Assembly: GCA_905478225.1 (NCBI GenBank)
Contig: CAJQHR010000004.1
Location: forward strand, 62,001 to 126,000
Direction of reading: 5' to 3'
Source of the DNA: an uncultured Crocinitomix sp.
GTDB taxonomy: Bacteria > Bacteroidota > Bacteroidia > Flavobacteriales_D > Crocinitomicaceae
Length of the DNA: 64,000 nucleotides
Made by a program: the position numbers and the translations under genes. Under the pieces are notes generated by a model. That model saw only the letters and a list, made by a program, of their open reading frames with translations. It made no database searches and was not told where the DNA came from. This document shows, one piece after another, positions 1 to 64,000 of the stretch. The stretch's first letter is position 1; every line of letters begins with the position of its first letter.

Positions 1-1087
1 CATTTTTATATTTCGCCAATCCGTATAAGGATTTCACATAACAGAGATCTAAGAATCTATTATTTGGATATTCGCGTTGCAATAAAAATACGTTGTAAAG
101 TGCGCGTCCATACTCACGGTCTGCCAATAACATATTCAAGCCTTCAAAACGAGCAAGGTTTCTTACTTTCTTAAATTCCTCCTCAGAAATTTTGAATTTT
201 AAATCACCCCTCGAAGTCTTTCCGTCAACAATATCAAAGGCGGCATCAATTCTTTTTTGAATGTTTGGGTGCGAGTGACCATGATCGTCATAATCCTCCA
301 CTTTGGAAACTTCATTACTTGTGTCAGGAAAGAAACCACCGGGTATTGTAAGTTTGTCTGTGTTAAAAAAAGCGGTGTCAAACTGCACTTCATCAAAAGG
401 CAAATAAGAATACAAAAGCATTTCAAACGAACTAAAAATTTCGTCCACAGCATATTCTGATTTCATATAAATGTCGATTCCCTTTTTATCCGCATCTAAT
501 TCATTCGATTTTTTATAGACACTTAATTCAGATATGCGCGATTCATAATCCATTCGTTTATACTTTCCATTTCCTGCATTTAAGTGCTGCTTTTCAACAT
601 AACTATCGCGGACATGGTTTTCGGTATAATGCGAAACTTCATGGGCAATGATATAAGCTAATTGGGCCTCGTTCTCTAGTTGCGCCATTAAACCTGTTGT
701 AAAAAAGATTATACCCTGATCGGTCGAAAATGCATTTACCGCCGTACTTTTTAAAACGTAAAAACGCAGTTCGCTGTAGAGTTTCTTTTCAGTTCGAAGG
801 GTATATTTGGCAACTTTATTAACGTATTTACTTAAAGGCTCATTGAATAAAACACGACCACTCAATAATAAATCATCAATGAAAAACCGTGTGGAAAGAA
901 AAAAATCTTTATCTAAATCTTCATTTTGATTGGCATCAAGATCGGTTTTAAATTTATCGGTAGAACTTGTTGTAAAATCAAGCGGAAGTACCCCGCCGGA
1001 CTGCAAACCTTTAAAATCATTGAGATCTTGCGCGTTGGAAATTAAAACAGTCGATAAGACGATAATTAAAAGGCTAATTTTTTTCAT
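1..1087 (-). CDS. Secreted M48-family zinc metallopeptidase (3' end outside window)
   Basis: The reading frame is open from ATG at 1087 to the window edge, giving about 362 residues without the C-terminus. Residues 1-20 form a signal peptide ending in SNAQ. HEVSH at residues 149-153 is the HExxH zinc site, and a downstream NELDADKKG supplies the usual third-ligand glutamate (ExxxD) of M48 peptidases (Ste24/HtpX/BepA/LoiP group). It lacks the many transmembrane helices of Ste24 and HtpX, so it resembles exported BepA-like proteins that act in envelope protein quality control. The region after the protease part may hold a TPR-like segment, but it is cut off. It starts 2 bp after the upstream gene ends, so the two are likely co-transcribed. 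Family assignment is firm; substrate is unknown. Confidence 0.88.
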   Translation of the reverse strand, partial: MKKISLLIIVLSTVLISNAQDLNDFKGLQSGGVLPLDFTTSSTDKFKTDLDANQNEDLDKDFFLSTRFFIDDLLLSGRVLFNEPLSKYVNKVAKYTLRTEKKLYSELRFYVLKSTAVNAFSTDQGIIFFTTGLMAQLENEAQLAYIIAHEVSHYTENHVRDSYVEKQHLNAGNGKYKRMDYESRISELSVYKKSNELDADKKGIDIYMKSEYAVDEIFSSFEMLLYSYLPFDEVQFDTAFFNTDKLTIPGGFFPDTSNEVSKVEDYDDHGHSHPNIQKRIDAAFDIVDGKTSRGDLKFKISEEEFKKVRNLARFEGLNMLLADREYGRALYNVFLLQREYPNNRFLDLCYVKSLYGLAKYKN

Positions 1088-1089
1088 CT

Positions 1090-2741
1090 TTAAAATTCAA
1101 TTACGCCTAATTTATCTCCTTTTCTTCCTCTGGCATACATAAATACCATTTCTTCATCTGCGTCTTCGCAAATTTTTGGAACTAAACGGAGACCTCCTTC
1201 TTCAAACTCAAATAGTTTTTCTTTTGAGGTTTGACCTTCACTATCAATTAAGACACGAACACCAACAGTCTTGCGCTTCAATTTTTTCTTTTGTTGCTTG
1301 GTCATTCCATCTGTATCTACAGAATTAGATTCACGGTCGTTATAAATGATACTAATCTCATTTCCATCAACCACACTAAAGAATGACGAATAATAACCTC
1401 CATCATTTGTAGATACTTGATATTTATCAATTACAGACTTCCATAATATTTCACCCTCAGCATTAAAATTAACGGCAATTACATCTTTATAGTAGTAGTA
1501 ATAGGTAGTTGTTGTACGCGTATTTCCTTGTGAGTCGGTGTATGTTCGTGTAACAACGCGCATATAGTATTGTTCGGCCAATAAGCAAGTGGTGCCATCA
1601 GGCTTTACAATCAAATCTCGAACAATGTATTGGTAGAAAGTAGGTGCTGTCTCTTTTTCACCTTTCTTTTTCTTTTTATCGTTCTTTTTGTCTAATTTTT
1701 TCTTGGCTTTATCTGACCATCCTTGCGTAATAAAATCTTCCTCGAAATCTTCAAAATTCGATCCTTTTGATTTTAAGTTCGCGTCATATCTTGAATAGAA
1801 TGTTCCTGAAATTCCGCCAGATTCTTTACCAATTAATCCTGATACAATAATTCCGTCATCTTCATTAATCGTAAATGTAAACCCTTTCACCTCGCGATCT
1901 TCAATATCCACTTCAAGTACTTCAATATCACCTGATTCTAACTCTAACACTAATATTTCTAAATTTCCGTAAGTGGTGTATTCTCTTTTTCTTAAACGGC
2001 TCTTGTCCACTTCAGTACCTGTTTGATAACCTGCCATGTATACAAGGCCGTTGTTTCCTAATTTAGTGCTTGTCACATAAAAACTTTCATATGGCAATTC
2101 ATAGTTATTTTCAACAAGCAATTTCATGTTACCATCATACAATCGTCCAATCGTACTTACCGTCTTTAAAGCTTCTCCTTTTTCTTCTTGATCGGCATAA
2201 ACAGATTCAGCAACGAATCCTAATTCGCGATCCTCAGAAATTAAAAAAGAACCTGAATAAGCGCTCCCACCCATCATGGACTGACCGATTTTTCCTAAAA
2301 TTCCTTTTGCTTCAGGAACCTTAGTCTCACTGACCGGAATAGGTGCCGAAACTACTAAGCTGCTAGGGTTTATAGTTTGCACGAATGAGTAATTAATCTT
2401 CGTTTTTTTATTGTAAAAGCTCGTGTACAAGACTGGCGTATCACCAAACATAAATTGATTGTTCAGGGTCAAGTCTTTTCCTTTGTACTCTAACTCAAGT
2501 ATGCTTGAACGCTCTAATCTTAAATTGCGCAAACTATACTTTTCAATCACTCGATTACGCTTTACATAACGCATGAGGTAAGCGTATTCGCCGTCATGAC
2601 CTAAAATATCTGGAGCACCTACTTTTTTAGATACTTCGAACAATTCGCTCCATCTAATTTCTCCGCTAAATTCATCTAGTTCTTGAGAAAAGAACTTGTT
2701 GTGATCACCAAAAGGGTGCTTATTAAAATTATTGTTTTCAT
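1090..2741 (-). pseudogene. Secreted protein of unknown function, frameshifted just after its signal peptide
   Basis: An ATG at 2741 begins a typical signal peptide (MKTIILISTLLVITTSSF) that runs into a stop after 21 codons. The following 517-residue frame (2643 to 1090) has no ATG upstream, only a TTG. Adding one A to the four-A run at 2688-2691 joins the two frames and creates SSFSQ-ELDEF, a perfect signal-peptidase junction. The mature part is rich in beta-strand-like segments, has a lysine-rich KKKKK stretch in the middle and a run of tyrosines, and shows no domain I recognise; it could be a propeller-like cell-surface protein. It lies between a barrel-like gene and the M48 protease in a minus-strand run. 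The break could be a sequencing error or a true mutation. Confidence 0.75.
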
Positions 2742-2774
2742 TTGTAGAGTAGTTTTATAGTTTTCATTTACGCG

Positions 2775-3395
2775 CTAGAAGTTATAATAGGCTCCTATTC
2801 CTAAATCAAAGCCATTAACAAAACGTCTTAGGGGTTCAACACTTCCGGTTTCTGTTACGTTAAACAAACCCGCAAATATGCCGAAGTGAGCATCAAATCC
2901 AATATTGTCAAATGGCTTATATGCATAACCAGTTCCACCGCCTATCTTGATTTTTTTTAGATTGGAAATTTCTTCGGTACCTGCTGTATTCATTTCCGTC
3001 ATTGACCACCTTTTAAATTCACCATAGTAATACCACTTAAACGCATCACCGTATGCCTGAATGTATTTAAAGGCTACATTATAATAAAATCACCCTTTAA
3101 TGTTACGATTCAATCCGAAGGTATCATCATTAAACGAGGTAGGTCGGGAATAATCCATGCTGTAACCGAAAGGAACCAAACCAAGACCAAGTTGAAATCC
3201 TACTTTTTGTTTAAAGTCAATTTCACCATAAACGTTAAATGTTCCGGCAATTAGCGTGATCAAATCGGTCCCAACTGCAATATCAATATCTGAATTGGAA
3301 TCTCCGTCATCAAAAATATCATCTAAATCATCCTGTGCAGAGAGATTATAAGCGAAAAGGACGATTGCGCAAGAAGAGAGTAAGAATTTTTTCAT
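2775..3395 (-). pseudogene. Probable outer-membrane beta-barrel protein, interrupted by an in-frame TGA
   Basis: ATG at 3395 starts a signal peptide (MKKFLLSSCAIVLFAYNLSAQ) followed by an acidic stretch (DDLDDIFDDGD). The frame meets TGA at 3092-3090 and then continues in the same frame for 100 codons to TAG at 2775. The downstream part (YYNVAFKYIQAYGDAF..., ending in LGIGAYYNF) has the alternating pattern and the C-terminal aromatic residue of Bacteroidetes outer-membrane barrels. A TGG tryptophan codon changed to TGA would explain the stop. TGA is used as a normal stop nearby (gene at 7875-8837), so recoding is unlikely. Whole length would be 206 residues. A start at 3440 is also open, but the promoter-like element at 3428-3435 favours 3395. 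Confidence 0.7.
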
Positions 3396-3427
3396 TATTG
3401 AAGCAAATTTTGGAGTTGTAATTTCCG

Positions 3428-3435
3428 CAAATATA
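3428..3435 (-). promoter_or_regulatory. Bacteroidetes -7 element (TATATTTG)
   Basis: Read on the minus strand this is TATATTTG, an exact match to TAnnTTTG, about 33 bp upstream of the ATG at 3395. No clear TTG lies 17-23 bp upstream, so only the -7 part is supported. Confidence 0.45.
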
Positions 3436-3531
3436 CCCATTTAAAAACATTTCGCATGAAAACACGAAGGTTTAAAACGATTTAAATCAATATACTTTCA
3501 TTAAGAGGAAGACCTAAGCAAGCACTTAAAA

Positions 3532-3783
3532 CTAATCCTTTTTCTTTTTGTCGCCTTTGGCTTTCTTGATGCTGTCTAACTTTGCTTGATCGGGAGTACC
3601 GTGTGTGATCGGATTCCCACTATCAGGTAAGGGCAAATCGAGCGTTAATGAATCTACAATAGTTAATGAGGTATCACTAATGACTACTGTTGAATCTTGC
3701 CCATTTTCAGCCTGCACAGAGCCTTCGCTTGCGCCACATCCAATCATCAATAATGGAATACTAACGTATAATAATCTTCTCAT
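3532..3783 (-). CDS. Small lipoprotein with a lysine-rich tail, unknown function
   Basis: 83 residues. The N-terminus MRRLLYVSIPLLMIGC is a lipoprotein signal with the lipobox cysteine at residue 16. The rest is acidic and threonine/serine-rich, ending in GDKKKKD. No family recognised. It overlaps the end of the upstream T9SS cargo gene by 23 bp, so the pair is probably translated from one message. The sequence after the cysteine looks disordered, as in short surface or periplasmic lipoproteins. Confidence 0.6.
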   Translation of the reverse strand: MRRLLYVSIPLLMIGCGASEGSVQAENGQDSTVVISDTSLTIVDSLTLDLPLPDSGNPITHGTPDQAKLDSIKKAKGDKKKKD

Positions 3784-5632
3784 TTGCTATTTGTTTATCG
3801 TCTGATTGAATTTGTACAAAATACGTTCCATTTGCTAAATTAGCCTTGTTAAATGCAAACTTATTCTCCCCTACGAATGCAGTACCTGAGTATAAATGCT
3901 TTACTAATCTACCATCCAGCCCAATGATTTTAACTTCAACAGGAGTGTCTTCAGTTACGTCAAAATTAAGGATGAAAGTTTCTACAACAGGGTTTGGATA
4001 AACTGTCAGATTATCATCATTTACATTTTCATCAATTCCAACCGAGTAATCCGCATGAATTTCTGCGATCCACGTATTCCAGCGGTGCGAGCCAGTTCCG
4101 TACATTCCATTTATCCAAACTGAAGGTTCACTCGCATTGTGTCTTCTTGCTGTTCCTGTATAATCTCCCCAGCGTTCGATAGATGGAGAAGTAAAACAAG
4201 CGTAAGATGTACTTTCTTTAATCAAAGTTGTTTCAGACCAATCACCTGCGTCGTTTACGTGCACGGCTCTTATTTCTGGATAAACAGATGAGCTAACACT
4301 TCCAAAACTAATTAGCACTGATTTGTCGCTTGGTGAAAAACCAAACCATGCAATAGATGGATAAGAATAATCCATATTACCCGCATCACCAAACTCATCT
4401 GAACTGTTTGTTAATGTTGAAACATTCAAACGGTTGTAGTTAATCCCATTCCAACTTGATCCAACATCTGACTGAAAAACAAAGTGAATTGTTCCATACA
4501 TGTAGAAACCACTCAAGCATCTGCAATCACCATTATCTAGCTTGCAATCTGTTCCTAGTTGTGAAGCATCTGCAGCAACATCATAATAACTGGTAGACAC
4601 TGAATAATAATCCATAGTTGGGCTACCAGCAATTGCGTCTGTTATATCATATAATTTAATGGTATTACCAGAAAAAGGTGAATTTGCTACCATATAAATT
4701 CCAGGTCCATAATTCACGTTTGATCCGGAAGAAACAGGCAATAACGTAAATGGTGAAGCAGAAATATCATACCAATACTGCCATGTTAATGCATCTCCAT
4801 CATATCCATCAAATTTTTCCATTTGATAAACTACCGATTGGTTAAATCCACCGCCGTTGTAAAACAAGTTTCCAGAAATAAACAGTTCAGTATCTGAAAT
4901 GGCCAATTTTGGATAATCAAACCAACTATTATCACCTAAGGGATTACCAGTAATCTTGTAATAATTCCAACCCTCATCTGGGTCATTTGTTTCAGAAAAC
5001 ATAATAATAAGGTGTGAGTTTGATGAATTTCCTGAACATTCTTGCGCAAAAAAGATAAAACGATCTTCCTCTGGATCATAATTTACAACTGGATCGCATA
5101 CATAAGAAATAGAAGGATCATCAATAAAATCTATGATTGAATTTGAATAAAATGTTCCACCCCCAGTAGTTTTAAATTGTATTGTTGTGTTAGCAACACT
5201 TACGATTAATCCATCATCCGAAATGGCAATTGAATTATCCATAGGTGAACTTCCGTTATTTGGATTTCCTAAAAATTCACTTCCCACGATTGGAGTTGAA
5301 CCCCCATATACCACATCTCCTTCGTCATCTAAATCAACACCAGCAAATGTAGTCTTAACTGCCAATTTCTCAGCTTTAACTGCTTTCATTTCAGCTTCTC
5401 CAGGTAATTCGTGTTTAACCCGATTTGCTTTGCTAATAAGTGTTGGAGTCCATTCTAAATCTCCAGAAGGAGTTTGTTTTTTAGAGTTTAATTCTGTTTC
5501 AAAAATTTCAGATTTTTGTGCTTCTCCTAGTTTTTGAGATTTATCAATTTCTGCTTTATCCATTTGAGAATAACCGACAGTTTGACAAATCAGTACAGAA
5601 ACTAAAAAGATTGAACGCAATTTGTTTTTCAT
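3761..5632 (-). CDS. Secreted T9SS cargo protein with type A sorting domain, propeller-like
   Basis: About 623 residues from the ATG at 5632; an upstream ATG at 5647 would add five residues before the signal peptide (MKNKLRSIFLVSVLICQTVGYSQ), so the later one is chosen. The centre contains repeated strand-rich segments with motifs such as NYDPEEDRFIFF and WFDYPKLAIS that suggest a beta-propeller, but I cannot name the family. The last 75 residues (YPNPVVETFILNF ... GLDGRLVK ... GTYFVQI) are a type A T9SS C-terminal domain, which directs transport across the outer membrane and is normally removed. It shares 23 bp with the following lipoprotein gene. Export route is well supported; function is unknown. 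Confidence 0.85.
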   Translation of the reverse strand: MKNKLRSIFLVSVLICQTVGYSQMDKAEIDKSQKLGEAQKSEIFETELNSKKQTPSGDLEWTPTLISKANRVKHELPGEAEMKAVKAEKLAVKTTFAGVDLDDEGDVVYGGSTPIVGSEFLGNPNNGSSPMDNSIAISDDGLIVSVANTTIQFKTTGGGTFYSNSIIDFIDDPSISYVCDPVVNYDPEEDRFIFFAQECSGNSSNSHLIIMFSETNDPDEGWNYYKITGNPLGDNSWFDYPKLAISDTELFISGNLFYNGGGFNQSVVYQMEKFDGYDGDALTWQYWYDISASPFTLLPVSSGSNVNYGPGIYMVANSPFSGNTIKLYDITDAIAGSPTMDYYSVSTSYYDVAADASQLGTDCKLDNGDCRCLSGFYMYGTIHFVFQSDVGSSWNGINYNRLNVSTLTNSSDEFGDAGNMDYSYPSIAWFGFSPSDKSVLISFGSVSSSVYPEIRAVHVNDAGDWSETTLIKESTSYACFTSPSIERWGDYTGTARRHNASEPSVWINGMYGTGSHRWNTWIAEIHADYSVGIDENVNDDNLTVYPNPVVETFILNFDVTEDTPVEVKIIGLDGRLVKHLYSGTAFVGENKFAFNKANLANGTYFVQIQSDDKQIANEKIIIR

Positions 5633-5758
5633 GTTGTAGTAATTCAAGTTATTTCTATTGGTGAGGTAAATTTAAACAGTTTTTTTCGCATTCACTTCGA
5701 TTAATCATTTTTTTCGACGAGTAATTCATATTTTTACACTTTGAAAAGACAACAAATT

Positions 5759-7801
5759 ATGCAAAATCCACTCTACGCGCCATACGCTGGAAATTTAGAT
5801 ACGATACCATTTAAATCAATAAAAATTGAACATTATAAACCCGCAATAGTTGAGGCGATTGAAATGGCCAAAGCAGAAATTGAGAAAATTAAAAATAATC
5901 CAGTTCCTGCCAGTTTTGAGAATACAATCGCGGCTTATGAGCGCGGCGGTGAACTTTTAGGGCAAATTTCGAGTATATTTTTTAATTTGAATAGTTCAAA
6001 AACTAGCGACGAAATGCAGCAGTTGGCGCAGGAATTATCGCCATTACTCACAGCATATACCAGTAAAATTCAATTAGACGAGGCCCTTTTTATTCGAATT
6101 AAAGACGCCTACAATAACACAGAAAAAAGTGAATTGGACGCCGAGAGTACTTATCTAATCGAGAAAATATATAAAAGTTTTGTGCGGAACGGCGCCAACT
6201 TAAACGACTCAGATAAATCAGCCTTAAAAGCAATTAGCACACGTTTATCGCAATTAAGCTTAATGTTCAGTGAAAATGTTTTAAAAGACAGCAATGGCTA
6301 TGAGATGTGGCTCGAAAACGAAAGCGATTTAGCGGGCTTACCGAACGGAGCAAAAGAAGCTGCAAAACTAATGGCTAAGGGCAAAGGAGAAGAAAATAAA
6401 TGGTTGGTTAATTTAGATTACCCCTCTTATTTGCCCTTTATGAAATATGCCGAGAATCGGTCACTAAGAGAAGAGTTATTCATGGCATTTGGCACAAGAG
6501 GTTGCAAAGACAATGATTTTAACAACGAGGAAACACTAAAAGAACTCGCCAAGTTAAGACATGAAAAAAGCCAGTTATTAGGCTATAAATCGTACGCCGA
6601 TTTTATACTCGAAGAACGCATGGCTAAATCCCCAGACAATGTTTATAAACTTTGGAACGAATTAATTGAAGAAGCATTCCCAAAGGCTCAAGAAGAAATT
6701 GCCGAAGTGCAAGCTATGGCGGATAAACTAAATGGCCCCAATCCAATGCAGCGCTGGGACTTTAGTTATTACGCTGAGAAACTCAAAAACGAAAAATTTG
6801 CATTGAATGATGAACTTTTAAAGCCTTATTTTAAGCTTGAAAATGCAATTTCAGGCGCTTTCCAAACCGCCGAAAAACTATTCCACCTCACGTTTAAAGA
6901 AAGGCAGGATATTGAAAAATATCATAAAGACGTTAAAACATATGAAGTGCTAAATTCGAACGGGGATCATATAGCGATACTTTATGCCGACTTTTTTCCA
7001 AGGGCAAGTAAACGCAGTGGGGCTTGGATGACCTCTTATCGCGGACAAAATAAATACGATTCAAAAAATCAAAGACCGATTACGTCTATCGTTTGTAATT
7101 TCACTAAACCAACAGAATCTAAACCGTCATTGCTCACTTTTGGGGAAGTAACAACGTTATTTCACGAATTTGGACATGCACTGCATGGCATGCTAGCCAA
7201 TGGCCATTATGAGAGTTTAAGTGGAACCTCCGTTTTTTGGGATTTTGTTGAGTTACCGTCTCAATTAATGGAAAATTGGTGCTACGAACCAGAATGTTTA
7301 GCACTATTTGCGAATCATTATGAAACGGGAGAAACAATTCCGCAAGACTTGGTTCAAAAAATTAAGGATAGCATGAATTTTTTGAGTGCATACCAAACTG
7401 TTCGTCAAGTAGCGCTTGGCCAATTAGACATGGTTTGGCATAATTTAACAGCACCTTTGGCTGAAGATGCTAATGTTTATGCCATTGAAAAAGAATCAGG
7501 CGCTAAAACAGAATTATTCCCTGAGATTGAAGGAATAGCGACTTCTTGCGCATTTTCGCACATTTTTAGTGGCGGATATTCAGCAGGATATTACAGCTAT
7601 AAATGGGCTGAAGTATTAGAAGCTGATGCTTTTGAATACTTCACAGAGAACGGGATTTTTGATGGAGAAACAGCACAGCGATTTAGTGACTATATTTTAT
7701 CAAAAGGCGGATCTGCGGACCCAATGGAGCTCTACGTTGGCTTTAGGGGACAAGAACCTTCAACAGCAGCGTTATTGCGTAAAAGCGGATTGAAGAGCTA
7801 A
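5759..7801 (+). CDS. M3-family oligopeptidase (oligopeptidase A / dipeptidyl carboxypeptidase type)
   Basis: A 680-residue cytoplasmic metallopeptidase that cleaves short peptides. HEFGHALHG begins at residue 469, so H469, E470 and H473 form the thimet-oligopeptidase zinc site, and the length matches M3 enzymes such as PrlC and Dcp (about 680). No signal peptide is present. A TTG at 5741 is in frame, but the usual M3 opening (MQNPLYAPY) begins at the ATG at 5759, and the TTG lies within a promoter-like TACACTTTG stretch, so ATG is preferred. It stands as a single gene between a minus-strand cluster and the hydroxylase gene. Telling Dcp from oligopeptidase A needs a full-length comparison. Confidence 0.92.
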   Translation: MQNPLYAPYAGNLDTIPFKSIKIEHYKPAIVEAIEMAKAEIEKIKNNPVPASFENTIAAYERGGELLGQISSIFFNLNSSKTSDEMQQLAQELSPLLTAYTSKIQLDEALFIRIKDAYNNTEKSELDAESTYLIEKIYKSFVRNGANLNDSDKSALKAISTRLSQLSLMFSENVLKDSNGYEMWLENESDLAGLPNGAKEAAKLMAKGKGEENKWLVNLDYPSYLPFMKYAENRSLREELFMAFGTRGCKDNDFNNEETLKELAKLRHEKSQLLGYKSYADFILEERMAKSPDNVYKLWNELIEEAFPKAQEEIAEVQAMADKLNGPNPMQRWDFSYYAEKLKNEKFALNDELLKPYFKLENAISGAFQTAEKLFHLTFKERQDIEKYHKDVKTYEVLNSNGDHIAILYADFFPRASKRSGAWMTSYRGQNKYDSKNQRPITSIVCNFTKPTESKPSLLTFGEVTTLFHEFGHALHGMLANGHYESLSGTSVFWDFVELPSQLMENWCYEPECLALFANHYETGETIPQDLVQKIKDSMNFLSAYQTVRQVALGQLDMVWHNLTAPLAEDANVYAIEKESGAKTELFPEIEGIATSCAFSHIFSGGYSAGYYSYKWAEVLEADAFEYFTENGIFDGETAQRFSDYILSKGGSADPMELYVGFRGQEPSTAALLRKSGLKS

Positions 7802-7843
7802 AAATCACCCTTTTAAGCGATTTTAATGTCGTTAGAGGAATCG

Positions 7844-7851
7844 TACCTTTG
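7844..7851 (+). promoter_or_regulatory. Bacteroidetes -7 element (TACCTTTG)
   Basis: An exact TAnnTTTG match 23 bp upstream of the ATG at 7875. No good -33 TTG is present at the usual distance (TTTTA at 7821), so strength is uncertain. Confidence 0.5.
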
Positions 7852-7874
7852 TAAGCATAATTTAGTCTAAAGGA

Positions 7875-8837
7875 ATGGAAATAATTAGTGACGTATGGGA
7901 TAAAATAGTAGCAGGGCTTATTTTGCCGCTTCTCGATTTCAATGATCCTGAAAAACGACTGAACTATTTTTATCTGCTCTCTTCCGTATTGTTCGCCTAT
8001 TACGTTTACTATAAAGCCAAGCAAAGAATCCCTTTTTACAAATACATTTTCAGTAAAAAAGTATGGTTAAGCAAGTCGGCATTTATCGATTATAAATACT
8101 TTTTTTTTAATGGAATTTTAAAAGTGGCGCTCGTGTTCCCCTTGCTAACCTATTGGCGTTATTTAGGCGTTACAATTAATGATTGGATGGAAGAATCTTT
8201 TGGTTTATCCAGCATTTTACTCACAGAAAGTCAAATCATACTTTATTATACGCTTGCCTTGGTTATTCTTTTAGATTTAAGAATTTACCTAGTCCATTTA
8301 GCCATGCACAAAATTCCATTTTTGTGGGAATTTCATAAAATTCATCACTCCGCTACCACTTTGAATCCGATTACACAATACCGTCTTCATCCAATAGAAT
8401 TAATCATCAATAACCTTTCACATGTCTTTGTATCCAGTTTTCTTATTGGTTTTTTTGATTATTTCTATGCAGGATCGGTGGATATCATCACTTATCTTGA
8501 AATAAATATTTTTACGGTGTTGTTTCTATTCTGGGGATCAACACTAAGACATTCACATGTCAAGCTTAAGTACTTTCATGAATTAGAACGATATCTCCTC
8601 AGTCCTTTTCAACATCAAGTCCATCACAGCAACAATCCAGCGCATTTCGATAAAAACTTAGGCTCGAAATTAGCCATTTGGGATTGGATTTTTGGGACGT
8701 TAATACGTTCGTCAGAAGTCGTTAAAATTCGATTCGGCCTCGGTAAAAATGAAGATGGTAATTACAATAGTTTTTTTAAAACCTTATATATGCCTTTCCG
8801 AAATATTGGGCGATTCTTAGTTCGCAAAAGGAATTGA
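7875..8837 (+). CDS. Membrane di-iron sterol desaturase / fatty acid hydroxylase family protein
   Basis: 320 residues with several hydrophobic segments and three histidine clusters typical of this superfamily: HLAMH, HKIHHS and, near the C-terminus, QHQVHHS, plus RHSH before the last box. These histidines hold a di-iron centre that uses oxygen to hydroxylate or desaturate lipid chains. In Bacteroidetes similar proteins act on fatty acids, carotenoids or unknown membrane lipids, so the substrate cannot be given. It is preceded by a -7 element and followed by a long stem-loop at 8860-8892, so it is probably transcribed alone. Confidence 0.88.
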   Translation: MEIISDVWDKIVAGLILPLLDFNDPEKRLNYFYLLSSVLFAYYVYYKAKQRIPFYKYIFSKKVWLSKSAFIDYKYFFFNGILKVALVFPLLTYWRYLGVTINDWMEESFGLSSILLTESQIILYYTLALVILLDLRIYLVHLAMHKIPFLWEFHKIHHSATTLNPITQYRLHPIELIINNLSHVFVSSFLIGFFDYFYAGSVDIITYLEINIFTVLFLFWGSTLRHSHVKLKYFHELERYLLSPFQHQVHHSNNPAHFDKNLGSKLAIWDWIFGTLIRSSEVVKIRFGLGKNEDGNYNSFFKTLYMPFRNIGRFLVRKRN

Positions 8838-8859
8838 TAAATCAAAACGTCTGAAAATA

Positions 8860-8892
8860 CAAATCCCCTTCATAGAATACGAAGGGGATTTG
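8860..8892. terminator. 12-bp perfect stem-loop, bidirectional terminator candidate
   Basis: CAAATCCCCTTC and GAAGGGGATTTG pair perfectly around a 9-nt loop, 22 bp after the hydroxylase stop. There is no long T-run on either side, so it may also be a 3' end-stabilising stem. It holds the same relative place as the stem at 9217-9250. Confidence 0.6.
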
Positions 8893-9080
8893 CTTTGCTA
8901 CTTTACTAAGTTGTAAGACAATTTGTCAAGATGACCAAATTACCACGAAAAACTCTACTCTTAAACCAACCTTTCGGCTGTTGTCTTATACGCTCAGTGT
9001 TTTAAATATTATCCTCATGCGTTTATAAGGTATACTCAATCATTGCTTTGGGTATCAATGTTAAAACAAATCTATTCAAT
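8893..9080 (-). pseudogene. Degenerate copy of the small ORF at 9299-9436 (unit A)
   Basis: Read on the minus strand, this stretch has a TAGATTTG element (9067-9074), a broken frame containing RFVLTL and, 36 codons on, KSRVF, then a conserved 3' segment (AACTTAGnnnAAGTAGCAA) and the stem-loop at 8860-8892. The same order and spacing occur in unit B (9217-9436). Two in-frame stops show that no protein is made. The rest of 8838-9584 outside the two units shows nothing I can support as a gene. Confidence 0.45.
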
Positions 9081-9216
9081 TCAAGGCGATCAAAAAAGAG
9101 TATTTATACGTGATTTTTAATTATTTCAAGAAAAAATGAAAATTAATTGACCATTTAAGCCGATAAATGGCACTATTGTTTTAGAAGCTTTTGAAATCAA
9201 CACTATCTGAAATAAC

Positions 9217-9250
9217 GAAAGCTGCTCAAGATGTTTCCTGAGCAGCTTTC
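9217..9250. terminator. 12-bp perfect stem-loop of unit B
   Basis: GAAAGCTGCTCA and TGAGCAGCTTTC pair perfectly around a 10-nt loop. It sits about 50 bp beyond the small ORF (minus strand). Its sequence differs from the stem at 8860-8892, although the flanks are similar. No strong T-tract is present. Confidence 0.55.
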
Positions 9251-9298
9251 AATTGCTACTTGAGCTAAGTTTAGCCGTTCAATATTGACATAATTAAA

Positions 9299-9436
9299 TT
9301 ACCATGAAAAAACCCTACTTTTAATAATTAAAATGTCAATTTGGCTTAAACCTAGTTTCTCTAAATCCTTTTGAGGAATGATGATATTACTTGGGTTATG
9401 GGTTTTTAATCTTGCTACAAATTTAAGATCAATTAT
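9299..9436 (-). pseudogene. Tiny AbrB/SpoVT-like ORF without an intact start (unit B)
   Basis: A 45-codon minus-strand frame reads DLKFVARLKTHN, then NIIIPQKDLEKLGL, then KSRVFSW and TAA. The pattern (F-V-A-x-L, I-I-I-P-x-K, L-x-x-L-G-L-x-x-x-D-x-L-x-I) resembles the swapped-hairpin AbrB/MazE DNA-binding fold found in antitoxins and transition regulators. No ATG lies in frame; an ATG at 9440 is one base out of register (MNN then TGA), so a one-base indel probably broke the start. A TAAATTTG element (9418-9425) lies inside the 5' part of the frame. No toxin gene is adjacent. The resemblance is from motif reading only. Confidence 0.4.
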
Positions 9437-9530
9437 TCATTTATAATTCGGTATAAAAACCTAAATATGAATTATTATTTACGTATTTATCATTTAGCCT
9501 AAAAGCCTAATTAATAGAATTTCGCAAAAA

Positions 9531-9562
9531 AAAACTCCCAAACCAGAAGGCATGAGAGTTTT
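9531..9562 (-). terminator. Terminator of the dihydrolipoyl dehydrogenase gene
   Basis: AAAACTC and GAGTTTT can pair around an 18-nt loop, and on the minus strand the stem is followed by a run of nine T. It lies about 20 bp past the stop codon of the minus-strand gene. Confidence 0.55.
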
Positions 9563-9584
9563 TAAAAAATTTATAAACAGTTAA

Positions 9585-10976
9585 TTACAGGTGAATCACC
9601 TCATCATAAGCAGCTGCCGCCGCTTCCATTACCGCCTCACTTAGAGTTGGATGTGGGTGAACTGTCTTAATGATTTCGTGTCCTGTAGTTTCCAATTTTC
9701 GCATGGCTACAATTTCTGCAATGATTTCGGTTACATTCATTCCAATCATATGGCCACCTAATAATTCGCCATATTTTGCATCAAATATAAGTTTAACAAA
9801 ACCGTCGTTTGCACCTGCAGCACTAGCTTTACCTGAAGCTGAAAACGGAAATTTCCCGATTTTAATTTCATACCCGGCTTCCTTTGCTGCTTTTTCAGTC
9901 ATTCCAACTGATGCCACCTCAGGTGAGCAATATGTACATCCCGGAATGTTTCCATAATCTAGCCCATCAACCGACATTCCTGAAATTTTCTCTACACAAA
10001 TTATTCCTTCAGCAGACGCAACATGAGCTAATGCAGGACCAGACACGATATCTCCAATAGCATAATAACCTGGGATATTTGTTTGGTAGAATTCATTTAC
10101 CAATACTTTACCTTTATCTGTTGCAATTCCAACATCTTCTAATCCAATTCCTTCTAAATTTGTTTCAATTCCAACCGCCGAAAGAACGATATCACATTCA
10201 ATGATTTCTTCACCTTTTTTGGTTTTCACGGTCACTTTACAACCTATTCCGCTTGTATCAACCGATTCAACTGATGAGCTTGTTTTAATTTTTAATCCTT
10301 GCTTCTTGAATGAACGCTCTAATTGCTTAGACACTTCTTCATCCTCTATAGGAACAATAACGGGCATATATTCAACGATTGTTACGTCAACACCCATTGT
10401 ATTATAAAAATAGGCAAATTCAACACCAATAGCACCAGATCCTACAACTACCATTTTCTTTGGTAATTTAGGTAGAACCATTGCCTCACGATAACCGATT
10501 ACTTTTTTACCGTCCTGTGGCAGATTAGGTAACTGTCTTGATCTTGCTCCAGTGGCTAAAATTACGCCCTTTTCAGCTTTATAATCAGTAACAACGCCAT
10601 TGGCATCAGATACAGCAACTTTTTTTCCTGCTTTTACCTTACCAGTTCCTTCTATTACGTCAATTTTATTCTTTTTCATTAAGAATTTAATTCCACCGCT
10701 CATCTTTTCTGCTACTCCTCTACTTCTCTTAACGATTCCCGCAAAGTCAGCATCAGCTCCTTTTACATTAATTCCATAATCAGCTGCATGTGATATGTAT
10801 TCAAATACATTTGCACTCTTTAAAAGCGCTTTAGTTGGAATACATCCCCAGTTTAAACAAATACCGCCAAGTTCTGCTTTTTCAACAACGGCCGTTTTTA
10901 AGCCCAATTGTGATGCTCTTATTGCAGCAACATAGCCTCCGGGTCCAGTTCCTATTACTATAATATCGTAAGTCAT
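9585..10976 (-). CDS. lpdA: Dihydrolipoyl dehydrogenase (E3)
   Basis: 463 residues, the family's normal length. The N-terminal FAD site is GTGPGG (residues 9-14), the redox-active disulfide is GGICLNWGCIPTK (C40 and C45 region), the NAD site is VVGSGAIGVEFA, and the C-terminus carries the HPHPTLSE active-site histidine-glutamate pair. It reoxidises dihydrolipoamide in pyruvate and 2-oxoglutarate dehydrogenase complexes and in glycine cleavage, passing electrons to NAD. The E1 and E2 genes are not next to it, as is common in Bacteroidetes. It has its own terminator and an upstream gap of about 215 bp. Confidence 0.96.
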   Translation of the reverse strand: MTYDIIVIGTGPGGYVAAIRASQLGLKTAVVEKAELGGICLNWGCIPTKALLKSANVFEYISHAADYGINVKGADADFAGIVKRSRGVAEKMSGGIKFLMKKNKIDVIEGTGKVKAGKKVAVSDANGVVTDYKAEKGVILATGARSRQLPNLPQDGKKVIGYREAMVLPKLPKKMVVVGSGAIGVEFAYFYNTMGVDVTIVEYMPVIVPIEDEEVSKQLERSFKKQGLKIKTSSSVESVDTSGIGCKVTVKTKKGEEIIECDIVLSAVGIETNLEGIGLEDVGIATDKGKVLVNEFYQTNIPGYYAIGDIVSGPALAHVASAEGIICVEKISGMSVDGLDYGNIPGCTYCSPEVASVGMTEKAAKEAGYEIKIGKFPFSASGKASAAGANDGFVKLIFDAKYGELLGGHMIGMNVTEIIAEIVAMRKLETTGHEIIKTVHPHPTLSEAVMEAAAAAYDEVIHL

Positions 10977-11132
10977 AATTTGAAATTTAATCTGCCGCGA
11001 ATTTAACTAATTATCATTCAATAAATGAAGACAAGATCGAAAAATTTATTTTTGATTTTAGAAATTTTAAACAATCTGTTTTCAACGAAGAAAAACTAAG
11101 CTAAAATCAATTCGGTTCACAGTTGGATTGTT

Positions 11133-11140
11133 TATTTTTG
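11133..11140 (+). promoter_or_regulatory. Bacteroidetes -7 element (TATTTTTG)
   Basis: Exact TAnnTTTG match about 50 bp upstream of the lipoprotein start at 11193; no convincing -33 TTG. Confidence 0.4.
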
Positions 11141-11192
11141 AAATTGAATTAAATTTAAGGAATCAATGCCTCAATGATTCTCAGAATAAAGA

Positions 11193-12257
11193 ATGACCAC
11201 TTATATGAAAAACGGCACCTTAGCAGACAAAAAAACTTCTCTTTTTAAATTTATTTTGACAAATGCACTTATACTTTTGTTCGTTTCTGCTTGCGCTATT
11301 TTTAAAGGGAATAAGGAAATTGAAAGATTAAAATTTTCATATTCATCTACCGCCGAAATAAATTATGGCCATAGCTTTTCACTCAAAACTATGCTGGTAT
11401 ATAAAAATGGGAAAGAAAAAGATATATCGGGTAAGAAAGATTTAACCATAGTGGTCAAAAGAGGTGACTATAAAAATGGTAAAATAAAAATTGGCGCCTA
11501 TCCGCAATCACTCCAACCTGACACCATTCATGTAAAAGCGGTTTATACGGCAAATGATAAAACATATGAATATAGTGAGGCCATTCCATTCAATTATCAA
11601 GGTGCTTTGTTGATTGATTTTAGCGGTGAACCTGGCGCTGATGGCGCTGATGGAGGTAATAAAGGAACACCTTTACTTTTAAGAAACGGTAAAACTGGCG
11701 GCGCAGGACTTATTGGAGCAAAGGGCAATAATGGCCATGATTTAACCATAAACATTTGGAAAGAAAAACAAGGTGAGCGCTACCGAATATCAGTGGCGAA
11801 TCTGGTCACCAATAAAACCTATCAATATACTTATGTCGACAAAGGTTTTGGAATTCAATTTGATGTGCGCGGAGGAAAAGGTGGAACCGGCGGTGATGGC
11901 GGTGATGGCGGAGACGGAAAAGATGGTGTGGTATCAGATAAGAAAACGAAAAATCCTGGGGACGGCGGTGATGGAGGAATTGGAGGCAATGGCGGCAACG
12001 GCGGTGATAGCGGAATGGTATACGTATTCGTTCACCCGACAGCAGAAGTATTGATTGGGCAAATTGCAGTCTACAACTTCGGTGGTAAAGGGGGAAGTTT
12101 TGGCAAAGGAGGCAAAGCTGGTCAGGGCGGTGATCCTGCCGCAGGTCAATACCAAGTTCCAGATGGGGTCATGGGGTCGGAAGGCATAGCCGGCGAGTCA
12201 GGAGTGCAAGGACCACAATTTGAAATTGTCGTAGAGGACTTTGATATTGAAAACTAA
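11193..12257 (+). CDS. Lipoprotein with a collagen-like glycine-rich domain
   Basis: 354 residues. The hydrophobic segment ILTNALILLFVSAC ends in a lipobox cysteine near residue 34. Residues about 35-145 look like a strand-rich domain (LKFSYSSTAEINYGHSFSLKTML). From residue 145 on, short runs such as GADGADGGNKG, GGKGGTGGDGGDGG and GGIGGNGGNGGDSG are spread between ordinary sequence, giving collagen- or ice-nucleation-like G-x-x and GGxGG repeats. Such regions form extended surface structures. It precedes the M61 peptidase gene by 41 bp on the same strand. The start may instead be the ATG four codons later. Function unknown. Confidence 0.72.
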   Translation: MTTYMKNGTLADKKTSLFKFILTNALILLFVSACAIFKGNKEIERLKFSYSSTAEINYGHSFSLKTMLVYKNGKEKDISGKKDLTIVVKRGDYKNGKIKIGAYPQSLQPDTIHVKAVYTANDKTYEYSEAIPFNYQGALLIDFSGEPGADGADGGNKGTPLLLRNGKTGGAGLIGAKGNNGHDLTINIWKEKQGERYRISVANLVTNKTYQYTYVDKGFGIQFDVRGGKGGTGGDGGDGGDGKDGVVSDKKTKNPGDGGDGGIGGNGGNGGDSGMVYVFVHPTAEVLIGQIAVYNFGGKGGSFGKGGKAGQGGDPAAGQYQVPDGVMGSEGIAGESGVQGPQFEIVVEDFDIEN

Positions 12258-12298
12258 ACGTTTTCCAGACATTAATAAAATTAAATCAGTTGAATTAA

Positions 12299-14047
12299 AT
12301 GAATTATAGCATTACGTATCAAAATCCAGCACAACAGTACATTCATATTGAGGCGCTCTTCGCATGCGAACCAAACTCTAAATTAATGCTCCAATTTCCT
12401 TCATGGCGCCCAGGAAGATATGAACTTGGAAATTTTGCGAAAAACGTTAGGAATTTTAAAATCGTAGATCAAAAGGGACGAAAAGTTTCTTTCGAAAAAC
12501 ACACAAAAGACTCTTGGAAAGTTGCAACGCAAGAGTCAACAGAATTAAAAGTGAGCTATACTTATTTTTCAAGCGAATTAAACGCAGGTTCTACTTTTAT
12601 GGATGACACGCAATTATATGTCAACCCGGTTAATTGCATGCTTTATATAAAAGACCGAGAATTTGAACCTTGCTCTATTCAGTTGAATGTTCCGTCAAAT
12701 TTTGAATTGGTTTGCGGTGCTGAGCATAAAGACAACCTGATCAAATTTGCAGATGTGCACGACATGATGGATTCACCATTCATTTGCAGCGAAAGTTTGC
12801 AGCATAAGAAATATTCTGTATTTGGAATCAAATTTCACTTATGGTTTCATGGAGATGTCGTATTGGATTGGAATCGTATCATTACCGATTTTGAGAAATT
12901 CACAAAAACACAACTAGAGAAATTTAGCGACCGAAAAACGAAAACAGTTGGTTTTCCTGTAAAGGAATATCACTACTTATATCAAATTCAGGAAGTGCGA
13001 GCCTACCATGGCGTTGAACATAAAACAAGTACCGTTGTATCACTTGGGCCTGCAAATCAATTAATGGATAAATTGTATGATGATTTTCTCGGCGTAAGTT
13101 CTCATGAACTCTATCATGTTTGGAATATAAAAAGTATTCGCCCAACAGAAATGTACCCTTATGATTATTCAAAAGAAAATTATTCCCATTTAGGATACGT
13201 GGCCGAAGGAGTTACCACGTATCTTGGAGATCTTTTCCTTGCAGAATCAAACGTAAAAGATTTTACTTGGTATAAAAAGGAGTTCGAAATTCTATTACAA
13301 AGACACTTTACCAATTTTGGGAGGTTTAATTATTCTGTTGCAGAATCGAGCTGGGACACGTGGTTAGATGGTTATGTTAAAGGCGCTCCAAATCGCAAAG
13401 TTTCAATCTATAATGAAGGCGCTTTATTGGCTTTTGCCATGGATATGATTATTCGAAAAGAAAGTCAAAACAAAGCTTCTATTCACGACGTAATGAAGAG
13501 GCTTTATTCCGAATTCGCCTTAAAAAAAAAGGGCTATACGGAAGCCGATTACAAAGCCGCTTGTGAGCTTTTTGCTGGTAAAGATTTGACCGATTTTTTC
13601 AATAATTTTGTGCATGGTACACAACCTTATGAATCTGTTCTTGTTGAAGCGCTTGACACCATTGGCTTCAAGCTTGACATGGAACAAAATCCTTTGTTTT
13701 CCGAGCGAATTATTGGATTCAAAACCATTAAAACGGATGGCAAATTTTTGGTAACCGATATTTTCCCTGGCAGTAATGCAGAACTTGGGGGTTTAATGTT
13801 AAATGACCAAATCATTGCAATTAATGATGTTCAGGTAAAAAATGATCTTGAAAAAGTCTTGGCACCTATATTTGACATTTCGCTAACTTTAAAAATAAAT
13901 CGATCGGGAAGAGTATTAAATCTGATGTGCCCCAACACTAATAGAGATGTCTATCCCATTTATAAAATAAACAAAGTAAAGATTCCATCTAATCTAAATA
14001 AACGAATTTTTAAATCTTGGATTGCTTTTAATTGGGAGGAATGTTAG
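12299..14047 (+). CDS. M61-family (glycyl aminopeptidase-like) metallopeptidase with PDZ domain
   Basis: 582 residues, no signal peptide. The N-terminal part (MNYSITYQNPAQQYIHIEA ... SWRPGRYELGNFAKNV) is the M61 beta-sandwich, including the conserved PGRYE. HELYHVWN at residues 269-276 is the zinc motif (H269, E270, H273) with the tryptophan seen in M61, and E303 in YVAEG is the likely third ligand. Residues about 455-545 form a PDZ domain (GFKLDMEQ ... GGLMLNDQIIAINDVQV). These proteins release N-terminal residues or short peptides; physiological substrates in Bacteroidetes are not known. Confidence 0.88.
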   Translation: MNYSITYQNPAQQYIHIEALFACEPNSKLMLQFPSWRPGRYELGNFAKNVRNFKIVDQKGRKVSFEKHTKDSWKVATQESTELKVSYTYFSSELNAGSTFMDDTQLYVNPVNCMLYIKDREFEPCSIQLNVPSNFELVCGAEHKDNLIKFADVHDMMDSPFICSESLQHKKYSVFGIKFHLWFHGDVVLDWNRIITDFEKFTKTQLEKFSDRKTKTVGFPVKEYHYLYQIQEVRAYHGVEHKTSTVVSLGPANQLMDKLYDDFLGVSSHELYHVWNIKSIRPTEMYPYDYSKENYSHLGYVAEGVTTYLGDLFLAESNVKDFTWYKKEFEILLQRHFTNFGRFNYSVAESSWDTWLDGYVKGAPNRKVSIYNEGALLAFAMDMIIRKESQNKASIHDVMKRLYSEFALKKKGYTEADYKAACELFAGKDLTDFFNNFVHGTQPYESVLVEALDTIGFKLDMEQNPLFSERIIGFKTIKTDGKFLVTDIFPGSNAELGGLMLNDQIIAINDVQVKNDLEKVLAPIFDISLTLKINRSGRVLNLMCPNTNRDVYPIYKINKVKIPSNLNKRIFKSWIAFNWEEC

Positions 14048-14083
14048 ATTTGTGAATTAAGCAAGTGAATTAGAATACAAAAA

Positions 14084-14608
14084 ATGGCCTTAGAAAAAAT
14101 TGTAAAAACAACCTTCTTTCAACGCATTAGACGCTTTTTAATGGGGAAAGAAGGACCGAATTTACTCACTAGAGTTTCGGTGATTGCTGGGGCGCTCATT
14201 TGGATTTATCTGTTTGCATGGCAATTGATGACATTTGTTTCAACCATGCTTATTGGCAACGTTCACGAGTCGGGTAAACTTCGCAGTGCATTTTATAATT
14301 TGGGTAAAACAAATTATAATTTAAACGATACTGTGAGTACATTGAAAATGCACTCATTGATTCAAATTATAATCTACCTTCTTATTTTGGCCAGTCTAAT
14401 ATTAATTTGGCGAAAACGAAAAGTTGGCTTCTTAATTTATGTGGTTGGAAACGTTGCATCACTTTTCATAACAATGGTTATGATGGGCTGGGGCTATTTG
14501 CTAAATGAAATCCCAATTTTTGATTTCATTCTAATTGGAATCACAACCATTTATTTTTCAATTGGTATTCTTCTCTTTTACAGAAAAGGTAAAGAAGAAT
14601 TACAATAG
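14084..14608 (+). CDS. Four-helix integral membrane protein, unknown function
   Basis: 174 residues with hydrophobic segments at about 28-50, 88-108, 113-135 and 145-168, and a basic C-terminal tail (RKGKEELQ). I recognise no family motif. It begins 37 bp after the M61 gene on the same strand and may be part of the same transcript. Its last 9 bp overlap the convergent RidA gene. Confidence 0.65.
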   Translation: MALEKIVKTTFFQRIRRFLMGKEGPNLLTRVSVIAGALIWIYLFAWQLMTFVSTMLIGNVHESGKLRSAFYNLGKTNYNLNDTVSTLKMHSLIQIIIYLLILASLILIWRKRKVGFLIYVVGNVASLFITMVMMGWGYLLNEIPIFDFILIGITTIYFSIGILLFYRKGKEELQ

Positions 14609-14980
14609 CGCAATCATAGAAATCTCAACATTCACATCTTTGGGTAATTTTGCCACTTGCACAGTCTCTCTTGCAGGATAATCGGCTTCAAAATAAGAGG
14701 CATAAATCTCGTTCACAGTATTAAAATCACCCATGTTTTTCAGGAAAATTGATGTTTTAACAACATTTTCAAAAGTAGCGCCCGACTCGCTTAACACAGC
14801 AGACATATTATTCATTACTTGTGTAGTTTCCTCCTCTACTGAGCCCATGTTTAAAGCTCCGGTTTTAGGATCAATTGCTATTTGTCCGCTTGTGAATAAC
14901 ATGTTGCCTGCTAAAATAGCTTGACTATAAGGACCAATCGCAGATGGCGCATTATCGGTTGAAATTATTTTTTTTATCAT
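14600..14980 (-). CDS. ridA: RidA family reactive intermediate deaminase
   Basis: 126 residues, the normal length for RidA/YjgF/UK114 proteins. Family signatures include APSAIGPYSQAI near the N-terminus, LFTSGQIAIDPKTG, and the C-terminal segment PARETVQVAKLPKDVNVEISMIA, with the conserved arginine before the strand that binds the carboxylate of the imine. RidA hydrolyses enamine/imine intermediates from PLP enzymes such as threonine dehydratase to 2-oxo acids and ammonia, protecting other PLP enzymes. It converges with, and overlaps by 9 bp, the membrane protein gene. No biosynthetic partner is adjacent. Confidence 0.95.
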   Translation of the reverse strand: MIKKIISTDNAPSAIGPYSQAILAGNMLFTSGQIAIDPKTGALNMGSVEEETTQVMNNMSAVLSESGATFENVVKTSIFLKNMGDFNTVNEIYASYFEADYPARETVQVAKLPKDVNVEISMIALL

Positions 14981-15219
14981 TTTTTTCTAATATTTTCAAT
15001 AAATATAATGATTCGCTAGACTAACTTAATATTATATTCTTCAGATTCAATTTTCGACACTCAAAACTATGCTTTTTATTCATTTCACACAAAATACAAC
15101 TTACTGATATGCAGATACATAAAACAGATTCTTACAAAGATAATAATGCGATAAATTATGATTTTTTAATTCATTGAGAAACAGCTCTAAATCAATCAAA
15201 TCCTTTAATTTTAATACAT

Positions 15220-15378
15220 TTATATAGACCCATGTATAGAACTACAGATTAAAAGATTGGCTGGGACGGAATCTTTAAAAAAAGAGAAGAAAATCCGGAT
15301 ATTTTTACTTGGGTGTTTCATTATAATCTCGTACCCGGTAAATCTGGTTTCTAAAAAGGAAACACCACTTTAGTCTGA
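15220..15378 (+). pseudogene. Remnant of a CHU_C-type C-terminal sorting domain
   Basis: One frame reads PMYRTTD, stop, KIGWDGIFKKREENPDIFTWVFHY, later GKSGF, stop, KGNTTLV, stop. This matches the last 45 residues of the intact paralogues downstream (IGWDGTFK..., NPGVFTW, GNTTLIE/GNVTLMR) with two internal stops (TAA at 15250 and 15352). Everything before it has decayed: 14981-15219 is AT-rich and I see no gene there, and 15379-15562 holds only the leader of the next gene. It is the oldest member of the tandem family. Confidence 0.8.
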
Positions 15379-15562
15379 TAAAAGAATCAATCTCCTTAGT
15401 GAAAAGCGAAAAATTGACTCATCTATTGTATGGAATTATTCTCAGTAAAAAGGGAATTTATTTTAAAGAAGGATAAATATAGTTATCTTGCGGTTTATTT
15501 ATAGCAACCATATGAACTTATGTTCGTTATATGAGATGTATCAACTTATTAAATTCCCTTCT

Positions 15563-18352
15563 ATGAACTTTGCTTATTCTAAATATAAGGCATTTTTGAT
15601 CATACTAATTGCGCTAAACTACAGCCAAATTGGGCTTGCACAATGTGAGATTATAGGACTTGATCCAACGTACTGCATTGAGGACGATCCTGTACTTTTA
15701 ACAGGAGATCCAGGAGGAGGAACTTTTTCTGGTCCAGGAATGACTGGTGCAACTTTCGACCCAGCAGACGCAGGTGTTGGTGTACATACAATAACATATG
15801 ATTTGCCTGCTGCAGAGGATAAATATTATATCAAATCAAATATTGGTAACCCTTGGGGCAGCACTTCGAACCAAGGCGCAATGGATGATGCTTTCGGTGC
15901 ACTTGGCTGGGTCCAAGAATCCTTTGAAGATGCCGCTCCTGGAGCTGTTTTTTCAGCAACTACCTCCTTTGTTTTTCTTGAAGGTAGTGATGGGCACGCA
16001 AGCGAGCTCAATACATTCTTAATCGATAATTTAGCCTTGATTGAAACCTGGGTAGATGAAGGTGGATGTATCCTTATTAACGCCGCGCCGAATGAAGGGA
16101 CTAATATTAATTTTGGATTTGGTGGGACTACATTAATTTATCCTTCCTACGAAAATAGTGTTTTTGGTGTAGACCCTGCTCACCCTGCTTTTTTGGGTCC
16201 AGAACTACCTACAACTACCTCAATGACTGGTCCGTATTACTCACATGGAAAAATTACTGGAGCTGGTTTAACCAATGTATTAACCAATGGGGCTGATGTT
16301 GTATTGGCAGAAAAGCCTTGGGGAGACGGAACAGTAATGTTTGGGGGAATGACCACATCTAATTGGCATTCACCTGCTCCACATAGTAACAATTATCGCG
16401 CAAACTTACTCGTTTATTTAAACAGTTTAGCATTAGTTGGCGCTGCATGTGTTACTACACAAGATGTTGAGGTTTTTGCAAATCCAGACGTTGTTGCAAT
16501 GGTTGATGATGATGAAATTTGTGACGGCGAAGAAGTTATTTTCACTGGCGAAGGATCTGATGATTATGAATGGGATTTAGGCGTTATTGATGGGGATCCA
16601 TTTACTCCAATTGACCTTGGGACCACAACCTATACAGTAATCGGTACAGATGCAATTAGTGGTTGTCAAGGCACCGCTACAGTAGATGTACTAGTGCTTG
16701 CATTGCCAGTTGTAACTGCCTCGGTGGACTTTGATGAAATTTGCATTGGTGAATCAGTAATATTTACTGGTGGAGGCGCAGATGAATATGATTGGGATGT
16801 CATTGGAGTAACTGACGGCGTACCATATGAACCAGCTGATATTGGCACAGTTACCTACACGGTAACAGGTTCAAACTTTACAGGTTGTGAAAGTACAGCA
16901 ACAATTGATGTGACAGTGCATGATTTACCTCCTGTCGTTGCAACTGTGAGTGATATTGAAATTTGTATTGGAGAATCCGTAACGTTCAATGGCGAAGGTG
17001 CTGATTCTTACGTTTGGGATCTTGGTGTTGATGATGGGGTAGCTTTTACTCCTGCTATCGGAACGGTTACTTACACTGTTACTGGAACAATTGGAGCCAC
17101 AAGTTGTGAAAATACGGCGACTATTGACGTTACAGTCCATGACTTACCTACAATAACAGCTGATGTTGCCCCTGATGAAATTTGCGAAGGCGAATCTGTT
17201 ACACTTGCAGGCGGCGGAGGTGATGTTTATGTTTGGGATGTGCCGGGCGCGACGGATGGAGTTGCTTTTACACCGGTTGGAGCAGGTACCGTTGACGCAA
17301 CAGTAACTGGAACGAATAGCACGACTGGTTGTGAAAATACTGCCACAGTGTCTTTTACAGTTAATCCAATTCCAGTTGTGGAAGCCTCTGCAACTACGGT
17401 TGAAGTTTGTTTGACGGAGTCGGTTACTTTAACTGGATCTGGCGCGGACACATATACTTGGTCTCCCCTGGTAACAGATGGTGTTCCGTTTACACCAGGT
17501 GAATTAGGCTCAACAACTTATACAGTTACGGGCACTACCGTTGCAGGTTGTTCTTCAACCGCAACAATTACTATTACCGTTATTGACTGCGATCCGGTAA
17601 TTGCAAATTTTGAATTTGATAATAATATATGTGTTGGAGAATGTATCACTATTTCAGATATTAGTGCTGGACCAGTGGCCACATGGGCCTGGGATTTTGG
17701 TGGGGCTGTTGACCCGACTACATCAACCGTTCAGCACCCAGAATTGTGTTTTAACACAATAGGTGAATTTACTATCGTATTAACAGTTACAAATGCTACA
17801 GGTGCAACATCAACCATTAGTAATTCAATTACTGTAAACGATAAACCTACGATAGATGCGGCAAATGACACCATTATTGAAATAGGTGACTCAGCACCAT
17901 TAATTACTAGCACTGCTTCGTCTGGAGCTTATGTTTGGTCGCCAGATGATCATATTGATTGTGTGAATTGTCCAATCACTTCTGCAAATCCAAGAGAAAG
18001 TATTACATACACAGTTCATTTTACAGATGAAAACGGCTGTACTGCTTCAGATACCGTAATGATACTCGTTAATTTTGTGCAAGGCATTGGAGTTCCAACA
18101 GCATTCTCTCCTAATGGTGATGGATTTAATGATGTACTGTTTGTAAAAGGATTTGGTATTGAAGCTATGAACTTTATGGTTTACAATAGATTTGGTGAAG
18201 CTATATATAGTTCTACCGAGCAAAACATTGGTTGGGACGGTACATTTAAAAATAGAAAACAAAACCCTGGTGTATTTACATGGGTACTCCAATACACCCT
18301 CAATGATGGAAAATATCGACAGTTAAGAGGAAACACGACCTTAATTGAATAA
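15563..18352 (+). CDS. Large T9SS surface protein: N-terminal Ig/amidotransferase-like module, five Ig-like repeats, PKD domain, CHU_C tail
   Basis: About 929 residues from ATG 15563; the frame is open from 15488, but the signal peptide (ending SQIGLAQ) starts at 15563. After a short Ig-like domain (GGGTFSGPGMTGATFDPA) comes a 200-residue module (FVFLEGSDGHASELNTFL, WVDEGGCILINAAPNEG, FGGMTTSNWHSP) that looks like a ThuA/amidotransferase fold without an evident catalytic cysteine. Then come five roughly 75-residue SprB-like Ig repeats, each with EICxGExVxFxGxGAD and TxTYTVTG, a PKD domain (WAWDFGGAVDP), another Ig-like unit and a CHU_C domain (PTAFSPNGDGFNDVL, IGWDGTFK). CHU_C tails are type B T9SS signals handled by PorP/SprF partners, one of which is encoded downstream. 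Likely a surface adhesin; ligand unknown. Confidence 0.88.
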   Translation: MNFAYSKYKAFLIILIALNYSQIGLAQCEIIGLDPTYCIEDDPVLLTGDPGGGTFSGPGMTGATFDPADAGVGVHTITYDLPAAEDKYYIKSNIGNPWGSTSNQGAMDDAFGALGWVQESFEDAAPGAVFSATTSFVFLEGSDGHASELNTFLIDNLALIETWVDEGGCILINAAPNEGTNINFGFGGTTLIYPSYENSVFGVDPAHPAFLGPELPTTTSMTGPYYSHGKITGAGLTNVLTNGADVVLAEKPWGDGTVMFGGMTTSNWHSPAPHSNNYRANLLVYLNSLALVGAACVTTQDVEVFANPDVVAMVDDDEICDGEEVIFTGEGSDDYEWDLGVIDGDPFTPIDLGTTTYTVIGTDAISGCQGTATVDVLVLALPVVTASVDFDEICIGESVIFTGGGADEYDWDVIGVTDGVPYEPADIGTVTYTVTGSNFTGCESTATIDVTVHDLPPVVATVSDIEICIGESVTFNGEGADSYVWDLGVDDGVAFTPAIGTVTYTVTGTIGATSCENTATIDVTVHDLPTITADVAPDEICEGESVTLAGGGGDVYVWDVPGATDGVAFTPVGAGTVDATVTGTNSTTGCENTATVSFTVNPIPVVEASATTVEVCLTESVTLTGSGADTYTWSPLVTDGVPFTPGELGSTTYTVTGTTVAGCSSTATITITVIDCDPVIANFEFDNNICVGECITISDISAGPVATWAWDFGGAVDPTTSTVQHPELCFNTIGEFTIVLTVTNATGATSTISNSITVNDKPTIDAANDTIIEIGDSAPLITSTASSGAYVWSPDDHIDCVNCPITSANPRESITYTVHFTDENGCTASDTVMILVNFVQGIGVPTAFSPNGDGFNDVLFVKGFGIEAMNFMVYNRFGEAIYSSTEQNIGWDGTFKNRKQNPGVFTWVLQYTLNDGKYRQLRGNTTLIE

Positions 18353-18367
18353 AAACAAGATACGCTT

Positions 18368-18406
18368 AAAAAAATCCTGTCGTTTGCAAACGTCAGGATT
18401 TTTTTT
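18368..18406 (+). terminator. Strong rho-independent terminator
   Basis: AAAATCCTG pairs with CAGGATTTT outside a self-complementary CGTTTGCAAACG core (one T:T mismatch), followed by T8. It lies 15 bp after the stop of the surface-protein gene. Confidence 0.88.
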
Positions 18407-18468
18407 GTTTTAAACCAACTCAAATCAGTTCATTAACGTTAATTACATAAAACCTATAAACCCCTTTT

Positions 18469-19629
18469 ATGAATTTTACCAAATTGTTAGTTTCCCTTTT
18501 TTTATTTGGATTTATTTTAATGAGTAACTTCTCAGCTGCTCAGCGCGAAATAACAGCTGAAGATAGCTATTTGTTAACTGATGATCCCGTTGCGTTAACA
18601 GCAACGCCTGATGGTGGATTTTTCGTTGGTCCAGGTATAACAGGGTGACGTTTTTGATCCTGCAGCGGCTGGAGCAGGCGTACATAACATTTCATACATG
18701 GTTCCTGAAAGCGGAACGGGTGATATTTTTTACGTTCAATCAAGTGTAGGTGAACCATGGGGAACACCAACAACTCAGGCACTAATGGATATGGCGTTTG
18801 GTCCAACATCATGGACTTTATTACATTTCGAAACCTTAGATTCTGACGCATTATTTTCAGCATCTACTGATTTTGTTTATATCGACGGAGGTAGTTTACA
18901 CGCCTCTGAGTTGGCATTTTTTCTTGCTGTCAACATAACTGTTATTGAGGAATAGCTTGAGGATGGCGGACGAATTTTCATAAATTCTGCACCAAATGAG
19001 GGCGCTAATATCAATTTTGGTTTTGGTGGAGTTACACTAAATTATTCGGCTCCTGGCAAAGGTACACATGCTACTAATGCCGAAATAGTTGATCTTGGAC
19101 ACTGTTCAGTATTTAGCCCGCATTTACTCATATCTATTGATATGGCTGGAGTTTACTTTAGTCATGGAATATTAACTGGACCAAGTCTAAATACTATTGT
19201 GGTTGACGCGGACAGTCCAGAACGCATGATTCTAGCCGAAAAAACTGGGGCGCTGGCCGCGTCATGTTTGATGGTATGGTTTCGCACAACTTTCAAACTC
19301 CTGCTATTCAAGTTGAAAATTGGCGTGCAAACTTATTATTTTGTATGTACAATGAATTTTGCACTACTGAAATTACGGTAGGCGGTTATGCAAGCATTGA
19401 GAAAGATGAATTAAAGCAACAAATGTATCCTAACCCGGCAAATGAGACTGTTCTTTTTAAATTAACTCCTCAAACAACTGTTGAAATATATTCAATTTCT
19501 GGTACAAAAATTTTGGAAGCAACATTGAATCTAAAATCTTTTGACGTATCTACAATTGAAACAGGTATTTACCTTGTCGTATTCTCAAATGAAACGGGCA
19601 AATCTACACAACAACTGGTTGTGAGATAG
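18469..19629 (+). pseudogene. Broken paralogue of the surface proteins, carrying a type A T9SS tail instead of CHU_C
   Basis: ATG 18469 opens a signal peptide (ending FSAAQ) and the Ig-like start (DGGFFVGPGITG). A one-base insertion near 18650 shifts the frame; the paralogous sequence resumes as DVFDPAAAGAGVHNISY and FYVQSSVGEPWGTP. TAG at 18953-18955 replaces the tryptophan of IEEWLEDGG. A one-base loss near 19244 shifts the frame again into WGAGRVMFDGM and NWRANLLFCMYNE. The end (YPNPANETVLFKL ... ISGTKILEA ... GIYLVVFSNETGKSTQQLVVR) is a type A sorting domain. There are no Ig repeats and no PKD. The decay is light (three lesions in 1.16 kb), so inactivation is recent, or some lesions are sequencing errors. 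Confidence 0.88.
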
Positions 19630-19893
19630 TTAAAAAAGGTCCTTAGCTTATACTTTAATAGATTTCTTTAAAATTTAGTTTGCTTAACTAGCAACCAATT
19701 TACGTTTTACTCGTATTGTAGTTGAGCTACTAATAGCTTTTGGTCAATAATTAAACTATTTGACCTGTTTTAGTTATTTTTTAGCTGAATTTTAATAGAC
19801 GTACTGACAATAGTTAGGTACTCAACACAATTTTCTTTATCTTAGGTGAATTGTATTGGTTACACAACTGCAACAAGAACTAGAAGAACGATT

Positions 19894-22050
19894 ATGAATA
19901 AATTCAAAACCTTTTGGCAAAGTGCATTGCTTATTGCGGCAACACTAGGTATAAACGGAACAACCTTCGCGCAATGCGACTTCACTGGACTTGAAGAAAT
20001 TTACTGTGAAGGAGATGAAGCTGCCACTCTGATTGGAGATCCTCTCGGCGGAATTTTTAGCGGACCAGGAATTGTCGGGGACACTTTTGATCCTTCTATA
20101 GCAGGACCAGGCGTGCATACGATCACTTATGAATTAGCAGGCGGTGGAACTGGAGATAAATTTTATCTAAAAGCAGCTGCAGGTGAACCGTGGGGTGGAC
20201 CAGCAAACCCAAATTCGATGGACTTAGCATTTGGAGCAGGACTTTGGACTATTGGCAATTATGAAACTGTTGATCCAGCTCTGGTGTTTGCACCAACAAC
20301 TGGATTCGTTTTTATGGATGGAGGATCAATGCACGCATCTGAATTAGCAGCGTTTCTAACAACAAATCTCCCAGATATTGAAGCTTGGGTATTTGCTGGT
20401 GGACGACTATTGTTAAATTCTGCACCAAATGAAGGTGGAGATATCGATTTCGGATTTGATGGCACTGTATTAGAATATGCTGCTCCAGGTTCTGGAACAC
20501 ACGTTTGGGATGTTGTAGCAATTGATGCAGCTCACCCTGCCTTATTAGGACCTGAACTTCCTACTTCTACAACAATGGACGGTACTTATTACGGCCACGG
20601 TTTAATCACTGGAGCTGGCTATACAAATGTACTCTCTGAAGATATTGATCCTGCAAAAATCGTATTAGCTGAAAAATGTTGGGGATCTGGTCGTTTAATG
20701 GTTGGTGGTATGACTACTGACAATTTCCATAATCCTGATCCTGCCGCTCAAAATTGGCGTGCAAACCTATACTCTTACATGTATAATAATGCATGCGGTG
20801 GAGGTTGTATGTTAACAAAAGAAGTTGAAGTATTTTCGGAACCTGATGTAACTTTGACAGTAGTACCTGACGTCATTTGTGAAGATGAAGAAGTAATTTT
20901 TACAGCTGGTGGGGCAGATTCTTATGTGTTTGATCCTTTAGGACCTACTAGTGGAACGGCATATGTAGTACCTGCAGTTGGAACAACAACCTATACCGTC
21001 ACTGGAACTGATGCAACTTCAGGTTGTACAAACACGGCTATGGTTGATGTTTTAGTAAATCCTCTTCCAGATGTTACAGCATCTTCAGATGATGAAGAAG
21101 TTTGTTTCGGCGACGCAATGACGCTTATGGGCGGCGGCGCAGCTACATACACTTGGGATTTCGGCGCTATTGACGGAGTTCCATTCACGCCAGGACCAAT
21201 TGGGACAACTATTTATACAGTTACAGGAACAAGTGCCGAAGGATGTGTCTCTACTGCAACAATTTCAATTGATATTATTGATTGCGAGCCAGTTTATGCT
21301 GGATTCACTTTAGATGATAATATTTGTGTAGGAGATTGTATCACATTAACGGACACAAGTGTTGGCTCTACTATTCAGACTTGGGCTTGGGACTTTGGTG
21401 GTGCGGTTGATCCGAATGCTTCATCAGAAGTTAGTCCAACGATTTGTTTTACAAATGTGGGTGAATTCAATATTTCATTAACAATTACAAGTCTTTACGG
21501 TCAAGTGAGCACGGCAGTGCACAGCATAACAGTTAATGCCTTGCCAGTTATGACGACTAGGACTGATACCATTATAACGTTAGGAGGACAGGCCGATCTA
21601 ATTGCGACCAGTACTTCAGACGGATCATATACGTGGACACCAGAAAATAATATTGATTGTGCAGATTGTCCAATCACATGGGCGAGTCCTTTAGATAGCA
21701 CGACTTATAACGTTGTATTAATCGACGAAAATGGCTGTAAAACTGAAGGTGATGTTATTGTCTTAGTAAACTTCGTAAAAGGAGTTGGTATACCATCTGC
21801 TTTCTCACCAAATGGTGATGGAAATAATGATATTCTATATGTAAAAGGCCTTGGATTGGCTGCTGTGAACTTGGTTGTGTACAATAGATATGGTGAAGTT
21901 GTATTTGAAACTAAGGATCAAGAAGAAGGTTGGGACGGAACATTTAAAGGAAGAATGGAAAATCCAGGAGTATTTACATGGACCCTACACTATAATTTCT
22001 TTACTGGAGATAAAGGTTACCAAGATGGAAATGTAACTTTAATGAGATAG
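19894..22050 (+). CDS. T9SS surface protein, paralogue with two Ig-like repeats and CHU_C tail
   Basis: About 718 residues from ATG 19894 (frame open from 19846; the signal peptide MNKFKTFWQSALLIAATLG...TFAQ supports the later start). The order is Ig-like domain (GGIFSGPGIVGDTFDPS), amidotransferase-like module (FVFMDGGSMHASELAAFL, LLLNSAPNEG, VGGMTTDNFHNP), two SprB-like Ig repeats, PKD domain (WAWDFGGAVDP), Ig-like unit and CHU_C tail (PSAFSPNGDGNNDIL, GWDGTFKGR). It has three fewer Ig repeats than the paralogue at 15563. The 264 bp before it (19630-19893) hold no gene; a TATCTTAG stretch near 19840 resembles TATCTTGC before the other paralogue. It precedes porP/sprF by 153 bp. Confidence 0.9.
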   Translation: MNKFKTFWQSALLIAATLGINGTTFAQCDFTGLEEIYCEGDEAATLIGDPLGGIFSGPGIVGDTFDPSIAGPGVHTITYELAGGGTGDKFYLKAAAGEPWGGPANPNSMDLAFGAGLWTIGNYETVDPALVFAPTTGFVFMDGGSMHASELAAFLTTNLPDIEAWVFAGGRLLLNSAPNEGGDIDFGFDGTVLEYAAPGSGTHVWDVVAIDAAHPALLGPELPTSTTMDGTYYGHGLITGAGYTNVLSEDIDPAKIVLAEKCWGSGRLMVGGMTTDNFHNPDPAAQNWRANLYSYMYNNACGGGCMLTKEVEVFSEPDVTLTVVPDVICEDEEVIFTAGGADSYVFDPLGPTSGTAYVVPAVGTTTYTVTGTDATSGCTNTAMVDVLVNPLPDVTASSDDEEVCFGDAMTLMGGGAATYTWDFGAIDGVPFTPGPIGTTIYTVTGTSAEGCVSTATISIDIIDCEPVYAGFTLDDNICVGDCITLTDTSVGSTIQTWAWDFGGAVDPNASSEVSPTICFTNVGEFNISLTITSLYGQVSTAVHSITVNALPVMTTRTDTIITLGGQADLIATSTSDGSYTWTPENNIDCADCPITWASPLDSTTYNVVLIDENGCKTEGDVIVLVNFVKGVGIPSAFSPNGDGNNDILYVKGLGLAAVNLVVYNRYGEVVFETKDQEEGWDGTFKGRMENPGVFTWTLHYNFFTGDKGYQDGNVTLMR

Positions 22051-22203
22051 AGAATCAGGTTTTGCCTCCCCTATTACACTGTTGACAAAACAACGCAAAC
22101 AAATGAAATCCTAAGTTGCATAGGACTTAATACAAATGATTTGATATCTTTAATTAGATAAAAACAGGCAACAAAAGTTTAATTAGCTAATAAATAGCGC
22201 CTT

Positions 22204-23244
22204 ATGAAAAGAATATTAATTGCATCACTTACGGTGCTTGCGAGTATGGCGGGTTTAAATTCCCATTCACAGCAAGATAAGCATTTCAGTATGTTTACTG
22301 AATTGCCCGTATTTCTGAATCCTGCTACGGCTGGGTTTTCAGATCAGCAGCTTCAGCTCTTCACGAATTTCAGGAGTCAGTGGCTTACCGTAACAGACCA
22401 ACCTTACCGTACAATTTCAGCCAGCGTAGATTGGCGAATGTTAGATCCAGAAGCGACAAAAGCAACAAGCTTTATGGGTGCTGGCGTTAATTTTTACAAT
22501 GATAAATCTGGTGTTAGTCAATACACTACGAACATTATCACCTTCCCTATTAACTATGCATTGCAAGTTGGGGTAGCTGATCATCTTTCGTTTGGACTAC
22601 AACCTGCTTTTTATCAAAGAACAATTAACGGCGACAACTTAACTTGGGACAGTCAATGGACAGGAGTTGAATTTGATCAAGGAGTAAGTAATAACGAGCT
22701 TTTATTGAATCAAAATTTAAATATTTCTAGATTTGATATTGGCGCTGGTGTATTTTGGAATAAAAAATTAGAATCTGGTTCAAGTTTTAACCTAGGACTA
22801 TCTGGTCATCACTTAACCAAACAACGTGTAAATATTCTAAACGACGACAGTAAATTGTTTAGAAAATTAACACTACATGGTGAGGGTAATTTCCAGACAT
22901 CAAATTCTAACGTTCAAATTAAACCTGCTTTATTGGCGTTCTTACAAGGGCCGAATAAAGCACTTACGTTTGGAACTGCTTTCAGATTTGCTTTTAAACC
23001 GCAATCTCAACACACAGGGTATTTCAACAATATGCACATGACACTTGGTGGTTACCTTCGTGTAAATGATGCGATTATTGCGTCTGCAATGTTAGAAATG
23101 CACACCTTATCTTTTGGTGCAGCTTATGACTTAAATGTTTCGCGTTTAAATGTAGCTTCCAAAGGAGTTGGAGCAATGGAGTTCTTTTTAAGATACCGAT
23201 TGAACTACGAAGGACGTACTTTAGCAGATCCTACAATTCACTAG
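22204..23244 (+). CDS. PorP/SprF-family type IX secretion membrane protein
   Basis: 346 residues with a signal peptide (ending NSHSQQ) and the family opening: QDKHFSMFTELPVFLNPATAGF, FTNFRSQW, PYRTISASVD. The rest alternates as in an outer-membrane beta-barrel and ends near FFLRYRL. SprF in Flavobacterium johnsoniae is needed to secrete the CHU_C-tailed adhesin SprB, and sprF-like genes commonly follow their cargo gene, as here. I infer that this protein serves the two intact CHU_C proteins upstream, tethering or exporting them. A strong terminator at 23271 closes the transcript. Confidence 0.92.
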   Translation: MKRILIASLTVLASMAGLNSHSQQDKHFSMFTELPVFLNPATAGFSDQQLQLFTNFRSQWLTVTDQPYRTISASVDWRMLDPEATKATSFMGAGVNFYNDKSGVSQYTTNIITFPINYALQVGVADHLSFGLQPAFYQRTINGDNLTWDSQWTGVEFDQGVSNNELLLNQNLNISRFDIGAGVFWNKKLESGSSFNLGLSGHHLTKQRVNILNDDSKLFRKLTLHGEGNFQTSNSNVQIKPALLAFLQGPNKALTFGTAFRFAFKPQSQHTGYFNNMHMTLGGYLRVNDAIIASAMLEMHTLSFGAAYDLNVSRLNVASKGVGAMEFFLRYRLNYEGRTLADPTIH

Positions 23245-23270
23245 AAAAATAAGTATTTATTATATAGTAC

Positions 23271-23297
23271 AAAGGGACGGTTATTACCGTCCCTTTT
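23271..23297 (+). terminator. Rho-independent terminator after porP/sprF
   Basis: AAAGGGACGGT and ACCGTCCCTTT pair perfectly (11 bp) around TATT, ending in TTTT. It lies 26 bp past the stop codon and 32 bp before the next start. Confidence 0.9.
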
Positions 23298-23328
23298 GTA
23301 TTTTTGAGAAATAATAACAAAGCAACCA

Positions 23329-23898
23329 TTGAAAATACTTTTACTCGATAATTACGACTCATTCACCTATAATCTGGTTCATTACATTGAAGGATTTGAT
23401 GTAAGTGTTGATGTTATGTACAATGATAAAGTTGATTTAGAACAAGTTGAGTCGTATGATAAAATAGTCCTCTCCCCTGGCCCAGGTCTACCAAAAGACG
23501 CCGGGAAATTAATGGAGCTTATTGGTGCTTTTCACGAGTCAAAACCTATACTTGGCGTTTGTTTAGGTTTTCAGGCATTAGTTGAGTTTTATGGCGGTAA
23601 GTTGTTCAATCAGGAATTGGTGAAGCACGGCGTGGCTGAAAAAGCCAAATTCAATCAAAATTCACGCTTATTTGAAAATACAGCTGACGAATTTAAAATT
23701 GGTTTATACCATTCTTGGGCCGCCCAACCAGCATCTTTTCCAGAAGTTTTTATGATTACCGGGAATAGTGAGAATGGTGTTATAATGGCGTTTGAACATC
23801 AAAATTTACCAATTGCTGGCGTGCAATTTCACCCTGAGTCCATCTTATCAGAGCACGGATTTCAAATTGTTGAAAACTTCATTTTCAATTTTAAATAA
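23329..23898 (+). CDS. Class I glutamine amidotransferase, anthranilate/aminodeoxychorismate synthase component II
   Basis: 189 residues from a TTG start (TTGAAAATACTT); no ATG is available nearby, and the protein begins with the typical MKILLLDNYDSFTYNL. The catalytic triad is C78 (GVCLGFQ), H168 and E170 (QFHPES), and the oxyanion loop is SPGPG at 49-53. It hydrolyses glutamine and feeds ammonia to TrpE or PabB for tryptophan or folate synthesis. It stands alone with no trpE/pabB next to it, which fits pabA or an amphibolic subunit; sequence alone does not separate trpG from pabA. Confidence 0.9.
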   Translation: MKILLLDNYDSFTYNLVHYIEGFDVSVDVMYNDKVDLEQVESYDKIVLSPGPGLPKDAGKLMELIGAFHESKPILGVCLGFQALVEFYGGKLFNQELVKHGVAEKAKFNQNSRLFENTADEFKIGLYHSWAAQPASFPEVFMITGNSENGVIMAFEHQNLPIAGVQFHPESILSEHGFQIVENFIFNFK

Positions 23899-24181
23899 AA
23901 AGTCGTAGATTAGTATCACAAGTCCATCACGCAGTGAATTGTGGCTTGAGTTTGCCGCTGGTAAGCGCCCATGTAGTATGTTTTTGGTTCTTAACGTTTT
24001 ATATTTTAAGGCGATCTCAACTTCAAGATGTCGGGCCTCACGAAAATTTCGATTTTCGCATTCCGTTGAATGTTAACAGAGGATTTCAGACCCAAGTTGG
24101 TAACCTTAGTCATGTTTATTAGAAGAATTCCTAAAATGTAAGCTATATGGGTTTTTTTTCTTCTTTTTATGGCTCTCAAAA

Positions 24182-24560
24182 GTACTTCGTAAATATAGAA
24201 CCGACCGTATATTTGTTTTGTTGCCTGGGGTAAAAAGGTCGTCTGAAGAACATGATGCCATGGAAGTTAATCTAAAAATAGCTCGCTTGGTCACAAAACA
24301 GTTGTTCCACCTTTTTGGATATCGAAGTAAACAAAAAGATGCAACACATTTGATTTTAAAGAACAGAGAATATCGGTCTAAAACAGCCGATTATAAGGAG
24401 CAACTTTGGTTTAAAGGATAGTTTGCTTCCATTTTTGATCGCTGTTCTGCTAGATCTTGGATATTATGACGCCCGACTTCGACGATCTTTTAAATGTCGC
24501 TTTTTTATGAGCAGAGAATTCAGAACAGGATTTGAAAATATGAATCAAAATAATAACTAA
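24182..24560 (+). pseudogene. Decayed ORF of unknown family, two pieces out of frame
   Basis: One frame reads LRKYRTDRIFVLLPGVKRSSEEHDAMEVNLKIARL and on to YKEQLWFKG, stop at 24421. A one-base shift at 24416 continues with DSLLPFLIAVLLDLGYYDARLRRSF to TAA at 24560. Both parts have coding-like composition, and the joined product has no convincing start (the frame is open back into a hydrophobic stretch near 24150). I do not recognise the family. A 62-codon ORF at 23934-24122 may be an older piece of it. Nothing else is seen between 23899 and 24606. Confidence 0.45.
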
Positions 24561-24606
24561 ACGAATAATAAACCCCTCGCCCATTCTAAGATTAAATTGG
24601 AAGAGA

Positions 24607-25566
24607 TTAATACTCGCAGATATCCTCACATTTAGCGAGAATCAAATCATCCAGAATGATTAATGCTGCTAGCGCTAATTGCGAATAGTTTTGTGAAGCG
24701 TTTTTGAAGCCGCCGTACTCCGAATGCCAAATTGTTGTAATAAGCTCTTGACCGCCCTGTGTTGGTTTAACCACATTCGTTAATACACCGTTTACGTTAC
24801 CAGCACCTGCATGATAGCAATGCATAACAATTAAACGGAACCACAGTGTATATTCCATCTCGCCAACTACATCAATTCCGAACTTACGCAAGATACGTTT
24901 TGCTTCTGGCACACAGGCCGTGCGAATTAAATGCGCGGAGGCTTTAGCAGATTTATCAAAATCTTTACGTTCATCTACAGATTTATCAACTCTAAGCCCG
25001 TGATTCCTTGCCACTGATTTCATTAACTGAAAAGGACCCAAGGCCCCTACATTTGAATAGGCAATTTTACCCGGACTTTCTATCATTAAAATAGCTTGAG
25101 CATACCAAGGATCGGTATTGTTTTCTACAAAAACAGCAACTCCTCTCGAAATGCTTGGAAAAACTTTTTCAAACTGAAAAAAATCGCTCTTACCGGTAGT
25201 CATAAAAATGCGAGTCCACGGCTCTAGACCATGACGTTTACAAAGCGTATCGCGATACGCATCTTTCTCATCATCAGTTTGTTCATTCCATTTAGCCAAT
25301 GGTTGAAGTTCTAGTACTTGTCGCGTACTGGCTACATTTAAAATACTCGTTTGTGGGGACATTTTCATAACGAACTTCCAGAAACTTGGCTGCGCCAAAG
25401 TATCCCAACGCTCGTTAAATAAATCAGGTGTTTTAACAAAATTCATTGTTAAAGTATCTTGCTCATGCAAGGTCACTTCAATTAAATGCTTATCAAATTC
25501 TGTCTGTGCATTCACATTCAATGCAAACAGTAATAACATCCCAATCCCTAATTTCTTTAAACTCAT
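24607..25566 (-). CDS. Secreted lytic transglycosylase (SLT fold)
   Basis: 319 residues from ATG 25566; a GTG five codons upstream is also open, but the signal peptide (MSLKKLGIGMLLLFALNVNAQ) begins at the ATG. The catalytic glutamate is E163 in MIESPGK, followed by GALGPFQLM (174-182), and later YHAGAGNVNG, the order found in SLT/MltD-type enzymes that cleave peptidoglycan strands to 1,6-anhydromuramic products. There are no LysM domains. A TATTTTTG element (25595-25602, minus strand) lies upstream. It is transcribed alone and is separated from the next minus-strand gene by a strong terminator. Confidence 0.86.
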   Translation of the reverse strand: MSLKKLGIGMLLLFALNVNAQTEFDKHLIEVTLHEQDTLTMNFVKTPDLFNERWDTLAQPSFWKFVMKMSPQTSILNVASTRQVLELQPLAKWNEQTDDEKDAYRDTLCKRHGLEPWTRIFMTTGKSDFFQFEKVFPSISRGVAVFVENNTDPWYAQAILMIESPGKIAYSNVGALGPFQLMKSVARNHGLRVDKSVDERKDFDKSAKASAHLIRTACVPEAKRILRKFGIDVVGEMEYTLWFRLIVMHCYHAGAGNVNGVLTNVVKPTQGGQELITTIWHSEYGGFKNASQNYSQLALAALIILDDLILAKCEDICEY

Positions 25567-25702
25567 ATTAATTCGCTCCACTTCAATTATATCTCAAAAA
25601 TAAACAATCGCGCCTTTTAAATCCAGCGGTGCGCAATAGCTTTTGCACATTATAAATTTAAAAAGTCAATTTAGTTACCATTAAATGTGCAAAAACCTAA
25701 CC

Positions 25703-25748
25703 AAAAAAAAGATGCTGACCGCACAAAGCAGACAGCATCTTTTTTTTA
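25703..25748. terminator. Strong bidirectional terminator
   Basis: AAAAAAAGATGCTG and CAGCATCTTTTTTT pair around a 15-nt loop, with T-runs on both strands. It ends transcription of the minus-strand gene at 25767-27788, about 20 bp past its stop. Confidence 0.88.
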
Positions 25749-25766
25749 AAAAGTTTTATGCGAATA

Positions 25767-27788
25767 TTACTCCACTACTAATTTTACAACTTCTGTCGTA
25801 TTTCCTTTGTTAATTCTTACCGTGTACATTCCTTTTTCGAAATCACTCAATTCGACAGGTAATGTATAAGCCCCATTTAAAACACCGTAATCACGCACAG
25901 AAACTAATTTACCGTTCATGTCATAAACTTGAACCAATACGTTTTCATTATCAACGTTTCCTAAATCAATATTTGTATGCGTATTCGTTGGATTCGGATA
26001 TAGATTAATTGAGCTTGTTACAATCAAATCATCCTCTAAACCTAAATAACCGTTCTCTGCCGCTTCTTCCATTGTTGCATATCCTCCATTGTCAATTTGA
26101 GAGTCAGGTGCAACTAATATTCCTACTAAATGAACTTCATCTAAATTCCAATCAGGATCAATTTCTACAACAAATCCAACACTATGTACTTCACCGGATT
26201 CAACTGTTGCTGGAAAACTACCCGCCATGCCGTCGAAACTTGGCAAAATTGCACGGGCGACATGATCATAAACCATATCTGCAGCAGGAACCGGATCTGC
26301 AAGATCTTCGTACCCTCCCATAGCTCCTGAACCACCGCCTGAATAGTAATTTGCTTGGTTATAACCACTACCTTCACCAGTTACGCCATCTTCAACAACA
26401 ATTAAGGCTAATCGATAATTTCCAGCAATTGCCTCTACAAAATCAGCCGTTACTGAAACATTCATGCTTGTTGCGCCATCAACATAATCAGACCCAACAG
26501 TTAAAACAGCTTTTGGACCAATAACAATGCGATCTAAGAATGCGCCCTCAACATCAGAAGGATCGATATCTGCACCACGATCAACCAACATACTTGGATA
26601 ACCTGAAATGAAACCACCAATTGCTTCATCATAAGTATCAACTGTCATTGGGTCCCCGTTATGCACTGCTACTCCTACAAAGTGATCTGAATAATCATTT
26701 GCCATTTGTTCTAGGAAAACAGCTCCACGTGGACACCATCCACACCAAGTTCCAGTAGCTTCTTCACCTACAACAATTTTTCCTGGGGAAGGTACAACAG
26801 GATTAAGTGTTTCCACTTTTATGTCATCATCTGCATCATCATCATCCCCTTCACCATTCACATTTGAAATAGTAGCAGTTATGTCATTTTCTCCTGAAAT
26901 CAATCCAAGAGCATCTGCAAAATCAACCGTATAATAATCTAAAGAAGAAATGCTTACACCCGTTACAGTTTCATCTATAGTTGTTCCATTGTATTCTAGA
27001 GAAACATCAAAAGAAGTAATATCAGAGGTGCCCAAGTTTCTAACAATTACAGAAGGTGAAACACTTACAGATGCCAAACCTTTTGTGTTAATAATTTGTG
27101 TTGCTCCCAAATTCACAGCTGGAAGCGTATATGGTGTATGATCATACGATACATTGTCCATAAAATAACCTGCTAGGTCATTTCCTCCATTTGCTACATT
27201 GTTTACAGGATATAAATCTGCAGAAGCAACTTGGTTGTTTGAATTACTAAATTTCCCCTGTATCAAACCATCAACGTATACTTCCCAAGTATTGGTATTT
27301 AAATTAACCATTACGGTTAATGTAAACCAAGTTTCGGGTGGATATGTTGTTTCGATAAGCGGAGAAGCTCCATCATCTATTAACATGGTTCCTTCATGCA
27401 ACATTTGACAATTCAAAGAGTACATGCTCCCTGGAGTTACTTCACCTTGAAAATTAAAATATGCTCCTTTATTGTCTTCAATATAAAAATCAGACTCAAA
27501 AACGAACATTCCTGTGTTGTGCACTCCGCCAAAAGGCACTAATACATCTTGTGGTCCGCCAGTAGCTGAGACTGTTGAAAAGTAGATCGAATTTGCGCCA
27601 CTCTCTGCCATTACATCAGAAACGGCTACATCTTCAGCGCCGCCAACGGTACCGCTCCAAGTTGTCCAATCGGGAGAAACAACCCCCATATAATCTCCCA
27701 CGGTTCGTGCGTCAAAATTTTCGGACATTTGCCCGTTGGCCCCTGCGCAAGCTACAAGTGCCAATCCAAATAAGTAAATTCTTTTCAT
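25767..27788 (-). CDS. Omp28-like secreted protein with thioredoxin-type CGWC motif and type A T9SS tail
   Basis: 673 residues with a signal peptide (ending GANGQ). Residues about 20-210 look like a concanavalin/laminin-type lectin fold (SENFDARTVGDYMG, WFTLTVMVNLNTN, WEVYVDG). Residues 215-330 form an Ig-like segment. Residues about 335-560 match the Omp28 family: VGEEATGTWCGWCPRGAVFLEQM holds a thioredoxin-like CxxC, followed by HNGDPM and GYPSMLVDRG. The C-terminal 75 residues (NLYPNPTNTHTNIDL ... DMNGKLVS ... KGMYTVRI) are a type A sorting domain. Omp28-type proteins are exported or surface-bound; their redox partner is not established. Confidence 0.88.
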   Translation of the reverse strand: MKRIYLFGLALVACAGANGQMSENFDARTVGDYMGVVSPDWTTWSGTVGGAEDVAVSDVMAESGANSIYFSTVSATGGPQDVLVPFGGVHNTGMFVFESDFYIEDNKGAYFNFQGEVTPGSMYSLNCQMLHEGTMLIDDGASPLIETTYPPETWFTLTVMVNLNTNTWEVYVDGLIQGKFSNSNNQVASADLYPVNNVANGGNDLAGYFMDNVSYDHTPYTLPAVNLGATQIINTKGLASVSVSPSVIVRNLGTSDITSFDVSLEYNGTTIDETVTGVSISSLDYYTVDFADALGLISGENDITATISNVNGEGDDDDADDDIKVETLNPVVPSPGKIVVGEEATGTWCGWCPRGAVFLEQMANDYSDHFVGVAVHNGDPMTVDTYDEAIGGFISGYPSMLVDRGADIDPSDVEGAFLDRIVIGPKAVLTVGSDYVDGATSMNVSVTADFVEAIAGNYRLALIVVEDGVTGEGSGYNQANYYSGGGSGAMGGYEDLADPVPAADMVYDHVARAILPSFDGMAGSFPATVESGEVHSVGFVVEIDPDWNLDEVHLVGILVAPDSQIDNGGYATMEEAAENGYLGLEDDLIVTSSINLYPNPTNTHTNIDLGNVDNENVLVQVYDMNGKLVSVRDYGVLNGAYTLPVELSDFEKGMYTVRINKGNTTEVVKLVVE

Positions 27789-27830
27789 GATTATTAATTA
27801 TTAATAAATGTATCAGTTTTGGTATTTGAA

Positions 27831-27859
27831 CAAAGTTAAACGAATTAGGCAATTTGCAA
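27831..27859 (-). promoter_or_regulatory. Promoter of the Omp28-like gene
   Basis: On the minus strand TTG (27859-27857), an 18-bp spacer, then TAACTTTG (27838-27831), matching the Bacteroidetes -33/-7 pair. It lies 43 bp upstream of the ATG. Confidence 0.68.
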
Positions 27860-27887
27860 CAGCCAAGTGTTGCGCATTATTGCAATC

Positions 27888-28634
27888 TCATTTCTTAATG
27901 AATTGCTTTATTTTTGAAAGTGGCTTGCGAATAAATGTCAACTTTCCAGGCTTTAACCCGTTCATTTTCCAAGCTAGACGATCTTCTTTATTGGCATTAA
28001 TTCGATTTTTGAAAGAAGCATTACTGACTCCACCAGCTCTCATTTTCACAATAATTTCGGGTAGGTAATTAAGGTTGATTTTGTGCTTATGAATAACGCG
28101 GAGTATAAATTCATAATCCGCGGCGGATTTCAGTTCAAGCGAGTAAGATCCATAGTTTTTGTAAATTTCATTTTTGACAAAAAGTGTGGGGTGCGGCGGC
28201 ATCCAACCTTTTTTAAAAGCGCCGTGCACATATTCACCCGAAATCCATTTACGGATAATTTTCTCAGTTTGAAGTTGATCAACATACACCAAATCGGCAT
28301 AAACAGCATCTACTCCATCCTTAAATTGGCTCACAACACTGCTAATAACACCATTGTTTGAATAAAAATCATCCGAGTTCAAAATACCGACAATATCTCC
28401 AGTGGCCAAAGCCACTCCTTTATTCATCCCATCATATATTCCCTGATCAGGTTCTGAAACTATGGTTGCAATTTTATCTTTATAACGGTTTATAATATCA
28501 ATCGTTCGGTCAGTTGAGCCTCCGTCAATAATGATATACTCAATTTCTGAAAAATCTTGAGAAAGCACAGATTTGATGGTATCTTCAATAGTTTGATCTG
28601 AGTTATATGCAACTGTAATTATTGAAACTTTCAT
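27888..28634 (-). CDS. Family 2 glycosyltransferase
   Basis: 248 residues, GT-A fold. MKVSIITVAYNSDQTIEDTIKSVLSQ is the nucleotide-binding start; IIDGGSTDRT and LNSDDFY supply the DxD-like metal site; PHPTLFVK and the AADYEF acceptor-region motif follow. It resembles WcaE/WcaA-type enzymes of exopolysaccharide or O-antigen assembly. It is the last gene of a four-gene minus-strand operon and overlaps the WcaF-like gene by 4 bp (ATGA), so translation is coupled. Sugar donor and acceptor unknown. Confidence 0.9.
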   Translation of the reverse strand: MKVSIITVAYNSDQTIEDTIKSVLSQDFSEIEYIIIDGGSTDRTIDIINRYKDKIATIVSEPDQGIYDGMNKGVALATGDIVGILNSDDFYSNNGVISSVVSQFKDGVDAVYADLVYVDQLQTEKIIRKWISGEYVHGAFKKGWMPPHPTLFVKNEIYKNYGSYSLELKSAADYEFILRVIHKHKINLNYLPEIIVKMRAGGVSNASFKNRINANKEDRLAWKMNGLKPGKLTFIRKPLSKIKQFIKK

Positions 28635-29221
28635 TCTTTCTCTGCACTATCCTCCATTTTACGTTCTCTTATTAATTCGGCTGGATTTCCTCTGTAAATG
28701 GAATATGAATTTAAATCGTTTGATGCCACAGACCCCGCAATTAGGATAGCGTGACTTTCACAGCGAACATTCCCCGTCACTATTGATTGAGCACCAATCC
28801 AAACTCCATCTTCTAACACGATATCACCCACAATTAAATCAAACGTTCTTTTTTTATAATCGTGATTTCCACATAAAATTAGTGCGCCTTGCGAAATACA
28901 TACATTCGGTCCAATTTCAACTTTCCCCAAGTTATCAATCCAAACATTTTCTCCAATCCAACTATTATCTCCAATAGTTAAAAACCAGGGATACTTGATG
29001 TTAACGGCTGGTTTAATCACTACCCCCTTTCCAATTTTTGCACCAAACATGCGCAAAACGCCACGTTTTATTCCTCCAAATGGATTATAGGGATTGCGCA
29101 GAAAAAAGGCATTAAACAGGAACCAAAATGCCCTTTTAACCTTGCTGCCAGGTTTGTATGCTGGATTCGAAAATTGTTTTAAATCAACAGGCATTGTAGA
29201 ATAATTTTCTATTGTCCTCAA
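28631..29221 (-). CDS. WcaF-like hexapeptide acyltransferase
   Basis: 196 residues. The left-handed beta-helix pattern is visible (IGKGVVIKPAVNIKYP, IGDNSWIGENVWID, IGPNVCISQGALILCGNHDY, LEDGVWIGAQSIVTGNV), with H in CGNHDY as the likely catalytic histidine, as in colanic acid acetyltransferase WcaF. It would add an acetyl group to a polysaccharide repeat unit. A second ATG nine codons in (29194) would shorten the 38-bp overlap with the GT4 gene to 11 bp and is equally possible. It overlaps the next gene by 4 bp. Confidence 0.87.
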   Translation of the reverse strand: MRTIENYSTMPVDLKQFSNPAYKPGSKVKRAFWFLFNAFFLRNPYNPFGGIKRGVLRMFGAKIGKGVVIKPAVNIKYPWFLTIGDNSWIGENVWIDNLGKVEIGPNVCISQGALILCGNHDYKKRTFDLIVGDIVLEDGVWIGAQSIVTGNVRCESHAILIAGSVASNDLNSYSIYRGNPAELIRERKMEDSAEKE

Positions 29222-30350
29222 TGATCTCTTTGTCAGAAATTTTTTCTTTAAAAAAGGCGTAGGACTCTTTCACCATTGAGATGTATTCTTCTGCACTTAA
29301 ATCGATAGATTCTTGAACAGCATCCAACAAGTGTTGTGGGTCATCAATGTCAACGTCCCATCCCAAATTACGCACTCGAAGTCCTTTCCAAGGTGTGTTT
29401 TTACTGACAATAACTGGGCATCCATTTGCCCATGACTCCACTATGGCATGGCCATAATTTTCATGCATGGTTGGTAATATAAAATAGTCGGCGTATAAAA
29501 AAGTGGTTGGCACTAATGCTGGATTTAATGGTCCTTTATATTCAATAGACACATTGCCATAATCTTTGATATTATTTTTTAACTTTTTAAAATAAGCCTC
29601 ATCCTCAATATTTCCATAAATATGGAATTCTACTTTTTGATCTGTTTTGACTGCTTTTATTGCCTCTACAGCTAAGTGCAAGTTTTTCTTAATTGCAATT
29701 CTGCTAATAAATAGAAACCTTATTAAGCCGGTATTTCTCTTTTCGACAATATCCTCTAATAACAATTGTTGAGCTGTTGGAATATTTTGCGCGACTACAA
29801 TCTCGGCGCTAGAGCCATATGCTGCTCGAATTTCCTTTTCTTCCTCTAAAGTGGAGGCATGCCATGTAACACGCTTATAGAATCGCATTAATTTGGTAAT
29901 TCGTAAAAAGAGTGATTTTTTAACTTTCTTTATTTCTAGCGCACCTGCACCCAACATTCCCCTCGGGGCAATTATAATTGGAATTTTCTTAACCAATGAC
30001 ATGGGTACCAGGGTATACAACTTAGAAAATAGACTATTCAAATAAAGGATATCTGGATCAATTTCAAGAATATTTCCCTTAATTGCTGCAGATTTCATAT
30101 TGCCACGACTCATATACTTAATCATGACGCCATCTTTATCAAACCATTGATCCAATTCAATATCTGGGTATGGTTCAGTTTCGCCCAAATCAAAGGCGCT
30201 GGTTAATACATAAAACTCAAATTCGTCTTTTAGCGCATTCACAATATTTGCTACTGAACGTATGGGTCCACCAGCCTTAAAGCCTGGTTCGTACCAATCC
30301 ATACAGATTAAAATCCGCTTTTGTTTTTTGTCTTTACCCTGTGATTCCAT
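29184..30350 (-). CDS. Family 4 (GT-B) glycosyltransferase
   Basis: 388 residues. The N-terminus has ILICMDWYEPGFKAGGPIRSVANIV, the acceptor-side domain of GT4 enzymes. The C-terminal half has IPTAQ, RFLFISRIAIKKNLHLAVEAI and the donor-binding EX7E region LPTMHENYGHAIVESWANGCPVIVS. It overlaps the end of the asparagine synthase-like gene by 17 bp and the WcaF-like gene by up to 38 bp, a sign of tight co-expression. Role in polysaccharide assembly is inferred from the neighbours. Confidence 0.9.
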   Translation of the reverse strand: MESQGKDKKQKRILICMDWYEPGFKAGGPIRSVANIVNALKDEFEFYVLTSAFDLGETEPYPDIELDQWFDKDGVMIKYMSRGNMKSAAIKGNILEIDPDILYLNSLFSKLYTLVPMSLVKKIPIIIAPRGMLGAGALEIKKVKKSLFLRITKLMRFYKRVTWHASTLEEEKEIRAAYGSSAEIVVAQNIPTAQQLLLEDIVEKRNTGLIRFLFISRIAIKKNLHLAVEAIKAVKTDQKVEFHIYGNIEDEAYFKKLKNNIKDYGNVSIEYKGPLNPALVPTTFLYADYFILPTMHENYGHAIVESWANGCPVIVSKNTPWKGLRVRNLGWDVDIDDPQHLLDAVQESIDLSAEEYISMVKESYAFFKEKISDKEIIEDNRKLFYNAC

Positions 30351-32211
30351 TTTCTTTAATCCAATCTCCTAAGCTCACCAACGGCCAAATTCTTGACCAA
30401 GTGACACGCTTATTGTTGTTTAAAAACTGCTTCCAGTAATTGTCGATCCCTTTCTCTCTAAAATAGGAAATCTTTTTTAATTCATTCAATCGCTCCTCAC
30501 AAAACTCTTTTAGTTCTTGCTTCATCCACGTTTCATATGGCAAAACAAAACCCATTTTTTTACGGTTATGTATTTCCTCAGGTATTAAATGCTGGAACGA
30601 ATCTACCAATAATTTTTTTGGTGTAATTGGTTTTTTAATCGCGTCTCGAATACCTAAAACATAAGATACCAATTCGTGATCTAAAAAAGGAACTCTCACC
30701 TCTAAGCCATTTGCCATACTCATTTGGTCCGCATCACGCAACAATACGTTTTGCATATATGTTGTCATTTCTGCAACAGAAATACGACTCAGAGGTTGTA
30801 AACCCCACCCTTGTTTTTTAAACCCAATAAGTTCATGTGTATCCATTAATACCCGGCTTTCTGGTAAATTATTTGTCTTTAATAAACTAGTCACCTGGTC
30901 GTCCATAGACACTTGGCGGTAATATTGATATATATATTCTAAATCAAAAGTTGGTGATTTTAATATCTCCCTAATTTTGGCAGACTCAATGGTTCCTTTT
31001 ATTGCGTGATTGAGGTTTCCCATTGGCTTGCGCATATAAACAGGAAAACTATATAACCATTTTTTAGATTGCAAACTTGGCACTTGATTAAAGATACTAT
31101 ATCCTCCAAACAATTCATCTCCACCTAAACCTGAAAGTGCCATTTTTATGCCCACTTCCTTTGTCTTTTTAGAAACAACAAAAGTGTTTAAACCATCACC
31201 ACTGGGATGATCCATAAACTTAAAAGCTGTTGGAATAAGCTCTTTAAATTCATCAACCCCCAACTCTATTTCATGGTGATTCGTTTTGTAAAGATCCGCA
31301 ACTTGCTTGGCATATTTTGCCTCAGAAAACTCCTCCTCTTTAAATGATACGGAAAACGTATCGATTTTTTGATCGTGTTTTTCACTCATCAATGCCACAA
31401 TGATCGAACTGTCAATACCACCCGACAAAAATGCACCGAAAGGCACATCAGAAACCAACCTACGTTCAACACTTTCGCTCAATTTATTCTGAACCTGGTC
31501 TTGAACATCACTCAACGAGTTGCTCGCTTTATAAAAATCTTTAGTTGGATTCCAATACGTTTTAAACTTCGGTTCCATCTCCTCACTCAAGGTGATTTGT
31601 TGCCCTGGCATGAGCATAAAAAGACCTTCTATAATTGTATAAGGCGCATGTACCGTTTGGTAACGCAGATAATCAACTAATCCTTCTTCTGAAATTTTTC
31701 GATTTACCAAATTTGACGCTAAAATGGATTTGATTGATGAAGAAAAAATAATTTCATCATTGTTCAATACATAATAGAGGGGCTTAATTCCCAAACGATC
31801 GCGCGCAATAAATAATTTTTTATCTACTGTGTCCCAAATGGCAAAAGCAAACATTCCATTAAACATGCGCAAACAATTTTCGCCGTATTTAATATAAGCG
31901 GCAAGTACCACTTCAGTATCACTTGTTGTAGTAAAAGGGTAATCAGTTAACTCGGCTTTTATGGATTTAAAATTATAAACCTCACCATTAAAAACCATGA
32001 TATAGCGTCCGTCGTGCGATTTAAAAGGCTGGTTAGATTGTTCCGTTGGGTCAAGAATTGCAAGGCGTCTATGTCCTAAAAAAATATGATCGTCTGTAAA
32101 TATGCCCTCAGCATATGGTCCGCGCTGTGCAAGTGCATCATTCATTTTGGCAATTATATTCGGATCATACGAATTGCCAGAGAATTTATAAACACCATTG
32201 ATTCCGCACAT
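30334..32211 (-). CDS. asnB: Glutamine-hydrolysing asparagine synthase-like enzyme in a polysaccharide operon
   Basis: 625 residues. MCGINGVYKF gives the N-terminal nucleophile C2 of the glutaminase domain (residues 2-215, with HRRLAILD and NGEVYN). The synthetase domain (about 225-600) has the PP-loop SGGIDSS and SGLGGDELFGGY. Family members make asparagine or amidate uronic acid sugars and other carboxylates. As first gene of an operon with two glycosyltransferases and an acyltransferase it may amidate a sugar of the polymer, but a housekeeping role is not excluded. No adjacent Wzx/Wzy is visible in this window. Confidence 0.9.
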   Translation of the reverse strand: MCGINGVYKFSGNSYDPNIIAKMNDALAQRGPYAEGIFTDDHIFLGHRRLAILDPTEQSNQPFKSHDGRYIMVFNGEVYNFKSIKAELTDYPFTTTSDTEVVLAAYIKYGENCLRMFNGMFAFAIWDTVDKKLFIARDRLGIKPLYYVLNNDEIIFSSSIKSILASNLVNRKISEEGLVDYLRYQTVHAPYTIIEGLFMLMPGQQITLSEEMEPKFKTYWNPTKDFYKASNSLSDVQDQVQNKLSESVERRLVSDVPFGAFLSGGIDSSIIVALMSEKHDQKIDTFSVSFKEEEFSEAKYAKQVADLYKTNHHEIELGVDEFKELIPTAFKFMDHPSGDGLNTFVVSKKTKEVGIKMALSGLGGDELFGGYSIFNQVPSLQSKKWLYSFPVYMRKPMGNLNHAIKGTIESAKIREILKSPTFDLEYIYQYYRQVSMDDQVTSLLKTNNLPESRVLMDTHELIGFKKQGWGLQPLSRISVAEMTTYMQNVLLRDADQMSMANGLEVRVPFLDHELVSYVLGIRDAIKKPITPKKLLVDSFQHLIPEEIHNRKKMGFVLPYETWMKQELKEFCEERLNELKKISYFREKGIDNYWKQFLNNNKRVTWSRIWPLVSLGDWIKENGITG

Positions 32212-32310
32212 AATTTTATACCCTTTGCTTTTTTGATTTTTTACGTCTAAAAACGGATTTTAATAGCCGCATCTCCGCGTAAAATTACATAGTTTTATTG
32301 AGATTCAGAC

Positions 32311-32342
32311 TTGCACTGGATTAAAATAATTTCTTACTTTAG
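32311..32342 (+). promoter_or_regulatory. Promoter of the sugar operon
   Basis: TTG (32311-32313), 21-bp spacer, TACTTTAG (32335-32342), one or two mismatches from TAnnTTTG. The palindrome at 32353 lies just downstream. Confidence 0.5.
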
Positions 32343-32352
32343 CATACATCTA

Positions 32353-32366
32353 TTAAATCGATTTAA
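32353..32366. promoter_or_regulatory. 14-bp perfect palindrome, LacI-type operator candidate
   Basis: TTAAATCGATTTAA is its own complement, with the central CG typical of LacI-family operators. It lies between the promoter -7 box and the GTG start at 32372 of the transporter gene, where a bound repressor would block early elongation. Confidence 0.5.
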
Positions 32367-32371
32367 ATTAA

Positions 32372-33793
32372 GTGACTGAAAAAAAGCAATCAACAGTTTT
32401 CGCATTTATAATTATTACCGTTTTGTTCTTTCTTTGGGGAGGAATAACGTCCATAAATGACGTTTTAATTGATAATTATAAAACGCTACATGAGCTGACC
32501 GATTTGCAATCAATGTATATTTTGCTTGCTTTTTTTGGTGCCTATGGCATTGGTTCATTTGCTTATTATCTGTATTCGCAAAGTTATGGAGACCCTATTA
32601 ATAAATTAGGCTATAAAAAAGGAATATTAATGGGCTTATTTGTTGCAGGAATTGGCTGCCTCTCTTTATACCCATTATCTGCCACGGGAAACTATTACGC
32701 TTGTTTAAGTTCGTTTTTTGTAATTGGATTGGGATTAACACTACTCCAAATTTCTTGCAACCCTTATATTGCAATTCTAGGATCAGACGATTCTGCCAGT
32801 TCACGATTAAATTTATCACAAGGTTTTAATTCACTAGGAACAACTGTTGGACCTTTAATTGCAGGTTATCTTATACTAAGTTACGCTTCAAAAACAGCGG
32901 CAATTCAAGACTTGTATTTGTATTGCGGTATATTGTTCTTTCTTTTTGCTTTTCTATTATTGGGGATTAAGTTGCCCGACTATAAATCAACCGAAGCAGT
33001 TAAGTTGGAAGGCAGTGCATTTCAATTTTCACATTTAAAAGCTGGTATGCTCGCCATTTTCTTTTACGTGGGCGCGGAAGTAATGATTGGTGGTAAAATT
33101 ATGGCCTACATAAAATTACCTGAAATTGGTAATTTATCGCAGTCTGACGCCGTTTCCTACTTGGGGATTTATTGGGGAGGCGCTATGATAGGGCGACTAG
33201 CTATTTCAGTTATTTCAAGTCGAAAATTTGATTTGACCAAGAAAATATTCTACGGTTTCATTACAGTTCTAATTACCTACTTAGCCATTGTCCTATTTAT
33301 TTCAACTAAAGAAATTATATCCAAGGCAGACGCTGGCGCACAAACCAATGGGGTTATAAGCATTTTTAAAGAAACATTTTATGAAATTAGGCACATAGGT
33401 TGGTTCATTGCCATTCAATTTATTCTGATGTTGGTTTTTAGAAAATCAAGTGGAAAACTACTTGGTATATTCGCTGCACTAATTATTGCTTCCCTATTAA
33501 TTGCATTTTTTGTGGAAGGAAAAATAGCATTGTGGTGCATCTTAGGCATAGGGTTATTTAACTCTATAATGTGGTCAAATATATTTACCTTATCAATTGT
33601 TGGTTTAAACGAATACACCAGTCAAGGATCATCATTATTAATTATTATGATTATTGGAGGAGCGATTCTTCCACTCGGAATGGGCTGGCTTTCAGACACT
33701 TTTGAAAGCATAAAAATCGGCTTTCTTTTTCCAATTATTTCTTATCTTTACATCTTATACTTCGGTTTATACGGAAGCAGAACAAAGCATTAA
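32372..33793 (+). CDS. FucP-like sugar:proton symporter (major facilitator superfamily)
   Basis: 473 residues with about 12 hydrophobic helices. The opening FAFIIITVLFFLWGGITSINDVLIDNYK matches the FucP/NagP/glucose-galactose transporter branch (FFLWG, N-D in helix 1), and ISCNPYIAILG and LNLSQGFNSLGTTVGP in helices 4-5 are conserved there. A GTG start at 32372 is forced because TAA lies directly upstream in frame and the next Met is at residue 48. It is the first gene of an operon with the ROK kinase (3-bp gap) and GH92 enzyme, so mannose or a related hexose is the likely cargo. Confidence 0.9.
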   Translation: MTEKKQSTVFAFIIITVLFFLWGGITSINDVLIDNYKTLHELTDLQSMYILLAFFGAYGIGSFAYYLYSQSYGDPINKLGYKKGILMGLFVAGIGCLSLYPLSATGNYYACLSSFFVIGLGLTLLQISCNPYIAILGSDDSASSRLNLSQGFNSLGTTVGPLIAGYLILSYASKTAAIQDLYLYCGILFFLFAFLLLGIKLPDYKSTEAVKLEGSAFQFSHLKAGMLAIFFYVGAEVMIGGKIMAYIKLPEIGNLSQSDAVSYLGIYWGGAMIGRLAISVISSRKFDLTKKIFYGFITVLITYLAIVLFISTKEIISKADAGAQTNGVISIFKETFYEIRHIGWFIAIQFILMLVFRKSSGKLLGIFAALIIASLLIAFFVEGKIALWCILGIGLFNSIMWSNIFTLSIVGLNEYTSQGSSLLIIMIIGGAILPLGMGWLSDTFESIKIGFLFPIISYLYILYFGLYGSRTKH

Positions 33794-33796
33794 TTT

Positions 33797-34741
33797 ATGA
33801 GCAACTATTTAGGAATTGATATTGGGGGGACGAACATTTGTTATGGCATTGTAAACGCTGAAGGCGAATTTCTCTATGAAAATACCATTAAAACCGAAAC
33901 CGTTGAAACTGCCGAAGCATTAGCGGATCAGATTTACAAAGACGTTAAAAAGAAAGCGAAGTTCGTAGGGATTGGTATTGGGGCTCCAAGTGTAAATGAA
34001 AAAACCCAATCCATTGAATTTGCGCCCAATCTAAATTGGGGTGATATTATTTCTTTAGACGAAATTTTCAATACAAAATTTGATTTAGAAGTGAATGCCG
34101 TGAATGATGCAAATGCAGCAGCTATTGGTGAAAAATGCTATGGTGAAGCCACTGAAATGGAAAACTTTGCGGTGATTACGTTGGGAACAGGCATTGGACT
34201 TGGCATGTATATCAACAATAACTTAGTTACAGGTTCAAACGGATTAGCCGGGGAATTAGGACATACGGTTGTAAGAAGAGATGGACGCGAATGCAATTGC
34301 GGAAACTTTGGGTGTTTAGAAACTTATATTGCAAAAGACGGTATAGTTCGCACGGCAAAAGAAAAACTAGAATTCAGTAGTGGTGGATCAATGCTCAACA
34401 ATATATCACCAAGTGACCTTTCTCCAACAGAAGTATTTAAAGCAGCAAGAAAAGAGGACCCCGTTTCGTTAGAAGTAGTTGATACAGTAACACGCGACTT
34501 GGCCTTTGCAATTTCTAATCTTATTAATATTTTGGACTTAGAATGTGTTTTTCTTTCAGGAGGAATTTCAAAAAATGGCAACTTGTTAAAACGCAAAACA
34601 GAAAAACACCTAAAAATGAACGTTTTACCGAACCTACGAGACAAGTCGTTACTTAAAATATCTTCACTAAACGAAAAAAATAGTGGGATTTTAGGAGCTG
34701 TCGCTTCCATCCATTCAAAAATGGCTATTCTCATCAACTAA
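33797..34741 (+). CDS. ROK-family sugar kinase
   Basis: 314 residues. LGIDIGGTN is the N-terminal phosphate-binding motif; NDANAAAIGE contains the catalytic aspartate (ND); TLGTGIGLGMYINN follows; the zinc site is GH...CNCGNFGCLE, the ROK signature. It phosphorylates the hexose brought in by the transporter encoded 3 bp upstream, most likely mannose or glucose in view of the GH92 gene 11 bp downstream. Substrate specificity is inferred only from the operon. Confidence 0.92.
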   Translation: MSNYLGIDIGGTNICYGIVNAEGEFLYENTIKTETVETAEALADQIYKDVKKKAKFVGIGIGAPSVNEKTQSIEFAPNLNWGDIISLDEIFNTKFDLEVNAVNDANAAAIGEKCYGEATEMENFAVITLGTGIGLGMYINNNLVTGSNGLAGELGHTVVRRDGRECNCGNFGCLETYIAKDGIVRTAKEKLEFSSGGSMLNNISPSDLSPTEVFKAARKEDPVSLEVVDTVTRDLAFAISNLINILDLECVFLSGGISKNGNLLKRKTEKHLKMNVLPNLRDKSLLKISSLNEKNSGILGAVASIHSKMAILIN

Positions 34742-34752
34742 TAAAAAACTTT

Positions 34753-37650
34753 ATGGGACGAATTCTCGGCGTACTATTGGGAATTTTATGTACGGCTACA
34801 TTTGCGCAAGAAAAAGCCCTGCATGAATATGTAAACCCATTTATTGGAACTGGTGGACACGGACATACATATCCCGGCGTTTCGGCTCCCTTTGGAATGA
34901 TGCAACTCTCTCCAGATTCAAGACTTGATGGCTGGGATGGTTGCGGAGGTTATCATTATTCAGATTCTGTAATCTATGGTTTTAGTCATACCCATTTGAG
35001 CGGAACAGGTGTTTCGGACTATGGTGATTTGCTCATTATGCCGTTTACAGGAACACCAAGCTGGGAAAATGGCAGCGAAAAATCAAACGAAGGGTACGGT
35101 TCTAATTTTAGTCATGACAATGAAAAGGCAAATGCCGGAAGTTATTCTGTATTCTTAACAGATGATAAAATCAATGTAGAATTAACATCTACCCAGCGTT
35201 GTGGTATGCATCAATACACCTATCCTGAATGGGAAACCAAAAAGGTAATCATTGATCTTGAACACAGAGATATGTTGTTAGATTCAGATTTGATTCTATT
35301 GAACGACTCCACCCTAATGGGGAAACGCATTTCAAAAGCCTGGGCAACTGAACAACATTTTTACTTCACAATTCAATTTTCTGAAGCCGCCAAAAAAACG
35401 TCATTTCAAAAGAGTGACGCAGGAAAAGCCTCAAAACTAATGCTCGAATTTGGTCATGTCAATCCCGTTTTAACAGTTAAAGTTGGAATTTCGGCAGTAG
35501 ATATGAATGGCGCCAAGAAGAATTTAAAGGCCGAAATGCCTGAATGGGATATTGCAAAATATCGAAACGATTGCCAAACACTTTGGGATAAAGAACTAGG
35601 CAAAATTGAAGCAAATACGAATAGCCCATACATTAAAAGCACTTTTTACACCGCACTTTATCATTCCTTTCTAAATCCCAACGTTTTTTCAGATGTGGAC
35701 GGAAGATACCGCGGAATGGACCAAAACATTCATACCGCTCGAAACCACAACCAATACACCGTTTTTTCGCTGTGGGATACCTTTAGAGCAACGCATCCGT
35801 TGTTCACAATTACACAACAAGAACGAACAAAAGATTTTATTCAAACATTCTTGGCACAATACAGACAAGGCAGAAGCTTGCCTATTTGGGAACTTTCAGG
35901 CAACTATACAGGCTGTATGATCGGATATCATTCCATTCCAGTAATTGTTGATGCTTATGTAAAAGGAATACGGGATTTTGATGCCGAATTAGCACTAACA
36001 GCAATGCGACATAGTGCAGAGCAATATCATCTTGGTTTAGAGGCGTATCGCAAACAAGGATATATCTCATCCGAGGACGAATCTGAATCCGTTTCGAAAA
36101 CATTAGAGTATGCTTATGATGATTGGTGTATTGCCGTATTTGCAGATTCATTGGGTCAAGATTCATTGGCAGATTATTATTATAAAAGAGCACAGTACTA
36201 TAAAAACATCTTTAATTCTGAAAGCCTGTTTATGCAGCCCCGTTATAATGGTGGTTGGAAAATAGGGTTTAAACCTGATGAAGTTACGTTTGATTATACA
36301 GAGGCAAACTCTTGGCAATATTCTTTATTTGTGCCGCAAGATACAGATGGCTTAATTGATTTATTAGGTGGCCGAGATAGTTTAGAGAATTGGTTGGATC
36401 GATTGTTCACCGTATCATCCGAAACTAGCGGACGGAATCAAGCAGACATTACTGGATTAATTGGTCAATACGCGCACGGTAACGAACCAAGCCATCACAT
36501 GGCTTATTTGTACAACTTCACAAAGTCGCCTTGGAAAGGTCAAGAAAAAATTGGGCAAATCATGCACTCATTATACAATTCTAATCCTGATGGTTTGAGT
36601 GGCAATGAGGACTGCGGTCAAATGTCTTCGTGGTACGTTCTTAGTGCCATGGGCTTTTATTCTTTTGCTCCTGGATCTGATGTTTACTTAACTGGAACAC
36701 CCATGTTAGATTCTGCCAAACTACATTTAGAAAACGGCAACGACTTTGCTATGAAACGCATCAATTACATTGCCGGTAACGTATATGTAAAAGCCATATT
36801 CCTAAACGGTGATAAATTAAATCGCAATTTTATTTATCACCATGAAATTATGAATGGAGGAGAATTATTATTTGAAATGGGTGACAGGCCAGCAGCACCA
36901 GCTTCAGAATTCCCGACTTCATCCGTTGCCAAATCTCCCCTGCTCCCTTCGCCCGTGTTTTCAGATGCAACACCTTCATTTGAAAAGAAAACTAGAATTG
37001 GCATAAATCCCAACACTTCGGACCCTGTATTGATGCATTACACTCTTGACGGCTCTAATCCGACAAAGAAATCAAAAGTTTATAAAAAACCCATTAAGCT
37101 CAAAAAATCAACTTTAATTAAAGTGCGGTCTTTTGCAAATGGACAAAGTAGTTTTGCAGTTGAAGGAGATTTCAAGCGTGTTAATGCAAATTGGGACATT
37201 CAAGTCGGATCAGAATACGCCAATCAATACGCTGCCGGCGGCGACCGTGCTTTGATAGATCAAATTAGAGGTGGCAATGATTTTAGAACTGGTGCTTGGC
37301 AAGGTTACTATGACACCGATCTCGAAGTATCGATCGACTTTAAAAAGAAGAAAAAAATCGAATCCATACAAATGCGTTTCTTACAGGATATTCGTTCATG
37401 GGTTTGGTTTCCGTCAGAAGTCACCTTCATGATTTCAGACGACGGCAAAAATTGGTACCCTATTCATACCGCTAAAAACACTGCTCCAATAGATGAATAC
37501 GGTTCAATCACCCAAGAATTTGGTTTTGAAAAAGTCTTAAAAACGCAATATCTAAAAGTTACTGCAAAGAACAGAGGTATTTGCCCTGATTGGCATTTGG
37601 GCGCCGGGAATCCGACATGGATTTTTGCAGATGAGATTATGGTCAATTAG
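34753..37650 (+). CDS. GH92 family exo-acting alpha-mannosidase with chitobiase-like and F5/8-type domains
   Basis: 965 residues with a signal peptide (MGRILGVLLGILCTATFAQ). The GH92 signature is clear: HEYVNPFIGTGGHGHTYPGVSAPFGMMQLSPD, GYHYSDS, GFSHTHLSGTG, and later GNEPSHHMAYLYN and GLSGNEDCGQMSSWYVLSAMGFYSF. These calcium-dependent enzymes remove alpha-1,2/1,3/1,4-linked mannose, for example from N-glycans or yeast mannan. Residues about 730-810 form a chitobiase-like Fn3 domain (MHYTLDGSNPT) and about 815-965 an F5/8 type C-like domain. No T9SS tail is present, so it is probably periplasmic. It is third in the transporter-kinase operon. Confidence 0.94.
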   Translation: MGRILGVLLGILCTATFAQEKALHEYVNPFIGTGGHGHTYPGVSAPFGMMQLSPDSRLDGWDGCGGYHYSDSVIYGFSHTHLSGTGVSDYGDLLIMPFTGTPSWENGSEKSNEGYGSNFSHDNEKANAGSYSVFLTDDKINVELTSTQRCGMHQYTYPEWETKKVIIDLEHRDMLLDSDLILLNDSTLMGKRISKAWATEQHFYFTIQFSEAAKKTSFQKSDAGKASKLMLEFGHVNPVLTVKVGISAVDMNGAKKNLKAEMPEWDIAKYRNDCQTLWDKELGKIEANTNSPYIKSTFYTALYHSFLNPNVFSDVDGRYRGMDQNIHTARNHNQYTVFSLWDTFRATHPLFTITQQERTKDFIQTFLAQYRQGRSLPIWELSGNYTGCMIGYHSIPVIVDAYVKGIRDFDAELALTAMRHSAEQYHLGLEAYRKQGYISSEDESESVSKTLEYAYDDWCIAVFADSLGQDSLADYYYKRAQYYKNIFNSESLFMQPRYNGGWKIGFKPDEVTFDYTEANSWQYSLFVPQDTDGLIDLLGGRDSLENWLDRLFTVSSETSGRNQADITGLIGQYAHGNEPSHHMAYLYNFTKSPWKGQEKIGQIMHSLYNSNPDGLSGNEDCGQMSSWYVLSAMGFYSFAPGSDVYLTGTPMLDSAKLHLENGNDFAMKRINYIAGNVYVKAIFLNGDKLNRNFIYHHEIMNGGELLFEMGDRPAAPASEFPTSSVAKSPLLPSPVFSDATPSFEKKTRIGINPNTSDPVLMHYTLDGSNPTKKSKVYKKPIKLKKSTLIKVRSFANGQSSFAVEGDFKRVNANWDIQVGSEYANQYAAGGDRALIDQIRGGNDFRTGAWQGYYDTDLEVSIDFKKKKKIESIQMRFLQDIRSWVWFPSEVTFMISDDGKNWYPIHTAKNTAPIDEYGSITQEFGFEKVLKTQYLKVTAKNRGICPDWHLGAGNPTWIFADEIMVN

Positions 37651-37756
37651 ACTCTAAACTAACACATACCTCTTAATCACATTCACTTTCTTTCAAAATC
37701 GGATTCCTCATAAGCACAAACGGCACCCCAATCGCATTTTTACGGTATAATCAATA

Positions 37757-37778
37757 CAATACCTTTTTTTAGGTATTG
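37757..37778. promoter_or_regulatory. Inverted repeat overlapping the iron-operon promoter
   Basis: CAATACCT and AGGTATTG are perfect 8-bp arms around T6. The right arm contains the -33 TTG of the promoter at 37776-37806, so a bound repressor would block RNA polymerase. The T-run is in the loop, so it is not a standard terminator. Confidence 0.5.
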
Positions 37779-37806
37779 CATTCCCATTTCATAGCCATTA
37801 CATTTG
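37776..37806 (+). promoter_or_regulatory. Promoter of the DUF4856-imelysin-TonB receptor operon
   Basis: TTG (37776-37778), 20-bp spacer, TACATTTG (37799-37806), an exact Bacteroidetes -7 element, 40 bp upstream of the ATG at 37847. Confidence 0.72.
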
Positions 37807-37846
37807 CCGAAAGAAATTATTTAAAATTAATCTAAATAAGAATAAG

Positions 37847-38998
37847 ATGAAAAAAATGCGTTTCCTACTGATTTTAATTGCGGCAACTTCAATTATAGCT
37901 TGCAAGAAAAAAGGATGTACAGACGAAACAGCTACTAACTATAGCGAAGAAGCAAAAAAAGATGATGGCACATGCGTTTATCCAGAACTTAGCATTCCTT
38001 CTACTTATTCGTTTACAGACACCTCAGGAAACAGCACCGTATCATTTGACGGACAAACCGATCGTTTAAATCAATTAGAGGAAATGGCGATTTATATGAA
38101 AGCCGGAACTGACCTCACACTTAATCCAGACATTTTAACAGCCATGTTTGAAAACGAAGGCGATAACGCCAACGATAATTTCAGCTTCTCCTCAACCAAA
38201 CAATTAAAAAACAAATGCTTTGAAGTTGATGTTGCTTTATATGAAGGATATTTAACTTCACTTGCACTTGCCTCTGAAGATAATTCAGAAGTGGCTTCAA
38301 GCGGACAAGCAGGTGTATTAACATCTGGCACAAGCAAGTACTTATTTGCGGCTAATGGAATTGAATATGCGCAAGTAATTGAGAAAGGATTAATGGGTGC
38401 CGTGTTCTTAAATCAAGCCTTAAACGTTTATTTCGGAGCAGACAAAATGAATGTTGACAATAGCTCTGCAGTAAGTGTAAGTGAAGGTAAATTTTACACT
38501 GAAATGGAACACCATTGGGATGAAGCCTTTGGATATTTTGGAGCTCCAATTGATTATCAAACAAATACAGAAGATCTCAAATTTTGGACGAAGTACTATG
38601 ATATTCAAGCCGCTGATTTAAGCCCAACACTTGTTATCATGAATTCCTTTTTAAAAGGAAGAGCGATTATTTCGCAAGGTTTTGAAACATCTGAGCGTGA
38701 CGAAGAAATTGAAAACATTCGTAAAGAATGGGAAAGACTTTCTGCGGCACAGGCCGTAACTTACTTAGAGGGCGCAGTTGAAAACTTTGGCACAGATAAC
38801 GCTAAATTTTTGCACGAACTTTCTGAGGCTTATGCCTTTATTATTTGCTTAAAGTATGTAACACTTGATACCCGTGTCATTAGCATAAGTCAAATTGAAA
38901 ACTTGCGAGATGTAACTATCGGTAATGATTTTTGGGCAGTCACACTTTCAGACCTCAATTCGGCAATTGCTTCATTGAATTCTATTTACGGATTTTAA
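37847..38998 (+). CDS. DUF4856 lipoprotein of an iron-acquisition locus
   Basis: 383 residues with a lipoprotein signal (LILIAATSIIAC, cysteine about residue 19). Directly after the lipobox comes a short CTDETATNYSEEAKKDDGTC motif-type segment seen at the start of many marine Bacteroidetes surface proteins. The remainder (STYSFTDTSGNSTVSFDGQTDRLNQLEEMAIYM and, later, MEHHWDEAFGYFG) fits DUF4856, a helical family usually found next to imelysin genes and TonB receptors. Its job is unknown; metal or iron-complex binding at the cell surface is inferred from the neighbours. It is 10 bp from the imelysin gene. Confidence 0.82.
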   Translation: MKKMRFLLILIAATSIIACKKKGCTDETATNYSEEAKKDDGTCVYPELSIPSTYSFTDTSGNSTVSFDGQTDRLNQLEEMAIYMKAGTDLTLNPDILTAMFENEGDNANDNFSFSSTKQLKNKCFEVDVALYEGYLTSLALASEDNSEVASSGQAGVLTSGTSKYLFAANGIEYAQVIEKGLMGAVFLNQALNVYFGADKMNVDNSSAVSVSEGKFYTEMEHHWDEAFGYFGAPIDYQTNTEDLKFWTKYYDIQAADLSPTLVIMNSFLKGRAIISQGFETSERDEEIENIRKEWERLSAAQAVTYLEGAVENFGTDNAKFLHELSEAYAFIICLKYVTLDTRVISISQIENLRDVTIGNDFWAVTLSDLNSAIASLNSIYGF

Positions 38999-39008
38999 CA
39001 GTTAAAAT

Positions 39009-40076
39009 ATGCGAATTTTAAGCTTTCTCTTTATCCTTTCAGTGTCGATTACAGCATGTAAAAAGCCGCCTGCACCTGAATTTGATCGCAGTGCGTTGCT
39101 CACCAATATGGCAGATGTGAAAATTAAACCAGCCCTGCTAGAATTCAGCGCACGTCTATCAAGCTTATCTGCTGCCGAGACCGAATTTGAAAGCGCAACG
39201 AGTTTTGAAAATTTAAGTGGCTTGAGAAACGCCTTCAAACATGCCTATGCCCAATTACAGCGCATTAAAATGTATGATTTTGGACCTGTAGCAATTCATG
39301 GTATTAAGGCGAGTATGAATACCTACCCTACTGATTCCGCTAAAATCAATGCAAATATAGCAAGTGGGTCTTATACATTAGGTTCTGTTTCTAATGTTGA
39401 TGCAATCGGCTTTCCTGCATTGGATTATTTGCTTTTCTTCGGGAGTGATATAGATGTCTTAAATCGGTTTACAGTTGACCCTGACGCCGAGAATACCATG
39501 ACCTATTTAGGGGCATTAATCGCTAAAATGAATTTGGATTTAGCGCCTGTAACTTCCGAATGGAATACGAGTTACACCTCTATTTTCAAGGAAGCAGACG
39601 GGACAGATATTGGCTCATCCATCAGTCTTTTATATAACGAATTTGTAAAAGATCTAGAATTATTGAAAAATGCAAAAATTGGTATTCCGGCAGGTTTCTT
39701 TAGTGGTGGAGAAACATTTGTTAACTATGTTGAGGCCTACTATTCTACAGAATCAAAAGCACTTGCTTTAGACAATATCGTCGCCTTAAAAGAAGTGTTT
39801 ACAGGAGGAGACGGCATTGGATTTGATGATTATATGGACTTTGTTGATGAATCAGAAGACCTGCCCCTATCCGCAAGTGAAATAACAGCACAATTTGATC
39901 TTTGCTTCACAAAAATTAATGCGCTTGGCGATCCTTTAAGTTCGGATATCCCGATTAATTATGCCGGATTTAATGAAGCATTTCAAGAGATAAAAAAATT
40001 AGTGGCTTATGCCAAAACCGATATTCCAAATGCATTAGGTGTTTTAATTACATTTTCTGATACAGACGGAGATTAA
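39009..40076 (+). CDS. Imelysin-like (M75/IrpA-type) lipoprotein
   Basis: 355 residues, lipobox cysteine C17 (SVSITAC). The helical imelysin pattern is visible: FENLSGLRNAFKHAYAQLQRIKMYDFGP at about 67-93 and GFPALDYLLFFG at 134-145. The latter sits where classical imelysins have GxHxxE; here H is replaced by P and E by D, so a catalytic or metal-binding role of that site is doubtful, as in IrpA-like members. Imelysin proteins are iron-regulated periplasmic or surface lipoproteins of unclear mechanism. It lies between the DUF4856 gene and the TonB receptor. Confidence 0.85.
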   Translation: MRILSFLFILSVSITACKKPPAPEFDRSALLTNMADVKIKPALLEFSARLSSLSAAETEFESATSFENLSGLRNAFKHAYAQLQRIKMYDFGPVAIHGIKASMNTYPTDSAKINANIASGSYTLGSVSNVDAIGFPALDYLLFFGSDIDVLNRFTVDPDAENTMTYLGALIAKMNLDLAPVTSEWNTSYTSIFKEADGTDIGSSISLLYNEFVKDLELLKNAKIGIPAGFFSGGETFVNYVEAYYSTESKALALDNIVALKEVFTGGDGIGFDDYMDFVDESEDLPLSASEITAQFDLCFTKINALGDPLSSDIPINYAGFNEAFQEIKKLVAYAKTDIPNALGVLITFSDTDGD

Positions 40077-40121
40077 ACAGTTAGTCCGCACCATGCGGAT
40101 AAAATTTTAGCTTACGGATAA

Positions 40122-42533
40122 ATGAAGTGGATCGTTTTTTATAGTTTTTTACTCAGTCTAGGCTGTTCCTTTTCACAAGGGAATTTGTATGGGATTGTAA
40201 AGAATGAATTAAATGAATCGCTCCCATTTGCAGGAGTTCACATTAGCTACAGTCAATCCAATGAAGTACATCACCTATTTGCAGATGAGTTTGGTCGGTT
40301 TGGGTTAGAGAACCTTCCGCTTGGTTTGTATGAGATTAAAACTACCTGCATTTATCATGAGACTCAAGTTCAAGTTATTTCCATAAAATCGGGTAATAAT
40401 AATATGGTGATGACATTGACGGACACTTCTGAAATCTTAGATGCCGTGAATATATATTATGATTCGCATTTTGCCACCCGAAAAATGGGGACTGTAGAAG
40501 GCATGTATCTAACAAATGGAATCAAAACCCATCATATTGATCCGAAAAGAATAGATGCCAATAAAGCCATTGACAATGCACGCGAGCTTTATGCTAAAGT
40601 TCCTGGTCTTAACATTTGGGAATCTGACGCAGGTGGATTACAATTAGGAATTGGTGCACGTGGATTGAGCCCTAGCAGAACTGCACATTTCAATACACGG
40701 CAAAATGGTTACGACATTAGCGCAGATGCTTTAGGATATCCTGAAACCTATTATACTCCCCCTTCAGAGGCTTTAGCGTCCATACAACTAATTAGAGGCG
40801 CTGCATCTTTACAATTTGGACCTCAATTTGGGGGAATGATCAATTTCAAAATAAAGGAGCCTTCTGCGAATCCTTTTAATTATGAAGGAACACATACTTA
40901 TGGCGCCTACAACTTATTCAACACTTTCAATTTAGTTTCTGGAACGATTAAGAAACGTTTTAGCTACTTGGCCTATTTCCAAAATAAACGTGGTGACGGT
41001 TGGCGAACAAATTCTGGATTTAATCAGCAAAATGCCTTTGCACAGCTAAAATACCACATTACAGAACGCATGTTTATTAGTGTTGAACAAACACATATGC
41101 GTTATTTAGCACAACAAGCCGGTGGATTAACAGACGGCATGTTCAATCAAGACCCGAGACAGTCCATCCGTGACAGAAATTGGTTTGCCGTAAATTGGAA
41201 CATTACAGCAGCCCATTACAGTTGGGAAATTAACCGCCGCACAACAATTGATATTAAGGGATTTAAAGTAAATGCCCAACGTGATGCGCTTGGCAACCTT
41301 GAAAAAATTAGTCGCGCGGATGACGGACAGGAACGGCAATTAATTCATGGCGATTTTAATAATATTGGCGGCGAATTGCGTTTGTTAAAGCGGTACCCTA
41401 TTGGTAAAAAAATGATGGGCATAACCGCTGCAGGTGTTCGTTATTACAAAGGGAACACTATTAGTCAGCAGGGTTTAGCAAGCGCGAATAGTGATGCCGA
41501 CTTTACATTTTTAAATCCCAATTCATTAGAAGGCTCCGATTATACATTCCCTTCGCAAAATATTGCTGGCTTTTTTGAAAATATATTACGTCTCAACAAA
41601 AAAATCTCCATTTCTGCGGGGGTGCGATTTGAACATATTAATACGGCAGCAGCAGGCTCTTATCGCGAACAAATATTTCATCCACTCACAAATGAGCTCA
41701 TATTTGACAACACCTACACAGAAGATAAAAGCAATATTCGAAATATATTTCTTGGCGGAATCGGATTTTCTTATCGTCCACAAAAAAAGACAGAGGTATA
41801 TGGAAATATTGCGCAAAACTACCGAGGAATTAACTTTTCAGACATTCGAATTGTAAATCCAAACCAAATGGTTGACCCAACAATTCAAGATGAACGTGGA
41901 TTTAACGCAGATCTTGGAATTAGAGGGGAACGAAAAAAAGGAATTTTTGACGCCAGTGCATTTTTCATGTATTACGATAATAAAATTGGGGTCATTAGTC
42001 AAAAGTTGGATGACTATGAATTTGTTCGATTAAGAACAAACATTGGCCGAGCATATAGCACAGGAGTTGAATTATTTGCTGAATACAACTTTACTAAAAC
42101 CGATACGAGTTCTAGTTTTTTCACTGCTTTTGGAAACTTCTCGGCGGTTTATTCCAAATACGGAAAATATGAAGAGTCCGTCTTAAGTCAAAATTGGGTA
42201 GAACTTGTACCTCCACTTTCAGGAAAAATTGGTCTCAAATACACACACGGAAAATGGGCGGAATCACTTTTAGGCACTTATGTTCACAAGCATTTTTCTG
42301 ACGGAACTAACGCCGTGAGCGACCCCAATGCCATTGCTGGAATCATCCCTTCTTATTGCGTGCTTGATTTAAATGGAACCTATACAGCAAATGAGTTTAT
42401 TCGAATTAAGGCGGGTGTGAACAACCTCACGAATAACAAATACTTTACTCGTCGTGCAACTGCTTACCCTGGCCCAGGTATTATCCCTTCTGATGGAATC
42501 AGTTTCTATGTCAGTCTTGGATTAAATTTCTAA
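40122..42533 (+). CDS. TonB-dependent receptor (FecA-like), probable iron-complex uptake
   Basis: 803 residues. The signal peptide ends GCSFSQ. Residues about 20-105 are a carboxypeptidase-regulatory-like domain (LYGIVKNELNESLPFAGVHI). The plug domain follows (NARELYAKVPGLNIWESDAGGLQLGIGARGLSPSR, IQLIRGAASLQFGPQFGGMINF) and then the beta-barrel (GVNNLTNNKYFTRRATAYPGPGI near the end), finishing in aromatic SFYVSLGLNF. The RGLSPSR and TRRATAYPGPGI segments are typical of FecA-like receptors in Bacteroidetes. With the DUF4856 and imelysin lipoproteins it probably imports iron chelates; the ligand is unknown. Confidence 0.9.
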   Translation: MKWIVFYSFLLSLGCSFSQGNLYGIVKNELNESLPFAGVHISYSQSNEVHHLFADEFGRFGLENLPLGLYEIKTTCIYHETQVQVISIKSGNNNMVMTLTDTSEILDAVNIYYDSHFATRKMGTVEGMYLTNGIKTHHIDPKRIDANKAIDNARELYAKVPGLNIWESDAGGLQLGIGARGLSPSRTAHFNTRQNGYDISADALGYPETYYTPPSEALASIQLIRGAASLQFGPQFGGMINFKIKEPSANPFNYEGTHTYGAYNLFNTFNLVSGTIKKRFSYLAYFQNKRGDGWRTNSGFNQQNAFAQLKYHITERMFISVEQTHMRYLAQQAGGLTDGMFNQDPRQSIRDRNWFAVNWNITAAHYSWEINRRTTIDIKGFKVNAQRDALGNLEKISRADDGQERQLIHGDFNNIGGELRLLKRYPIGKKMMGITAAGVRYYKGNTISQQGLASANSDADFTFLNPNSLEGSDYTFPSQNIAGFFENILRLNKKISISAGVRFEHINTAAAGSYREQIFHPLTNELIFDNTYTEDKSNIRNIFLGGIGFSYRPQKKTEVYGNIAQNYRGINFSDIRIVNPNQMVDPTIQDERGFNADLGIRGERKKGIFDASAFFMYYDNKIGVISQKLDDYEFVRLRTNIGRAYSTGVELFAEYNFTKTDTSSSFFTAFGNFSAVYSKYGKYEESVLSQNWVELVPPLSGKIGLKYTHGKWAESLLGTYVHKHFSDGTNAVSDPNAIAGIIPSYCVLDLNGTYTANEFIRIKAGVNNLTNNKYFTRRATAYPGPGIIPSDGISFYVSLGLNF

Positions 42534-42567
42534 TCCGTTCAAAAAATTAACACTATTTAATAGATAT

Positions 42568-42601
42568 TTGGCTGAATACCTAACAAGGTCAGTTAACTTT
42601 G
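42568..42601 (+). promoter_or_regulatory. Promoter of the lipoprotein hydrolase gene
   Basis: TTG (42568-42570), 23-bp spacer, TAACTTTG (42594-42601), 19 bp upstream of the TTG start at 42621. Confidence 0.6.
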
Positions 42602-42620
42602 TGGCTTAAATTTCAATGTT

Positions 42621-43412
42621 TTGAAAATACTAAGTTTCATTATTATTTCCGCCTTTATTTCAAGTTGTGCATTCAATGGTATGTTTTACCAACCAAACGT
42701 AGATACGGTAAGCACTCCACCTGACGCCGTAAGCCATTATATTACTTATGGTGAAGCAGATTCAATACATACACTCTTTTACGCTAAAAAAGATCCAATT
42801 GCATCCTTATTTATCTTACACGGCAATGCTGGAAACCTGACGTCGTGGAGCGAAGTCGCCGATCTTTACAATCAAGCAAATTACCAAGTTTTCATTATTG
42901 ATTACCCGGGATTTGGAAATTCATCAGGCAAACCAAAACACAAAGCCGTTTATGAATCAACGCAATTAGCTGTAGAACATTTTAAAAACTTGCCTGGCGT
43001 GAACGACAGTAGAAAGCTATTGATGGGATTTTCACTTGGGGGCAACTTGGCGGTTAAGGTAGGTTATGATAATCCAAATGTGTTTGATGCTATGCTAATT
43101 GAAGGTGCTTTTGAAAGTCATAAAACAATTGCGATTGATCACGTAACTAGACCATTGAAATTTGCACCAGCATTATTGGTGAAGGATGCCGTAAAAGGAA
43201 AAAAATTAATTGCAAGTTGGAACAAACCTTTACTCGTAATTCATAGCACGCAAGATGCCGTTTGTGATTACAAAATGGGCAAAACTTTGTTTAATAACGC
43301 CATTGGAACTGCACAAAAAGAACTTTGGACTATTAAAGGACCACACCTCGCAGGTTTAGGTCTAAACTTTGATAAATATCTTGAAAAGGTTAAAAAGTTA
43401 GTTTCGGACTAA
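42621..43412 (+). CDS. Alpha/beta-hydrolase lipoprotein
   Basis: 263 residues from a TTG start; an ATG just upstream is out of frame and ends at once. The signal has a lipobox (SAFISSC, C16). The hydrolase core shows FILHGNAGN (oxyanion-hole HGN), the nucleophile elbow GFSLGG, and a late HSTQDAV aspartate and GPHLAGL histidine, the order of the Ser-Asp-His triad. It resembles the YfhR/BEM46 group of membrane-linked hydrolases with no fixed substrate. It is transcribed alone from a well-formed promoter. Confidence 0.85.
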   Translation: MKILSFIIISAFISSCAFNGMFYQPNVDTVSTPPDAVSHYITYGEADSIHTLFYAKKDPIASLFILHGNAGNLTSWSEVADLYNQANYQVFIIDYPGFGNSSGKPKHKAVYESTQLAVEHFKNLPGVNDSRKLLMGFSLGGNLAVKVGYDNPNVFDAMLIEGAFESHKTIAIDHVTRPLKFAPALLVKDAVKGKKLIASWNKPLLVIHSTQDAVCDYKMGKTLFNNAIGTAQKELWTIKGPHLAGLGLNFDKYLEKVKKLVSD

Positions 43413-43478
43413 GAAGAAATAAGATGTAAGATTTAAGCCATAACACCATACACTTAAAACTAAAAACTATTGCCTAAC

Positions 43479-44699
43479 CTAAGGTTTGACAAATCGAAAA
43501 GCAGAAACATGTCCTTCCATCTTCAGAATATAAGACCCACTAACTAAAGCTCGAGTATCAACCAAAGTGGTATTAGCATCTCCAGCAATACTATCCATAA
43601 GCTGTCCTGTTGTTGAATAAATTAAAAATTTCGTTTGTTCGCCATCCGTTAAATTCAGATCTGAAATTTCAATTTGATCCAAATTAGTGTCGTAAAAAGC
43701 ATTAAAACTTCCTAATAATTCTTCCGCCACTCCAACGCCTTCCTTTCGTACTTCAATTTCTAGATAAACAGGTAAATGATCTGACATGTGGTACAATGCA
43801 GAAATGATATCACTCGGTTCGCTTATGTTGACTGGCGAATCAATCAAAGCATTATTATAATGCAGTCCATCTTGCCCAATTGCGCGATAAGAATCATCAA
43901 TATAAATGGCATCATTGCTATAGTTTTTTAAATCTTCTCCTACAAAAATAAAATCAAACCGATCATCCATTCCACCAAACGCTCCACTGTTAATGGAAAC
44001 AGTTCGAGTACTTTGAGTATGCAAATAAGCAAAACCCGCATCAGCATGCCAATGTCCTGGTAAAGTTATGGGATCTTTAATGATTACATCACCGCCAGTT
44101 AAAAGTGTATTCCATGCCGGTTCAGTATCACTGCCATAAAAATTAAAATCTCCGCCAATAATGATATTTTCAGCACTTGGACGGGTATCTAAATAGTTTT
44201 TAAGCGCCGTAATTTCAGTATTCCGTTGATCTTCAAATCCCATTGATGCCTTTAAATGACAGACGTAGATGTAGAAAAAAGTCGTATCTAAGGTAGTAGC
44301 AATATCAATGTTATTATAGTATAAAACGTATTCGTTGATGTCTCTCAATACGGTGCTAATTTCGTTTTGCTCGGCTAATCTCAACTTATCAGAATTGAAA
44401 TAAAGTTGGTTCTGTGTATCTGGCCCTGAAACATAATCCGACATATCATAAGAACTCACCCCGTCCTCGTTTAGAGCATTGAATAAAATATCGTTTCCGC
44501 CTGCTCCACTGGTTAATTCGCAAACCATAAATATATCTGGCCGAACATAAGAAAGAATCTTTTTTAATGTATCTATTCGCTCTGGCGAAATCACTGGGAA
44601 TTTGAGCAAGTTATAGGACATAACCTTCAGCGTATCTCGCTCTTGCGAGTGAACATTTATACCAATCAGAACAATGAAAAAGAGTAGAGATAATTTCAT
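43479..44699 (-). CDS. Secreted endonuclease/exonuclease/phosphatase-family protein with type A T9SS tail
   Basis: 406 residues; signal peptide ending NVHSQ. Catalytic motifs of the EEP fold are in order: SYNLLKFP, FMVCELTSG (metal-binding glutamate), VCHLKA, GGDFNFYG, RFDFIFVG and SDHLPVYLEI. The final 75 residues (NAFYDTNLDQIEISDL ... IYSTTGQLMDS ... VSGSYILKM) form a type A T9SS sorting domain. It is likely an extracellular nuclease that releases phosphate or nucleotides from DNA, but phosphodiesterases share the fold. It converges with the hydrolase gene. Confidence 0.86.
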   Translation of the reverse strand: MKLSLLFFIVLIGINVHSQERDTLKVMSYNLLKFPVISPERIDTLKKILSYVRPDIFMVCELTSGAGGNDILFNALNEDGVSSYDMSDYVSGPDTQNQLYFNSDKLRLAEQNEISTVLRDINEYVLYYNNIDIATTLDTTFFYIYVCHLKASMGFEDQRNTEITALKNYLDTRPSAENIIIGGDFNFYGSDTEPAWNTLLTGGDVIIKDPITLPGHWHADAGFAYLHTQSTRTVSINSGAFGGMDDRFDFIFVGEDLKNYSNDAIYIDDSYRAIGQDGLHYNNALIDSPVNISEPSDIISALYHMSDHLPVYLEIEVRKEGVGVAEELLGSFNAFYDTNLDQIEISDLNLTDGEQTKFLIYSTTGQLMDSIAGDANTTLVDTRALVSGSYILKMEGHVSAFRFVKP

Positions 44700-44914
44700 A
44701 AGTTATATTAAATTGAATCGCATGAACCAAAGGCGGAGCAAAATGAATTCAATTGAGAATTAAATTAACGCTAAAGACCAAGTAAATAGTAAATCCCTCA
44801 GGAGCAATAATCAAAATTACAATCAATAAGTCAGATAAACAAACCTTAGGATAAATTAAAGTATGAATGTTAATAAGAACTCGGCTTTACAAAATAAAAT
44901 CGGCTATTTCTGAA

Positions 44915-44922
44915 TATCTTTG
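44915..44922 (+). promoter_or_regulatory. Bacteroidetes -7 element (TATCTTTG)
   Basis: Exact TAnnTTTG, 58 bp upstream of the oxidoreductase ATG; no TTG at the usual distance. The rest of 44700-44980 shows nothing else. Confidence 0.5.
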
Positions 44923-44980
44923 ACACCGAAGGTTAGAACCGACATACATGTTGAGGTTCTCATCAAATAAACATTAGATT

Positions 44981-45979
44981 ATGCTAAAAATTGGTCTTTT
45001 TGGATTAGGACATTTAGGGAAAATTCACGCAAAACTAATTCTTGAATTGAGTGATGTGTATGCATTTGTAGGCTTTTATGACCCAAATGATGAAAATGCA
45101 GCGTTTGCTACAAAAGAAATGGGACTAAAGCGCTATACTGTCATTAGTCACTTAATTGATGCTGTAGATGCAATAGATATTGTTACACCAACCGTTTCAC
45201 ATTTTGACATTGCTTCCGTTGCCATTCGAAATTCGAAACATGTTTTTATAGAAAAACCGGTAACACAGACCAATGAAGAAGCCAAGAAGTTACGATTATT
45301 AGCCCAAGAAGCCGAAGTCAAAGTGCAAGTTGGACATGTAGAGCGATTTAATCCCGCATTTAAAAACGCATTGCCATATATCAATAACCCTATGTTTATT
45401 GAGACGCACCGCCTTGCACAATACAACCCAAGAGGAACAGATGTTCCAGTGGTGCTTGATTTAATGATTCATGATTTAGACATTATTTTAAGTTCAGTAA
45501 AATCAACAGTGCGCCGAATTAGTGCTTCAGGCGTTGCTGTAGTTAGCGAAACACCTGACATTACGAACGCCCGTTTAGAATTTGATAACGGCTGCGTTGC
45601 CAACCTCACTGCTTCTAGAATTTCCTTGAAAAACATGCGTAAATCGCGCTTTTTTCAAAAGGATGCCTACATCTCAATTGACTTTTTAAGCAAAGAGGCA
45701 GAAATCGTTAAAATGACCACACTCGAAACCGAGCCTGATCCGTTTGATATCGTATTTGATCTTGGAGAAGGAAAAGCGAAGAAAAAAATCGAAATTTTTA
45801 AACCGGATGTTAAGGCGTCAAATGCCATCAAAGAAGAGCTTGAAACCTTTGCTCAATCCATTGAAAATGATACTGTTCCAATTGTCTCTATAGAGGATGG
45901 TGAGTACGCTTTAAACGTTGCTTTACAGATCATGGAGAAATTAAAATTAAACGGAAACTTGATTAAGGAAAATATTTAA
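44981..45979 (+). CDS. Gfo/Idh/MocA-family NAD(P)-dependent oxidoreductase
   Basis: 332 residues. The Rossmann start IGLFGLGHLGKIHAK binds NAD(P); IVTPTVSHF and VFIEKPVTQTNEEA (EKP signature) follow; GHVERFNPAF and MIHDLDIILSS contain the second-domain conserved residues, with H and D as likely substrate contacts. These enzymes oxidise or reduce sugars or biliverdin-like compounds. It is the first gene of a run leading to a sugar transferase, so a nucleotide-sugar role is plausible but not shown. A lipoprotein gene follows 38 bp later. Confidence 0.9.
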   Translation: MLKIGLFGLGHLGKIHAKLILELSDVYAFVGFYDPNDENAAFATKEMGLKRYTVISHLIDAVDAIDIVTPTVSHFDIASVAIRNSKHVFIEKPVTQTNEEAKKLRLLAQEAEVKVQVGHVERFNPAFKNALPYINNPMFIETHRLAQYNPRGTDVPVVLDLMIHDLDIILSSVKSTVRRISASGVAVVSETPDITNARLEFDNGCVANLTASRISLKNMRKSRFFQKDAYISIDFLSKEAEIVKMTTLETEPDPFDIVFDLGEGKAKKKIEIFKPDVKASNAIKEELETFAQSIENDTVPIVSIEDGEYALNVALQIMEKLKLNGNLIKENI

Positions 45980-46017
45980 CGTTTTTTTGCGTTCTGAAAG
46001 AAACATAATTGAGCCAG

Positions 46018-46884
46018 ATGATAAAAAACCTACTTTTTATTTCTATTTTTTCCGGTTTATTAATTGGTTGTAAACAAGACGACATTACTCCTTCTTGGTT
46101 AGCTATTGAAGAATTTACTTTAACCTCGAATGAGGCTACCCAAGGAGCCAATTCTCAAGGGATATCAGATGCTTGGATTTTTATGGATGGAACGGCACTC
46201 GGCGTATTCGAATTGCCCTGCAAACTTCCAGTGCTAGATGAAGGCACACATAATTTTATCATTTTCCCTGGAATCAAAAATAATGGCATTTCCAGCACAC
46301 GAATTCGATACCCATTTTACAATTCATATCAAGTTGAGGCGAGCTTAGCGCTCAATGACACTTTGCATCTTTCACCTAATACAACCTATAAAAGTGAAAC
46401 TATATTTGCGTTTAATGAAGCTTTTGAGGAACCTGGAATTGGTTTTATAAAAGGACCAACTTCTGACACTGACATGGTTTTTGTTGATGATCCAGCAATT
46501 GTCGAATACGGTGATGAATGCGGTGCCATTTTCTTGGCTGGAACAGATTCACTATATACAGGAAGCACAACAAGCTTTATGTTACTTCCAAAAGGAGGAG
46601 CTGACGTTTACATGGAATTAGATTATAGAAATAACAACTCTTTAGCTATGGGAGTTATTGCACGATTTGCTGATGGCAGTGTTGACGAACATACTCCCTA
46701 CATTATAATGAATGCTCAACCAGACGGTCAAGAGATTTGGAAAAAAATCTACATTGATTTGACAGAAGATGTAAGTACAGAAATTGCTGCAGTGAGTTAT
46801 GAAATATTTTTTCTAGCGGTGAGAGACGGAGAAATTGATGAAAGTCGTATTTATATCGATAATGTTAGAGTGGTACACTTTTAA
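46018..46884 (+). CDS. Lipoprotein of unknown function with strand-rich body
   Basis: 288 residues from ATG 46018 (a TTG three codons earlier is also open). The lipobox is SGLLIGC. The body is beta-rich, with short motifs such as GVFELPCKLPVLDEG, NGISSTRIRYPFY and, at the end, YIDNVRVVHF typical of jelly-roll folds. No family recognised. It ends 2 bp before the sugar transferase gene, so the two are co-transcribed, and it may be an envelope component of the same polysaccharide system. Confidence 0.72.
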   Translation: MIKNLLFISIFSGLLIGCKQDDITPSWLAIEEFTLTSNEATQGANSQGISDAWIFMDGTALGVFELPCKLPVLDEGTHNFIIFPGIKNNGISSTRIRYPFYNSYQVEASLALNDTLHLSPNTTYKSETIFAFNEAFEEPGIGFIKGPTSDTDMVFVDDPAIVEYGDECGAIFLAGTDSLYTGSTTSFMLLPKGGADVYMELDYRNNNSLAMGVIARFADGSVDEHTPYIIMNAQPDGQEIWKKIYIDLTEDVSTEIAAVSYEIFFLAVRDGEIDESRIYIDNVRVVHF

Positions 46885-46886
46885 GA

Positions 46887-48287
46887 ATGACCGAAAAACA
46901 ACGAACCATACTACTTGTTGTCTTTGATTTTTTAACTGCTACGATAACGTGGTTCTTATTTTATGTGTATCGAATTACGGAGATTGAAAATGCCGAATTG
47001 ACTTTTAAAGAAGGTTTTTTCAACGGAATTATTATCGTTCCATTATTCTGGATGTTCTTATACGCCTTGCAAGGTACTTACCACAATGTTTTAAGAAATT
47101 ACCGCCTCAAAACAATCAAACATACCTTATTTGGAACTATTATTGGCGTTATCATTGTCTTTTTTGCTGTTTTGCTGAATGATTTTGAGCACTTATACCT
47201 CTATCAGCAGTATTATAAGCTGTTCTTTGTGCTATTCATCCTTCATTTTTCTATTACCCTACTCCCGCGGTTTATCATGACCACAATCCATGTTAAAAGC
47301 ATTCATTCCGGTAAGTTTGGTTTTAAAACAATTATTATTGGTGGCAGCAGCAAAGCCGTGGAAATATTAAATGAAATTCGAGAACTTAAACCTGCATCAG
47401 GACATCATTTTGTGGGCTTTTTAAATATCAATGGAAATGATTATGATCTGAAAGAAAGTTTACCGCTGCTCGGACATTTGGATGAAGTTGAAACTATTCT
47501 TTCAGATGAAGCTATTGATGCAGTAATTATTGCCCTTGAAAGTACAGACCATGAGCGGTTGAAAGGAATTATCACGCAATTATCAAGTTACAACATCCGC
47601 ATTAGCATAATGCCTGATGCCTATGACATTCTTTCTGGTCAGGTGCACATGAATAGTATATTCGGTGCTTTATTACTGACTACGGATTCAAGCAATATGC
47701 CGGATTGGCAAATATCGACTAAACGCATATTTGACATTATGGCTTCTGCCATTGCGCTCGTCTTGTTAATACCAATTTACATCATCTTAGCAATTTCGGT
47801 GAAAATGTCCTCTAAAGGTCCTATCTTTTTTACGCAAGAAAGGGTTGGTAAAAATCGGCAGCCTTTTAACATCATTAAATTTAGAACCATGTATGTTGGT
47901 TCCGAAAAAGATGGTCCACAACTCTCGAGCAGTAATGATAATCGAATTACGAAAGTGGGTAAATTTCTTCGTAAAACTCGACTAGATGAATTTCCACAGT
48001 TTTGGAATGTTCTAATTGGTGACATGTCCTTAGTAGGCCCTAGACCGGAAAGACAACATTATATTGATGAAATTTCGAAACATGATCCGCAATATTTGTA
48101 TTTACATAAAGTAAGACCAGGTATTACCTCATGGGGGCAGGTAAAATTTGGCTATGCCGAAAACGTTGAACAAATGGTGCAACGTATGAAATATGATTTA
48201 CTTTATATTCGGAATATGTCCATTGCACTTGATTTAAAAATCATGTTCTACACTGTTGCCATTATTTTTAAGGGCAAAGGAAAATAA
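46887..48287 (+). CDS. WcaJ-like polyprenyl-phosphate sugar-phosphate transferase
   Basis: 466 residues. The N-terminal half has four or five membrane segments and a Rossmann-like part (TIIIGGSSKAVEILNEI). The C-terminal bacterial sugar transferase domain has a membrane helix (DIMASAIALVLLIPIYIIL) followed by GPIFFTQERVGKNRQPFNIIKFRTMY, KVGKFLRKTRLDEFPQFWNVLIGDMSLVGPRPE and RPGITSWGQV, the WcaJ/PglC signatures. It loads the first sugar-1-phosphate onto undecaprenyl phosphate to start a polysaccharide. It probably works with the glycosyltransferases at 27.9-32.2 kb, although these are 15 kb away. Confidence 0.93.
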   Translation: MTEKQRTILLVVFDFLTATITWFLFYVYRITEIENAELTFKEGFFNGIIIVPLFWMFLYALQGTYHNVLRNYRLKTIKHTLFGTIIGVIIVFFAVLLNDFEHLYLYQQYYKLFFVLFILHFSITLLPRFIMTTIHVKSIHSGKFGFKTIIIGGSSKAVEILNEIRELKPASGHHFVGFLNINGNDYDLKESLPLLGHLDEVETILSDEAIDAVIIALESTDHERLKGIITQLSSYNIRISIMPDAYDILSGQVHMNSIFGALLLTTDSSNMPDWQISTKRIFDIMASAIALVLLIPIYIILAISVKMSSKGPIFFTQERVGKNRQPFNIIKFRTMYVGSEKDGPQLSSSNDNRITKVGKFLRKTRLDEFPQFWNVLIGDMSLVGPRPERQHYIDEISKHDPQYLYLHKVRPGITSWGQVKFGYAENVEQMVQRMKYDLLYIRNMSIALDLKIMFYTVAIIFKGKGK

Positions 48288-48375
48288 GATTTTGCTCATC
48301 CTTAGCGAAAAGCTATCCGTAATTGTTTTTAAATCCTTAAATTAATTGAATCAAAACCCGTTAATTTATTATTCA

Positions 48376-48573
48376 ATGCCAAAACTCATTGTTAAACGAT
48401 TATCCGAATTTCAGAATAGACTCCGTTCCATTCGCATAAAGGTTAATGGTGAAGAAGTGGGCACGATTAGTAATGGAGAATCATTAGAATTTGAATTGAA
48501 TAGCGAGCGGAATGGTGTACAGGCAAAAATGAAGTTTTTGCATCTCCATTATAAAATGAACTTAAAAAGCTAA
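48376..48573 (+). CDS. Small conserved-type protein, unknown function
   Basis: 65 residues from ATG 48376 (frame open from a TTG at 48346). MPKLIVKRLSEFQNRLRSIRIKVNGEEVGTISNGESLEFEL matches a pattern I have seen in small cytoplasmic or membrane-linked Bacteroidetes proteins (I-x-V-x-x-N-G, G-T-I-x-N-G-E), but the C-terminal half (AKMKFLHLHYKMNLKS) looks atypical and could mark a frameshift. It lies 2 bp before the broken gene at 48576. Confidence 0.5.
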   Translation: MPKLIVKRLSEFQNRLRSIRIKVNGEEVGTISNGESLEFELNSERNGVQAKMKFLHLHYKMNLKS

Positions 48574-48575
48574 GC

Positions 48576-49306
48576 CATGAACATTACAAAATTTCTAATC
48601 ATAACTCTAAGTTTAATCTCGAATGTGACAATTGCACAATCTTTCCCATCAGTCGTGGAAGATCTTCCGCCAGCAACGGCTTATTTATCCCCAAACAGCA
48701 CCATGGATGCATGGTATCGAATTATGCTGTAGATAGCGTTCAAAAGGCTATGATTCCCTCAGACGATAATGAACCAATATCGGTTTCAGATTTATATGGT
48801 AATCGTGAAAGTCTTCAAATCTTAAATAGTTTGTCCGGACAATTTAAAGATTCTTTGGCAGCTGATAAACCAAGTCAATTTCAATTATTTATTTCAGAAA
48901 AATCTCATGCATGATAAACCTGAGCATGAGTTAACGGAGATATAACACCCTGGAAAAGCACGTAAAAGCCTACCCTGTTTTTATAATGAATTTAAATAAG
49001 GAGGACTCACTTTTACTTAGTGCACAAGATGGAAGTGTTATTATGACTTGCGAAGCAAAAAACGAAAATGGAGAATGGCAGCCAATTGAGGCTTGGCATG
49101 ACAGTTGGTTCGGCAACAGCTATCATTACTGCATCGTTCCGCCTATGCAAGCTGCTTATACGAAAATGATTCGTTACGGCGGAGAGTTTAAAACGCTTTG
49201 CCGTTTATCGCTAAGTACAAACCGCACTGTGATTTATTCAAATGAAATTTATTTATCAATAAACCCAAGTCAATTTTTGGTGGATGAAGAAAAAACAACT
49301 GATTAA
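48576..49306 (+). pseudogene. Secreted protein gene broken by at least two frameshifts
   Basis: ATG 48576 opens a signal peptide (ISNVTIAQ) and 31 further codons, stopping at about 48731. The coding-like sequence continues in a second frame (VSNYAVDSVQKAMIPSDD ... ISEKSHA, stop at 48914), and in a third frame from about 48950 (NTLEKHVKAYPVFIMNLNKEDSLLL ... EEKTTD, stop at 49306). The last piece has a strand-rich composition (WQPIEAWHDSWFGNSYHY). No family recognised. The three pieces in order suggest one protein of about 235 residues, damaged by indels. Confidence 0.65.
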
Positions 49307-49316
49307 TTTAAATAAG

Positions 49317-49898
49317 ATGATTAAACTAATGCGCTTTTCGAACATATTTCTTGTTGTGTCATTGGCTATTGCGCTTGCATGTGTATTTATAATTGATTTT
49401 AGTATCGATACTTATGTAGCTGGCATTATTGTTATTCTAATCGCTTTTGTTTGCAATTTAGTTATTGCGTATTTGCTCAAGACAAAACAGAGAAATAAGG
49501 AAATAAACATTTTTTATAATAGAAAAAAGGAGCCCCTCATTGTCTGCTGGACCATACCGGTGCTTGCAGTAATTATTCTGTTTTTCATCATTTGGGATTC
49601 TACTGACCTTGTAGGATGGTTTTGGTTGACTTTGCCAGTGTCAAAAGGCATTGAACACTTAGTCCACAATACAGAATGGTATGTTATGATTGAAAATAAC
49701 ACCCTTCATGAGAGAGGGTTTTGGATGAAGGCCATCCCAATTTCCGAAATAACTAAGGTACACGTTAATGATCAGGCCTATTTAGAATTAACTACTCAAA
49801 AAGGCACTACTCAGTATAAATTAGAATCAGGCATTTCTGTTAATGTGCGTGATAAAATAGAAGAAATTCGAAAGTATGCCCATTTACAAACCGGTTAA
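49317..49898 (+). CDS. Integral membrane protein, unknown function
   Basis: 193 residues from ATG 49317 (an ATG at 49284 would overlap the preceding gene). Hydrophobic segments at about 8-28, 33-56 and 75-96 are followed by a soluble part with PISEITKVHVNDQAYLELTTQKGTTQYKL, which resembles a PH-like membrane-protein domain (bPH2 type). No motif allows a function. It overlaps the small secreted protein gene by 23 bp. Confidence 0.6.
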   Translation: MIKLMRFSNIFLVVSLAIALACVFIIDFSIDTYVAGIIVILIAFVCNLVIAYLLKTKQRNKEINIFYNRKKEPLIVCWTIPVLAVIILFFIIWDSTDLVGWFWLTLPVSKGIEHLVHNTEWYVMIENNTLHERGFWMKAIPISEITKVHVNDQAYLELTTQKGTTQYKLESGISVNVRDKIEEIRKYAHLQTG

Positions 49899-50190
49899 AT
49901 TGACCATTATCACTTTCTTGATTATTCTTTTTGGAGCCAGTAACGCTGATAAAAATGATCAATTAGCAAATAATGAGATAATTCTCAATCACTTTAACGT
50001 TCAAGAAGCCGAGGAACTACAAAAAATTCATGACTTTTTTATAGCACATATTTCAACAGCAGAAGATAAAAACAGCCCAGACGCAATTGCCGATTTGGAC
50101 GATTTTCTGCGGAACTTGAAGGATGTGGCAAGTACTGGAGCAATTTCGATTCCAATAAATTATCAAGCAGAAAAAGAGTTAATAAAATAA
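49876..50190 (+). CDS. Small secreted protein, unknown function
   Basis: 104 residues with a hydrophobic N-terminal segment (KLTIITFLIILFGASNA) that looks like a signal peptide or membrane anchor, then a helical, acidic body (EAEELQKIHDFFIAHISTAED). It overlaps the upstream gene by 23 bp and is followed by a bidirectional terminator. No family recognised. Confidence 0.5.
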   Translation: MPIYKPVKLTIITFLIILFGASNADKNDQLANNEIILNHFNVQEAEELQKIHDFFIAHISTAEDKNSPDAIADLDDFLRNLKDVASTGAISIPINYQAEKELIK

Positions 50191-50216
50191 TTAAATACCT
50201 GATTCTTAACAAAGAA

Positions 50217-50248
50217 AAAAGGGGAGTCCAAAACTGAACTCCCCTTTT
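50217..50248. terminator. Bidirectional terminator between convergent genes
   Basis: AAAAGGGGAGT and ACTCCCCTTTT pair perfectly (11 bp) around a 10-nt loop, with T-rich flanks on both strands. It separates the plus-strand small gene from the minus-strand efflux pump. Confidence 0.9.
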
Positions 50249-50269
50249 GTAAAAAAAACCTGTAAAATC

Positions 50270-53200
50270 TTAAATCGTCGATCTCATTTTTGTATTTGTA
50301 ATTTTGTACAACCAGAGTTTAAAGCGGTAGAACAATAAGTACATTGCCGGAATAATGATCAATGTCAAGAATGTGGCGAATGTCAATCCGAAAATAATTG
50401 TCCAAGACATTGGTCCAAAGAACATGGTATTATCTCCTCCAATGTAGAAATTCGCATTGTACTCGGTTAATAAAGAAGTAAAGTCAATGTTAATACCAAA
50501 TGCTAAAGGAATAAGTCCTAAAACAGTTGTAATAGCCGTTAAAAGTACAGGACGTAACCTTGTTTTACCCGCGATTACAATAGCCGAAATAACTTCTGGC
50601 AATGGCAATTGATCAAACTCGCCCAACATCAATTCTTCGCGGCGTCTTTTCCGAATTAGATTGGTATAATCGATTAATACAATGGCATTGTTCACGACGA
50701 CCCCCGCCAGGGATATTATCCCAATCATAGTCATGATGATTACGAAATCCATTTGGAAAATCACTTCTCCTAAAAACACCCCGATAAAACTGAAAACTAC
50801 TGCAAATAGAATGATAATAGGCGTAGTAAAAGCATTGAACTGCGCAACAATAACGAAAAGAATGATACCCAAGGCAAGTAGTAATGCTTTACTTAAGAAT
50901 GCTGTTTCTTTTGCTTGCTCCTCCCCTTCACCTGTAAAAGTAAAAGTAACGCCAGGCGTAATTTCAGTATCAGCCAGATATTCATTTGCCAAAACTTTCA
51001 AATCTGCTACCACCTCATTCGCATTTGCCCCTTCAGTTACATTTGAAGACATGGTGACAACAGGAATTAAATCCAAATGCTTCACAGCACTGTAGGTATT
51101 CGTTGGCTCAGGCTCCTTAATTAAAGAACGAATTGGAATGCGCAACATTTTCCCTTTATTATTTCGGAAGATCAGTTTTTGATTCATTAATGCATCCAAA
51201 TCATTTCTTGACGACTCATCAAAACGCACCACCATATCATACGTTTCATCTCCATCCTTAAAAGTTGAAATATCTGCCCCAAAAAGTGCAGTTCGAATCG
51301 CGTTTGCAATTTGACCTGTAGAGGTATTAAACAAACGTGCTTTATCACGATCCACCTCAATTTTCAACTCCGGTTTCCCAGTTTCGACATTTAATTTCAA
51401 CTGTTCAACACCAGGTACATTTTTACGATCTAAGTAAAACCTTAATTTTTCGGCCTCTTCCAATACTAAATCATAATCAATATCTCCAGCAACCTCTACA
51501 TTAATTGGCGCCGCAGTCGGCGGCCCTTGATTATCCTTATCTACTGAAATTCTTACATCCGCAGGGAATTTATTTTTCAGTCCTGTCGAAATACGTTCCA
51601 TGATTTCACTCGTCTCGTAGTCTTGACCATATTTTTTACGGTTTTTAGATTCAGAAAAATTGATCGTAATACGTCCCTTATTAGGCGTATTCCCCATGGT
51701 AACTCCTTGTGAAGGATCCGAAGCACCTTCTCCTACCTGTGCAATTATAGACTGGATAATCCAATGTTCAAAGGGCTTACCGACTGTATCGCCAATCTCT
51801 TCATTTAAAATTTCAGTATATAAAAGTTCCTCAATTTCTAAAGTAGTTTGATTTGTAACCCGGATATCTGTCCCTATTGGATGCTCCACAAAAACGTTTA
51901 CATAATTGGGCTCACTTTCTGGAAAAAAGAGGACTTTGGGTGTAAACAAATCTACCAACACGATTGACAAGAAGAATAAAACAAACATTCCTAAAAACAA
52001 ACCGACGGGTCGTCTTTTAAATAAAGAGAACTTTAATATTCTCTCATAAAAAGACTCCAATTTTGGCAAAAATTTCTCCTGAAACCATTCAGCTGCAGGA
52101 ATCAATAAGAAGATATTTATGATAATAAATAGTCCAATGACAATAAAAAGATTGCTCCATCCTGCACTTGCAGGGATCAGCATCAATCCAAAAATAATAA
52201 ATATCGCTGCAGTGATCAGTGGGCGTTTTTTAGTCGTCTTTTCACCGCCCACTCTCATATAAATGGCAATTAAAACTGGATTAATAATCAATGCAACAAA
52301 TAAGGACGAACCGAGGACAATAATCAACGTGATTGGTAAATACTTCATGAATTCACCAATCATACCTGGCCATAATGCCAAAGGAATAAAGGCTCCCAAA
52401 GTCGTTGCTGTCGAAGCGATAATAGGCCACGCAATTTCACCTACCCCTTTTTTAACTGCTGTGAAAGAATCTACACCCTCCTCCATTAAACGCTGCACAT
52501 TCTCAACAACCACAATTCCATTATCTACAAGCATTCCCAATGCCAATACTAATGAGAACAATACCATTGTATTTAAGGTAACGCCCATAGTGTTTAGAAT
52601 AAAGAAAGACATGAACATAGAAAGTGGAATAGCCACCCCAACAAATAATGCATTTCTTAATCCCAAAAAGAATAAAAGCACACCAACAACCAATAATACC
52701 CCAAAAATGATGGAATTTTCTAGGTTAGAAACCATTTCTTGTGTCTTTGAAGACTGGTCATTCGTTACGGAAATATTTATTCCGCTCGGGATTTCTCCAC
52801 TCGCTTTCACCTCTTCCAATAATCTATTAATCTCTGAAGAAGCGTCCAATAGGTTTTCTCCACTTCGCTTTTTAATATCAAGCATAACCACGGTTTCTCT
52901 GCGCTCACGTGCATAAGAACTCGTATCAGCATCTGCAAATTTGATTTCAGCAATATCCTTTAAGTAAACAGGCTTGTAATCCTCTTGCTTTACGATTACT
53001 TTTCCAATTTCTTCGGCAGATTTAAATTTTCCATCAATTTGAATGGCTCGTTTTCTTGTTCCGTCTAGATACTCTCCTCCTGAAACTGTTAAATTCTCAT
53101 TCCCAATAGCATTTTGAATGTCTCCAAATGAAACGTCCACTACCTCCGCCTTGCGCGGATCAACCATGATTTGCATTTCCTGTTCCTGCGTACCTCGAAT

Positions 53201-53758
53201 GTCCACTTCGGAAATTTCCTGTAGGTCTTCAATTTTATCTTCTAACAACTCAGCGTACTCATTCAATTGCTCAATAGAATAGTCACCAGAAAGGTTGATA
53301 TTCATGATCGGCATTTGAGAAATATCCAGTTCGAAAATATTTGGTTCAACCGGCAAATCTTGGGGGAAATCTTTAGATGCTCGTGCTTTATCCACGGCGT
53401 CTTTGACATCTTGCAAGGCTTGCTTTGTAGTTACCTTAAAGTCAAACTTGACCTGCACTGAAGCAAAACCATCAATAGATGTTGAATTGATTTCATCCAC
53501 ATTTTTAATGGACTTTAATTCTTTTTCAATCGGATCTGTAATTTTATCAGCAATTAACTCTGGTGAGTTACCTGGATAAGCAATTCCGACATAAATTTCA
53601 GGAATTTGAAGCTCCGGAAAATTCTCCTTAGGCATACTTGTATATGCGCCCATTCCTCCAATTAGGATAATCACAATCAATAAATAAACTGTTTTACGAT
53701 TATTTACTGCCCAAGATGAAATTCCAAATTCTTTTTGGTCTTTTATTGATTTACTCAT
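50270..53758 (-). CDS. RND-family efflux pump inner-membrane transporter
   Basis: 1162 residues, slightly longer than AcrB (about 1050). It opens with a cytoplasmic tail and KTVYLLIVIILIGGMGAYTSMPKENFPELQIPEIYV, the usual first helix and P-x-E-x-P periplasmic turn. Two sets of helices with LGMLVDNGIVVVENV (proton-relay D) and, in the second half, SLAGVVVNNAIVLIDY are present, with large periplasmic loops between. This pattern fits hydrophobe/amphiphile or CzcA-like pumps; drug versus metal specificity cannot be fixed. An insert near residues 495-560 adds extra membrane segments. It is the last gene of the tetR-tolC-adaptor-pump operon. Confidence 0.93.
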   Translation of the reverse strand: MSKSIKDQKEFGISSWAVNNRKTVYLLIVIILIGGMGAYTSMPKENFPELQIPEIYVGIAYPGNSPELIADKITDPIEKELKSIKNVDEINSTSIDGFASVQVKFDFKVTTKQALQDVKDAVDKARASKDFPQDLPVEPNIFELDISQMPIMNINLSGDYSIEQLNEYAELLEDKIEDLQEISEVDIRGTQEQEMQIMVDPRKAEVVDVSFGDIQNAIGNENLTVSGGEYLDGTRKRAIQIDGKFKSAEEIGKVIVKQEDYKPVYLKDIAEIKFADADTSSYARERRETVVMLDIKKRSGENLLDASSEINRLLEEVKASGEIPSGINISVTNDQSSKTQEMVSNLENSIIFGVLLVVGVLLFFLGLRNALFVGVAIPLSMFMSFFILNTMGVTLNTMVLFSLVLALGMLVDNGIVVVENVQRLMEEGVDSFTAVKKGVGEIAWPIIASTATTLGAFIPLALWPGMIGEFMKYLPITLIIVLGSSLFVALIINPVLIAIYMRVGGEKTTKKRPLITAAIFIIFGLMLIPASAGWSNLFIVIGLFIIINIFLLIPAAEWFQEKFLPKLESFYERILKFSLFKRRPVGLFLGMFVLFFLSIVLVDLFTPKVLFFPESEPNYVNVFVEHPIGTDIRVTNQTTLEIEELLYTEILNEEIGDTVGKPFEHWIIQSIIAQVGEGASDPSQGVTMGNTPNKGRITINFSESKNRKKYGQDYETSEIMERISTGLKNKFPADVRISVDKDNQGPPTAAPINVEVAGDIDYDLVLEEAEKLRFYLDRKNVPGVEQLKLNVETGKPELKIEVDRDKARLFNTSTGQIANAIRTALFGADISTFKDGDETYDMVVRFDESSRNDLDALMNQKLIFRNNKGKMLRIPIRSLIKEPEPTNTYSAVKHLDLIPVVTMSSNVTEGANANEVVADLKVLANEYLADTEITPGVTFTFTGEGEEQAKETAFLSKALLLALGIILFVIVAQFNAFTTPIIILFAVVFSFIGVFLGEVIFQMDFVIIMTMIGIISLAGVVVNNAIVLIDYTNLIRKRRREELMLGEFDQLPLPEVISAIVIAGKTRLRPVLLTAITTVLGLIPLAFGINIDFTSLLTEYNANFYIGGDNTMFFGPMSWTIIFGLTFATFLTLIIIPAMYLLFYRFKLWLYKITNTKMRSTI

Positions 53759-53768
53759 TTTTTTCTAC

Positions 53769-54893
53769 TTATTGAATTGTAACCACATCTGTTTCCGTAA
53801 TTCCTTTCGCTCCCTTTACTACTAGCAAATCACCATCTTTTACTGCGCCTTCAATACAAGCCTGGCCTTCAAACATTTTAACGACCTTTATTTCAATTCT
53901 CTCAACGTTATATTTTTCAGGCTCACCAGCTGGTGTCAAGCGGTATACATACATATTGTTATCCGTATCTTGCAGTAATGACTCAGAGTTGACCACTATG
54001 GCATCTTTACGGGTAAAATCAGTGACATTTAGTTCTGCGAACTGATTTGGCAATAAGAGTTTATTGTTCTTAACAGCAATTTGAATTCTAAACGTTCTAT
54101 TTGTTGGATCGATATAATTTCCTTTATTGGAAACCGTTGAAACGATCACGGTGTCATTCAATGAAGGAAAACGCATTTCAACCGCTGTTCCAATATTTAC
54201 TTTAGACAATAGGTTTTCAGACAGCGTGGCATTAATCGTAATATTACTATTATTTACGATTCGCAATAGCGGAATTTGAGGAGCAGCCATTTCACCTGCG
54301 TTAACCATAATATCATCAATGACACCTGAGAAAGGTGCACGAACGACAGTTTTACCTTGTTGCGAACGCATTGTTCTGATCTTTTTCTCTAAAGAAAGCT
54401 TTTGGTTTTTAGCTTGTTCATATTCCATCTCAACGCCGACTCCTTTATCCTTAAGCTCCTGTTGTTTTTCGAACATATAATCTGCCAATTCTAACGAGGC
54501 CTTTAACTCCTCCATTGTTGAAGCTAAGATCTCAGAATCAATCGTAATCAATGTCTGTCCCTTAGAAACCGTTTGACCTTCACGCACATGAACAAGCTTA
54601 ATTACACCACTCGACTCTGCATTAATCAATGCATTTTGATCTGTTTCAACTGTACCCGGAATTTCTACTTGATGGGAAAAGTCTTCCACCTTCACTTTAT
54701 CTGCTGTCACAATTGGGACAATCTCGACAATAGTGGTGTCTAGTTTCAAAATTTGAGCATCAACCAAAGCCAACTCTGCCTTAAGCGAATCGCGTTTACT
54801 ATTTAGTGCGTCCAATTCAGGATTTGTTTCTACTGATCCACAAGCCGCTAAAAAACTTCCTAAGGCAATGAAATAAATAAATTTCTTTTTCAT
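53769..54893 (-). CDS. RND efflux periplasmic adaptor (membrane fusion) lipoprotein
   Basis: 374 residues from ATG 54893 (a TTG 15 codons earlier is open, but the lipoprotein signal FIYFIALGSFLAAC begins at the ATG; C at about residue 18). The hairpin regions are EIPGTVETDQNALINAESSGVIKLVHVREGQTVSKGQ (lipoyl/barrel half) and the coiled-coil ILKLDTT/LASTMEELKASLELADYMFEKQQELKDKG, then VRAPFSGVIDDIMVNAGE. It links the pump to the TolC channel. It lies 10 bp before the pump gene. Confidence 0.93.
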   Translation of the reverse strand: MKKKFIYFIALGSFLAACGSVETNPELDALNSKRDSLKAELALVDAQILKLDTTIVEIVPIVTADKVKVEDFSHQVEIPGTVETDQNALINAESSGVIKLVHVREGQTVSKGQTLITIDSEILASTMEELKASLELADYMFEKQQELKDKGVGVEMEYEQAKNQKLSLEKKIRTMRSQQGKTVVRAPFSGVIDDIMVNAGEMAAPQIPLLRIVNNSNITINATLSENLLSKVNIGTAVEMRFPSLNDTVIVSTVSNKGNYIDPTNRTFRIQIAVKNNKLLLPNQFAELNVTDFTRKDAIVVNSESLLQDTDNNMYVYRLTPAGEPEKYNVERIEIKVVKMFEGQACIEGAVKDGDLLVVKGAKGITETDVVTIQ

Positions 54894-54943
54894 TTTTATT
54901 AATTTAAACTTCTGAGTTAATGTTTGATTTGATACCAAATCGA

Positions 54944-56290
54944 TTATTTATTATATAATTTATCCAATTGTACTTTTATTCTCAACATCTCCATCACCGC
55001 CATGATATAATTTCCTTCGGCTTGTAATAATTGATTTTGTAATTGTGTCACTTCAAGGGGAGAAACCACGCCAGATTCATTTCTCAAAATAGCACGTTGA
55101 TATACTCTTCTCGCCAATTCAACACTCGACTTTTCAAGTTCGACCATTTCTGAGGCTGATTCGTATGATGTTTTTAATTGTAACTCCTGAAACTGGAGCG
55201 ATTTTTCTAAATTCTTAAGATTGTTCTGATCTTGCTCAATTTTAATTTCAACTTGTTGCACACGCATCACTTTCTGTCCGCTACTTGCAATTGGAATTTT
55301 CATTGAAACTCCCCAAACTGTGGTTGGGTACCAGGCCTTATCTTGGAAAAAATCAAACTCGCTTCTAAAGGCGTTTTGAGAATGCGTAAAAAAGGCACCA
55401 ACAGATGGTAAGTATGCCGCCTTTTCATTCTTAAGACTATATTGGTCCAACTCTTTTTGTTGCTCCAACATCACATAATTTTGGTTATTTTTAATTCCAG
55501 AATCTTCCAATAAAGGACTATTCCCTTGCATTTCATCCAATACGTCTTTTAAAGTTGCCGTTAATTCGAGCGGTTGATCAAAATCATAGCCCATTTGCAG
55601 TTTTAATAAATTTAAAGCCACACTGGCTTGGCGTTCTGCATTTGCCTTTGAAGCTCTAACGCGGTTATATGCAATTTCAACTTGATCGGCATCTTCTTGC
55701 GGAATCACGGCACTTTCTGCATAGATCGCTGTTTTATCCCAGAGACTTTTAGTCGAAATTAAAATTGAATCCATTAACGTCACATTTTCGTTGGCCACCA
55801 AAACATTATAATAGGCTTCTCTGACCATTGCCTTTACTTCCTGCTTTGTATTGTCCGCAGCAGTTGATGACATTTTTTGAAAGAACTTAGAAAACTGAAG
55901 TCCTACGATATATGAACCATCAAAGATCAATTGAGAGGCATTAAATGCCAAGGATGTACTAAATTCTTGTCCTGCTCTAAACTCCAATACATCTCCAGGA
56001 GCTGCCATTGGATTAAACAAAGAAGCATCTACTACCTGAACAGGAATATCCAATAATTGTTGGAATTGCCCCTCAGCACTAATTTGAGGTAAACCAATTG
56101 CTGTTGTTTCCCATACTTTCTTTTTAGCTGATTCAATATCAAGAAGCGCATTTTTTACTTGCTCATTGTTATTTACACCAAATTCTTCGGCTTCATTCAG
56201 CGAAAATGATGTTTGGGTTTGCCCAATTGAAAAATTGGCAGAACATGCTGCCAATAATCCAAATAATAGATTTTTATAAGTTTTCATCAT
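54944..56290 (-). CDS. TolC-like outer-membrane efflux channel
   Basis: 448 residues, signal peptide ending FSIGQ. Two tandem coiled-coil repeats typical of OEP proteins are visible: FSLNEAEEFGVNNNEQVKNALLDIESAKKKV and, in the second half, YLPSVGAFFTHSQN followed by VEIKIEQDQNNLKNLEKSLQFQELQLKTSYESA. It forms the trimeric channel through the outer membrane for the pump. It overlaps the end of the TetR gene by 17 bp; an ATG at 56287 is also possible. Confidence 0.92.
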   Translation of the reverse strand: MMKTYKNLLFGLLAACSANFSIGQTQTSFSLNEAEEFGVNNNEQVKNALLDIESAKKKVWETTAIGLPQISAEGQFQQLLDIPVQVVDASLFNPMAAPGDVLEFRAGQEFSTSLAFNASQLIFDGSYIVGLQFSKFFQKMSSTAADNTKQEVKAMVREAYYNVLVANENVTLMDSILISTKSLWDKTAIYAESAVIPQEDADQVEIAYNRVRASKANAERQASVALNLLKLQMGYDFDQPLELTATLKDVLDEMQGNSPLLEDSGIKNNQNYVMLEQQKELDQYSLKNEKAAYLPSVGAFFTHSQNAFRSEFDFFQDKAWYPTTVWGVSMKIPIASSGQKVMRVQQVEIKIEQDQNNLKNLEKSLQFQELQLKTSYESASEMVELEKSSVELARRVYQRAILRNESGVVSPLEVTQLQNQLLQAEGNYIMAVMEMLRIKVQLDKLYNK

Positions 56291-56891
56291 TGTGTATTAA
56301 TTCTTTTAAGCACTCTAATCCTTTTTTACTTGCAATTCCGCGAATGTGATAGCGAAAAAATTCCGAATAAACCTCGTCTACTCTAAACTCATTAGAAGGC
56401 ACAGCCTCGCTAGACATAATCATATCAATTGTTCCCATATGAAGGCGTGACAAAATACCAGGTGTTAAATTATCTCTATAAACACCTTCAGCCATGCCTT
56501 TGTTTAAATTATTGACAATCCGTTCACGCATGGCATCATACTTATGCTTTTGTGTTGACTTCAAGGCACTTGGATGATATTTGGCCAAATCAAAAAATAT
56601 TGATGGATGAATGGCCCCAAGTGTCTTCACCATATAGCGTCCAATCTCCAACAATTCTTCAATAGCATTTAATCCTTGAGCGAATATACAGTCCATCCCT
56701 TCAATTGCGCAAGAATGATCTAGTAATAAACATTGTTCTACCAATTCGTTTTTATCCCGCACATGGATGTATAACGTTTTCTTTGAAACACCCAGTTGCC
56801 TAGCCATTTCATCCATTGTTACACTCTTGATCCCGAACTTCATGTAAACCTCAAGCGCAGACTTAACGATTTCCATTTTCTTCTCTTCCAT
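56274..56891 (-). CDS. TetR-family repressor of the efflux operon
   Basis: 205 residues. The N-terminal helix-turn-helix is FGIKSVTMDEMARQLGVSKKTLYIHVRDKNELV (residues about 17-49), the TetR signature; the C-terminal 150 residues are a helical ligand-binding region without recognised family. It is the first gene of the operon, so it probably represses itself and the pump until a toxic ligand binds. A 7-bp inverted repeat (AATGTAT ... ATACATT) overlaps its promoter, the expected operator. Start at 56891 is 5 bp from the -7 box. Confidence 0.92.
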   Translation of the reverse strand: MEEKKMEIVKSALEVYMKFGIKSVTMDEMARQLGVSKKTLYIHVRDKNELVEQCLLLDHSCAIEGMDCIFAQGLNAIEELLEIGRYMVKTLGAIHPSIFFDLAKYHPSALKSTQKHKYDAMRERIVNNLNKGMAEGVYRDNLTPGILSRLHMGTIDMIMSSEAVPSNEFRVDEVYSEFFRYHIRGIASKKGLECLKELIHNDENL

Positions 56892-56895
56892 GGTG

Positions 56896-56920
56896 CAAAT
56901 GTATGAATATAAAATACATT
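56896..56920. promoter_or_regulatory. TetR operator overlapping the tetR promoter
   Basis: AATGTAT (56898-56904) and ATACATT (56914-56920) are inverted 7-bp arms 9 bp apart, the usual TetR-type geometry. On the minus strand TACATTTG (56903-56896) is an exact -7 box and lies inside one arm. A repressor bound here would also sit about 120 bp from the divergent RNase H start. Confidence 0.62.
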
Positions 56921-57029
56921 GGAAACGTTTTACACTATTTTTGTTTCCGCTATACCGTTCGTTTTCAACAAATCTGCCCTAATTTTCATTCAAGTATCCA
57001 ATTTCATCTACCAAATCAACATTTAATTA

Positions 57030-57037
57030 TAAATTTG
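57030..57037 (+). promoter_or_regulatory. -7 element immediately before a start codon (TAAATTTG)
   Basis: Exact TAnnTTTG ending 4 bp before the ATG at 57042, so transcription would begin near the start codon and the mRNA would be leaderless or nearly so. Confidence 0.5.
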
Positions 57038-57041
57038 AGGA

Positions 57042-57860
57042 ATGGCCAAAAAAAAGAAGTTTTACGTCGTGTGGGAAGGAAACACGCCTGGGATTTATGA
57101 TTCCTGGGAGCACTGTCAGCGTGAAATAAAAGGTTATGCCAATGCAAAATTCCGTTCATTCACTTCTCTTGAAGAAGCCCGGAAAGCATATAAAGATCCT
57201 TCCTCCGTAAAGACTGAAAACAAACAAAAAAAACAATATTATTATGTGGTGTGGCATGGTCACCGTCCAGGTATCTATACCAATTGGAATGATGTATTGA
57301 AAGAAATCAGAGGCTTTCCAAAAGCAATTTATAAAACCTTTGGCAGTAAACAATTAGCTGAAACAGCCTTTACAGAGCACCCCGATAAGTATAAGGATGG
57401 TGATTATAAAAAAACGAAAGATTTAAGTGATGCCGAGTTAGAAAAAATTGGAACGCCAATTGAACTAAGCCTTGCGGTTGATGCCGCATGTAATGGTAAA
57501 GGCGATTTTGAATATCAAGGTGTTTGGAACTTTAGCCGCGAAACGGTGTTTAGAGTGGGGCCTTATAAAAAGGGATCGAATAATATTGGTGAGTTTTTAG
57601 CTTTGGTGCATGCACTAGCCTATTTAAATGGACATAAAGATCCGAAAATGAAAAGCATGCCGATTTATTCTGACTCTAGAATTGCTATGGGTTGGGTAAG
57701 ACTTGGAATTTGTAGAACCAACAAAAAACCGATTCCAGAAGTGGCAAATTTGATTAAAAGAGCCGAACATTGGCTGAAGGTTAACCGTTATACTAATCCC
57801 GTGTTGAAATGGGAAACCAAGGTTTGGGGAGAAATTCCAGCAGATTTCGGCAGAAAATAA
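57042..57860 (+). CDS. Ribonuclease H with two N-terminal hybrid-binding domains
   Basis: 272 residues. Two copies of the RNase H hybrid-binding (viroplasmin-like) domain occur at about 5-52 (FYVVWEGNTPGIYDSWEHCQREIKGY) and 66-115 (YYVVWHGHRPGIYTNWNDVLKEIRGF). The nuclease part (about 140-272) has the four acidic sites in order: VDAAC (D), NIGEFLAL (E), YSDSRIA (D) and EIPADF (D). It cuts the RNA strand of RNA:DNA hybrids, such as primers and R-loops. Most family members have one hybrid-binding domain, so the duplication may increase grip on the substrate. A START-domain gene follows 6 bp later. Confidence 0.9.
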   Translation: MAKKKKFYVVWEGNTPGIYDSWEHCQREIKGYANAKFRSFTSLEEARKAYKDPSSVKTENKQKKQYYYVVWHGHRPGIYTNWNDVLKEIRGFPKAIYKTFGSKQLAETAFTEHPDKYKDGDYKKTKDLSDAELEKIGTPIELSLAVDAACNGKGDFEYQGVWNFSRETVFRVGPYKKGSNNIGEFLALVHALAYLNGHKDPKMKSMPIYSDSRIAMGWVRLGICRTNKKPIPEVANLIKRAEHWLKVNRYTNPVLKWETKVWGEIPADFGRK

Positions 57861-57866
57861 CATAAA

Positions 57867-58469
57867 ATGAAACACATACAACATATCATTTTTTACGCAA
57901 CGTTCTTACTATCACCTCAATGTTTTGCGGGAAACGGGGCTTGGGAACTTGAAAAAAATGAAGACGGAATAAAAATATATACGCGCACTGTTGATGGCGA
58001 AAACATTCGTGAATTTAAAGCATTGACTACAATAGCAGCCAGCCGTAAAATCATTGCGAAAATTATTGTAAACATTAATGATTATGTGAATTGGTACCCA
58101 GATATTAGCGAAGCACGAATTATGAAAAAAATTGGTGATGGTCAATACTACGTTTACAATGTATTGGATTTACCTTGGCCAGCTTCTGATCGTGACGGTG
58201 TATCTAAAATGACAATAACTAAAAGTGAAGGCACTACTTTAATCAATATGAAATCTATTAATGGTGTAATAGACGAAAGTGACGATTATGTTCGGATAAC
58301 GAAAAGCTATGGGTTTTGGAAACTAAAAACAGTGGGAAGCGAAACGAGCGTGCACTTTCAGTATTTTGCCAGTCCAGGCGGCAGTCTACCCGATTGGATT
58401 ATAAATATGTTCATTGTAGATAATCCTTTTGAAACCTTAACCTTATTAAAGAAAAAAGTGGCCGCTTAG
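57867..58469 (+). CDS. Exported START-domain (lipid-binding fold) protein
   Basis: 200 residues, signal peptide ending QCFAG. The body (GAWELEKNEDGIKIYTRTVDGENIREFKALTTI, YVNWYPDISEARIM, YYVYNVLDLPWPASDRDGV, FQYFASPGGSLPDWIINMFIVDNPF) matches bacterial START/polyketide-cyclase-like proteins with the DLPWPxxDRD motif. These have a hydrophobic pocket for lipids or other small molecules; no catalytic residues are evident. It lies 6 bp after the RNase H gene. Confidence 0.82.
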   Translation: MKHIQHIIFYATFLLSPQCFAGNGAWELEKNEDGIKIYTRTVDGENIREFKALTTIAASRKIIAKIIVNINDYVNWYPDISEARIMKKIGDGQYYVYNVLDLPWPASDRDGVSKMTITKSEGTTLINMKSINGVIDESDDYVRITKSYGFWKLKTVGSETSVHFQYFASPGGSLPDWIINMFIVDNPFETLTLLKKKVAA

Positions 58470-58559
58470 AATCAGTTTTATCAGCACTATTCCCTGTTAA
58501 TTTCCCGTAATAATCTATTGATTCAACAGACTTTAAAACTGGAGACAATAAACGCCATT

Positions 58560-58589
58560 TTGCTTTTCTAATCATTATGTGTACTTTTA
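58560..58589 (+). promoter_or_regulatory. Promoter of the cargo protein-TonB receptor pair
   Basis: TTTTG with TTG at 58560-58562, 19-bp spacer, TACTTTTA (58582-58589), one mismatch from TAnnTTTG; ATG follows at 58608. Confidence 0.55.
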
Positions 58590-58607
58590 GTTTCAAAATA
58601 ACGATAA

Positions 58608-59528
58608 ATGAAAAGAATATTACTACTGATTGGTTGTGCGTTAGCCGCCACAAGTTTTGGACAAGAACAACTGGAAAACCCTGGTTTTGAAGGGCCTTGG
58701 GAAGATGTAATTGGAACTGAGGATGAACCCGAAGAATGGAGTTCATTAAAAACAGCAGATGCCCTTGGAATAGTAGCACCAGTTGTTATATTTAAAAGTG
58801 ATGATGCCCACTCTGGGGATTATAGTGTGCGATTTTTAAACGTTGACGCATTTGATGTAGTCGCAAATGGAATAATGACGAATGGTCAAGTTCATGCCGA
58901 TTTTGATCCAGAATTAGGGAATGTATTTACAAATACATCTTCAGATGATTTTAACACACCTTTTACTGCTCGACCGGACAGTTTAGTAGCATGGATTAAG
59001 TATGATCCAGAAGATGGTGACCGTGGTAAAATTGAAGTTTTATTGCATGATGATAGCGCTCCAGGTGTTTTACCTGAAACGGGTTCTACTGATCACTGGG
59101 TCGGTCACGCTCGATTTGATATTGAAGGAGATTATGACGAATGGACAAGAATTTCGACTCCTTTCACCTATTACACCGAATCTGCCCCAGACTATGTACT
59201 TGTAGTTGTTTCTTCAGGAGACAGCACTATCGCAATTGAAGGAAGCGAAATGTGGATTGATGATATTGAATTGATTTATGACAATTCATCTATTGAAACT
59301 TTAAATGAATTAGAGCATCAAGTATTTTCAAATGAAAGCGGTTTAACCGTGAATCTAGCGGATTATACTGATTCTAAAATTGCGCTTTATGGATTAGATG
59401 GGAAATTAGTTTACGAGGCTGGTTTAAACAGCGCAATAAGTCAACATAACATTCCTGCAACAGGTACTTTTGTTTACCGAATTCTAAAAGATGATCAAAT
59501 TGCTACGGGTAAAATAATTATCAACTAG
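58608..59528 (+). CDS. Secreted PCMD-like protein with type A T9SS tail
   Basis: 306 residues with a signal peptide (ALAATSFGQ). Residues about 20-225 (QLENPGFEGPWEDV, PEEWSSLKTADALG, SGDYSVRFLNV, SLVAWIKYDPEDGD, EMWIDDIELIYD) are a jelly-roll similar to the PCMD carbohydrate-metabolism domain. The end (LTVNLADYTDSKIALYGLDGKLVYEA ... GTFVYRILKDDQIATGKIIIN) is a type A T9SS domain. It is exported to the cell surface or medium. It precedes a TonB receptor by 44 bp, so the two may act on the same ligand. Confidence 0.8.
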   Translation: MKRILLLIGCALAATSFGQEQLENPGFEGPWEDVIGTEDEPEEWSSLKTADALGIVAPVVIFKSDDAHSGDYSVRFLNVDAFDVVANGIMTNGQVHADFDPELGNVFTNTSSDDFNTPFTARPDSLVAWIKYDPEDGDRGKIEVLLHDDSAPGVLPETGSTDHWVGHARFDIEGDYDEWTRISTPFTYYTESAPDYVLVVVSSGDSTIAIEGSEMWIDDIELIYDNSSIETLNELEHQVFSNESGLTVNLADYTDSKIALYGLDGKLVYEAGLNSAISQHNIPATGTFVYRILKDDQIATGKIIIN

Positions 59529-59572
59529 CATTACTGATCTCAACATTTTTAAACATCTATTAATTCCTAATC

Positions 59573-62041
59573 ATGAAGGGACTGGTTCTCTTATTAGCTG
59601 CAATTGGGTACTCGTTTTGCGGACTTTCTCAAAGCGGTATTTACGGCTTAGTTACGGCTAACGACGGCTCGCCTGTAATTGGTGGCTATGTTGTTGTATT
59701 GGGTAACGCTTCACTCGGAACGGTTTCAGACCTTGAAGGAAATTACAAAATAGAGTTGCCACAAGGCGATTATCAGCTCATTTTCAAATACACAGGAATG
59801 TTGAATGATACCATTTCAGTCTCCATCAAAACTGGTGAACAAACTGAACTGGATTTAGTGATGAAACCGCGGATTCTTGAAACGGTAGAGATACGAGTTG
59901 GAAAATTCGACCAAAAAGTAGAAGAACTCACCTACTCTGTTGAAGTAATTAAACCTGCCATAATAGAAGACAAAAACACGCGTAGTATTGAGAGCATATT
60001 AGATCAAACACCAGGTTTAAACATTATGGATGGCGAACCACAAATACGTGGTGGAAGTGGATTCACATTTGGCGTGGGTAGTAAAGTTGCGGTATTGGTA
60101 GATGATATGCCCATTCTATCTGGAGATGCTGGACGGCCCGAATGGGGATTTGTTCCTGTAGAAAACATATCGCAAATAGAAATCACCAAAGGAGCCTCAT
60201 CCGTCTTGTCGGGTTCCTCTGCTTTAAGCGGCTCCATTCATATTCGCACAGCTTATCCTAAAGACAAACCACTGACCAAAGTCAACGTTTACTCCGGCTT
60301 TCATTCTGCTCCTAAAGGTTTAGATCAAAATTGGTGGGCGACAAATGATTCGGTAAACACACCCTTGTATAATTCGTACGCATTCATTCATGGTGCAAAC
60401 TTTTTGCATAGCCGCATTATCAATAAAAAAACAGATTTAGTACTAGGCGGAAATGTGAATTGGGAGCACGGCTATATTGGCGCTCCGATAAAAGGTGTTG
60501 AAGTGATTGATACGATCTCTGAAGATTTTACAGACGATCAAATGCAGAGCAAAAAAATGCGTTTCAACTTTAATTTGCGACAACGGTCCGAAAAAGTGAA
60601 AGGTTTACAATACGGCATCAACGGAAACTTCATGCTCAATCAAACTAATTTAACCTTGGCTTGGTTGGATGATAGTTCAGGGCTTTATAGAGGATACCCG
60701 GGCGCTGTACTCCTGCAGAACCAATCTATTTTTAATGTTGACCCTTATATTTCTTACACCTCCCGTCTTGGGGTCAAACACAGTCTAAAAACGCGGTTTT
60801 TGCATACAAATAATGAAATGTCGGGCAATCAATCTAACCGCGGTCAAGTTTATTATGCGGATTATCAGTTTAAAAAATCGTTTACTTTCTTAAAGGAAAA
60901 ATCGTTTGATTTTATTGGTGGTGTCAGTTCTCAGTTTAATGATTCGTATGCCGAGATTTATAGCAATAATGATGATCCTACCAATCAGTTATTTAATTTA
61001 TCAGGATATGCTGAAATCCAAAAAAACTTCTTTGATATCATCAACCTTTCCATTGGTGCTCGAGGAGAATATTTTCAATTGAACGATACACTTACCGCTT
61101 GGAATCCGATTTTTAGAACAGGTGCTAATTTAAAACTCTCACAAGCGACCTTCTTAAGAGTTTCTTATGGTCAAGGTTATCGATTCCCAACAATTACAGA
61201 GCGTTATATCCGAACCAATGTAGGTTCAATTGGTGTTTACGAAAACCCCGATCTTGTACCAGAAGAAAGCTGGAATGCGGAGGCTGGCGTAAATCAAGGT
61301 TTTAAAATCAAAAACTATTTGGGTCAAATAGATGTTGCGGCGTTCATTCAAGAATATGAAAACACCATAGAATATTTGTTTGGATTTTGGGATCCAAGTC
61401 CTGACTTTGTTGCTGGTGATCCGTTGGCTGGATTTAAGTTTTTAAATACAGGTAAATCTAAAATAACTGGGTTTGACATTACCTTAAACGGAACTGGTAA
61501 AATTGGAAAAAACTTTCGAATTACCAATATGATAGGTTATAATTACATTAACCCTGTAACGCTGGAACCAGACAAAGTTTTTGCAGAAGATTATAACCCC
61601 AGTAATCCTAAGGAATACAGTTTTAAAAACACAAGCTACGACACCACAACCAACGTTTTAAAATACCGATTCAAACATACTTTTAAGGCAGACATTGAAC
61701 TGGTTTATAAAAAATTCGCTTTAGGTTATACCATTAAATACTTTAGTCGATTAGAAAATTTAGATCAGGCAATTATTGACTTTGAAAACATTACGGTAAA
61801 TACAGGCGGCACCTTGCAAGCTATTTTATATCGTGATTTTTTTGAAAACAACAATAATGGCAATATGATTATGGACCTGAGATGTTCGTACGCGTTTGGT
61901 AAAAATTCTACGCATAAAATATCCGTTGTTGCTAAAAACTTTTTAAACCACACCTACTCTTTGCGCCCTCTAAAAATTGAAGCGCCACGTTCTATTGTAT
62001 TCCAATACAGTTTGAAGTTAGAGGGTAAAGCAAAAAAATAG
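59573..62041 (+). CDS. TonB-dependent receptor with carboxypeptidase-regulatory-like domain
   Basis: 822 residues; signal peptide ending CGLSQS. The N-terminal domain is IYGLVTANDGSPVIGGYVVVLGNASLGTVSDLEGNYKIELPQGDYQLIFKYTGM, followed by the plug (IESILDQTPGLNIMDGEPQIRGGSGFTFG, VPVENISQIEITKGASSVLSGSSALSGSIHI) and the barrel to a C-terminal VFQYSLKLEGKAKK. It differs from the receptor at 40122 and has no imelysin partner; the upstream surface protein may deliver its ligand, as SusD-type proteins do, though no SusD gene is present. Confidence 0.9.
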   Translation: MKGLVLLLAAIGYSFCGLSQSGIYGLVTANDGSPVIGGYVVVLGNASLGTVSDLEGNYKIELPQGDYQLIFKYTGMLNDTISVSIKTGEQTELDLVMKPRILETVEIRVGKFDQKVEELTYSVEVIKPAIIEDKNTRSIESILDQTPGLNIMDGEPQIRGGSGFTFGVGSKVAVLVDDMPILSGDAGRPEWGFVPVENISQIEITKGASSVLSGSSALSGSIHIRTAYPKDKPLTKVNVYSGFHSAPKGLDQNWWATNDSVNTPLYNSYAFIHGANFLHSRIINKKTDLVLGGNVNWEHGYIGAPIKGVEVIDTISEDFTDDQMQSKKMRFNFNLRQRSEKVKGLQYGINGNFMLNQTNLTLAWLDDSSGLYRGYPGAVLLQNQSIFNVDPYISYTSRLGVKHSLKTRFLHTNNEMSGNQSNRGQVYYADYQFKKSFTFLKEKSFDFIGGVSSQFNDSYAEIYSNNDDPTNQLFNLSGYAEIQKNFFDIINLSIGARGEYFQLNDTLTAWNPIFRTGANLKLSQATFLRVSYGQGYRFPTITERYIRTNVGSIGVYENPDLVPEESWNAEAGVNQGFKIKNYLGQIDVAAFIQEYENTIEYLFGFWDPSPDFVAGDPLAGFKFLNTGKSKITGFDITLNGTGKIGKNFRITNMIGYNYINPVTLEPDKVFAEDYNPSNPKEYSFKNTSYDTTTNVLKYRFKHTFKADIELVYKKFALGYTIKYFSRLENLDQAIIDFENITVNTGGTLQAILYRDFFENNNNGNMIMDLRCSYAFGKNSTHKISVVAKNFLNHTYSLRPLKIEAPRSIVFQYSLKLEGKAKK

Positions 62042-62081
62042 TGTTACCTTTTTCTATTCTTGAATTTTAATAAGAAAAAGT

Positions 62082-62759
62082 ATGCGCTATTTCATTTTTA
62101 TTCTTCTTTTAAATTCCTTTATCGTTGAAGCGGAAGCTCAAGCTGATGCCCTCACATACGATCAGGCTTTAGCTCAAATCAAACGCGATAAAGCGCAGTT
62201 AAAAGCCAATAACGCATCTGCAGATTCATGCCGCAACTATTTATTACACCAATTTGAAAACGTCATTTTTCCTTATTGGATTCGGACTAAATGGGATTAT
62301 AATGGCTACACCAACCGCCCGGGAGAAGATAAAATTGTGGCCTGCGGTTATTTTGTGTCAACGCCATTAAAACATATGGGATTTAACTGGAACCGATTCG
62401 ATTTAGCTAAAATGTATTCCTTAAAAATTGTACAAAACACCTGCTCAGAAATTAAAAAACACACCAATATTAAAACCGTTATTGAATATGTCAAGAGGCG
62501 CCCTAACAACCTATACATAGTTGGTTTAGACTCACACGTAGGGTTCATTTTAAAAAGCAACAACAAAGTATGGTTCGTACATTCTAATTATTACGGTTCC
62601 GTTGGACCAGAAAAAGAATTGGCGATTGATAGTCCAGCGTTAAATTCAAGTTATAGCTACCACATAGGTGCATTTTTTAACGAAAAGAATATCAAGAAGT
62701 GGCTAGATGGTACGGCTTATGTTTTGGAGGATTATGGAAGGGCTTTGATTATTCCGTAG
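62082..62759 (+). CDS. Exported cysteine-hydrolase-like protein
   Basis: 225 residues, signal peptide ending VEAEAQ. Conserved-looking residues lie as in NlpC/P60 or CHAP amidases: C88 in KIVACGYFVST, H152 in GLDSHVGFIL and H167/N169 in VWFVHSNYY. This suggests a peptidoglycan or amide hydrolase, but no family is recognised and the motif spacing is my own reading. It lies 40 bp after the TonB receptor on the same strand and may share its transcript. Confidence 0.6.
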   Translation: MRYFIFILLLNSFIVEAEAQADALTYDQALAQIKRDKAQLKANNASADSCRNYLLHQFENVIFPYWIRTKWDYNGYTNRPGEDKIVACGYFVSTPLKHMGFNWNRFDLAKMYSLKIVQNTCSEIKKHTNIKTVIEYVKRRPNNLYIVGLDSHVGFILKSNNKVWFVHSNYYGSVGPEKELAIDSPALNSSYSYHIGAFFNEKNIKKWLDGTAYVLEDYGRALIIP

Positions 62760-62805
62760 AATTGATAAATAGTGTTTGGTCAGAAATATTGGTTTTGCCA
62801 ATTTA

Positions 62806-63021
62806 TTAATAGCGATTTTTTAGATGGTTTCTTATCCCATCAGTACAATCATTAATATACTTAAATGGATAATTACTAAATACCATTTCTTTAGGGGTTC
62901 CTCTAATAATTAGTTTTTGACCCTTATTTCCTAAAAAATAAATTTTGAATTGATAATCTACGTCATGGATGCTTAATCGGCTACCTAAGAATTCAGCCCA
63001 AAGTGCATTAATAGGATAACC
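62806..63021 (-). pseudogene. C-terminal fragment of an unknown protein
   Basis: Read on the minus strand, a 72-codon frame (GYPINALWAEFLGSRLSI, DVDYQFKIYFLGNKG, VFSNYPFKYIND) ends at TAA 62806. It has coding-like composition but no start: the frame is open back only to about 63050, inside the next gene in another frame, with no ATG. It is either the tail of a gene cut by a deletion or a short gene with a lost start. Family not recognised. Confidence 0.4.
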
Positions 63022-63640
63022 CCGGTGTCTTATGCAAATATGAACGGTCCGTTATTTGTCTCAAGATAAAATCAGCCACATCTGCTCTTGATATTTTTAA
63101 TTTGAGTGATTTTTCTTTCGGACCAAAACCGTGTAAATACTCACCCGTTTTCTCTCCATCCGTAAAAGCTCCAGGTCTCGCAATCGTCCAATCCAATCCA
63201 CTTTCCATTACAAATTTATCTTGCAATTCATGATCCAAAAAAATTTGTTTTAGATACCACCCAAACATTATTCGCTTCCAGAAAAAGTTGAGATTTTCAT
63301 TACTTTCATATGTCCCTAGTGTGCTTTGGCAGATCAGGCGACTAAGTCCATTCTCACTCATAGACGCGATAATATTTTTAGTGCCCTCTGATCGTACAAT
63401 GCTTTTTCTACTCTTTCCTGATCCAAGTGTAATAATAACTACATCCATGTTTCTGATGGCTTTTTTAACATCAGTAATGTTCATAACATCTCCAGTTATT
63501 GTTTCTAAATTTGGGTGGCTAATGTCACTAATTTTTTCTTTATCTCTGCAAAAAGCGTAAACCTTATAACCTTTTTCAAGCGCTTGAGTTAGCGCATGTT
63601 TACCAATTGTTCCTGTAGCACCAAATACTATAATATTCAT
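63008..63640 (-). CDS. NAD(P)-binding protein of the atypical short-chain dehydrogenase group
   Basis: 210 residues. The Rossmann start GATGTIGKHALTQALEKGYKVYAFCRDKEK and the second strand ITGDVMN, then DVVIITLGSGKS and STLGTYES, match the NAD(P)H-binding/NmrA-like group, which includes epimerase-like redox sensors and flavin reductases. No catalytic YxxxK is evident, so a regulatory or reductase role is possible. It lies close to the AraC-type gene on the same strand, but 75 bp separate them. Confidence 0.85.
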   Translation of the reverse strand: MNIIVFGATGTIGKHALTQALEKGYKVYAFCRDKEKISDISHPNLETITGDVMNITDVKKAIRNMDVVIITLGSGKSRKSIVRSEGTKNIIASMSENGLSRLICQSTLGTYESNENLNFFWKRIMFGWYLKQIFLDHELQDKFVMESGLDWTIARPGAFTDGEKTGEYLHGFGPKEKSLKLKISRADVADFILRQITDRSYLHKTPGLSY

Positions 63641-63715
63641 AAATCTATTTTTTTAAATTTTGAACAAAGATATTGGACTGGAAGTGCTATAAATTGAATA
63701 AAACCGACAAAGCAA

Positions 63716-64000
63716 TTAACTATTTATCTGGTTTAAATAGTATGAAGGAGTTTGCCCAGTATAAGCTTTGAAAGTTCTGATAAAATGCGATTGATCGGAA
63801 AACCCGCAATCTAGCCCAACCTCTAATAAAGAATTGTAATGGTCTTGTGTTAGCTTGCTAATTGAACTTTTGAATTGAATTATTTTCGCAAATTGTTTCG
63901 GTGTTAAACCCACGTGAGATAGAAACTGACGCTCTAGCGTACTTTCCGTCATAAATATTTTAGATAATAGATCCTTGATGGTTATTTGACCTTCTTTTTG
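63716..64000 (-). CDS. AraC-family transcription regulator (5' end outside window)
   Basis: The frame is open to the window edge; the visible 94 residues hold the C-terminal double helix-turn-helix: ITIKDLLSKIFMTESTLERQFLSHVGLTPKQFAKIIQF and LLEVGLDCGFSDQSHFIRTFKAYTGQTPSYYL, with the AraC signature GFSDQSHFIRTFKxxTGxTP. The N-terminal sensor domain is missing. It may control the downstream NAD(P)-binding gene, to which it is adjacent and co-oriented. Confidence 0.9.
   Translation of the reverse strand, partial: QKEGQITIKDLLSKIFMTESTLERQFLSHVGLTPKQFAKIIQFKSSISKLTQDHYNSLLEVGLDCGFSDQSHFIRTFKAYTGQTPSYYLNQINS

Follow-up and report, generated by a model that had tools for sequence, protein, structure and literature searches.

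The window, a stretch of 64,000 nucleotides from an uncultured Crocinitomix sp., carries several adjacent genes for putative type 9 secretion system (T9SS) surface proteins, followed by a porP/sprF gene. The question raised by this locus is whether such an array generates surface variants by recombination, as a preliminary description had suggested, or is an inherited set, and which of its members the single adjoining PorP/SprF could serve. The reading preferred here, to which we assign a probability of about 0.6, is a partly decayed, inherited Crocinitomix array (A-B-C-D) carrying a GATase1-like head on 14, 5, 0 or 2 Ig-like repeats, with the last member, D, likely exported and anchored by the adjoining PorP/SprF. 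No account of this locus was found in a literature search.

Organization of the array

The array is bordered upstream by ridA (14600–14980, minus strand) and downstream by trpG/pabA (23329–23898). The coordinates and repeat counts first given for it (a remnant, gene B with five repeats, pseudogene C, gene D with two repeats, PorP/SprF; all on the plus strand) proved right. In a Pfam scan of eight neighbouring genes, the trpG/pabA-like product is a true class I GATase (PF00117), encoded directly behind an array of GATase1-like heads, likely by coincidence. Upstream of the array, a glycine-rich protein with no Pfam match (window 11193–12257) is kept at three related loci (L067, L070 and L073). 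No tandem-repeat array was found inside the locus (TRF).

The first member is a remnant (15232–15378) in which ~48 codons are left from the end of a type B (CHU_C) tail; stops interrupt the frame at 15250, 15352 and 15376, and weak similarity reaches back to ~15130. Comparison with intact A proteins (tblastn) gave 60–65% identity; its tail similarity is 60–65% to three A tails and 44–60% to twelve others, the best match being an A tail and one B tail tying with the lowest A tail. From synteny and this similarity, the remnant probably belonged to gene A. Its earlier description as a further copy of the same protein agrees with the type B tail interrupted by stops, but only the tail is seen.

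Genes B (15563–18352; ORF 15488–18352) and D (19894–22050; ORF 19846–22050) are intact, with likely start codons at ATG 15563 and ATG 19894. In B, a signal peptide (identified by eye) and an N-terminal Ig-like domain plus GATase1-like head are followed by five Ig-like repeats (16481–17587), a PKD domain and a type B tail (CHU_C, 18089–18304). D has a head module at 19972–20802 (GATase1-like part 20149–20802), two Ig-like repeats (20842–21279), PKD (21289–21534; 27.1 bits, cut-off 27) and a type B tail (21787–22047). As first described, the intact pair have the PKD and CHU_C tail in common (PKD_4 and CHU_C/TIGR04131 over cut-off), the tails scoring 45.5 (B) and 48.3 (D) bits with TIGR04131 (cut-off 35) and 52.1 and 52.9 bits with PF13585 (cut-off 27), and homology extends to their N-terminal modules (54% identity, E 7e-84). 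With a profile built here on the stalk repeats, B is counted at five repeats and D at two. Two consecutive repeats give a confident all-beta AlphaFold2 model (pLDDT 96), and two cysteines per repeat are invariant in 18/18 aligned rows. The best four PDB matches to this model (Foldseek; E 4e-5 to 4e-4, TM-score by query 0.54–0.67) are fragments of the >5000-residue Aureispira grappling hook protein A (GhpA), a likeness judged on the stalk repeats and on PDB titles.

Gene C (18469–19629) is a pseudogene in three pieces and two frames (18469–18645, 18644–19243, 19234–19629), with a TAG at 18953. It encodes a head homologous to that of D (E 1e-60) and a type A sorting tail (~19423–19626; TIGR04183 47.4 bits within a pseudogene piece, cut-off 23), and neither a stalk repeat nor a PKD domain was found in it. 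Six intact relatives (P0071–P0075 and P0078, 385–387 aa; three from genomes compared here) have PF18962 listed throughout and yielded no stalk repeats with the profile; the nearest, P0074, is 72–79% identical to the pieces of C. C is therefore not, as first suggested, a copy of the same protein type as B and D: its head is homologous to theirs, but its architecture differs (no stalk, type A tail).

The PorP/SprF outer-membrane protein (PorP-1; 22204–23244), separated from D by 153 nt, matches PF11751 (126.6 bits, cut-off 22.3) and TIGR03519 (161.7, cut-off 90.55) over its full length and is the predicted shuttle or anchor of D. Between B and C lies a terminator-like hairpin with a U run (18369–18404, plus strand; RNA fold −16 kcal/mol, z −6.3), present in 4/4 loci (window, L067, L068, L069), and a second (23271–23296, plus strand) precedes trpG/pabA, with a hairpin after porP in 3/3 scanned loci (window, L067, L068). 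Terminator-like sites exceed shuffled sequences in L068 alone (19 vs 9.9; window 4 vs 6.4, L067 13 vs 10.3), so only long stems at conserved places were relied on, and promoter-like sites were no commoner than in shuffles. C, D and porP may thus form one transcript and B another; since the hairpin separates B from C-D-porP, B and PorP are perhaps not co-transcribed.

Conservation and decay in related genomes

Nine Crocinitomix genomes, including that of the window, were compared; all six loci with an organism name that were recovered with the head domain belong to Crocinitomix. Three others have the order A-B-C-D with 14, 5, 0 and 2 repeats, C ending in a type A tail and PorP lying next to D where the contig reaches it. 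L067 and L068 read ridA, A (1600–1601 aa), B (939–976 aa as listed ORFs), C (386–387 aa), D (716–718 aa), porP, trpG; in L069, A to D occupy a contig that ends at both sides and porP is on a separate contig. C. algicola (L070) has ridA, D, porP and trpG only, and G005 (L073) has ridA, a fossil, gene X (7 repeats), D, porP and trpG. A short contig of G008 (L077) carries an incomplete gene, gene X' and D; no PKD match was obtained for X'. PorP-1 is present in 7/9 genomes, in all seven directly behind a D-type tail (in G006 and G008 across a contig break within D); G002, which is only 84% complete, and G007 have neither D nor PorP-1. Across these species, the level at which copies were compared, copy number ranges from 1 to 4. 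Relatives thus carry the homologous array adjoining PorP/SprF, as proposed, rather than unrelated single genes, though C. algicola has a single copy.

The fossil of G005 (minus strand, ~9645–10065) occupies the first array position, like the window remnant, and comprises the first ~75 and last 59 residues of a type B-tailed protein in different frames, that is, signal peptide, first Ig-like domain and tail end joined by an internal deletion. P0091 (213 aa, possibly truncated) is a longer ORF from a close relative. If the two first genes correspond, the window and G005 lost them separately: G001 and G004 still have an intact A, and their D heads branch with that of the window, leaving G005 outside.

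In a tree of 34 head modules, D from the window clusters with D from G001, G004 and G006 (100/99), and C. algicola D joins next (100/98). The B copies make up a second clade (99/96) and the C copies, together with the window C piece, a third (100/99); D of G005 is unplaced. By this tree, B, C and D heads cluster according to array position in four genomes. The A copies fall beside B, with G001 A nearer B than G004 A is (97/99), and in G008 the D head pairs with that of the adjacent X' (98/96), X' being a long branch and local conversion or recent duplication both possible; on these two counts position-orthology is imperfect.

Repeats likewise correspond by position across species, a few diagonal cells in A being tied or beaten by a sister repeat. 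A has 14 repeats in 3/3 loci and in the database protein P0107 (A-type, 1594 aa; probably on one contig of 19016 bases with P0074), B has 5 in 4/4 loci and in another five B-like proteins from the database (B-like relatives, 930–976 aa), and D has 2 in 7/7 loci and in 16/22 D-like database proteins, a set from which P0130 (922 aa, >65%) was left out. The other six of these 22 score 3 repeats (673–727 aa, >=65% head identity) and are no longer than the rest, so the third match is tentatively read as another Ig-like part. The variation in repeat number first noted is a difference between array members (14, 5, 0, 2), the number within A, B and D being fixed across species. The 14 repeats of A in L067 (4980–9785) have a higher-order period of three (3, 6, 9 and 12 alike; 4, 7 and 10 alike), which suggests growth by units of ~222 residues.

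Estimates of dN/dS, rough because dS is near saturation (1.1–1.8), are ~0.07 for A (0.111/1.63) and B, 0.07–0.10 for D, 0.04–0.06 for PorP, 0.14 for C (G001 vs G004) and 0.05–0.11 for the neighbour pairs computed. These values bear on the possibility that only D with PorP-1 matters and that A, B and C are dispensable duplicates with no joint role. The minimal locus of C. algicola, with D and PorP only, would fit such redundancy, as would the reduction of A to a tail and the broken C in the window and the internal-deletion fossil at the first position in G005. Since B and A are as constrained as D in the genomes compared and their repeat counts persist, we consider this account possible but unlikely. 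Overall, the T9SS array is real, old and largely conserved by position, and its members are being lost in several lineages.

Export route of the array proteins

Type A tails direct proteins to PorV, and type B tails to a cognate PorP/SprF that is often encoded directly downstream, one shuttle being able to serve related orphan tails, as described in PMC12618676 and PMC9143113. By their tails, B and D are T9SS type B cargo, for which PorP-dependent secretion is predicted, and C is type A cargo, with PorV-dependent secretion expected from the rule given in PMC12618676. D and PorP-1 reproduce the arrangement of the Flavobacterium johnsoniae pairs SprB-SprF and Fjoh_3952-Fjoh_3951, in which a type B tail gene is followed by a PorP/SprF gene (PMC12618676), except that here several paralogous cargoes, one with a type A tail, precede one PorP. 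B has no PorP/SprF directly downstream, C, D and the hairpin intervening, and is in that sense an orphan, as are some type B cargoes described in PMC12618676.

In F. johnsoniae, three orphan tails >44% identical use one shuttle, and of the tail pairs described a 68% pair cross-talks whereas 43% and 26% pairs do not (PMC12618676). Over their last 100 residues, B and D are 55% identical, and both tails fall in the same clade; the B tail is 58% identical to the tail linked to PorP-2, the second PorP considered below. The genome of the window has 57 type B tail matches, 50 of them over cut-off, and 14 PorP matches. Among 52 of the 57 tails compared (five below cut-off dropped, two below kept), six adjoin a PorP. 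D, B, two tails on contig C24 and one each on C13, C33 and C1 form a seven-member clade (100/99) within which only the D and C1 tails adjoin a PorP, and these two PorPs are sisters (412 bits mutually; next match 92, or 114 in the nine-genome comparison). That a clade of seven tails is accompanied by only this pair of sister PorPs gives indirect support to PorP sharing among the clade tails, which is likely. The nine genomes hold 55 tails of this clade type (E <=1.5e-33; next match 5.7e-27), 2–12 per genome, plus one partial beside the G008 PorP-1, and 17 PorPs at least 50% identical to PorP-1, two per genome and one in G002; all but one of the 17 (G007:C18) lie directly behind a clade-type tail. 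A close parallel is Fjoh_1677, a single shuttle that likewise handles more than one related tail, namely those of three orphan type B cargoes (>44% identical); that case was established by pull-down and secretion assay, whereas for the seven tails and the sister PorP pair of the window genome sharing is a prediction.

Two further Ig-stalk type B proteins encoded in tandem (845 and 1080 aa; L083, G000:C24, 6180–8717 and 8806–12048) have D-clade tails. No head-domain match was obtained for this pair and no PorP match on contig C24.

The proposal that one PorP/SprF serves all members does not extend to C, whose type A tail would take the PorV route (PMC12618676); as a prediction for A, B and D it is plausible. 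In the inherited array, A, B and D would exit via the type 9 translocon, be collected by PorP-1, possibly also by the sister PorP-2, and remain on the surface, which would place the same head at different distances from the cell, and C would exit by PorV instead. Less certainly, the head would bind glycan. An extended form of this reading is advanced only tentatively: a display set of graded length, in which one head is held at four fixed heights (0, 2, 5 and 14 Ig-like units), stalk length is selected, type A and type B sorting occur side by side at the locus, and a scattered tail clade of 2–12 clients is served by a small PorP subfamily with one or two members per genome.

The head domain

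The amidotransferase-like fold attributed to the N-terminal module is borne out by the model of the D module, which is predicted to have a GATase1/ThuA-like fold. Its fold matches include both enzymes and non-enzymes at 6–13% identity, so the fold does not fix the function. No conserved cysteine column was found (at most 11/32 rows), which makes a Cys-dependent glutaminase unlikely. His209, Glu234, Asn149 and Asn153 (model numbering) are invariant in 32 aligned sequences, as are Trp74 and Trp139; Trp92 is present in 31/32 and Trp237 in 30/32. The fold and the four invariant polar residues could also belong to a secreted enzyme of hydrolase or amidase type, a reading that we regard as rather improbable given the missing cysteine and the display on Ig stalks, which suits a binder. 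In function, the best parallel found is with Bt1761, a levan-binding SGBP of Bacteroides thetaiotaomicron (which we take to be structure 8aa2_G; 12% identity), through its ThuA-like domain, and by analogy, with less certainty, the head may bind glycan. Proteins of the Bt1761 type bind glycan through aromatic residues. Bt1761 differs in being a SusCD-locus lipoprotein with a C-terminal binding domain, the head here being N-terminal and on T9SS-sorted proteins.

Seven head-bearing proteins gave no head match over cut-off to Pfam (and two of them none to NCBIfam). PF27332 is listed for the head-bearing relatives P0138, P0141, P0143 and P0144 but was not reported by our Pfam scan; if it covers the head, the unnamed status of the head may be temporary. 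When solved structures were searched with a profile from the head alignment, the matches were to stalk, PKD and tail, apart from a single weak one at profile positions 33–76 (E 0.25); as the head made up a small share of that profile, this says nothing about the head. In 59 genomes searched, full-module head matches occur in all nine Crocinitomix genomes; outside the genus, among the matches listed, only that in G053 is strong to the GATase1-like part, the others being to the short Ig-like part. Database relatives have type A or type B tails, the head occurring with several different sorting tails.

Three Crocinitomix genomes (L071, L074 and L085) encode 672–674 aa proteins with two tandem head modules and a type A-like tail, and in C. 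catalasitica a head-domain stretch with one in-frame stop lies near a contig end (L065, 10001–10813). The head is also found outside T9SS-tailed proteins (P0092, P0069, P0066 and P0153, one named from Polaromonas), with PF07589, PF02412 or PF11617; from these accessions, P0092 presumably has a PEP-CTERM domain, and P0069 and P0066 thrombospondin-type-3 or MopE-like parts.

Exchange between copies

Variation through exchange between B and D was rejected for the window, where the permutation test (254 and 393 of 2000) gave no sign of a shared tract and the two genes have ~60% median DNA identity (best 75-nt window 75%). With signal peptides included, comparison pairs gave 0 and 3 of 2000, and the A/B test was therefore made on the mature head. 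There, G001 A has an internal tract nearer its neighbour B than its orthologue (51:9 informative sites, 1/2000 permutations, all sites), the other four mature-head comparisons giving 57, 670, 679 and 911 of 2000; the tract is absent at third positions (1219/2000) and is thus only suggestive of exchange. Repeat number can change, as in gene X (7, 7 and 5 repeats, 7 vs 5 at 93% head identity).

That the array is a device in which copy recombination and repeat slippage create new adhesive or antigenic forms is, in our judgement, highly doubtful: the copies are homologous and adjacent, and the G001 tract, the placement of its A with B, the G008 D/X' heads and the varying X could be so explained, but the window pair is diverged and tract-free, the G001 tract fails at third positions, counts in A, B and D are fixed and purifying selection is strong.

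Surface proteins of Porphyromonas gingivalis such as Kgp are exported by the T9SS. Kgp rearrangement provides a comparison within the same phylum, also in surface proteins with adhesin domains, but the variants described there are mosaics unrelated to strain phylogeny (PMC5266723), whereas most copies here follow position and phylogeny. Recombination as a source of antigenic or adhesive variation is therefore unsupported for the window by grouping, tracts, counts or dN/dS, and the between-species data favour slow inheritance with repeated loss. Several of these points can be read from the sequences themselves: relatives keep the four-gene order between ridA and porP-trpG, B, C and D heads cluster by position in four genomes, repeat counts are nearly constant, the window has lost A and C, C ends in a type A tail, and D and PorP-1 are either both present or both missing.

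Implications

The array is likely a fixed surface set with one export partner, not a variant-making machine. How many type B cargoes one PorP/SprF shuttle can serve has been little tested; the literature found deals with a handful of F. johnsoniae and P. gingivalis pairs. Crocinitomix would be a natural setting for such a test, since 8/9 genomes combine one tail clade with two PorPs of the same subfamily and C. algicola retains the minimal D-PorP pair at the locus. The fixed repeat counts would make stalk length a testable trait.
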